This document shows positions 1-35,362 of a DNA stretch of 35,362 bases, one piece after another. The DNA is taken from assembly GCA_903847905.1 (NCBI GenBank), contig CAINEZ010000590.1, positions 1-35,362 of the forward strand. The letters run 5' to 3'. The number at the start of each line of letters is the position of its first letter. The first letter of the stretch is position 1. The notes under the pieces are model-generated. The model was not told the DNA's origin and searched no databases. It saw nothing but the letters and a program-made list of their open reading frames with translations. The stretch comes from an uncultured Bacteroidota bacterium (GTDB lineage: Bacteria; Bacteroidota; Bacteroidia; Bacteroidales; CG2-30-32-10). Made by a program: the position numbers and the translations under genes.

Positions 1-2
1 TA

Positions 3-1655
3 ATACCAAGGCTTACAAATGCTCAACGTAATAATTTAAAACCTGTACAGGGGCTTACAATATACAATACCGAAAATAATACGATAGAATATTATAACAG
101 TACAGCATGGTACAGGCTAGAATATCCACCAGCAACTCCCGCTGCTATAACAGGACCTACAGGTGTTTGTCAAGGATCAACCGGAGTAGCATATTCCGTT
201 CCGGCTATTTCAAATGCAACATCTTATGTATGGACATATTCGGGAGGCGACGCTACAATACACAATGGCGCCTCAAATTCAGTAACCATAGATTTCTCTG
301 CGAATTCAGGCAACCTGAATGTTAAAGGAACCAATGCTTGCGGTGATGGAGCAGTATCTGCTGATTATGCCATTACAGTAAATACACCTACCATCACTTT
401 AGCGTCAAATGCTCCTTCGGCAACAAGTCAGTGTGAGGGAACAAAAAAAGTTGTAATACAAAGCTTTAGTCTGGCAGTTACTAATTGCAATGGAAATCTC
501 ACACAAGTTAATTTTACAACTACAGGAACTTATGTTGCGGCAGACATTACAAAATATCAATTATGGTATCAGGTAACTAACAGTATCTTCGGTTCTACTC
601 AATTAGGAAGTGATTTGGCTTCTTCCGGAAACGCAGGGGCTCGTAGCTTCACGTCTTTAAGCCCTACTCTCACGGCTGGCAACACTTATTATTTTTGGAT
701 AACTGCAGACATTGCAGCATCTGTTACTAACGGTCATACTATTGCTGTTAATGCAATAGCCATAGGTGACCTTACATCTACGAGCGCTAAAGCCGGCGGC
801 CCTGCTACTGCAGGCGGTACGCAAACATTAAATAACGGTTGCCTAGCTACATATCCAGGAGGTACACCCGATTCTACCGTTGTTAAGTTTACTAATACGG
901 GGGCGACTCAAACAAATTATACATGGACAGTTCCTTCTGGTGTAACCCAGGTTAGATACCTTGTTGTTGCTGGTGGAGCCGGTGGATATTCAGATAGAGC
1001 GGGCGGTGGCGGAGCCGGTGGATATAGAACAGGAACAGGATTACCAGTATCTATTAGCGTCAATGTAACCGTTGGTGCTGGCGGTGCGGCTAATACTAAT
1101 GGATCAAATTCTGTATTTAGTAGTATTACTTCAAGCGGTGGCGGAGCCGGTAGAGGTTGGAATACTGCTGGAGTTGCGGGCGGTTCCGGTGGCGGCGCAG
1201 GAGTTGATCTCGGCGCCCATTCTGCTGGTGGCTCTGGAAATGTCGGTAGCTATAGTCCGGTAGAAGGATATAAAGGAGGAGATTCTTATCCTTATACTAG
1301 CGGCCATCGGAATACAGGCGGCGGCGGCGGTTCTTTTGCTCCTGGCGTGGGTACGACATACAGGCCGGATGGTGGAGCCGGAACTTCAAACAGTATTACA
1401 GGAACCCCTGTTTTTTATGCCGGAGGAGGAGGAGGGGGAGATCCTGGCTGGGATTATACGTCGGAAGGACATGGACTTGGTGGTTCCAGCATTGGTGGAA
1501 ATGGTGGAGGAAAAACCAGTGGGGATATGAATGCTGGGGCCGGGGCACCAAACACAGGTTCGGGTGGCGGTGGTGGCGGTGGATACTCGGGTGGCGGTGG
1601 TACTGGCGGAGCAGGTGGCTCCGGGGTTGTAATTATCAAGTATGCTACACCCTAA
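3..1655 (+). CDS. Partial surface protein with PKD-like module and C-terminal glycine-rich domain
   Basis: The reading frame is open from base 3 to the stop at 1653-1655 (550 codons), so the true start lies upstream of the window. The first ~35 residues (containing PVQGLTIYNTE and then YYNSTAWY) resemble the stretch common in Bacteroidota adhesin or tail-fibre-like proteins. Residues ~45-120 look like an Ig/PKD-like module (ITGPTGVCQGS, later YVWTYSGG). From about residue 295 the chain becomes a glycine-rich domain opening with YTWTVPSGVTQVRYLVVAGG, containing many GG/GGG runs and closing with GSGVVIIKYA, which is how this domain family ends. No Por-type or other C-terminal sorting domain follows, so an exported surface location is inferred from domain type only. 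The short frames overlapping it, including a proline-rich minus-strand one, are by-products of the GGN codon runs. Function is not assigned. Confidence 0.8.
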   Translation: MPRLTNAQRNNLKPVQGLTIYNTENNTIEYYNSTAWYRLEYPPATPAAITGPTGVCQGSTGVAYSVPAISNATSYVWTYSGGDATIHNGASNSVTIDFSANSGNLNVKGTNACGDGAVSADYAITVNTPTITLASNAPSATSQCEGTKKVVIQSFSLAVTNCNGNLTQVNFTTTGTYVAADITKYQLWYQVTNSIFGSTQLGSDLASSGNAGARSFTSLSPTLTAGNTYYFWITADIAASVTNGHTIAVNAIAIGDLTSTSAKAGGPATAGGTQTLNNGCLATYPGGTPDSTVVKFTNTGATQTNYTWTVPSGVTQVRYLVVAGGAGGYSDRAGGGGAGGYRTGTGLPVSISVNVTVGAGGAANTNGSNSVFSSITSSGGGAGRGWNTAGVAGGSGGGAGVDLGAHSAGGSGNVGSYSPVEGYKGGDSYPYTSGHRNTGGGGGSFAPGVGTTYRPDGGAGTSNSITGTPVFYAGGGGGGDPGWDYTSEGHGLGGSSIGGNGGGKTSGDMNAGAGAPNTGSGGGGGGGYSGGGGTGGAGGSGVVIIKYATP

Positions 1656-1741
1656 TAGTGACGCTGGTGTGTTTTAATAAAATGGTTGTAAGCGATTGGT
1701 TTGCAACATGCGCTTAATTTTAAAAGAAAGGAAGAGTATTT

Positions 1742-3496
1742 TCAAGCAAGATAAGTTTTAATCCTTTCCTCTATTTTTCTTCTTGCATCTTTTATTTCAT
1801 CGGCAGTAGGGTTAACAATTTTGCCAATAGCAGTTTTTAATTTTCTTCCCATCCCCTGCCCCAGCGCTGTTTTCACTTTTTCTTCAATTTTAGTTTCAGC
1901 GCCAATCAATGCTTGGGCAAGCACTTTAAGTTCAAAGTTGCTGAAAATTTCTTTTATCTTCTTTTTTGAAATATAAGTAAAAAGATTAAGTTCGCTGCCC
2001 CTTACTTTAGGAATTTTTTTTTTTGCAGATTTCGGACTTCCCTTCACAGTTTTTTTTGGTGTTGCTTTTAGTTTTCCAACAACTTTCTTTATTTTTTTTT
2101 CAGTTATAATTTTTGGTGAAGTCTTTGATTTTTCTGCTTTCTTTACAGGCTCAATCTTTTTAATAACTTTTCTTGCAACTTTATTCTTGACAGCACTTTT
2201 TTTCTTTACTGTTTCTTTATTAACTATTTTTTTAGGAGTTTTTTTAATGGCAGGTTTTTCGGCGATTGCAAAATGTTGTTCTGTTTTTATTTCATTAACT
2301 ACCGAAGGTGAACAAATCTCGTTAATCCTTAATAAAAAATCAGACAAAATATTCATATAATTTATGAATGCTTCATAAGGAGTATTATATGGGTTGAAAT
2401 ATTTATGCACATCACCATCCGAAAACCATTTTGTACACATGTAATAGAAGTGGTCGCTTGTTTGCAGATATTTCCAATCTTTCAGGATTTCAGGATCACT
2501 GCAACGATTTACTCTTTCCTCAATTTCGTATAGTTTATTAAAAGCATCGTCCTGCAAGTCATTCCCAAGCCATGCAGTCAAATCCCTTTCTTCATCAGCC
2601 CAAGAAATTGGGTAAGGAACATATATAGGCGATACAGGTTGTAATAAATGTGACAGCTCATTTGGAGTATGAAATTCGAAATCGGAATGAGAAAAAACCC
2701 TGCCTGGCAAAGCCTTTAAAAAATCAAAAATTCCTGTTTCAGGCCATTGATGTTCGCCGAATGTTTCATAATCCATAAATAAATTCACACATTCCTGTTC
2801 ATGAGGTACAGCGTTAAGCCATCCGACGAATTTTTCAGTTGTTAAAGGCCATTCAGGCCAACTGGTCTGAGAAAAGCGGAATGCAATATCATCGCTTAAC
2901 TGATAATTCTTAAGTAAAATTTTAAGTTTTGGATTTATGGAATTGCAATACATAAAATTCGGACTTTTCCATCCTAACACGTGTTTTGCGCCTTCTGTAA
3001 GCATAGTATCAAAACCCATTTCGGCAATCATCTCTCCTATCCCGTCAGAATAAATTAACTCTGTATTTCTGAAAGTAGAAGGTTTACATCCAAACAAGCT
3101 ATATATTTTTTCAGATTGTTGATTAACCTGTTTATTAAACTCTTCTTTACTCTTGAGAGCACAAAGTGAATGTGAATATGTTTCTGAAAGAAATTCTACA
3201 CAGCCGGTAGCTGCAAGTTTCTGGAAGCTTTCAATTACATCAGGAGTGTACATTTCAAACTGGTCAAGTGCAACCCCGGAAATGGAATAACTAATCTTAA
3301 ATGAAGTTCCGAATTCTTTGATCAAATCCAACATAATATTGTTTGCGGGAATATAGCATTTGTCTGCAACCCTGCGTAAAATATAGCGGTTGGAATAATC
3401 ATCATAATAATTGTGATTCACACCTATATCAAAAAATCTGTAGGATCGCAACCGGAAAGGCTGGTGAATCTGAAAATAAAAACATAATGCTCTCAT
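1742..3496 (-). CDS. GH57 family alpha-amylase/glucanotransferase with Lys-rich linker and FliG-C-like tail
   Basis: The first ~400 residues are a glycoside hydrolase family 57 domain: region 1 has HQPF at residues 11-14, the putative nucleophile E146 lies in FRNTELIYSD, and the putative acid/base D242 in MDYETFGEHQW. GH57 enzymes act on alpha-1,4-glucans, so a cytoplasmic amylase or 4-alpha-glucanotransferase role is likely; no signal peptide is seen. Residues ~412-500 are a low-complexity linker dense in Lys and Ala/Pro. Residues ~503-583 form a helical domain with LAQALIGAE, EEKV and a final DARRKIEERI, matching the pattern of the FliG C-terminal domain although no flagellar gene is present here. 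It is the last gene of the glycogen operon, starting 25 bp after the GT4 gene. Ordinary family members lack this tail, so the fusion deserves a check. Confidence 0.88.
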   Translation of the reverse strand: MRALCFYFQIHQPFRLRSYRFFDIGVNHNYYDDYSNRYILRRVADKCYIPANNIMLDLIKEFGTSFKISYSISGVALDQFEMYTPDVIESFQKLAATGCVEFLSETYSHSLCALKSKEEFNKQVNQQSEKIYSLFGCKPSTFRNTELIYSDGIGEMIAEMGFDTMLTEGAKHVLGWKSPNFMYCNSINPKLKILLKNYQLSDDIAFRFSQTSWPEWPLTTEKFVGWLNAVPHEQECVNLFMDYETFGEHQWPETGIFDFLKALPGRVFSHSDFEFHTPNELSHLLQPVSPIYVPYPISWADEERDLTAWLGNDLQDDAFNKLYEIEERVNRCSDPEILKDWKYLQTSDHFYYMCTKWFSDGDVHKYFNPYNTPYEAFINYMNILSDFLLRINEICSPSVVNEIKTEQHFAIAEKPAIKKTPKKIVNKETVKKKSAVKNKVARKVIKKIEPVKKAEKSKTSPKIITEKKIKKVVGKLKATPKKTVKGSPKSAKKKIPKVRGSELNLFTYISKKKIKEIFSNFELKVLAQALIGAETKIEEKVKTALGQGMGRKLKTAIGKIVNPTADEIKDARRKIEERIKTYLA

Positions 3497-3521
3497 TTTT
3501 ATATATTGATTTTATTAATTA

Positions 3522-4817
3522 TTATTTATTCGCTTTGCCAATAGACATTTCGTAAACCAAGCGAACTTTGATAGCTGAATTTTCCCATTTCATATTATCC
3601 ACTTCTTCTTTTCCATATTTAATGAACATTTTTGAAAGCGCTTCGTAGTGCAGTAAACCATATATTGAATCGGAAAGTGCATCTATATCCCAGAAATCTA
3701 CTTTTAACGCATGGCGCAAAACTTCAGCAACTCCGGATTGTTTTGAAATAACAACAGGCACATTTGACCGCAAAGCTTCAAGAGGTGAAATTCCAAACGG
3801 CTCGGAAACTGATGGCATCACGTAAACATCGCTCATTGCAAACATCGTATCAACCTCCTCCCCTTTCAGAAAACCGGTAAAATGAAACTGTGTTGATATT
3901 TTGAGCTGAGCCACACGTTTGATCATCCTGTTAAGCATATCACCCTGTCCTGCCATTACAAAACGCACATTTTTATCTTTTTGTAAAACCTTATTTGCGG
4001 CTTCTACAAAATAGTCAGGGCCTTTCTGAAACGTAACACGCCCTAAAAATGTAACAACTTTTTCCTTAACATGTTTTTTTGCATTTAATACTGCAAGATT
4101 ATCAAAAGGCTCAACCGCATTATGAACCGTAACAACTTTATCCGGATCAATTCCATAACGGTCAATCACTATTTGCCGTGTAAAATGGCTGACAGTAATA
4201 ACCATATCAGCGGCTTCCATCCCTTTGCGTTCAATATCGTAAACATTCTGGTTTATATTTTCTCCCGACCTGTCGAATTCAGTTGCATGAACATGAACAA
4301 CCAAGGGCTTGCCACTTATTTTTTTTGCCGCTATTCCTGCAGGATACGTAAGCCAGTCATGAGCATGAATAACATCAAACTGGTTAGATGCCGCTAATGA
4401 AGAAGCTATAAGTGCATACCTCGAAACCTCTTTCATAAGGTCTTTTCCGTATTTTCCGGAAAAAAGAAATTGTTCAGAAAATATCGATTGTTCTGTTTCA
4501 TTTTTATCAAAAACATTTTCATTAATCAGTCTTTCAAATTCTTCAGGAGAAACATAAGGGATAAGGTTAGAACCAATTTCCATATAAGTTATCTGTTTCC
4601 AGTATTCCTGAAAAGTTTCATCAGTGATATCAATCATAATGTCACTTGCATTCAGAATCCTAACTGCTTCCTGGTTTTCATCCCCGTAAACTTTTGGCAC
4701 AACAAACATAACATGAACTCCCTGCTTCAGCAATGCTTTTGTAAGACCAAAGCATGCCGTTCCCAAACCACCGGTAATATGAGGTGGGAACTCCCATCCA
4801 AACATTAATACTCTCAT
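3522..4817 (-). CDS. GT4 family glycosyltransferase, glycogen synthase-like
   Basis: This 431-aa protein has the GT-B fold of a retaining glycosyltransferase. The N-terminal nucleotide-sugar loop TGGLG is at residues 15-19, HAHDW at 151-155, the start of the C-terminal Rossmann half is marked by FLGRVTFQKG (257-266), and the E-x7-E motif of GT4 is E339-E347 (SEPFGISPLE). GT4 enzymes in this gene context are usually annotated as glycogen synthase or starch synthase-like and extend alpha-glucan from NDP-glucose. It is sandwiched between the debranching enzyme (26 bp upstream) and the GH57 gene (25 bp downstream), so all three are probably one transcript for storage-glucan turnover. The exact donor cannot be read from the sequence. 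Confidence 0.88.
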   Translation of the reverse strand: MRVLMFGWEFPPHITGGLGTACFGLTKALLKQGVHVMFVVPKVYGDENQEAVRILNASDIMIDITDETFQEYWKQITYMEIGSNLIPYVSPEEFERLINENVFDKNETEQSIFSEQFLFSGKYGKDLMKEVSRYALIASSLAASNQFDVIHAHDWLTYPAGIAAKKISGKPLVVHVHATEFDRSGENINQNVYDIERKGMEAADMVITVSHFTRQIVIDRYGIDPDKVVTVHNAVEPFDNLAVLNAKKHVKEKVVTFLGRVTFQKGPDYFVEAANKVLQKDKNVRFVMAGQGDMLNRMIKRVAQLKISTQFHFTGFLKGEEVDTMFAMSDVYVMPSVSEPFGISPLEALRSNVPVVISKQSGVAEVLRHALKVDFWDIDALSDSIYGLLHYEALSKMFIKYGKEEVDNMKWENSAIKVRLVYEMSIGKANK

Positions 4818-4843
4818 TTCAAAAAATTATAAATAAAAATATT

Positions 4844-6796
4844 CTACTTACTCTTCTCAACTTTTTCAATCAATCTACGCATTCTTAAAATCTCGCCAAC
4901 ACTCCATGCCTGCGAAAGCGCGCCAACTGCTTTATGCGGGGGGTCTCCTTCATAAATCTCTGCAATAGTTCCAACACAATATTCTTTTATTGCAGAGTCA
5001 AATCCTTCATACAGGCTTTTAATAAGAGGAAGTCCGCTTTTACCGTGTACTTTAAGATATCCTTCAGCAAAATGCCCGAGTAACCATGGCCATACAGTAC
5101 CCTGATGATATGCAATATCTCTTTCAGCCTGATTACCGCTATATGAACCTTCATAATCAGGATGCTTAGGTGTAAGAGAGCGTAATCCTCGCGGAGTAAG
5201 TAATTCCTGCTGTATCCTTTCAAGTATAAGCTGCCTTATTTTATCGTGTAAAGGTGTGTAAGGCAATGAAGTTGCAAAAACCATATTAGGTCTTACTGTC
5301 CAGTCCTTATAATCGCCACATACATAATCGGCAAGATAAGATCTATCTTTACACCAGAATGTTTCTTTAAATACTTCCGGGAATTTATCAGCAATAGGCT
5401 GCCATTCATTAATAAAGCTTTTTGCGTTTGCAAGTTTTGCAATTTCTAAAGCGAACATTATGGCATTGTACCATAATGCATTTACCTCAACCGGCATTCC
5501 TATCCTTGGTGTAACAGGCTTTCCGTTAACTACTGCATCCATCCATGTTAAGGCTTTTCCCTGAACGCCTGCGTAAATCAATCCATTTTCCAGCATTTTA
5601 ATATTGAACATAGTTCCGTCTCTATATCCTTTAAGGATCATCATAAGTTTACGGCCATATTCTTTCCAAGTACTTTCTTTACTCTTAGTATATTCTGCAT
5701 ATTGTTGCAAAGCCCAGAAAAACCATAAAGGGGCATCAACCGAATTGTATGCCGCCTGGTTGCCGTGCCCAACATTTGGAAACAAAGGTCCATCCAATTC
5801 GGAAGACATTGTGTCGAGCACAGCTTTGCATGTTTTGGGATCGTCAATAGCAAGTGTAATTCCGGGTAATGAAATAAATGTATCTCTTCCCCACCTGCCA
5901 AACCATGGGAAACCTGCTATTACTTCAGTTTTCTTATCCCTGCGCTTGATAAACTGGTGAGCGGAATTGATCAAATTATTTTCAAAGCTGTCCCTTGGTA
6001 TTCTTTGTTTGATTTCAGTAGTAAATAATTTTTTCAGAACAGATGTTTTTCTTTCAGAAGTACCTACAGAAAAAATTATTGCTTCCCCTTTTATTATAGG
6101 GACTTCGAAGAAACCAGGTACAAAAAGGTCTTCCTGGTAATCATAACCTCTTGATTGCTCCTGATCATATTCGATATTATAGAACCAGTCAGGAGAATGA
6201 GTATATTCGGGCTGTTTCGAGAATTGCATGAAGAGATTGGAATAACCTGTGTACATTCGGTATTTTATTCCATGTTCAATTTTTTCATATTTCCTTTCAA
6301 CAAAGACATTGGCCCTGGTTAATTTATGCACATTTCTGAATGCAAGGTAAGGACGTATTTTAAGAATTGTAGGAGAGTGAGCATCTTCAAGGACATAACG
6401 GACCAGCAATCTTTCATCATCCAAAGCTAAAAGCAATTCCATGCTTAAAATAACACCACCTACACGAAAAGTAAGTTTAGGGATTGGTTCTAGTGTAAAA
6501 TCGCTAAAATATTTATGACCTTTTGGATTATATACTCCTCCCGGATATTTGTGAATGCCTAGATTAAACTCAGCTTCCCTTTGAATAATCGTTATATCAA
6601 GAGCTGAGAGCAGCACATGATTTTCTCCGTCAATTGCTGGTTGAGGAGTTACAAGTAAGCCATGATACTTCCTGGTGTTGCACCCCAGTATAGTTGTACA
6701 GGCATAAGAGCCCGCCCTGTTAGAGCGCAGTAGTTCCTTGTTAAGTGAATATTCAAGATTAACAAGCTGATTCTTATCAAAGTTTATGTAACTCAT
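4844..6796 (-). CDS. Glycogen debranching enzyme (amylo-alpha-1,6-glucosidase)
   Basis: This 650-aa protein has the two parts of the bacterial/archaeal glycogen debranching enzyme. The N-terminal domain shows GCNTRKYHGLL at residues 38-48, typical of the GDE N-terminal family. The C-terminal (alpha/alpha)6-barrel glucosidase domain shows WFGRWGRDTF near residue 300 and QAERDIAYHQGTVWPW near 560. It hydrolyses alpha-1,6 branch points of glycogen in the cytoplasm. It is the first gene of the minus-strand operon debranching enzyme, GT4 glycosyltransferase, GH57 amylase. The ATG is well placed: a TATTTTTG candidate -7 box lies ~33 bp upstream on the same strand. Confidence 0.92.
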   Translation of the reverse strand: MSYINFDKNQLVNLEYSLNKELLRSNRAGSYACTTILGCNTRKYHGLLVTPQPAIDGENHVLLSALDITIIQREAEFNLGIHKYPGGVYNPKGHKYFSDFTLEPIPKLTFRVGGVILSMELLLALDDERLLVRYVLEDAHSPTILKIRPYLAFRNVHKLTRANVFVERKYEKIEHGIKYRMYTGYSNLFMQFSKQPEYTHSPDWFYNIEYDQEQSRGYDYQEDLFVPGFFEVPIIKGEAIIFSVGTSERKTSVLKKLFTTEIKQRIPRDSFENNLINSAHQFIKRRDKKTEVIAGFPWFGRWGRDTFISLPGITLAIDDPKTCKAVLDTMSSELDGPLFPNVGHGNQAAYNSVDAPLWFFWALQQYAEYTKSKESTWKEYGRKLMMILKGYRDGTMFNIKMLENGLIYAGVQGKALTWMDAVVNGKPVTPRIGMPVEVNALWYNAIMFALEIAKLANAKSFINEWQPIADKFPEVFKETFWCKDRSYLADYVCGDYKDWTVRPNMVFATSLPYTPLHDKIRQLILERIQQELLTPRGLRSLTPKHPDYEGSYSGNQAERDIAYHQGTVWPWLLGHFAEGYLKVHGKSGLPLIKSLYEGFDSAIKEYCVGTIAEIYEGDPPHKAVGALSQAWSVGEILRMRRLIEKVEKSK

Positions 6797-6799
6797 AGT

Positions 6800-7016
6800 C
6801 AGGATAAGTAATTAAAAAAACTATTATGCAAAAATATAAATATTTTATCTATCAAAATAATAATTTTATCTTAATATTTCTTAAATTTGACATTAAAAAA
6901 AGTTAAATAACTGTATATGAATAACAACATTATCAATTCTTAAAGAACTTATTAACAAACAGGATTAAGTAATTAGAAATAACTATTTTGCAAAGTTACA
7001 AATAATTTATCTATAT
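6800..7016. repeat. Imperfect direct duplication upstream of the glucan operon
   Basis: The segment from 6800 to about 6852 and the segment from 6960 to about 7014 are imperfect copies. Both begin CAGGAT(T)AAGTAATTA, continue with ACTATTxTGCAAA and end with TTTATCTAT; by eye about 80 percent of positions agree. Each copy carries a TAnnTTTG box on the minus strand (TATTTTTG in the first, TAACTTTG at 6998-6991 in the second), so the duplication may give the operon two promoters. The remainder of the 516-bp gap between the genes is AT-rich and otherwise featureless apart from the palindromic repeat at 7044-7182. Confidence 0.55.
6829..6856 (-). promoter_or_regulatory. Candidate promoter of the glucan operon
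   Basis: Read on the minus strand, TATTTTTG at 6836-6829 fits the Bacteroidota -7 box TAnnTTTG, and TTTG at 6856-6853 could be the -33 box. The 16-bp spacer is shorter than the usual 19-21. A start of transcription near 6822 would leave a leader of about 26 nt before the debranching-enzyme ATG. Confidence 0.4.
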
Positions 7017-7043
7017 ATCTGCCGAAATAACAATATTATCTAA

Positions 7044-7182
7044 CCTGATTCATTCACAAATTGGACTAAAGTCCTTATGTAGAGAGTTTTTGCATTAACC
7101 CGACCTTAAGGTCGAAGCAATAGAAATTATAGTGCTTTCGGGCTTTAGCCCAATATATTTTAAAATTTGTGAATTAATCAGG
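7044..7182. repeat. Palindromic intergenic repeat element (MITE/REP-like)
   Basis: The 139-bp element is bounded by inverted ends: CCTGATTCATTCACAAATT (7044-7062) and AATTTGTGAATTAATCAGG (7164-7182), matching at 18 of 19 positions when one is reversed. Inside lie three small hairpins: GGAC-TAAA-GTCC (7063-7074), the perfect 14-bp palindrome CGACCTTAAGGTCG (7101-7114), and GGGC-TTTA-GCCC (7140-7151). It has no coding capacity. The architecture suggests a non-autonomous mobile or REP-type repeat; copies elsewhere in the genome would confirm this. Confidence 0.7.
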
Positions 7183-7287
7183 CAAATATTTTTATTATTG
7201 CTTATTCAAAAACAATCATTATAGAAAAAGGTAAAATATTCAGAATACAATAATAACCTAAATTTTACGTAAGTAGTTTTAAATACT

Positions 7288-7295
7288 TATTTTTG
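7288..7295 (+). promoter_or_regulatory. Candidate -7 box for the lipoprotein gene
   Basis: TATTTTTG fits the Bacteroidota -7 consensus and lies 17 bp before the lipoprotein start. No clear TTTG is present at the expected -33 position, so support is partial. Confidence 0.35.
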
Positions 7296-7312
7296 CTTTT
7301 GGAAAGCCACGT

Positions 7313-8767
7313 ATGATTATGAAGAAACAAATTTTACAAAATTCTATTATAGTTTCAATTCTTTTGATATTATTTTTTTTCGAAAGTTCCTGTAAAAAAG
7401 ATAAAATAATTAATGATATTAGCGCTAAGGTTAAATTTTCGAGCAACCTTATCCTTTTCGATACTGTATTTACAACAATAGGTTCTGTAACAAAACAATT
7501 AAAAGTTTATAATCCTTACAGCGAGATAATAAAAGTTTCATCTATCAGGCTTGCCGGCGGAACAAATTCTAATTTCAGAATAAATGTTGATGGTATTGCT
7601 ACAACAGAAATAGATAACATTGAAATTGAACCAAAAGACAGTATATATATTTTTGTGAAAGTTACAGTAGATCCTACTAATAGTAATTCTCCATTAGTAG
7701 TAAGCGATTCCATTCTTTTTAATACTAACGGAAACCTGCAACAGGTTCAGCTTGTTGCATGGGGGCAGGATGCATATTATCACACGCCGAAATATCCTGA
7801 GGGAAATCCATGGTTTTCTATTATTAAATGTGATGATATATGGACAAATGATAAGCCGCATTTGATATACGGGTATGCTGTTGTAGACTCAGCCTGTACC
7901 CTAACAATAAAAGAAAATGCACGAATTTATTTGCATAAAAATGCTGTGCTTTGGGTTTATAAAGACGGAACTCTTAAAGTTGAAGGAACTCTAGGGAATC
8001 CTGTTACTTTCCAGGGCGACAGGCTTGAACAATATTACAATGACAAACCCGGACAATGGGGTAAGATATGGCTTTCGGCAGGAAGTAAGAATAATGAAAT
8101 TAATCACGCAATAATTAAAAATGGATATATAGGCATACATGCCGATACAACAACAACAAATCCTACTGAACCAACTTTAAAAATTGAGAATACTATTATT
8201 GAGAACATGGGAGCGGCAGGTATCCTTGCGCAAGGGAGCTGGGTTGAAGCAAAAAATTGTGTTATTGGTAACTGTTCGCAATACGCAGTAGTGCTGAATA
8301 TGGGAGGAAAATATGATTTCAGGCATTGCACATTTGGTAATTACTGGAGCTATTCTACAAGGAATACCGCTTCACTTGTTCTGAATAACTGGTACAAAGA
8401 CATAAACGAAAATATTATACATCGCGATCTGGAAAAAGCATACTTTGGGAATTGCATTGTTTACGGCTCTCTTTCGGAAGAGATTTTGCTTGACAGTTTA
8501 CAAGGCGCATTATTTAATTACAAATTTGATCATTGCCTTTTAAAAACAGGAGTTAATACCGGCAATGCAAATTATTTTGCAAACTGTATCATTAACAGCG
8601 ACCCTGCATTTATAGACTATTCAGTTAATGATTATCAGCTTAATGATGGCTCACCTGCTATCGACAAAGGATTGATGAGTATTGCAACATATATTCCTTT
8701 TGATATACTTCGGCATAACAGGACAAGCAATGTAGCGCCGGATTTGGGAGCGTATGAAAAGAAGTAA
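7313..8767 (+). CDS. Lipoprotein with right-handed beta-helix and choice-of-anchor Q-type C-terminus
   Basis: The protein (484 aa) begins with a positively charged MIMKKQ, a hydrophobic stretch and a lipobox ending in ESSC with the lipidated Cys at about residue 27, so it is exported and probably anchored in the outer membrane. Residues ~35-155 form a beta-sandwich-like region (FDTVFTTIGSVTKQLKVYN and onwards), as in the DUF1573-like or choice-of-anchor modules. Residues ~200-440 contain repeated short strands with Asn/Gly turns typical of a parallel beta-helix. The end (LNDGSPAIDKG, then DLGAYE) is the ending seen in 'choice-of-anchor Q' proteins. A second ATG at 7319 (MKKQ) is an equally plausible start. 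It stands alone between two minus-strand genes. Substrate or binding partner is unknown. Confidence 0.8.
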   Translation: MIMKKQILQNSIIVSILLILFFFESSCKKDKIINDISAKVKFSSNLILFDTVFTTIGSVTKQLKVYNPYSEIIKVSSIRLAGGTNSNFRINVDGIATTEIDNIEIEPKDSIYIFVKVTVDPTNSNSPLVVSDSILFNTNGNLQQVQLVAWGQDAYYHTPKYPEGNPWFSIIKCDDIWTNDKPHLIYGYAVVDSACTLTIKENARIYLHKNAVLWVYKDGTLKVEGTLGNPVTFQGDRLEQYYNDKPGQWGKIWLSAGSKNNEINHAIIKNGYIGIHADTTTTNPTEPTLKIENTIIENMGAAGILAQGSWVEAKNCVIGNCSQYAVVLNMGGKYDFRHCTFGNYWSYSTRNTASLVLNNWYKDINENIIHRDLEKAYFGNCIVYGSLSEEILLDSLQGALFNYKFDHCLLKTGVNTGNANYFANCIINSDPAFIDYSVNDYQLNDGSPAIDKGLMSIATYIPFDILRHNRTSNVAPDLGAYEKK

Positions 8768-8944
8768 ATTTGATTTTAGATTTTAGATTTTTTATATTCG
8801 TTTATCGGTATTTATTATTTATCGATTTTACGCATTTTTACTTTTTTTTTAAGAGTCACTCAAAGCCAGAAATGACATAGGTTTTGGAGATAAAAAGTCC
8901 GTGTCGAAGAGTGGCTCTTGATGGTCGACTTCAACACGTCCTAA

Positions 8945-8989
8945 TCCTTCGACAAGGCTTCGATAAACTCAGCCTGACATTGTTCAGGA
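8945..8989. repeat. Possible relic of a Bacteroidota intergenic repeat
   Basis: The stretch beginning TCCTTCGACAAGGCTTCGAT and ending TGTTCAGGAT resembles the 'cctTCGACaagCTCAGgacgaca' type of dispersed intergenic sequence I associate with this phylum. I see no second copy in the window, so this is recognition from memory only. Confidence 0.25.
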
Positions 8990-9027
8990 TTACGGAACGG
9001 CTGTATGACCATTGATATTGTACGTAT

Positions 9028-9924
9028 TTATAACACTTCAAGCATCTTTGTTCCAATATCTGCAGGGGAATCTACAACATGCACTCCGCATTCGCGTAAT
9101 ATTTTTTTCTTGGCTTCGGCAGTATCATCTTTTCCGCCAATGATAGCTCCGGCATGACCCATTGTACGACCTTTTGGAGCAGTAGCGCCTGCTATAAAAC
9201 TAACCACAGGTTTATTACTCTTCCTACCTTTACTTCCTGGCAAAAGTGCTTGCTCTTTTATCCAGTATGCTGCTTCAGCCTCCATAGATCCGCCAATTTC
9301 TCCGATCATAACAATACCTTTTGTTTCGGGATCATCCATGAATAGTTTTACTGCATCTAAAATTGTAGTTCCTGGAATTGGATCTCCGCCAACACCTATC
9401 ATTGTAGTCTGTCCAAGTCCGGCTTTTGTAATTTGGTCAACAGCTTCATACGAGAGGGTACCGGAGCGCGATACTATTCCTATACTGCCCGGCGCATGAA
9501 TAAAGCCAGGCATTATCCCAACCTTTGCTTCACTAGGAGTTATTATCCCTGGGCAATTTGGTCCTATTAACCTGCAATCCCTGGTGCTGATATATTCTTT
9601 TACTGCAACCATATCCTTAACAGGGATACCTTCAGTAATGCAAACAATAACTTTTATACCCGCTTCAGCGGCTTCCATTATTGCATCAGCAGCAAATGCA
9701 GGCGGTACAAATATTACAGAAACATCGGCATTAGTTTTTAATACTGCTTCAGCAACCATATTGAATACAGGTTTTCCAATATGTGTCTGTCCTCCTTTTC
9801 CGGGAGTAACACCGCCAACTATGTTTGTTCCGTATTCAATCATTTGAGTTGCATGATAAGTGGCTTCAGTGCCGGTAAAGCCCTGTACAATCACTTTAGA
9901 ATCTTTATTTATTAGGACACTCAT
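9028..9924 (-). CDS. sucD: Succinyl-CoA synthetase (ADP/GDP-forming) alpha subunit
   Basis: This is a canonical SucD of 298 aa when started at [10 protein letters not shown]. It has the CoA-binding N-terminal fold ([19 protein letters not shown]), [10 protein letters not shown] in the middle and GHAGAIIGG with the phosphorylated His at residue 257. It works with SucB in the TCA cycle to convert succinyl-CoA to succinate with substrate-level phosphorylation. A longer frame reaches 9963, but its first 13 codons overlap a near-perfect promoter at 9961-9991, so the start at 9924 is preferred. sucB is not adjacent. Confidence 0.96.
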
Positions 9925-9960
9925 TGTTTTTTTATTTAAGTTGGACGGTGAAAAGTCATA

Positions 9961-9991
9961 CAAAAATAGCTGATGAATTTAATATTACAAA
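9961..9991 (-). promoter_or_regulatory. sucD promoter (Bacteroidota -33/-7 type)
   Basis: On the minus strand TTTG (9991-9988) is followed after exactly 19 bp by TATTTTTG (9968-9961), matching TTTG-N19-21-TAnnTTTG. Transcription would begin near 9954, giving a leader of about 30 nt before the ATG at 9924. Confidence 0.65.
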
Positions 9992-10001
9992 TCATTTTAT
10001 C

Positions 10002-10009
10002 TAAATTTG
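10002..10009 (+). promoter_or_regulatory. Candidate -7 box for mnmE
   Basis: TAAATTTG matches TAnnTTTG and sits 21 bp before the GTG start of mnmE; the -33 box is weak. The divergent sucD promoter lies only 10 bp away, so both genes are driven from one short intergenic region. Confidence 0.4.
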
Positions 10010-10030
10010 TAAAAAATAATTACTCTACAA

Positions 10031-11443
10031 GTGAAATCAAGGTCATCACAAACATTTCAAAACGACACAATATGTGCGGTAAGTACGCCTTTCGGGATTG
10101 GAGCTATTTCAATTATCCGCATTTCAGGGTCGGAAGCTTTTCAAATATGTAAAAAGATTTTTATACCTAATAAAAAAGCAGATATCTTAACAGCTACATC
10201 ACAATCTTTACACTTAGGGAAAATAGTTGGCAAAGACCTTTCAATTATTGATGAAGTACTGCTTGGAATTTTTAAGAATCCTTATTCATATACCGGTGAA
10301 GATATCGTTGAAATATCATGTCACGGATCTGTTTTTATCCAGGAACAGATAATTCAATTACTTATCAGGAATGGCGCAAGAGCTGCAAAGCCAGGAGAAT
10401 TTACAATGCGCGCATTTTTAAACGGGAAAATGGACCTTGCACAAGCCGAAGCTGTGGCTGACCTTATCTCTTCTAATTCAAACGCGGCACATAAACTGGC
10501 AATTCAACAAATGAAAGGTGGTTTTTCAACTCAAATTAAGTATTTACGAAATCAACTTATTGAGATCGCCTCATTGCTTGAACTTGAACTTGATTTTGGT
10601 GAAGAGGATGTTGAATTCGCTGACAGAGAAAAATTAAGTGACCTATTGAATAAAATAAAATCAGAGGTTTCGGCATTGCTGGAATCATATTCTTTAGGTA
10701 ATGTAATGAAAGCCGGAATACCTGTTGCAATTATCGGTAAGCCTAATGTTGGTAAATCAACGCTGCTGAATATCCTTTTAAATGAAGACAGGGCTATTGT
10801 GTCTGATATACCAGGAACAACAAGGGATGCAATTGAAGACTCGATAAATATTCAGGGTGTTTGCTTCAGGTTTATTGATACAGCAGGATTACGCGAAGCT
10901 AAGGGCAAGATAGAAAGTATGGGAGTTGAAAAAACTTACAAAAAAATTGCTTTAGCTTCTATTATACTTTATTTATTCGACATCAGTGAAAGCAGCATTG
11001 ATGAAATAAAGGACACTATGAAAAATTTTAAATCCTCAGATACTTATCATGATAAAAAAATTATTCTTATTGCAAATAAAACTGATAAACTTGTTGAATT
11101 ACCAAAAGAATTCAAAGATATCACAGAATATGATCCCATTTTTATAAGCGCTAAAAGAAGAGAGAATATTCAACTTATTACTGAAAGCCTGGTAAAATCT
11201 GTTGGTGAAATATATAATAACACGGAAGGAACAATTGTTACAAATTCCCGTCATTACGAAGCTCTACATAATTCAATGGGATCAATTACAGAAGCGATGA
11301 AAGGATTAAATGACGGTATTTCAAACGATCTTCTTGCAACTCATATCAAGTCGGCACTGCATTTCCTTGGCGAGATAACCGGTAATATTACAACAGAAGA
11401 AATATTAGATTCTATCTTTAGTAAGTTTTGTATAGGAAAGTAA
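10031..11443 (+). CDS. mnmE: tRNA uridine-5-carboxymethylaminomethyl modification GTPase MnmE
   Basis: All domains of MnmE/TrmE are present in 470 aa. The N-terminal formyl-THF-binding domain starts NDTICAVSTPFGIGAISIIR; a helical domain follows, with the inserted G domain (G1 GKPNVGKS at 236-243, G3 DTAG at 283-286, then NKTD) and the C-terminal FCIGK with its reactive Cys. With MnmG it builds the cmnm5U modification at wobble U34 of several tRNAs. No ATG precedes the conserved start, so the GTG at 10031 is used. The last codons form the likely attachment site of the island that follows; the gene is intact. Confidence 0.96.
   Translation: MKSRSSQTFQNDTICAVSTPFGIGAISIIRISGSEAFQICKKIFIPNKKADILTATSQSLHLGKIVGKDLSIIDEVLLGIFKNPYSYTGEDIVEISCHGSVFIQEQIIQLLIRNGARAAKPGEFTMRAFLNGKMDLAQAEAVADLISSNSNAAHKLAIQQMKGGFSTQIKYLRNQLIEIASLLELELDFGEEDVEFADREKLSDLLNKIKSEVSALLESYSLGNVMKAGIPVAIIGKPNVGKSTLLNILLNEDRAIVSDIPGTTRDAIEDSINIQGVCFRFIDTAGLREAKGKIESMGVEKTYKKIALASIILYLFDISESSIDEIKDTMKNFKSSDTYHDKKIILIANKTDKLVELPKEFKDITEYDPIFISAKRRENIQLITESLVKSVGEIYNNTEGTIVTNSRHYEALHNSMGSITEAMKGLNDGISNDLLATHIKSALHFLGEITGNITTEEILDSIFSKFCIGK
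11426..11443 (+). other. Putative attachment site of the island (3' end of mnmE)
   Basis: The last 18 bases of mnmE, TTTTGTATAGGAAAGTAA, encode the conserved end CIGK-stop. The equivalent 3' end of trmE/thdF is the known integration site of Salmonella genomic island 1; my recollection of that core differs at about three positions. An integrase gene begins 590 bp downstream and accessory genes follow. I did not find a second copy in the window, so the distal end would lie outside it or has diverged. Confidence 0.5.
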
Positions 11444-11507
11444 TCATCTTTCTTTTATTTTCCTAACATCTTCTTTTTGTTAACATTAAGTTAATAATTA
11501 TTCTTTT

Positions 11508-11592
11508 ATTTGTTGCCCGATTGTTGTTTTTTTGTCTATATTTGTTGCCTGAATGTTGCCCAAGTGCTTTAATAAATGTTTCCGGGCAACAA
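11508..11592. repeat. Direct and inverted repeats between mnmE and the integrase genes
   Basis: ATTTGTTGCCCGATTGTTG (11508-11526) recurs as ATTTGTTGCCTGAATGTTG (11540-11558), 17 of 19 identical with starts 32 bp apart. An inverted 10-bp copy CGGGCAACAA lies at 11583-11592. Position beside the presumed attachment site suggests integrase or excisionase arm-binding sites. Confidence 0.5.
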
Positions 11593-11660
11593 GTTGGAGA
11601 GTAAATGTCACATATAGTCGCATCACGACATATACAGACACTCACAGGCAAATATAGACA
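11533..11660. promoter_or_regulatory. Candidate promoter with paired operator-like inverted repeat
   Basis: TGTCTATATTTG (11533-11544) is repeated exactly in inverted orientation as CAAATATAGACA (11649-11660), just before the ATG at 11665. The first copy contains TATATTTG (11537-11544), a fitting -7 box. The core TGTCTATAT occurs again at 17745-17753, overlapping the start of the XRE regulator gene, so one regulator may act at both places. Confidence 0.45.
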
Positions 11661-11664
11661 TAGC

Positions 11665-12024
11665 ATGAGTACAAGGCTTTCGGTAACAAAAAAGTGCATT
11701 TTCTGCGGTAAAGAATATACTGCAAAAACTCTTACTACCCGTTATTGTTCTCATACCTGTAATAGTAAACATTACAAGCAGCTTAAACGTGAAGAAAAAC
11801 TAAACACCTATAAAGAATCATTTGAGAAAAAGAATCCGGAGCCATCTGTAATAACTCTTGCAGTTCAGCAAAAAGATTTTTTAAGTATTGACGAAACAGC
11901 ATCACTATTGGGTGCAAGTCGCAGAACAATACAAAGAATGATTGCAAAAAACATTATCAGAGTTGCCAAACTGGGCGCTCGTTCAATTATAAAACGTTCA
12001 ACTATTGATAACCTTTTTATATAA
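11665..12024 (+). CDS. Zinc-ribbon/HTH excisionase-like DNA-binding protein
   Basis: From the preferred ATG at 11665 the protein has 119 aa; the frame is open from 11605, but the first 20 codons overlap the inverted repeats. Near the N-terminus there are two Cys pairs, CIFCGKEY and RYCSHTC, suggesting a small zinc-binding module like those in integrase-associated proteins. The C-terminal half (FLSIDETASLLGASRRTIQRMIAKN, shown here in part) is a MerR/HTH_17 excisionase-type helix-turn-helix. It ends 8 bp before the integrase gene and is probably cotranscribed with it, which fits a recombination directionality or regulatory role. Function is inferred from fold and position. Confidence 0.75.
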   Translation: MSTRLSVTKKCIFCGKEYTAKTLTTRYCSHTCNSKHYKQLKREEKLNTYKESFEKKNPEPSVITLAVQQKDFLSIDETASLLGASRRTIQRMIAKNIIRVAKLGARSIIKRSTIDNLFI

Positions 12025-12032
12025 ATAAAGGT

Positions 12033-13139
12033 ATGAATGTAGCACTTCGCCAACGTAAGAAAAGCAATAAAATAAGCCTGTATCTCGACATTTACCATGA
12101 AGGAGTACGTAAATACGAATACCTTCAGTTGTATTTAACTCCCAAACCGAAAAAGGGAGCACTTACAAAAGAGCAAAAAGATGATAACAAAAAAACCTTT
12201 GATTTAGCTGATTCAATCCGTTCCAAGCGACAACTTGAATTGCAGAACGGCATCTATGGTATGCAGGATATGGCTAAAATGAAAGGTAGCTTTTTGAGGT
12301 ACTTTGAATATCTTACAGAAAAGAGGAAAGAGAGTATTGGTAATTATGGTAATTGGGATAGTGTTTTAAAACATCTTCGCAAATACGCTAAATTTGATAT
12401 TACCTTTCAACAGATTGATAAACGCTGGCTTGAAGGGTTCAAAGATTATTTAAAAGATGAAGCAAAAAAGCCCGGCAAACAGCAACTTGCTCAAAACTCG
12501 CAATCATCCTATTTTAATAAATTACGTGCGGCCATAAATCAGGCATATAAAGAAGGAATCATTCCCCGCAATCCGGTAGACGAAGTTGATTGTATCAGAT
12601 TAGGCGATACTGAAAGAGAATTTCTCACACTTGATGAAGTACAAGCCATTGTCAAAGCAGATTGTGAAATACCAATTTTGAAAACTGCATTTATTTTTAG
12701 CTGCCTGACAGGTTTAAGATGGTCAGATATTCAAAACCTTACTTGGAGTGATGTTCAACATTCAAATGAAATCGGGTATTATATCCGTTTCCGTCAGAAA
12801 AAAACAAAAGGCACGCAAACTCTTCCAATATCTGAACAAGCTTATAATCTCTTAGGTGAAAGGGGTAAACAACCAGATCGTGTTTTCATAGGATTAAAAT
12901 ATAGTGCATGGCATAATGTAAAGTTGCAAAATTGGGTAACACTTGCAGGTATTACAAAAACAATAACTTTTCATTGTGCAAGGCATACTTATGCAACTTT
13001 ACAGTTAACTTTGGGCACAGATATTTATACTGTTTCAAAGCTCTTAGGTCATAAAAGCCTTAAAAACACTCAGGTTTATGCAAAAGTAATTGATGAAAAG
13101 AAACGAGAAGCAGCTAACAAAATAATATTAGACTTATAA
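12033..13139 (+). CDS. Tyrosine recombinase (site-specific integrase)
   Basis: This 368-aa protein has an N-terminal SAM-like core-binding domain (residues ~85-185) and a C-terminal catalytic domain. The catalytic residues are visible: R229 in TGLRWSD, H314-x-x-R317 in FHCARHTYA, H340 in LLGHKSL and the nucleophile Y349 in TQVYAKV. It belongs to the family common on Bacteroidota integrative elements. It is the second gene after mnmE and probably catalysed insertion of the island at the 3' end of that gene. All catalytic positions are intact, so it may still be active. Confidence 0.95.
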   Translation: MNVALRQRKKSNKISLYLDIYHEGVRKYEYLQLYLTPKPKKGALTKEQKDDNKKTFDLADSIRSKRQLELQNGIYGMQDMAKMKGSFLRYFEYLTEKRKESIGNYGNWDSVLKHLRKYAKFDITFQQIDKRWLEGFKDYLKDEAKKPGKQQLAQNSQSSYFNKLRAAINQAYKEGIIPRNPVDEVDCIRLGDTEREFLTLDEVQAIVKADCEIPILKTAFIFSCLTGLRWSDIQNLTWSDVQHSNEIGYYIRFRQKKTKGTQTLPISEQAYNLLGERGKQPDRVFIGLKYSAWHNVKLQNWVTLAGITKTITFHCARHTYATLQLTLGTDIYTVSKLLGHKSLKNTQVYAKVIDEKKREAANKIILDL

Positions 13140-13141
13140 AT

Positions 13142-14704
13142 ATGGTATCAGAAATTTTTAACAGTATTCTTTTTGGGGAACTTCGTCCCTGTCAAAAAGA
13201 TTTTTCAGATGACAGGCTTATTTCAGATATTCTGAACCAAGCGCCATCCTTTACCTTTGGTAAAGTTCAGGTATTACATGCACGTATAAAAGGTTTATTA
13301 AAGGGACATCCCAACCTTTTTGTTTTTCCTGAGAACAACCTTAAAAACGTTCAAAATCTCAGCATTGAAAGTCTTTACGACCTTTCATTACCTAATCATT
13401 TTAATGCTGCAACACGTTTTTATTCAGAATTATTACAGGCAGAATCCCTGCGATATATTAATAATCTTGCTGCAGGTGTTACTGCTTGCCCTGCCGACAT
13501 TGATATTCGCTACCTTATAAATACTGCCTTAAATCATTTAAAATACATAGCGAAAAACGCATCAAAGGAGTTAAATAAATGTGGTTTTTCTGATATTCCG
13601 GTTTACCAACCTGTAAACAATTTATCAACCGAAGAAACTATAAACCGAAACAGTCATTATGCAGTTTATTTACTAAAACTTCACTCAATCAAACTAATTT
13701 TTGAAGTACAGGAGTTATACGGCATTCATGCAAAATCAACAGAAACTTTTGAGGGATTTTTTATAAATACGTTAAAAGAAAGTGTTCCTGATAAATCATT
13801 TTTGCAATACAGCACTTTTTATTTTACAAACAAAGTTAATCGCTTCCTTTCGTCTAACAATGATGATTTGAAAACAGCTTGCACCTTGCTTGACGAAATG
13901 AAAAACCAATTTATAAGCACTGGGCTTTATTCTTCCGGTGCAATTACAGCTATTGAAAACTATATTTTTATAAAACAGTTCAATATTACTGTTGATAATT
14001 TCGATTTTGCAAACCTTGCAAACTCTGCAAAGTCTGCAAACTATTTCACTTCTGCCAAAGATTCTATTTCTGCATTAATCAACCAAAAAACTTATGGTCA
14101 CGAACGCTTTGAAATAATTACTGAAAATATTGATAAAATAATTTTCATACAGGAATTATCTATTCCCGCTAATCAACAATCCGCAGCAAGAAAGCTGAAT
14201 CAGTGGCTTTCTTTGCAATCAGAAGCCTATCGAGGCAATCTGAGTAATTCCTTTGCTGTTCCTTCTCCTGATGATGACCACGCAATTAAAAAATCCAAAC
14301 CTTTAACTGTATTGGATAAAAAAGCTATTGATAAACTAAAATCCGATGCTCAGGAGTTTTTAAAACATTTCAACGGGCACAATGTGCATCAGGATAAAAT
14401 AATGAATGAACCTGATTTTAACCGACTTTTAGAATACACATACTACCTTATAGAACATGAGCAACTGCCTACTGAAATAAAGCAAATTCCAAAAATTCAG
14501 CTTTCAGCAAACCATATTCGCTATACATATTATTTAATGCACCAATCTTTTTTCGGTACTACTGAAATAAAACCTATATGGATTGATTTTTTACAAAAAA
14601 TATTCTTCCAGTTCTCGAAACAGGAGTGGCGAACAATAAAAACGAAATTCTCTGTAAAGCCAAGTAAATACAACCATGACATTAAAGTTATGAATACCGA
14701 TTAA
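13142..14704 (+). CDS. Hypothetical protein of integrative element, 520 aa
   Basis: I do not recognise this protein. It starts 2 bp after the integrase stop, so it is almost certainly cotranscribed with it. It is a soluble, mostly helical sequence with no signal peptide, membrane segment or obvious catalytic motif. A short repetitive part around residues 290-302 (NLANSAKSANYF) is encoded by four tandem 9-bp units. The C-terminal ~110 residues, from RLLEYTYYLIEHE to KPSKYNHDIKVM, look like a separate helical domain; they vaguely recall RteC-type element proteins, but the characteristic motifs of RteC are not there. Its constant position between integrase and replication-type genes suggests a role in the element's life cycle. 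Confidence 0.7.
   Translation: MVSEIFNSILFGELRPCQKDFSDDRLISDILNQAPSFTFGKVQVLHARIKGLLKGHPNLFVFPENNLKNVQNLSIESLYDLSLPNHFNAATRFYSELLQAESLRYINNLAAGVTACPADIDIRYLINTALNHLKYIAKNASKELNKCGFSDIPVYQPVNNLSTEETINRNSHYAVYLLKLHSIKLIFEVQELYGIHAKSTETFEGFFINTLKESVPDKSFLQYSTFYFTNKVNRFLSSNNDDLKTACTLLDEMKNQFISTGLYSSGAITAIENYIFIKQFNITVDNFDFANLANSAKSANYFTSAKDSISALINQKTYGHERFEIITENIDKIIFIQELSIPANQQSAARKLNQWLSLQSEAYRGNLSNSFAVPSPDDDHAIKKSKPLTVLDKKAIDKLKSDAQEFLKHFNGHNVHQDKIMNEPDFNRLLEYTYYLIEHEQLPTEIKQIPKIQLSANHIRYTYYLMHQSFFGTTEIKPIWIDFLQKIFFQFSKQEWRTIKTKFSVKPSKYNHDIKVMNTD
14007..14042 (+). repeat. Four tandem 9-bp iteron-like units
   Basis: Inside the 520-aa gene the sequence reads TTGCAAACC, TTGCAAACT, CTGCAAAGT, CTGCAAACT without gaps. 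The same 9-bp unit recurs at 17655-17681, just after the primase-like gene. The unit length and the flanking primase-like gene are compatible with replication iterons, but simple codon repetition is also possible. Confidence 0.5.
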
Positions 14705-14722
14705 AAAGGTAATATAGGTAAT

Positions 14723-14790
14723 GGTAACGTTACCCCCATTTTACCTTTCCTTTACCGTGTCTTTTTGCTCTCGAACTTTAAATATCGAGA
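14723..14790. promoter_or_regulatory. Palindrome and hairpin ahead of the small HTH genes
   Basis: The 89-bp gap holds a perfect 12-bp palindrome GGTAACGTTACC (14723-14734) and, immediately before the next ATG, a hairpin with arms TCTCGA (14769-14774) and TCGAGA (14785-14790) around a 10-nt loop. The first looks like an operator or weak terminator; the second could affect translation start. No strong promoter is visible. Confidence 0.4.
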
Positions 14791-14793
14791 AAA

Positions 14794-15093
14794 ATGACAT
14801 CAGATGAATTAATTCTTCAAAAGCTCAATCAAATTGAGTTGAAGTTAGACGAACAAAATCTGCTTCAAAAATCAGTACTAAATTTTAGCGAAGCATGCAG
14901 GTATCTTGAAATAAGCGCCTCGCATCTTTATAAACTTACAAGTACAAGGCAGATTCCGCACTTTTGCCCTCAGGGTAAAAAACTTTATTTCAACAGGACT
15001 GAATTAGATACGTGGTTACAACGCAACCGCCACAATTCAACTGATGAAATTGATAAAGAAGCAACCGATTACATTAATACACATAGAAGGTAA
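14794..15093 (+). CDS. Small helix-turn-helix protein (excisionase/HTH_17 family)
   Basis: The 99-aa protein opens with a short coiled-coil-like helix (residues 5-27) and then an HTH_17 domain: LNFSEACRYLEISASHLYKL, followed by the wing KKLYFNRTELDTWLQ. These small DNA-binding proteins occur directly upstream of the BT4734-family gene in many Bacteroidota mobile elements and may act in excision, mobilisation or gene control. It is followed after 5 bp by a second HTH protein. Confidence 0.78.
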   Translation: MTSDELILQKLNQIELKLDEQNLLQKSVLNFSEACRYLEISASHLYKLTSTRQIPHFCPQGKKLYFNRTELDTWLQRNRHNSTDEIDKEATDYINTHRR

Positions 15094-15098
15094 CAGCT

Positions 15099-15377
15099 AT
15101 GAGAGAATGTAATAATTGCCTCGAACCTTTAGAAAAGGTACAGGCACGGTTAAATCAATTGCTCAATCGCTTGGAGCAAAAACAGCGAACCAATCCCGAA
15201 GAAGTGTTTTTCGACAATCAGGAGTTCATTCAGGTAATGAACATCAGTAAGCGACTTGCACAGATTTGGCGTGATAACAAGATTATAGGTTTTTCGCAGA
15301 TTGGTAACAAATTTTATTACAAACTATCCGATATTCTTGGATTGCTTGAAAAAAATTACAAACCCTCAAAGCCTTAA
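15099..15377 (+). CDS. Second small helix-turn-helix protein
   Basis: The 92-aa protein has an N-terminal helical stretch (LEKVQARLNQLLNRLEQK) and a C-terminal winged HTH: DNQEFIQVMNISKRLAQIWR, then IGNKFYYKLSDILGLLE. It is the same general type as its upstream neighbour but clearly divergent. It starts 5 bp after that gene and ends 3 bp before the primase-like gene, so the three are one unit. Likely a DNA-binding accessory protein of the element. Confidence 0.75.
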   Translation: MRECNNCLEPLEKVQARLNQLLNRLEQKQRTNPEEVFFDNQEFIQVMNISKRLAQIWRDNKIIGFSQIGNKFYYKLSDILGLLEKNYKPSKP

Positions 15378-15380
15378 CGT

Positions 15381-17615
15381 ATGTCAGAAACCGAAACTAC
15401 TACAGAAAAGGCTTGTTCCACTCTCTTTGCAGGTTTTAGCCAGCCTGTTGAAGACAAACCTCTGTTTGACATCCTAAAGGATATTCAACAGGAAAAATAC
15501 AAATCAGAAATTGAACCGATACGTTTGTACTTCAATCAGGGCAACGAAGATAAAGCAGACCAGTTAAAAAAATCACTGTCTGCTTTTACTCCGTCCGCTA
15601 CCTTTAAAGGTGGGCGTAAGCCTGAATTTTTAGTACAATACAGCGGTTTTGTACATCTTGATTTTGACAAACTACCTTCCGATAATCTCGAAAATATATT
15701 TCAGCAGGTAATCGGAATCCCTTTTACTTTTGCATGTTTCCGCAGCCCTCGTGGAAATGGGCTAAAGGTATTTATCAAAGTAATGACAGGTGCAGAACAA
15801 CATACCTTAACTTATAAGCAAGTGCAGGTGTATTATGAGAAAATACTGGGCATCGCTTCTGATAGTAAATGCAAAGATATAACACGCCTTTGCTTTGTTT
15901 CATCAGATAAAGACACTTTTATAAATCCGTCACCTCAGATTTTTATTTTTACAGAAACCGAATCCAATTTTTTTGAGAGTGCCGGACTACCTGAAAATAC
16001 TGATTACGTTACCATTTTTGAGCAGTGTAAGAAATTTACCGAAAACAAAGCATCTTATCTGAATGGAAACCGGAATAACTTTATTTATATGCTTGCTTCT
16101 AATTGCAATCGAAACGGTATTCCTGAATCCGAAGCCTTGCAGTTTATTCTCAGCAGTTACGATCTTTCAGAAAATGAATCACGCAACAGCGTAAAGAGTG
16201 CATATAATAATCACAGTTTTGAATATGCAAAGTTTCCTAAATCTGCAAACACCCAAATTTCAAAGGAAGAAGAAGCTACTGAAGATTATCTAAAGCAAAC
16301 ACCTTTCATTCCTGATGATATTTTCAACAATTTACCGGAGCTACTAAAGTCGGGTTGTTCAGCCTTTCAGGATAAACGGGAGCGTGATGTTTTTCTTACT
16401 GGTGCTTTAGGCATTCTTAGCGGTTGCCTTCCAAATGTAAAAGGTGTTTATGCACAGCAAACAGTGTTTCCGAATCTATTTTGTTTTATTATTGCACCTG
16501 CAGCAAGCGGAAAAGGTGCATTAAAATTTTCAAAAATGCTGGCAGATAAAGAACATTCAACCCTTTTGCAAATCAGCCGTGAAGATGTAAAATGTTATGA
16601 TACCGAAATGAACGAGTACAGGAACCGCCAACGTAGCAAAAAGAAAGGTGAAGAATCCGAAGACCCACCGACTCAGCCACCTTTTAAGGTATTGTTTATT
16701 CCCGCTAATTCCAGTTATGCTAAAATCCTTTGGCATATTGAGCAAAACGAGGGCGACGGGATTATATGCGAAACCGAAGCCGATACTATGGGCAACGTAT
16801 TAAAGCAAGATTGGGGCTCATATTCTGATATGCTTCGTAAAGCTTTTCATCACGAACGTTTGTCAAGTTCTAAAAAAGCAAATAACGAATATATTGAGGT
16901 TGATTCACCACGTTTGTCGGTTGCTCTTTCAGGCACGCCATCCCAAGTTACAGGGCTTATAGCTTCTTCCGAAGATGGTCTTTTCAGCCGTTTTTTGTTC
17001 TATGCTTTTAAAGTAGAGCAGCAATGGCGTGATGTTTCTCCCTATGCTTCTAAAATCAACCTTACAGAGCATTTTAATGAATTATCAGAAAGTGTTGTAA
17101 ATCTCATCATGTTTTTAAAACAGTCGCCCACCGAAATTGAATTATCAAAGGAACAATGGGATATACTCAACGCCTCATGTGGTCAGTGGTTAAAAGAGGT
17201 AGTTATTTTCAATGGTGAAGATTCAGCAAGCATTGTAAAGCGTCTGGGCATTATTCTTTATCGTATTGCTATGATTTTTACAGCCCTGCGTAAGTTTGAA
17301 AATGGGGAAACATCTGCAAATGTTACCTGTATGGATTCCGACTTTGAGGCAGCGCTGCAACTTGCTCAACTTTTTCTTGACCACAGCCTGTTTATGTTTC
17401 ACAACTTACCAAAGCAGGATCAGTTTAATGTTTTTCGTGGCGGTAGCAATAAACAGAAATTCTTTGAAGAACTTCCTAAGGTGTTTAAGCGTGCCGAAGC
17501 CATTGAAATTGGTAAACGTCATAAACTTTCCGTACGCACTGTCGACAACCTTTTAAAAACATTACTCGGCAAATATCTTTCTCAGGAAACCTACGGTACA
17601 TATTCAAAACAGTAA
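15381..17615 (+). CDS. BT4734-family (VirE N-terminal) primase/ATPase-like protein with DUF3987
   Basis: The N-terminal ~230 residues match the BT4734-like/VirE N-terminal domain: VHLDFDKL (~92-99) supplies a D-x-D pair and FRSPRGNGLKVFIKV (~120-134) a basic glycine loop, resembling primase-polymerase motifs. A spacer leads to a DUF3987-type P-loop ATPase region with APAASGKGA at about residues 371-379, CETEADTMG and LSGTPSQV further on. Such proteins sit next to the integrase on Bacteroidota integrative elements and are thought to help element DNA replication; the biochemical role is inference. The last ~60 residues carry another HTH-like part (KRAEAIEIGKRHKLSVRTVD). No relaxase or conjugation gene is present in the window, so transfer would need help in trans or genes beyond it. 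Confidence 0.85.
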   Translation: MSETETTTEKACSTLFAGFSQPVEDKPLFDILKDIQQEKYKSEIEPIRLYFNQGNEDKADQLKKSLSAFTPSATFKGGRKPEFLVQYSGFVHLDFDKLPSDNLENIFQQVIGIPFTFACFRSPRGNGLKVFIKVMTGAEQHTLTYKQVQVYYEKILGIASDSKCKDITRLCFVSSDKDTFINPSPQIFIFTETESNFFESAGLPENTDYVTIFEQCKKFTENKASYLNGNRNNFIYMLASNCNRNGIPESEALQFILSSYDLSENESRNSVKSAYNNHSFEYAKFPKSANTQISKEEEATEDYLKQTPFIPDDIFNNLPELLKSGCSAFQDKRERDVFLTGALGILSGCLPNVKGVYAQQTVFPNLFCFIIAPAASGKGALKFSKMLADKEHSTLLQISREDVKCYDTEMNEYRNRQRSKKKGEESEDPPTQPPFKVLFIPANSSYAKILWHIEQNEGDGIICETEADTMGNVLKQDWGSYSDMLRKAFHHERLSSSKKANNEYIEVDSPRLSVALSGTPSQVTGLIASSEDGLFSRFLFYAFKVEQQWRDVSPYASKINLTEHFNELSESVVNLIMFLKQSPTEIELSKEQWDILNASCGQWLKEVVIFNGEDSASIVKRLGIILYRIAMIFTALRKFENGETSANVTCMDSDFEAALQLAQLFLDHSLFMFHNLPKQDQFNVFRGGSNKQKFFEELPKVFKRAEAIEIGKRHKLSVRTVDNLLKTLLGKYLSQETYGTYSKQ

Positions 17616-17652
17616 TTTTACACCGTTTTTACACCCCTTTTAATTTTGTCAT

Positions 17653-17681
17653 AATTGCAAACTTTGCAGAGTTTGCAATTT
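17653..17681 (+). repeat. 28-bp hairpin built from iteron-like 9-bp units; possible terminator
   Basis: AATTGCAAACT (17653-17663) and AGTTTGCAATT (17670-17680) form a perfect 11-bp stem with a 6-nt loop, 37 bp after the primase-like gene, followed by a T-rich stretch. It could terminate that transcript. The same bases also read as 9-bp units TTGCAAACT, TTGCAGAGT, TTGCAATTT, matching the tandem units at 14007-14042. Confidence 0.55.
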
Positions 17682-17691
17682 GCATTTTTAT

Positions 17692-17753
17692 TTTGCTCAC
17701 AATTTAATTTATTTATATTTTTGACAAAATTGTCTAAATTTCAATGTCTATAT
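17692..17753 (+). promoter_or_regulatory. Promoter and operator of the defence cluster
   Basis: TTTG (17692-17695) and TATTTTTG (17716-17723) are separated by exactly 20 bp, a near-ideal Bacteroidota promoter; transcription should start near 17729. A small palindrome GACAA-AA-TTGTC (17723-17734) overlaps the -7 box and start point, and TGTCTA appears twice (17731-17736 and 17745-17750), 14 bp apart. These are good candidates for binding by the XRE protein encoded immediately downstream. Confidence 0.65.
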
Positions 17754-18042
17754 GAAAAGTAAAGATTTCGGCAACTATATTAAAACATTGCGTGAACAAA
17801 AAAACATTCCTCAGCGAATCGTGGCTCACAAGCTTGATATTGACACAAGCACTTTGTCTAAAATTGAATTAGGCGAAAGGCCGCTTACAATAGATATGAT
17901 ACCCGGTTTAGCTGAGATTTTAGAAATTGATTTTAAAAGTTTACAGATTAAATTTATTTCTGAAAAACTTCTTTCTGATTATAAAGGGCAACCTTACTTT
18001 GTTGAAGCAGTAAAAAAAATGTTAACGAATATCAAAAAATAA
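17752..18042 (+). CDS. XRE-family regulator of the restriction-modification cluster
   Basis: This 96-aa protein is a single Cro/C1-type helix-turn-helix domain: [20 protein letters not shown], followed by [14 protein letters not shown] and a leucine-rich third helix, then a ~30-residue tail ([20 protein letters not shown]). It is encoded 2 bp before hsdM, so it is translated with the methylase. Small XRE 'controller' proteins beside restriction-modification genes usually set the order of methylase and nuclease expression. The palindrome at its own promoter supports autoregulation. Whether it represses or activates cannot be read. Confidence 0.85.
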
Positions 18043-18044
18043 AA

Positions 18045-19619
18045 ATGGCTAAAAAGAACGATACAGAAGATACCCCTCTCGTGGTTAAGTTATGGCAGGC
18101 TGCTGATAAACTTCGTAAGAATATGGATGCTGCCGAATACAAGCATGTTGCTTTAGGCTTGGTATTCCTTAAATATATTTCCGATGCCTTTGAGGAACTC
18201 TACACAAAACTCAAAGAAAACAAAGGTGATTTTGAAGGAGCCGACCCCGAAGATAAAAACGAATACACAGCCGAAAAAGTTTTTTTTGTTCCTGCACAGG
18301 CTCGCTGGCAATATTTACAAGGCAGGGCAAAACTGCCAACTATCGGTAAAGATGTAGATACTGCAATGGATGCTGTCGAAAAAGATAATCCTTCATTAAG
18401 AGGTGTTTTACCTAAAGTGTATGCTCAGGAAAAACTCGACAAACAAAGTCTTGGTGGTTTAATTGATTTAATTGGAAGTGCTGCCATTGGAACAGCGGAA
18501 GCCCGCAGTAAAGATGTTCTCGGTAGCGTATATGAATATTTTCTTGGCGAATTTGCTTTAGCCGAAGGCAGAAAGGGTGGACAATTCTATACTCCTGCAA
18601 GTGTTGTAAGGCTTTTGGTACAAATGCTCGAACCTTATGAGGGTAGAGTATTCGACCCTTGCTGTGGTTCTGGTGGTATGTTTGTTCAAAGCGAGGATTT
18701 TATAAAACAGCATCGGGATTATTATAAGAAAAACAATGGAAACAAACTTTCAATCAATCCATCCGATCGCATTTCAATACATGGTCAGGAAAGCAACCAA
18801 ACTACATGGCGATTGTGTAAAATGAACCTTGCCATTCGTGGTATTGACAGCAGCAATGTAAAATGGAATAATGAAGGAAGTTTTTTAAACGATGCTCATA
18901 AAGATTTGAAAGCTGATTTTGTTTTGGCTAATCCCCCTTTCAACGACAGCGACTGGAGCGGTGATTTATTGCGTGATGATGCACGTTGGAGTGTGTTAGG
19001 TGCAAAACTACCACCACCGGCAGCAAATGCAAATTATGCGTGGATTCAGCACTTTATTTATCATCTATCGCCCACCGGTAAAGCAGGTTTTGTTTTAGCA
19101 AAGGGTTCATTAACTACCAAAACCAATAACGAGGGAGATATACGAAAAGCAATGATTGAAAATGATATGATTGATTGCATTGTAAACTTGCCTACAAAAT
19201 TATTTTTAAATACGCAGATTCCCGCTTGCTTATGGTTTGTAAGTAGAAAGAAAGAAAATAAAGGGAAAATACTTTTTATTGATGCCCGTAATATGGGATT
19301 TCTGGTAAATCGCAGAAACAGAGACCTTACTAAAGAGGATATTTCACTCATTGCAAATACATATCACAATTGGAGAACAAGTGATGCTGAATATAAAGAC
19401 GTACAGGGCTTTTGTAAATCGGCAACAACTGTTGAAGTAAAAGCATTAAATTATGTTCTTTCACCCGGCAGGTATATTGGTTTGCCCGATGATGAGGACG
19501 ATTTTAATTTTCCGGAAAGATTCAATGCTTTAAAAAAGGAATTAGAGCAACAGATGGAGGAAGAATCAAACCTTAATGAAGCTATAAAAAATAATCTTGC
19601 AAAAATCATAATTGAGTAA
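18045..19619 (+). CDS. hsdM: Type I restriction-modification system, DNA methyltransferase subunit HsdM
   Basis: This 524-aa N6-adenine methyltransferase has the HsdM N-terminal helical domain ([20 protein letters not shown]), the SAM-binding motif FDPCCGSGG at residues 203-211 and the catalytic NPPF at 296-299. The region [15 protein letters not shown] is typical of the family. With HsdS it methylates adenine in a bipartite site, and with HsdR it forms the restriction complex. Its length is normal and all motifs are intact. The next gene, 17 bp downstream, is not hsdS but a SIR2-like gene. Confidence 0.96.
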
Positions 19620-19636
19620 TTTAATTACAGTAAGCT

Positions 19637-20878
19637 ATGGCTAAAAAAATTACAATTTTAACAGGAGCTGGTTATACTTGCACAAGAGATTTTTCAGGTA
19701 TATCTACTGAATCATTAACAAATGAAATCCGAAATTTGGAGGTTTATGGTATCACCCTTGGAGGTTTAAAACCCGGCGAATATATTTATCGTAAATTATG
19801 CCAACATTATAATAACAATTCCCGTTCAATAAAAGCGGATATTGCAGTTGTCAATTTTGAAACCATTATTCATTTCTTAGAAGAATTTTATGCTTTCCAG
19901 GTATCAAAGCACAAAATTGCTGTTGTTGGCGGGAGAAAAAGAAAAATTAAAGGATATATGTTTAAAGGGGTTAAACCATCATTCTTGAAATTAAAAGATG
20001 AAGTAGAAAATGATTTTAAAAAGGCAACAGATAAACAATATGTTAAAGAGGCATATCTTTTAATTGCAAATATTTTCAAGGCGTTTATTAATCATATCAC
20101 ACATTCATTAGTATCATACAGCCTTGATTCAAATAATCAGGGAATGACTAACTTTAACGAAAATTTCTTAAAAAAATATTTACCTGATTCAAATTGGACT
20201 AAGAGAATTTACACACTAAATTATGATGATTGGATTTCGAGACACCTTAATTATTTTGACGGGTTTGATTCTTCAGGGAATATTCAAAGTGATGACATTC
20301 TAAATAATTTTGATATTAATTGCCACTACAATTTGCATGGTTGTGTTTTTTGGGAAACAACTATTGATAAAGAGAGAGTCACAAAATCAAATAAAGCAAT
20401 AGACCTTCTTGGGCGTGGTCAATCTTCAGATACCGGCATAGATAGAGAACCTTTAATTCCAACGCCAATAATTTCAGGTTACAATAAAATGCAACGAATG
20501 AAATTTAATCCATACATCCAACTTTATTATTCATTTCAAAGAGATATTATAGAATCTGAAATTGTCTTATTAATAGGCTATGGTTTTGGTGATACTCACA
20601 TAAATAATTTATTAAAACTTTGCAAAGGCAAGGTTGTTTTATGCAACTACCTTGAAGGTATGTTTGAAGGTAAAAAATACTACCTCAACCCATGGACAGA
20701 TCATACAGATGTTTTTATAAATATAATTACAAATTCATTTTGGGAAACTTTTCCACATGGTACAGGATTGCAAAAAAAAGAATGGTTTGAATCAAATTCT
20801 GACAGTGGTCGTATTCGTGTCTGGTGGCAAGGTATTGGAGATAAATTTTATAAAAATTGGAAAAAAATAATCGCTTAA
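19637..20878 (+). CDS. SIR2-like (predicted NAD-consuming) defence protein
   Basis: The 413-aa protein has the landmarks of the SIR2-like family found in antiphage systems: the NAD-binding glycine loop ILTGAGYT near residues 7-14, YTLNYDDWI (NYDD at 195-198), the histidine motif YNLHG (LHG at 233-235), and the late signature LLIGYGFGDTHINNLL (GYGFGD at 314-319). All expected catalytic positions are kept, so an NADase that kills or stalls the infected cell is the likeliest activity; this is inference from the family. The ~85 residues after the SIR2 core are too few for an APAZ domain, so it is not a SPARSA-type partner fusion. It lies between hsdM and hsdS, and its TAA overlaps the hsdS ATG. 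Confidence 0.85.
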   Translation: MAKKITILTGAGYTCTRDFSGISTESLTNEIRNLEVYGITLGGLKPGEYIYRKLCQHYNNNSRSIKADIAVVNFETIIHFLEEFYAFQVSKHKIAVVGGRKRKIKGYMFKGVKPSFLKLKDEVENDFKKATDKQYVKEAYLLIANIFKAFINHITHSLVSYSLDSNNQGMTNFNENFLKKYLPDSNWTKRIYTLNYDDWISRHLNYFDGFDSSGNIQSDDILNNFDINCHYNLHGCVFWETTIDKERVTKSNKAIDLLGRGQSSDTGIDREPLIPTPIISGYNKMQRMKFNPYIQLYYSFQRDIIESEIVLLIGYGFGDTHINNLLKLCKGKVVLCNYLEGMFEGKKYYLNPWTDHTDVFINIITNSFWETFPHGTGLQKKEWFESNSDSGRIRVWWQGIGDKFYKNWKKIIA

Positions 20879-22056
20879 TGAGTACTTGGAAAGAACATAA
20901 ATTCTCTGAAATAGTTGAGATAATTAAAGACGGTTATCAACCCGATGGCGTTACTGTCCTTAATTATATTGGACTTGATAACATCGAACAAGAAACATTA
21001 CGTTTAAATTCAATCGGAAAATCAACTGATGTAACAAGCAATAAATTCAAATTTAAAGCAAATGATGTTTTGTTTGGTAAACTTCGTTGCTATTTCAGAA
21101 AAGTTGTAAAACCTGATTTTGATGGTATTTGTTCTACTGATATATGGGTATGCAGAGCAAAGAAAGGTTTTAATCAAAATTTCCTTTTTTACTTTCTTGC
21201 AAATTGGGATTTTGTAAATACTGCTGATAGTGGTGAAGGAGGTACTCGTATGCCTCGTGCTGATTGGGAATTTTTAAAGAACACTGTTTGGAATACTCCC
21301 GACCTTCACACCCAAACCATCATTGCATTCATACTTTCAAACCTTGATGATAAAATTGATTTATTACACCGGCAAAATAAAACCCTTGAACAATTGGCAG
21401 AAACTCTGTTTAAGCAGTGGTTTTTTGAAGAAAATAAATCTGAAATTATAGTTCCTTTAAATGATTATGTTAATTGTATAAATGGTGTTTCATATAAAAG
21501 TTCTGAATTAAATCCTTCTAATACTGCTCTCGTTTCTCTTAAAAGTTTCAATAGATACGGAGGTTTTAATCTTGATGGCTTTAAAGATTTTACAGGAAGA
21601 TATAAGGAACAGCAAATTGTTTTAGAGGGTGATTTAGTTGTTGCACATACTGATATTACACAAGAGGCAGACGTTATCGGAAACCCAGCATTAATTATTT
21701 CAAGTCCAAAACATGAAACGCTTGTTATTTCTATGGACATGATAAAAGTTGTTCCAAAAGAGGACTGGATTTCAAAAGAGTTTTTATACTTCTTAATGCG
21801 TAGCCGTGAGTTTAAACATCATTGTTTGGGTTGTGCTAATGGTACAACAGTTTTACATTTAAGCAAAATAGCTACTCCTTCTTTTGAATTTGCAAAACCT
21901 GAAAAAGAAAAAGTAATTGCCTTTACACAACAAGCAAAAAAATTAGTCAATAAAATATTTATTAATCACAAAGAATTGTACAATTTAATTTCTTTACGTG
22001 ACACCCTTCTACCAAAATTAATGAACGGTGAAATAAAAGTAGATATGGCAGAATAA
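20878..22056 (+). CDS. hsdS: Type I restriction-modification system, specificity subunit HsdS
   Basis: HsdS reads the target sequence. The protein has two target-recognition domains, residues ~1-150 and ~190-350, each followed by a conserved helix: NLDDKIDLLHRQNKTLEQLA in the middle and LRDTLLPKLMNGEIKV at the end. An upstream TTG at 20857 is in frame, but the ATG at 20878 is preferred because it overlaps the SIR2 stop (TAATG) and begins MSTWKEHKFSEI, the normal start. Its own stop overlaps the next ATG in the same way. The recognised DNA site cannot be predicted by reading. Confidence 0.94.
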   Translation: MSTWKEHKFSEIVEIIKDGYQPDGVTVLNYIGLDNIEQETLRLNSIGKSTDVTSNKFKFKANDVLFGKLRCYFRKVVKPDFDGICSTDIWVCRAKKGFNQNFLFYFLANWDFVNTADSGEGGTRMPRADWEFLKNTVWNTPDLHTQTIIAFILSNLDDKIDLLHRQNKTLEQLAETLFKQWFFEENKSEIIVPLNDYVNCINGVSYKSSELNPSNTALVSLKSFNRYGGFNLDGFKDFTGRYKEQQIVLEGDLVVAHTDITQEADVIGNPALIISSPKHETLVISMDMIKVVPKEDWISKEFLYFLMRSREFKHHCLGCANGTTVLHLSKIATPSFEFAKPEKEKVIAFTQQAKKLVNKIFINHKELYNLISLRDTLLPKLMNGEIKVDMAE

Positions 22057-22706
22057 TGGAACATCTAAAAGCGATCATAGAACAATACAGCCGCTGGCAG
22101 CCTCTTGGTGAATATATCAAGCGTATTGAGGGCTACAGTAAAGATGATTTTTCTCTATGTGTCGAAAACTCCAAATCACTTTTAGAAAGCATTGCAAAAG
22201 AAATCTGCATTCTAAAAAACACAACCTATTCCGATAATGATAACCCAAGTAAATTACTAAAACTTGCTTTTGCCAGCTTAGGTTATTCCGAAAACGACAC
22301 ATTCAGGCAAATTGGTCAATCCATTGCAAATATTGGTCAGCAAATGGGAAAATTACGAAATGAAATTGGAAAAACCTCACATGGCAAACCTCTTGAAAAA
22401 TTAAATGAATACATCGAGACTGTAGATACTTTTACATCCGATTTTTTATTACAGTCTGTTGAACTGGTTGCTGTTTTTCTAATTCAGCTATTTGAAACAG
22501 GAAGCCCTCTAAGACCTGCAAATGAAACAGTTTTAGGGTATAACGACAATACCAATTTTAATGATTTTTGGGATGATCTTTACGGCGACTTTAATATGGA
22601 TGTATATACTTATTCTGCAAGTGAAATTCTTTACAATCTTGACCTAAACGCATACGAAACCGAATTAAACTCTTTTAAATTATTACCAGTTGAAGATGAA
22701 AAATAA
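22056..22706 (+). CDS. Abortive-infection protein with Abi_C-like domain
   Basis: This 216-aa protein carries the Abi_C ('abortive infection C-terminal') pattern: CVENSKSLLESIAKEI early, FRQIGQSIANIGQQMGKLRN in the middle and LRNEIGKTSHG at residues 99-110, then a helix with LLQSVELVAVFLIQLF. The R101-N102...H109 arrangement recalls HEPN-type RNases, but the spacing between R and H is one residue longer than I expect, so RNase activity is uncertain. The ATG overlaps the hsdS stop codon, giving translational coupling. No membrane anchor or signal is convincing. Confidence 0.75.
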   Translation: MEHLKAIIEQYSRWQPLGEYIKRIEGYSKDDFSLCVENSKSLLESIAKEICILKNTTYSDNDNPSKLLKLAFASLGYSENDTFRQIGQSIANIGQQMGKLRNEIGKTSHGKPLEKLNEYIETVDTFTSDFLLQSVELVAVFLIQLFETGSPLRPANETVLGYNDNTNFNDFWDDLYGDFNMDVYTYSASEILYNLDLNAYETELNSFKLLPVEDEK

Positions 22707-22736
22707 ATATTATGAATTTTTAAACTTTAATCATAA

Positions 22737-23405
22737 ATGAGCAAAACTTATAACATATATTGCGATGAAAGCACCCACCTGCAACACGATGGTATGCCTT
22801 ACATGATTATTGCTTATACCAGTACCGGCTATAACCAATTGAAGCAACACAACGAACATATAAAAATGCTTAGAGCAAAACATAAGTTTAAAGGTGAAAT
22901 AAAATGGAGCAGCGTTTCAAAATCACAATACCCTTTTTATTCCGATTTAGTTGAATATTTTTTTGCTACTGATATTAAATTTCGTGCTGTTATTGTTGAT
23001 AAATCCCAAATTGACGAAACAAGAGAAAATTTTAAGTATTCTGATTTTTATTTTCAAATGTATTACCAATTGTTGTTTCATAAAATTAACCCCGATTGCA
23101 AACATAATATTTACCTTGATGTAAAAGACACTTGCAGTCAGGGTAAATTAAAAAAATTAGCAGATATATTGAACCACAGTAAAGCAATCCGTAATCTTCA
23201 ATTTATCAAATCACACGAAAGCTACCTGATGCAACTTGCCGATTTAATTATGGGAGCAATTAATTATCATCTTAGGAAATTGAATACAGTTACAGCAAAA
23301 ACCAATCTGATAAAAAAGATTGAATCTCATACAAAAATTGAGCTTACCGAATCTACTCCTAAAAGTGCTGAAAAGTTTAACTTGTTTTTTATTGATCTAA
23401 AGTAG
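22737..23405 (+). CDS. DUF3800 domain protein
   Basis: The 222-aa protein matches DUF3800: an N-terminal strand with NIYCDES (D10, E11), KGEIKWSS (E54, K56), a central D128 in NIYLDVKD and LMQLADLIMGAI with D169 near the C-terminus. The spacing of acidic residues suggests an RNase H-like nuclease fold. DUF3800 proteins are frequent cargo of mobile elements and defence islands, with unknown activity. It begins 30 bp after the Abi gene and ends 7 bp before the BECR-like gene, so it may be functionally paired with that one. Confidence 0.85.
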   Translation: MSKTYNIYCDESTHLQHDGMPYMIIAYTSTGYNQLKQHNEHIKMLRAKHKFKGEIKWSSVSKSQYPFYSDLVEYFFATDIKFRAVIVDKSQIDETRENFKYSDFYFQMYYQLLFHKINPDCKHNIYLDVKDTCSQGKLKKLADILNHSKAIRNLQFIKSHESYLMQLADLIMGAINYHLRKLNTVTAKTNLIKKIESHTKIELTESTPKSAEKFNLFFIDLK

Positions 23406-23412
23406 AAAGAGT

Positions 23413-23952
23413 ATGCCAACGAACTTGTTAAAAAAATATCCTGAACTACTTGAGATAATGCACCTGTCCGAAAATCAGCGAACGGAATCACTTCGTAATA
23501 TTTTTAACAGAGATATTGAAAACAACCCTGATTTTAAATTTCGTACAAAACAAATCAGACCGGTTTTTATTGATGGTGCAGCAACTATGGGCAATTTGTT
23601 TAATCATCTTACCCGTGAAGAAATTGAAGAAGTAAAGCCGGACGGTACTAAATTTACAAAACGTATTTTTGAAAAAGACCGCTCAATGCGTTTACATTGG
23701 ATTAAATTCCATATTGAAGAACACAAAAAGGATAATGTTGAAATATTCAGCGTTATTGAGCGTGATTTCAAAAAGAGAAAGGATGTTACTATTACATACA
23801 TTTATGATTTGGAGCAGCAGTACGTAATAGTATTAGAACCACAAAACAGTGGTCGGGATTATTATTTGTTAAGCGCTTATTATTTGAATAGAGATTACGG
23901 AACTAAAAAAATGAAGAAGAAATTAAACAAAAAATTACCGGATGTGTATTAA
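23413..23952 (+). CDS. BECR-fold nuclease-like protein (barnase-EndoU-colicin-RelE type)
   Basis: The C-terminal ~95 residues of this 179-aa protein follow the pattern of the phage/polymorphic-toxin BECR nucleases: RSMRLHWIKFHIEEH (residues 90-104), then VTITYIYDLEQQYVIVLEP (125-143) and RDYYLLSAYYL (148-158) before a very basic tail. The N-terminal ~85 residues are charged and not recognised. This is a remote resemblance from strand pattern and the LLSAYY ending, not a firm family call. It could be a toxin-like RNase whose partner is the DUF3800 protein 7 bp upstream. Confidence 0.55.
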   Translation: MPTNLLKKYPELLEIMHLSENQRTESLRNIFNRDIENNPDFKFRTKQIRPVFIDGAATMGNLFNHLTREEIEEVKPDGTKFTKRIFEKDRSMRLHWIKFHIEEHKKDNVEIFSVIERDFKKRKDVTITYIYDLEQQYVIVLEPQNSGRDYYLLSAYYLNRDYGTKKMKKKLNKKLPDVY

Positions 23953-23959
23953 AACCGCA

Positions 23960-23991
23960 AGGCTCGGTATATATCTGGATATATCGAGCCT
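23960..23991. terminator. Strong palindrome between the BECR-like gene and hsdR
   Basis: AGGCTCG (23960-23966) pairs with CGAGCCT (23985-23991), and inside it ATATATC (23969-23975) pairs with GATATAT (23978-23984), so almost the whole 32 bp is self-complementary. There is no long T-run after it, so it may be an intrinsic terminator of weak type, an attenuator or a protein-binding site. It lies 8 bp after the stop in a 152-bp gap, the largest inside the defence cluster. Confidence 0.5.
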
Positions 23992-24104
23992 CGAAACTCC
24001 TTCTTCCTATTATGGAAAGATGAGCAGTACAAATGTACAACTATTTTTTTTTATATTTACAAACGTAAAGTGAAATATTTTTTAAATTACTGAAAAACAG
24101 CCAA

Positions 24105-27100
24105 ATGAAACCGGTAACAGAAGACAATATCGAGAAATTTGCAATAGAAGTATTGCAGTCGCTGGGTTGGGAGTACATTCCGGGCATTTCTATTGCTCCA
24201 GGTGCCGAATTAGCTGAAAGAGATACTTTCGGGCAAATTATCCTTGTAAATCGGCTTCGTAAAATCATAAAACGCATTAATTCCAATATTCCACCTGAAG
24301 CACAGGAACAGGCTATTCAAAAAATCCTTAGAATCTATTCACCCGATCTGCTCCATAACAACGAAGAATTTCAGGGGCATTTAATCGAGAAAGTGAAAAT
24401 CCCATATCAGCAGGATGGCTACGAACGAAGTCATGAAATTACCCTGATTGATTTTGAACACCCCGAAAATAATGAGTTTTTAGTAGTCAATCAGTTTACA
24501 GTAGTTGAAAACAACCAAAATAAACGCACTGATATTTTACTTTTCGTTAATGGAATCCCCCTTGTTGTTATTGAATTAAAAAATGCAACTGATGAAAACG
24601 CAACAATAAATAAAGCATTCGACCAAATTCAAACATACATATCTGTTATTCCAAGCCTCTTTATCTTTAATGCTTTTTGTGTTATTTCCGATGGTATGGA
24701 AGCACGGGCAGGCAGCCTTTCAGCCGATTTTAACCGTTATTCTGTTTGGAAAAGTGCTGATGGTAGCAAAGAGGCATCTCGTTTTATTCCGCAGCTTGAA
24801 ACACTTATAAAAGGAATGTTAACCCCTGCGGTATTACTTGATTTAACACGCAATTTCATTGTTTTTGAAAAGTCAAAAAAGGAAGACCCAAAAACAGGTA
24901 TTGCTCAATTTGTAACAGTAAAAAAACTTGCTGCCTATCATCAATATTATGCAGTAAATAAAGCGGTGCAATCTGCAATCATAGCATCAGGAAAAGACGG
25001 TAATAAAAAAGGCGGTGTGGTTTGGCATACGCAAGGTTCAGGTAAAAGTTTAAGCATGGTTTTTTATGCAGGAAAACTCATTACCGCTCCCGAAATGCAA
25101 AACCCTACTATCGTTGTTATTACCGACCGCAACGATTTAGACGAACAGCTTTTTGATACTTTTGCCGCTTCCGCTCAGCTACTCAGGCAAGTCCCTGTTC
25201 AGGCTGAAAACAGGGAACATCTTAAAGAATTACTAAAAGTTGCCAGTGGCGGAATAGTTTTTACAACTATTCAAAAGTTTTTACCTGATACCGGAAAAGT
25301 TGAATATGATTTGCTTTCAGAGCGTTCTAACATTGTTGTTATTGCCGATGAAGCGCACCGCACACAATACGGCTTTGAGGCTTCGCTCAAAGACATAAAA
25401 GATTCAGAAACAAAAGAAATTATTGGTAAACGTATTGCCTATGGCTTCGCCAAATATATGCGTGATGCTTTACCTAATGCCACTTATATAGGTTTTACAG
25501 GTACTCCCATTGAGGGAACCGATGTAAATACACCTGCTGTTTTTGGGCAGTATATTGATATTTACGACATTTCACAAGCTGTTGCCGATGGCTCAACAGT
25601 TCGCATTTATTACGAAAGCAGACTGGCAAAGGTAAATCTTGATGAAGAAGGTAAACGCCTGATTCAGGAATTTGACGACGAACTGGAAGAAGACGATGAA
25701 GTAACCGACAAACAAAGGGCAAAATCAAAATGGACTAAATTAGAGGCTATTGTTGGTAATAAAGATAGAATAAAAAACCTTGCAAAAGATATTGTATTTC
25801 ATTACGAACAAAGGCAAAGTGTTTTTGAAGGCAAAGCCATGATTGTAGCCATGAGCCGAAGAATTGCTGTTGATTTGTATAATGAAATAATTGCTTTAAA
25901 ATCCGAATGGAACAACGAAGATATTACAAAAGGAAGTATAAAAGTTGTAATGACTTCGCCGAGTTCCGATGGTCCTGTAATGCAAAAACATCATACAACT
26001 AAATTTCAACGTCGCTCTTTAGCCGACAGGTTTAAAGACCCTGCCGATAACCTGAAATTAGTAATTGTAGTTAATATGTGGCTTACCGGATTTGACGCCC
26101 CTTGCTTACATACTTTATATATTGATAAGCCTATGCGTGGTCATAATCTCATGCAGGCAATCGCAAGGGTAAATCGTGTTTTCAAAGATAAGCCCGGCGG
26201 TTTGGTAGTAGATTATTTGGGCATTGCAAGCGACTTAAAAGTTGCATTGTCATTTTATTCCAATGCTGGCGGTAGAGGTGAGCCAACATTAGACCAGAGC
26301 AAAGCAATTGAGGCAATGCTCGAAAAAATGGAAGTAGTACGCCAGATGTTCAATGAAGAAAGCAAAACGTATAAGGATATAATAGTTGAAGAACCTAAAG
26401 CATATTATGAAAATAGCACTGGCTTTAATTATAAACGTTTTTTTACCGGTGAAGCAATAGAAAAATTATCTATCATATTACAGGCAGAAGAACATATTTT
26501 GGGTTTACAGGACGGCAAAGCACGTTTTATAAGAGAAGTCTCATTATTAAGTCAGGCATTTGCCCTGTCAGTGCCTCACGAAAAAGCTATGGCAATAAAA
26601 GACGAGGTCGCATTCTTTCAGGCAGTAAAAGCCCGTCTCGTAAAATTTGAGGTTACAGGTAAAGGAAAATCCGATGCAGATATTGAAACAGCAATTAAAC
26701 AAATAATTGATGAAGCATTAAGTTCTGATAAAGTTGTGGACATCTTCGATGCTGCCGGTGTCGAAAAGCCTGAAATATCAGGCTTGGAAGTATTATCAGA
26801 AGAATTTTTACTCGAAGTAAAAGGCATGAAACATCAGAACCTTGCCCTTGAATTATTAAAGAAAATACTGAATGATGAAATAAAAACACGTGCTAAAACA
26901 AATCTTGTAAGAAGTAAGAAACTGCTCGAAATGCTTGAAGGTGCAATAAAAAAGTACCAGAATAATTTACTTTCAACCGCCGAAATTATTCAGGAATTAA
27001 TTGAAATAGCAAAAGAAATAAAAGCATCCGACAAGCGTAACGAAGAAATGGGATTAAAAGAAGATGAAATTGCTTTTTACGATGCACTCGAAACAAACGA

Positions 27101-27338
27101 CAGTGCAGTAAAAGTGTTAGGTGATGATACCTTGCGAATGATTGCCCAGGAAATTGCAGATAAGGTAAAAGCAAACGCAACTATTGACTGGACAATTCGG
27201 GAAAGTGCAAGAGCAAAATTAATGGTATTGGTTCGCCGGACACTCAATAAATATGGTTATCCGCCCGATAAACAGCAAAAAGCAATTGATACTGTATTAA
27301 AACAAGCTGAATTATTAGCGGATCATTTTACAAAGTAA
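24105..27338 (+). CDS. hsdR: Type I restriction-modification system, restriction/translocase subunit HsdR
   Basis: This 1077-aa HsdR begins with the PD-(D/E)xK nuclease domain: D143 in KRTDILLF, E157-L-K159 in VVIELKN and a QxxxY motif at Q174-Y178. The SF2 translocase motor follows, with Walker A GSGKS (311-315), DEAH (415-418), GFTGTPIEG and later VNMWLTGFDAP and the arginine motif QAIARVNR. The C-terminal ~300 residues are helical and serve assembly with HsdM/HsdS. It pumps DNA and cuts unmethylated foreign DNA. Length and motifs are normal, so the RM system appears functional although three unrelated genes separate hsdR from hsdS. The Argonaute gene begins 29 bp downstream. Confidence 0.95.
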   Translation: MKPVTEDNIEKFAIEVLQSLGWEYIPGISIAPGAELAERDTFGQIILVNRLRKIIKRINSNIPPEAQEQAIQKILRIYSPDLLHNNEEFQGHLIEKVKIPYQQDGYERSHEITLIDFEHPENNEFLVVNQFTVVENNQNKRTDILLFVNGIPLVVIELKNATDENATINKAFDQIQTYISVIPSLFIFNAFCVISDGMEARAGSLSADFNRYSVWKSADGSKEASRFIPQLETLIKGMLTPAVLLDLTRNFIVFEKSKKEDPKTGIAQFVTVKKLAAYHQYYAVNKAVQSAIIASGKDGNKKGGVVWHTQGSGKSLSMVFYAGKLITAPEMQNPTIVVITDRNDLDEQLFDTFAASAQLLRQVPVQAENREHLKELLKVASGGIVFTTIQKFLPDTGKVEYDLLSERSNIVVIADEAHRTQYGFEASLKDIKDSETKEIIGKRIAYGFAKYMRDALPNATYIGFTGTPIEGTDVNTPAVFGQYIDIYDISQAVADGSTVRIYYESRLAKVNLDEEGKRLIQEFDDELEEDDEVTDKQRAKSKWTKLEAIVGNKDRIKNLAKDIVFHYEQRQSVFEGKAMIVAMSRRIAVDLYNEIIALKSEWNNEDITKGSIKVVMTSPSSDGPVMQKHHTTKFQRRSLADRFKDPADNLKLVIVVNMWLTGFDAPCLHTLYIDKPMRGHNLMQAIARVNRVFKDKPGGLVVDYLGIASDLKVALSFYSNAGGRGEPTLDQSKAIEAMLEKMEVVRQMFNEESKTYKDIIVEEPKAYYENSTGFNYKRFFTGEAIEKLSIILQAEEHILGLQDGKARFIREVSLLSQAFALSVPHEKAMAIKDEVAFFQAVKARLVKFEVTGKGKSDADIETAIKQIIDEALSSDKVVDIFDAAGVEKPEISGLEVLSEEFLLEVKGMKHQNLALELLKKILNDEIKTRAKTNLVRSKKLLEMLEGAIKKYQNNLLSTAEIIQELIEIAKEIKASDKRNEEMGLKEDEIAFYDALETNDSAVKVLGDDTLRMIAQEIADKVKANATIDWTIRESARAKLMVLVRRTLNKYGYPPDKQQKAIDTVLKQAELLADHFTK

Positions 27339-27367
27339 TTTTTATATGATAATTTAATTTTTTCAGA

Positions 27368-29443
27368 ATGGAGCAAAATTTACAAATTAACATTATCCCA
27401 TTTCCACTGCCTGTTATCTCAGCAGAATTTCCGTTTTACAAAAATAAAATAGATGGTTATTGCCCAATTCATAAAGGAGATTTAAAAGGAGTAATTGAAA
27501 ATCATTTTTCAAGTGAAGAATTAAACCAAATACAATGGCTTTACACCGACTTTGAAACACCCAAAGAGAATGCTCTAATTTTTAACGTGGATTTATCTAA
27601 GAATATTTATTTTGCAAACCATTACCACCGCTTTCTTATACGTTCATATTTCAATGAAATTGCAGATGTAATCAATAACAATTTTACAAATGAAATTGAG
27701 GTGTGGTTCAAAGCCCCGCAGCAGCCGAATAAGCAATTTACAATATACAATCTGTTTACGCTGAAAGCGCAATTTGCACGAATAACCGATATTCCGGAAT
27801 TAGTCGTTTCATTCGATGGTACTACAAAAGTATTGAATCAAAGCCTTAAAGATTTAACCAACTTCCCAACGGATCAATTCAACTGGGTAAAATATGGTAA
27901 ACAATTGCATCGTTATAAATACATGCCTATTGAATTTAAGCAAGACTTGGATTTGATTTTTCCGGTACTTACCAATAAACTGAAACCACAATTCAATATT
28001 GTTTTCGATAAACCTTCTTTCGACAATCGTTATCCTAAATACAAAAAAATACTTGATGCTTTCTATAACGAACATTTGAATAATGATTCGTTCCGGTCAT
28101 ACATTCCAATATCAGAAGATGGCTATTTGCAAGTATCAGCAGAAAAAACGCTAATGATAAGCGAAGGTTCTAACCAGCTTCTTTTTGGTAAAGATCAAAA
28201 AGGTGATGACCCTAAAAAAGATGTTTTAAAACTTGGGCCTCATAAACCTGCTAAAAGTAACAATGTCCTTTTCTTTTTTATTTTTCAGAAAAGTGACAGA
28301 AAACCCCATGTAGAAAATCTCTACAATTATTTCATCAAAGGATATAAAATTAAAAAAGAAACTGGCGAAGAAATCCAGCTTTTCCCTGATATAGGAACAT
28401 ACATAAAGCAACCTTTCCACATTGACCCTGATGATAGCATTTCTTTTGATTCTCTCGATAATGCTGTGGAAATAGTTGATAAAACTATTCGTAATAAAAC
28501 ATTTCTTCCCGATACGCAATACATTGCAATTTATGTTAGTCCTATTCCAAAAACAGAAACAAACAATCCGAATCACAATGTTTATTATCGCATTAAAGAA
28601 CTTTTATTAAATCATGGTATAACGTCTCAGGTGGTAAATAAGAAAAACATTTCAAATCCAAAATTCAACTTTTTTTTACCAAACATAGAAATTGCAATCC
28701 TTGCAAAGTTAGGTGGTGTACCTTGGCGTTTAAACCGTGCTCTAACTTCTGAACTTATTGTCGGCATTGGAGCTTTTTACTCCTCTAAACGTAATTCAAA
28801 GTATCTGGCAAGTGCATTCTGTTTTAACAATGAAGGTATTTTTGATAATTTCGATTGTTTTCTGTCAAACGACACAGATACCCTTGCAGGTTCTATCCGT
28901 AAGGCTGTCCTTAAATTTTTGGTAGATCATGAACACGCAGACCGCATTATTATTCATTTTTACAAGGACATCAGTAAAAAGGAAATGGAACCAATAGTAA
29001 ATACATTGCATAAATTAGGTTTACCAATTCCTGTTATCATTGTTACTATAAATAAAACGGAAAGTAAAGAACTGCTTGCTTTTGATATTGCAGATGACAA
29101 CCTAATGCCCTATAGTGGTACAATTATCAACGTAAGCAAGAATGAATATCTTTTGTTCAATAATACTCGCTATACTAAAACAAGCAGAGTTACAAACAAA
29201 GAATATCATTTTCCTATAAAAATTGCTTTTGCATCATCAAAACCCGAAATACTGGAAGATTCCAATTTAATCAAAGAACTTACAGACCAGGTATATCAGT
29301 TTAGCCGGATGTATTGGAAAAGCATCGGTCAGCAAAGTTTGCCGGTAACAATTTGTTACCCTGAAATGGTTGCGGAAATATTCCCTAACTTTGAATCCGA
29401 CAGCCTACCACCATTTGGACAAAAAAATTTATGGTTTTTATAA
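27368..29443 (+). CDS. Prokaryotic Argonaute (long type, apparently catalytically inactive PIWI)
   Basis: The 691-aa size fits a long pAgo. The MID domain shows YYRIK (406-410), Q421 and AILAKLGGVPW (443-453), the pocket expected to bind a 5'-phosphorylated guide. The PIWI domain spans ~460-691, with VGIG (465-468), IIIHFYKDISKKE, IPVIIVTINKTES, SGTIINVSKNEYLLFNNTRY and the end QVYQFSRMYWKS, PPFGQKNLWFL. In slicing pAgos the first catalytic Asp sits where G468 is found here, and the usual 'RDG' around the third Asp reads FYKD, so target cleavage is unlikely. The N-terminal ~300 residues fit N/L1/L2 regions; a full PAZ domain is not evident by eye. It is the last gene of the cluster, 29 bp after hsdR, and needs an effector; the SIR2-like protein or HsdR are candidates. 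Confidence 0.85.
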   Translation: MEQNLQINIIPFPLPVISAEFPFYKNKIDGYCPIHKGDLKGVIENHFSSEELNQIQWLYTDFETPKENALIFNVDLSKNIYFANHYHRFLIRSYFNEIADVINNNFTNEIEVWFKAPQQPNKQFTIYNLFTLKAQFARITDIPELVVSFDGTTKVLNQSLKDLTNFPTDQFNWVKYGKQLHRYKYMPIEFKQDLDLIFPVLTNKLKPQFNIVFDKPSFDNRYPKYKKILDAFYNEHLNNDSFRSYIPISEDGYLQVSAEKTLMISEGSNQLLFGKDQKGDDPKKDVLKLGPHKPAKSNNVLFFFIFQKSDRKPHVENLYNYFIKGYKIKKETGEEIQLFPDIGTYIKQPFHIDPDDSISFDSLDNAVEIVDKTIRNKTFLPDTQYIAIYVSPIPKTETNNPNHNVYYRIKELLLNHGITSQVVNKKNISNPKFNFFLPNIEIAILAKLGGVPWRLNRALTSELIVGIGAFYSSKRNSKYLASAFCFNNEGIFDNFDCFLSNDTDTLAGSIRKAVLKFLVDHEHADRIIIHFYKDISKKEMEPIVNTLHKLGLPIPVIIVTINKTESKELLAFDIADDNLMPYSGTIINVSKNEYLLFNNTRYTKTSRVTNKEYHFPIKIAFASSKPEILEDSNLIKELTDQVYQFSRMYWKSIGQQSLPVTICYPEMVAEIFPNFESDSLPPFGQKNLWFL

Positions 29444-29470
29444 AAGCCAGTTACGCTTATATAAAATTTT

Positions 29471-30202
29471 CTACTCAAATAATAATATTTGAAATTCGCC
29501 TTGTTGTACACCAACCCAATCATAATATATATCTTTTTTAGTAATTCGGAATCCATATTGTGGTCCAATGTAAGTTGGGCTATTTTTTTTCCCCGCAAAA
29601 TCCCAACCCATAAGCAAAATTCTTCCTTTTGTATTAAGATATTTTCTGGCTTCTTTAAAAAATCGTATTTGTAATTCTTCCGAATCAAACATTCCACGTG
29701 TAAACTCATAACCGGAAATTGGTTTCCCTGAAAAATAAGGTTGTGCAAAAACAATTAAATCATATATTTTTTTGCTTTTAATAGTGTCGAATAAATCAGA
29801 CATCTCAATTTTTCCTTTATTTTCCAACCCCGCTTTATGGAGATTATTTTTAGCACATTTGCATGCTGCCTGCATAATATCTGTAAAAACAACTGATTCT
29901 GCACCACCTAATAAACAGACAATTCCTTGAATTCCACATCCAGTACCAATATCAAGTACTTTCTTGTTTCTGTAGAGATCAGTATTTGACCAAAGCCATT
30001 TTGCGAGCCCTTTTGAACTCATGGGTCGGGTTACATCAGGCATAATATCCATATGAAGTGTGATGACACTATTTAGCTGTACATTTTCAAATGGAGGCGC
30101 ATCCATATGATATTGAATCTGCCGTAATATTTGTGCTTTCTGTTTCTCATTTAATAGAGATAATGAATCTTTAGTATTAATCACTTTCTTTTTATTTTTC
30201 AT
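29471..30202 (-). CDS. SAM-dependent methyltransferase of the MTS/HemK-like class
   Basis: The 243-aa protein has a class I methyltransferase core: KVLDIGTGCGIQGI (motif I, D84-G93), an acidic residue after strand 2 in VVFTDIM, and VFAQPYFSG where N6/N5-methylases have NPPY. Here the Asn is Ala and the first Pro is Gln, so the usual amide or adenine methylation is doubtful. The N-terminal ~70 residues resemble the small domain of PrmC-type enzymes (LHMDIMPDVTRP). It is the last gene of the minus-strand ABC transporter operon, starting 14 bp after the ATPase stop, so it may modify the transported compound or a derivative. It is convergent with the Argonaute gene, 27 bp apart. Confidence 0.78.
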   Translation of the reverse strand: MKNKKKVINTKDSLSLLNEKQKAQILRQIQYHMDAPPFENVQLNSVITLHMDIMPDVTRPMSSKGLAKWLWSNTDLYRNKKVLDIGTGCGIQGIVCLLGGAESVVFTDIMQAACKCAKNNLHKAGLENKGKIEMSDLFDTIKSKKIYDLIVFAQPYFSGKPISGYEFTRGMFDSEELQIRFFKEARKYLNTKGRILLMGWDFAGKKNSPTYIGPQYGFRITKKDIYYDWVGVQQGEFQILLFE

Positions 30203-30216
30203 CTATAATACTAATT

Positions 30217-31002
30217 TTAATTTTTATCATCAATGATTAGAAAATCGATAATTTCTGCTTTTAATTTTACAATTTCCGCATTTGTAAGGTCAATAAGATT
30301 TCGCGGTCGCCCAAGAGGATTTTCAATTATTCTGCTAAATCCATGAGATTTTTTACTTAACAAACCAATTGTATCACCCAAAAGTAAAGCTTCATCAATT
30401 TGATGAGAAATCCAAATCATAGGGAATTTTCTTTCTTCTCTAATTCTTTCAATAGCTTTAATTGCCTGCATAGTATGTATAGTATCAGCAGCGCTTAAAG
30501 GTTCATCAGCTAAAATTACATCTGGTTCTGAAATTATTGCTCGAGCAATTGCTATCAGTTGTTGTTGCCCCCCACTTAAGTTGTAAACCTTTTTTACTGG
30601 ATTAACTTCAGGTATAATTTCGTTCAATATTTCTTTCCCAATTTCAAATCTTTTTCTTTTGTTTATTTTCTTAAACTTAAGAGGAAAAGTAATGTTCTCA
30701 ATTGCAGATGCCCATGGATAATTTGTTTGCCTATAATCTTGATTGAGAAGTGCTACAGTAATGTCAAGATTATTTTCCATAGTTGGAAATGAAATAATTG
30801 AGGTGCTACCACTTGTAGGTTTTATTAGTTTTGCGATAGAATTCAATAAAGTTGTTTTACCGGAACCGTTAGTTCCAAGTATTGCGAACGTCATATTATT
30901 TGTTACTTCAAAGGACATGTTTGAAATTACAGTCTGATGCATTTTATTACTGTTATATTCAACAGTAAGATTTTCGACTAAAATTTTATATTGGGGTATC
31001 AT
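30217..31002 (-). CDS. ABC transporter ATP-binding protein (SsuB/TauB type)
   Basis: Started at the ATG at 31002 the protein has 261 aa. It shows Walker A GTNGSGKT (43-50), Q-loop LLNQDYRQ, the signature LSGGQQQ (142-148), Walker B VILADEP (162-168) and the switch His in WISHQ. This is the ATPase type that powers nitrate, sulfonate, taurine or thiamine-precursor importers. An upstream in-frame GTG at 31014 gives four more residues, but the ATG overlaps the permease stop as ATGA, a classic coupling, so it is preferred. Confidence 0.92.
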   Translation of the reverse strand: MIPQYKILVENLTVEYNSNKMHQTVISNMSFEVTNNMTFAILGTNGSGKTTLLNSIAKLIKPTSGSTSIISFPTMENNLDITVALLNQDYRQTNYPWASAIENITFPLKFKKINKRKRFEIGKEILNEIIPEVNPVKKVYNLSGGQQQLIAIARAIISEPDVILADEPLSAADTIHTMQAIKAIERIREERKFPMIWISHQIDEALLLGDTIGLLSKKSHGFSRIIENPLGRPRNLIDLTNAEIVKLKAEIIDFLIIDDKN

Positions 31003-31778
31003 TTTATTCTCCACTGATTTGCATTTGTTTCAATTATTGCAAATATTCTGTTTATTGCATATCCGACTAATCCTAATGCAGTAATGTATGCGTACATCAC
31101 CGATAAATTATATATTGAATAAGCTTCCATTAGCGATTGTCCTATTCCATTACTTGCCCCCATAAACATTTCAGTCAATGTGCTTATGATTAAAGCAATT
31201 CCAATCGCAACTCTTGTACCTGTAATTATATTTGGCAACGCTTCAAAAAAACTTACTTTGAACAATAGATGACTTTTGGAAGCACCGTACAATTTTGATA
31301 CTTGATGTCTTATTCTGCTTCTCTGATCAAATCCACTTGCAGCATGAAGTAGAATAATCAAAACACAACCTAAAAATATCATTCCAATTTTTCCCCTGTC
31401 ACCTATTCCAAGTGTAAGCACAAAAACTGGATAGAGTGCTGTCACTGGGATGCTACGAAGAAAATCAACAAGTGGTAATCCTGTTGATTTTAAAAAACGA
31501 TTAGATCCAATTAGTAGCCCAACAGGGATTCCAATAATAAGTGCAATGAAAAGTCCAGTAAACGAACGGTAAATTGTAGCCCATAAATCCTCCCAAAATT
31601 TTATATGGGTGATCATGTTCTTAAAAGACAAAAAAATATCCTTTGAACTTGGTACAAGTTCGCTATCAAAAAAACCGGCAACCCTTATTCCTTCCCATAA
31701 AGCAATTATGATTAATATTAGAATTATTGGTTGAAATATTATCTTTAAAAACTTAGATATTCTTGTATTAATTATCAT
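30999..31778 (-). CDS. ABC transporter permease (SsuC/TauC type)
   Basis: The 259-aa integral membrane protein has about six hydrophobic segments (~12-28, 72-92, 104-124, 131-146, 187-204, 226-246). The ATPase-coupling 'EAA' loop is visible as EALPNIITGTRVAIG at 179-193. It belongs to the BPD_transp_1 family of the nitrate/sulfonate/taurine importers. It is between the substrate-binding fusion gene (20 bp upstream) and the ATPase (4-bp overlap), forming a complete importer. Confidence 0.92.
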   Translation of the reverse strand: MIINTRISKFLKIIFQPIILILIIIALWEGIRVAGFFDSELVPSSKDIFLSFKNMITHIKFWEDLWATIYRSFTGLFIALIIGIPVGLLIGSNRFLKSTGLPLVDFLRSIPVTALYPVFVLTLGIGDRGKIGMIFLGCVLIILLHAASGFDQRSRIRHQVSKLYGASKSHLLFKVSFFEALPNIITGTRVAIGIALIISTLTEMFMGASNGIGQSLMEAYSIYNLSVMYAYITALGLVGYAINRIFAIIETNANQWRIK

Positions 31779-31798
31779 TATAAAATCATTACCGGTGA

Positions 31799-33646
31799 TT
31801 AATTTTTACTTTTAAAATATTCATCAACACTTTCAGGTATAATTTCACTCTTTTCTGGTACCATAATTTTTATTCTTCTAATGACCTCATCAACCAACAT
31901 TTTTTCTTTTCCCAAATTCTTATTATATCTAAAATCAAATCGGGTCCAAGCAGAAATAACAGTGGTTAATGGTAACCCACTTTGTTTTGATACAATTTTT
32001 TGTGCTACTTCAATACTATCTTTTACAAACTGGGCAGCTCTTATCATGGCATTATCATAAGCATTTATTATGGTCGGATTTTGGCTCGCCCAAGTTTGCT
32101 TTGTTGCAACAGTCATAATTCCAGTAAACCCATTAGAATCAGTTCGAAAGATTTTCCCAAGATTCTTTGAACGATTCTCAATTGTTGACACAAAAGGTTC
32201 CCATGTTGCAACAGCATCGCCATTTCCACCTAAAAAATTATCAACTAATCCTGTAGGTTGCAATGGATAAAGTTTTATTAGCGTAGGTGAAATTTTTTCT
32301 TTCTCAAGAAACCAAAAGACAAAAGATTCTGCTCCAGTCGCCTGTGCATAAGAGATAGTTTTCCCAATAAAATCTTTTTCATTTTTAATTAGCGAAGAAC
32401 CTCGTGTAAGTATAGCATAATCAGTGGCTGATACAATACGTCCATGAATTTTTAAATCCTTTGTTTTATTAAGTGCTTGATAAGCTATATTAGTTTCAAC
32501 TACATTTGCAAAATCAACAGTACCTCCAATAAGAGCATCCATATTAAGCCTTCCCGCTGCTTGATAATTCATTTGTGGTTCTAATCCCTCAGCTTGAAAA
32601 AAACCACGATCTAATGCCACTAAAGTTAAAGTACACCAAAGATTTTTTGATGTAGCAATTTTAATCTTTGTTTTTTCATTTTCTGTCTTTGTTACATCTT
32701 TATCATCTCGATTATCAAAATAACAATGTTTTAAACAAAAACCAAATATTAAAAGAAAAAGTATGCTAATAGCAGCTATCTTCCATCCATTTGGTGGATT
32801 TTTAATTTTTATATTCATATCTTCATTATTTATATTTCTAATTGCAAATATATAATAAAAAGGCATAAAAAAAGGAGTCCAAAAATCAGTTGGTTCTACT
32901 TGACCCTTCAGGTTAGATTTATAATGTCCATAAATTGTTATCCCCGGTACTAATATAGCGAAAAGTAGGAAAATCCAAAATAAATGTGAAACCATAGTAA
33001 TAGAAAACGCAAAGGCAATTATTGATGCCATTAAACCACATATTCTTTCCCAAAATTTTCTATTTCTGATATATTTGCCTAAATTATTTGGTGCTGAATA
33101 TTTACTTGATAAATAAAAAAAACGCCTTGCAGTTATCCAAATCTGTTCATTAGGTTTGTTTAAAATTTTTTTTAATCCAACCCAAACAATAAAATCCCAA
33201 ATAATTAATAAAATAAAACAAACTGACAAAGTTACTGATGGTACATATTCAAAATTACCAATCTTAGAATAAAGGACTAAGATTGCGGCCAGAATTATCC
33301 TTACTACCCTTTCTCTATATGAGTATTTAAATGGCAAGACTTCAAGAAAATGAGAAGCACCAAGCTTTGCAATAGTTAATTCAAAATCCTTTAAATGATA
33401 ATACATTCTCAATAGTTGTGCTGAAAGCAAAATACTTATACATATTCTAAATAAAGACTCCAAATTAAAAACTATTTTCGTCTGTATTGCAGTATGAAAA
33501 ATAACCCAAGAAAAATAATTGGTAAGAATAATTATAAATGCAATGGTATAAGCATAATCGAATGGATGCAAGGAAGAAACTGTTGTTTGTTTTGTTTTAA
33601 CTTTTTTTCCTGCTACCATTCTTGTATTTATAGTTTTATTTGTCAT
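31799..33646 (-). CDS. Membrane-domain/substrate-binding-protein fusion of an NMT1/SsuA-type ABC importer
   Basis: The first ~310 residues hold several membrane segments (about 31-50, 63-82, 114-131, 136-157, 205-222, 223-240, 255-270 and 288-306). From ~326 to 610 comes a periplasmic binding domain of the NrtA/SsuA/TauA/NMT1 family: KIATSKNLWCTLTLVALDRG, then FFQAEGLEP, VDFANVVETNIAYQAL, and GNGDAVATWEPFV. Normally this binding protein is a separate secreted or lipid-anchored polypeptide; here it is tethered by an unusual multi-pass N-terminal region. It is the first gene of the operon with permease, ATPase and methyltransferase. The ligand is unknown; sulfonates, taurine, nitrate or pyrimidine-type compounds are all possible. 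Confidence 0.85.
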   Translation of the reverse strand: MTNKTINTRMVAGKKVKTKQTTVSSLHPFDYAYTIAFIIILTNYFSWVIFHTAIQTKIVFNLESLFRICISILLSAQLLRMYYHLKDFELTIAKLGASHFLEVLPFKYSYRERVVRIILAAILVLYSKIGNFEYVPSVTLSVCFILLIIWDFIVWVGLKKILNKPNEQIWITARRFFYLSSKYSAPNNLGKYIRNRKFWERICGLMASIIAFAFSITMVSHLFWIFLLFAILVPGITIYGHYKSNLKGQVEPTDFWTPFFMPFYYIFAIRNINNEDMNIKIKNPPNGWKIAAISILFLLIFGFCLKHCYFDNRDDKDVTKTENEKTKIKIATSKNLWCTLTLVALDRGFFQAEGLEPQMNYQAAGRLNMDALIGGTVDFANVVETNIAYQALNKTKDLKIHGRIVSATDYAILTRGSSLIKNEKDFIGKTISYAQATGAESFVFWFLEKEKISPTLIKLYPLQPTGLVDNFLGGNGDAVATWEPFVSTIENRSKNLGKIFRTDSNGFTGIMTVATKQTWASQNPTIINAYDNAMIRAAQFVKDSIEVAQKIVSKQSGLPLTTVISAWTRFDFRYNKNLGKEKMLVDEVIRRIKIMVPEKSEIIPESVDEYFKSKN

Positions 33647-33686
33647 TATTTTGTAGATTACTATAAATTATTTCTTTTTGATTGAA

Positions 33687-33694
33687 CAAAAATA
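33687..33694 (-). promoter_or_regulatory. Candidate -7 box for the ABC transporter operon
   Basis: On the minus strand TATTTTTG (33694-33687) fits the -7 consensus and lies ~41 bp before the fusion-gene ATG. No proper TTTG stands 19-21 bp further upstream, so this is only partial support. Confidence 0.35.
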
Positions 33695-33990
33695 TAAAAA
33701 AGATATATGCTTGTTAAAAAATCAATAATTATAATTGGCATTTTCTAAAAAAATCCAGTATCAAATCCCTTACTTTAAATAACAGATATAAAATCCTACA
33801 TGCATCAAAAATCCAAGCCCTTCCCTTGAAATGAATCGGTCAGGGCTTGCAAGGTCTTTTTGCTGCATTCCCCACGCCAGCCCTTTTGTTGTTTTTGGAG
33901 CCCGTCCGGAGGGATCAAGTGATTACACTTTTCGTAATGCTCGCTCACGGTAACACCTTTTTATGATAATTTTTATTTTTTTCGTTTTCT
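33695..33990. other. Non-coding region with a hairpin and a GC-richer conserved-looking block
   Basis: The gap between the ABC operon and the insertion sequence has an AT-rich part and then, from about 33811 to 33955, a noticeably GC-richer block. CAAGCCCT (33814-33821) and AGGGCTTG (33842-33849) form an 8-bp stem with a 20-nt loop. The rest of the block (GCTGCATTCCCCACGCCAGC, then GAGCCCGTCCGGAGGGATC) has no convincing open frame. It may be the remains of another element or a dispersed repeat; I cannot name it. Confidence 0.45.
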
Positions 33991-35362
33991 TATAACAATA
34001 GTTCGTTAATTTTTTAATGCATTTCAACACGCAATTTTACCTAACCATATAGCGTCCCGATAAACCCTTCTTATTTTTTTGCAACTCAGGTCAATTTCTA
34101 AGTTTGCAAAAATTCTGTCAGCCATGATTTTATTGAGGTGCATTGTTTTTACATCACTCATGGAAAATGATTCACTTTTAGCTTTTCTATCCTTTAAAAA
34201 GTATACACATTTGGCAATTGAAACGCTGGTTAATGAAGCATTAAAGTGAAAATGCATTTTGCTTTCACTTCTTGCCTGGCATTGTGTAAGTCCTGTAAAT
34301 TGTTTTGCATCTCTGAATAAAAATTCAATTTGATATCTACATTTATAATACACATAAATTGTTTGCCCGTCTAAATTCAAATCTGTTGAAAATAGTACAG
34401 CATACCCTCCAGAGTTCAGCTCAAGATAAGCCAATTTAATCTTTCTCTTTAATGATTTACTAAATACGATGCCTTCATAAATTTTTATTTCATCATTTTC
34501 AAAACAAAGTTTGATGCGACGTTTATCTATTTGCTGCATTTTTATCTTTCCATCTAATGTTTTTGGTCTCCCTCGCAAACCAGTTGATTCGCCTCTGTAT
34601 ATATAGTGTAGGTTCGCATCACTTCGCATTTTGCTTATAACTTGTAATTCGGTTTGATTCATTATTGGATTTATAAATTCTTTCTTTGCAAAATATCCAT
34701 CAACTGCCAAATACGGCGAGAAAGAAATTAAATTTTCTTTTCTTTCAATTACCAAGGAAACATAGTGATTAACCAAAGTTTTATCTTCTGCTTTAAGTTC
34801 TTTTACCGATGGTGTTTGAATTGCCTCTAAGGAAAAAGCTGTATTGTTTTCCACATCTACTACAGCAAACCCGCCTATCTCTATGCCCTTTAATACTTTT
34901 TGTGAACACCCGCTCCAAAATTTTCCAAGATGCTCTGTTTCCTTCCCGCTTTTCGGAATATAGCTCGGATCAAAGGCATTGACCAAATGACAGGAACAGT
35001 TTGCTTTTATAATTGTCGTATTAAACTCAATAAAATCGAACGGCTTATCAAATTGATTCCTGTATGTTTGTTCGCCATACTCTCCGTAACGTGCCATGTT
35101 TAAAAAATTATATCTGCCTCTGAGTCCTAAATACAGCATGAAAATACTTATCATAAATTTTTCTCTGGATTTGTTCAATCCAGACAGTTTTCCTATTATT
35201 GCACCGATAAGAGTTTCGCTCTTATTCATAGCATCAAGTCTTTTGTTCTGCATAAAACAAATCTTGATGCTTTTTCTTTCGCCTACAATAGGCTTTATTA
35301 AAAGTTTTTTACATACATTTGTTCATATCTTTGCATGAAAAAATTACCGAACTATTGTTATA
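33991..35362 (-). mobile_element. IS4-superfamily insertion sequence with 32-bp inverted repeats
   Basis: The left end TATAACAATAGTTCGTTAAT (33991-34010, continuing to 34022) matches the reverse complement of the right end (35331-35362) at 29 of 32 positions. The only long gene between is a transposase read leftward. The right repeat runs to the last base of the window, so the exact outer boundary and any target-site duplication cannot be seen. The element measures at least 1372 bp, a normal size for the family. Confidence 0.88.
34024..35253 (-). CDS. IS4-family transposase
   Basis: The 409-aa DDE transposase shows the first Asp in AFDPSYIPKSGK, the second in LAVDGYFAKKEF, and the IS4 signature Y-x2-R-x3-E-x6-K in YYKCRYQIEFLFRDAK, which supplies the catalytic Glu. 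It cuts and pastes the IS by binding the 32-bp terminal repeats flanking it. The frame is complete from ATG to stop with no frameshift, so the element may be active. A 13-base hairpin GCCTA-CAA-TAGGC (35281-35293) lies in its leader. Confidence 0.92.
   Translation of the reverse strand: MQNKRLDAMNKSETLIGAIIGKLSGLNKSREKFMISIFMLYLGLRGRYNFLNMARYGEYGEQTYRNQFDKPFDFIEFNTTIIKANCSCHLVNAFDPSYIPKSGKETEHLGKFWSGCSQKVLKGIEIGGFAVVDVENNTAFSLEAIQTPSVKELKAEDKTLVNHYVSLVIERKENLISFSPYLAVDGYFAKKEFINPIMNQTELQVISKMRSDANLHYIYRGESTGLRGRPKTLDGKIKMQQIDKRRIKLCFENDEIKIYEGIVFSKSLKRKIKLAYLELNSGGYAVLFSTDLNLDGQTIYVYYKCRYQIEFLFRDAKQFTGLTQCQARSESKMHFHFNASLTSVSIAKCVYFLKDRKAKSESFSMSDVKTMHLNKIMADRIFANLEIDLSCKKIRRVYRDAIWLGKIAC

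Follow-up and report, generated by a model that had tools for sequence, protein, structure and literature searches.

A gene for a protein with a SIR2_2 domain lies between hsdM and hsdS of a type I restriction-modification operon in an uncultured member of the Bacteroidales. The stretch of DNA that we analysed (35,362 nucleotides, hereafter the window) is an entire contig, CAINEZ010000590.1, of a 704-contig assembly, GCA_903847905.1. The first-pass annotation had put the gene at this position, and searches of the flanking genes against Pfam and PADLOC confirmed it. The reading that we prefer, and to which we give about an even chance of being right, is that the protein is a self-sufficient NADase serving as an abortive-infection effector and carried as co-expressed cargo. 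An NADase of the SIR2_2 fold would have been gained between hsdM and hsdS of a Bacteroidales type I operon on an mnmE-associated island. It would share transcription, and probably translation, with these two genes, and a cell making the methylase would then also carry a suicide effector. The protein most likely senses infection alone, like other single-gene SIR2 defence proteins; when a phage is not stopped by restriction, it would deplete NAD+ and the cell would stop.

The SIR2 protein and its operon

The SIR2 reading frame is intact and encodes 413 amino acids. All the motifs listed for it in the first-pass annotation are present, namely the N-terminal TGAG glycine loop, TLNYDD (N195), YNLHG (H234) and IGYGFGD, and neither of the catalytic residues, Asn195 and His234, varies among the 39 aligned family members. 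The score against the Pfam family SIR2_2 (PF13289) lies above the curated threshold (26.0 bits, cut-off 24.5, E=1.1e-5), and PADLOC ranks Aga_SIR2 at the top (3.6e-14), with generic SIR2 families next. The annotated lack of an APAZ domain likewise stands, as no APAZ model of Pfam or PADLOC matched the protein and about 80 residues are all that remains C-terminal to the SIR2 core. When the structure model (mean pLDDT 76.6, pTM 0.81) was compared with the PDB using Foldseek, the matches were weak and led by Sir2 deacetylases (best E 0.037), and a phmmer search of the PDB with the protein found nothing. The fold is thus assigned mainly from sequence motifs, and, because of the weak match to known SIR2 structures, it is from these motifs that NADase activity is predicted.

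The gene belongs to an array with the order XRE, hsdM, SIR2, hsdS, Abi_C, PDC-M04A (DUF3800), PDC-M04B, hsdR and pAgo (table 1). It is separated by 17 nt from hsdM and, on the other side, its TAA stop overlaps the ATG of hsdS by one base (TAATG, 20876-20880), all three genes being on the same strand. On account of this overlap, the likely start of hsdS is the ATG at 20878 and not the TTG at 20857 where the mechanically called reading frame begins; an overlap of the same kind joins hsdS to the Abi_C gene. A one-base overlap between hsdM and hsdS is accompanied by translational coupling in EcoKI (PMC3510504); the gene directly upstream of hsdS is hsdM there, whereas it is SIR2 in the window. Given its tight packing in the hsd operon, SIR2 is probably expressed together with hsdM and hsdS, in line with the tie to the modification genes that had been proposed initially. 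A Bacteroides-type promoter match precedes the array and no further full match of this type occurs on the plus strand between it and SIR2, although the match is weak evidence because the window contains many of this kind. Scans for sigma-70-type promoters and for terminators gave results at background level, and an Rfam search returned no match.

Two other features of the operon may be recorded here. An inverted repeat, GCTCGGTATATATC...GATATATCGAGC, lies in the gap between PDC-M04B and hsdR (23953-24104), with a T-rich stretch after it. DUF3800 genes resembling PDC-M04A, found in the window within the PDC-M04A/B stretch (22737-23952), recur within type I operons at L145, L155, L161 and L229, several of them just upstream of hsdR.

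Table 1. Positions of the genes and of the promoter-like match discussed in the text (window coordinates).
Feature	Coordinates	Strand	Basis of assignment
mnmE, chromosomal flank, likely island insertion site	10031..11443	+	
Tyrosine integrase of island	12033..13139	+	Sequence; homologues in related islands
VirE/DUF3987 gene, island backbone	15381..17615	+	Pfam DUF3987, BT4734-like_N
Promoter-like match, Bacteroides-type (TTG...TAttTTTG), upstream of operon, before XRE	17693..17723	+	Consensus only
Small XRE-type HTH gene, first gene of array	17752..18042	+	
hsdM, type I DNA methylase subunit	18045..19619	+	Pfam N6_Mtase 5.9e-105, HsdM_N
SIR2_2-domain protein, predicted NADase (N195, H234)	19637..20878	+	Pfam SIR2_2, PADLOC, invariant catalytic residues
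hsdS, specificity subunit	20878..22056	+	Methylase_S; likely ATG start, TAATG junction
Abi_C-domain protein	22056..22706	+	Pfam Abi_C 3.1e-7
DUF3800 protein, PDC-M04A	22737..23405	+	Pfam, PADLOC
PDC-M04B	23413..23952	+	PADLOC
hsdR, restriction subunit	24105..27338	+	HSDR_N, SWI2_SNF2, T1RH-like_C
pAgo, long-form, predicted catalytically dead	27368..29443	+	Piwi; catalytic positions; full-length Ago fold

Cargo in the hsdM-hsdS gap and the SIR2 family

Two surveys around relatives of hsdM, in which 80 loci were fetched, yielded 31 and 37 loci with both hsdM and hsdS scorable, the window and two loci found via SIR2 being left out of the count. At least one same-strand ORF of at least 100 amino acids lies between the two genes in 22 of the 31 and 28 of the 37, that is 50/68 (74%), a proportion that does not stand for 68 independent events because several second-survey loci are near-copies from a single genus (g240) and some short ORFs may be due to chance. 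The cargo that could be identified comprises RhuM, SLFN AlbA_2, Fic, DUF3800, YhcG nuclease, ORF6N, DUF1828/1829, REase-ARP and an integrase. Where cargo is absent, the two genes overlap or almost abut in the majority of relatives. In type I operons of Bacteroidota, the space between hsdM and hsdS is a heavily used cargo slot where new defence genes may be sought. A survey of type I loci for SIR2 at this position, proposed in the first-pass annotation, found it there in none of the 68, while a SIR2-HerA pair is located between hsdS and hsdR of one window-related type I operon (L154; 7158-10227 in the coordinates of the reversed locus). Since the slot mostly holds unrelated accessory genes in the relatives, the SIR2 protein makes better sense as a backup expressed along with the operon than as a sensor dedicated to failed restriction.

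Single-sequence searches of genome contigs and viral contigs recovered no SIR2 relatives, and a plasmid search with the single sequence gave weak, partial matches only; an alignment-based search found 39 loci of the family, nearly all from Bacteroidota. The nearest relative (L066) is 43% identical over nearly the full length and is encoded by a lone gene, with a divergent Peptidase_S15 gene on one side and a convergent AIPR gene on the other. As residues 4-413 of the window protein align with this lone relative, the former has no extra Hsd-binding domain. Neighbours of the next four relatives (L067, L068, L069 and L136) include genes for TIR-like, second SIR2, FRG and caspase proteins. No match to hsd or pAgo seeds was detected in the fetched flanks of any of the five, the upstream context being short in L066 and L068, both of which lie near contig ends.

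Restriction genes do adjoin other members of the family: type I or related N6-methylase genes (L072, L073, L092, L071), type IIG-like genes (L076, L086, L104), a type ISP gene (L081) and an Mrr gene (L088), the reading frames often overlapping in the IIG, ISP and Mrr cases. A restriction gene is found within 2 kb in 10 of 44 SIR2 loci, the window included, but beside 0 of 74 background genes of similar size drawn from arbitrary regions (Fisher p=2.5e-5, uncorrected for clustering in defence islands and with some restriction seeds derived from those same loci). This enrichment, together with the overlapping frames, hints at a functional linkage beyond chance cargo, with a single SIR2 subfamily recurring next to restriction enzymes of different types. 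On a tree of 33 members, the restriction label changes 8 times, compared with 8.7 for shuffled labels, which points to repeated gain or loss of the linkage and fits modular capture, not an inherited SIR2-restriction partnership. In a separate SIR2 clade, three of the four members adjoin type I genes.

These data bear on what might set the protein off. The Hsd complex might keep the NADase silent, and release would come once a phage anti-restriction factor inhibits or eliminates the type I enzyme, in the way that Stp releases PrrC in EcoprrI. We regard such a guard as possible, though rather unlikely. In its favour are the embedding of SIR2 within the hsdM-hsdS pair and its coupling to these genes, the recurrence of the family beside several restriction types, the type I-adjoining clade, the precedent of PrrC and the coupling proposed by Makarova et al. 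(PMC3506569). It is weakened by the five nearest relatives, none with detected hsd genes nearby, by the unrelated cargo that fills the slot in most loci, and by the lack of any Hsd-specific domain relative to the lone L066 protein. A narrower version, which we consider doubtful, holds that this NADase family has time and again been put to use as an alarm signalling the failure of restriction enzymes of several types, the window SIR2 being a translationally coupled guard of a type I methylase; if true, it would amount to the logic of PrrC with NAD+ depletion as the output. Another suggestion, that SIR2 is a recently acquired passenger with no defence role here, or that it acts in another process, would agree with its occurrence in the hsdM-hsdS slot at one locus only, but it sits badly with the intact reading frame, the complete set of catalytic residues and the tight operon packing, and strikes us as quite improbable. 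We retain the self-sufficient, co-expressed effector as the preferred reading. Of the initial proposal of a restriction-linked effector, the catalytic residues, the absence of APAZ and the tight packing hold up, and the trigger does not: restriction subversion or loss of HsdM/HsdS is unsupported as written, the slot being a general one that holds SIR2 in no other surveyed locus, and the nearest relatives being without detected hsd genes nearby.

The mobile island and its Argonaute

Upstream of the array are mnmE, a tyrosine integrase gene, an RteC-like gene, two HTH genes and the VirE/DUF3987 gene, and the array is located on an mnmE-associated Bacteroidales mobile island. A duplicated 3' end of mnmE was searched for as a right attachment site, and no repeat was found. 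Related pAgo genes follow parts of the same backbone at L047, L051, L200, L201, L203 and L204, with pAgo coming after VirE and no hsd genes in between at L047; the XRE-type HTH gene also occurs upstream of hsd or pAgo at L051, L201 and L204. Altogether, the pAgo clade recurs with parts of the integrase/HTH/VirE/XRE backbone, and of 17 relatives 8 have type I genes nearby. Short pieces of pAgo in L058 (8770-9158, directly downstream of mnmE) and L061 (612-866) suggest decayed islands. Because pAgo relatives share the backbone and L047 has no hsd genes, pAgo would be part of the backbone of the island, with the hsd operon and its SIR2 gene as cargo. Relatives of the Abi_C-domain gene are found at L166, L231 and L243. 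At L166, a type I operon lies directly downstream of mnmE and a phage-integrase-family gene separates hsdM from several hsdS pieces, a layout resembling specificity-shuffling loci.

The model of the window pAgo shows a full-length Ago fold with RsAgo as the best bacterial structural match. Its catalytic positions are substituted (VGIG, HFYK), which, given the DEDX tetrad, we take to be inactivating. An inactive long-B Ago and an APAZ-free SIR2_2 protein (bAgaS) make up the BPAS systems (PMC10620215), and in GbBPAS the SIR2 protein is toxic alone, Ago suppresses the toxicity and NAD+ drops in the presence of an invading plasmid (PMC10620215). A long, predicted dead pAgo and an APAZ-free SIR2_2 protein, the components of BPAS, are likewise present in the window, where Aga_SIR2 is moreover the top PADLOC match, and one may imagine a dispersed BPAS in which the dead pAgo, bound to guide RNA, recognises invader DNA and activates the SIR2 NADase in trans. 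We nevertheless judge this improbable, and BPAS membership was rejected. Five genes separate SIR2 from pAgo, their co-occurrence is not conserved (a SIR2 gene is near just one of the 17 pAgo-clade relatives, L049, and there it is paired with HerA), no pAgo was detected near the nearest SIR2 relatives, and the sampled pAgo-adjacent SIR2s (L016, L018, L059, L060) form a clade separate from the window SIR2. That the dead long pAgo is island backbone and rarely travels with SIR2 argues against such a pair, and the L047 pAgo, following the backbone without hsd cargo, weakens the case for an inherited one further. SPARSA was likewise rejected, because the window pAgo is of the long form and the SIR2 protein has no APAZ. 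At L016 and L018, a short-form pAgo comes after a type I operon and the SIR2 adjacent to it belongs to another clade; L016 additionally carries a predicted pPIWI-associated nuclease. Ryazansky et al. (2018) list HsdS among proteins of pAgo operons (PMC6299218).

Comparison with known systems

Two further defence systems were considered for the window and rejected. Thoeris finds no counterpart, as none of the ten genes scanned (15381-30202) matched TIR, the domain of its ThsB partner, or SLOG, which the SIR2 protein would carry. The Sir2-HerA pair shares a SIR2_2 effector with the window and is embedded in a type I operon at L154, but the neighbours of the window SIR2 on both sides are hsdM and hsdS, and no HerA gene was identified in the window. 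Variable inserted ORFs have been described in type I loci of Campylobacter (PMC2610378), among them, as cited there from Miller 2005, the rlo genes of Campylobacter jejuni hsd loci; these are alike in being variable ORFs within type I loci and differ in the genes and the phylum concerned.

The presence of Sir2 genes in type I loci is already known. Makarova et al. (2012) linked Sir2-superfamily enzymes to type I restriction-modification systems and to pAgo, and proposed that immunity components restrain the associated toxins, as in PrrC (PMC3506569). The window agrees with that association, for which coupling was proposed, and what we document beyond it concerns one subfamily, its place in the hsdM-hsdS slot and its relatives outside hsd loci. 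In the literature searched, mostly without subscription journals, we found no paper treating SIR2, hsdM and hsdS together. As in the EcoprrI type IC locus with PrrC, a predicted suicide effector is embedded in a type I hsd operon; unlike PrrC, it is a SIR2 protein (a predicted NADase) and not an anticodon nuclease, it sits between hsdM and hsdS, and its association with hsd genes is not conserved among its nearest relatives. The window thereby offers a concrete case of the proposed coupling of restriction immunity to cell suicide, with a predicted NADase in the place of the anticodon nuclease PrrC.
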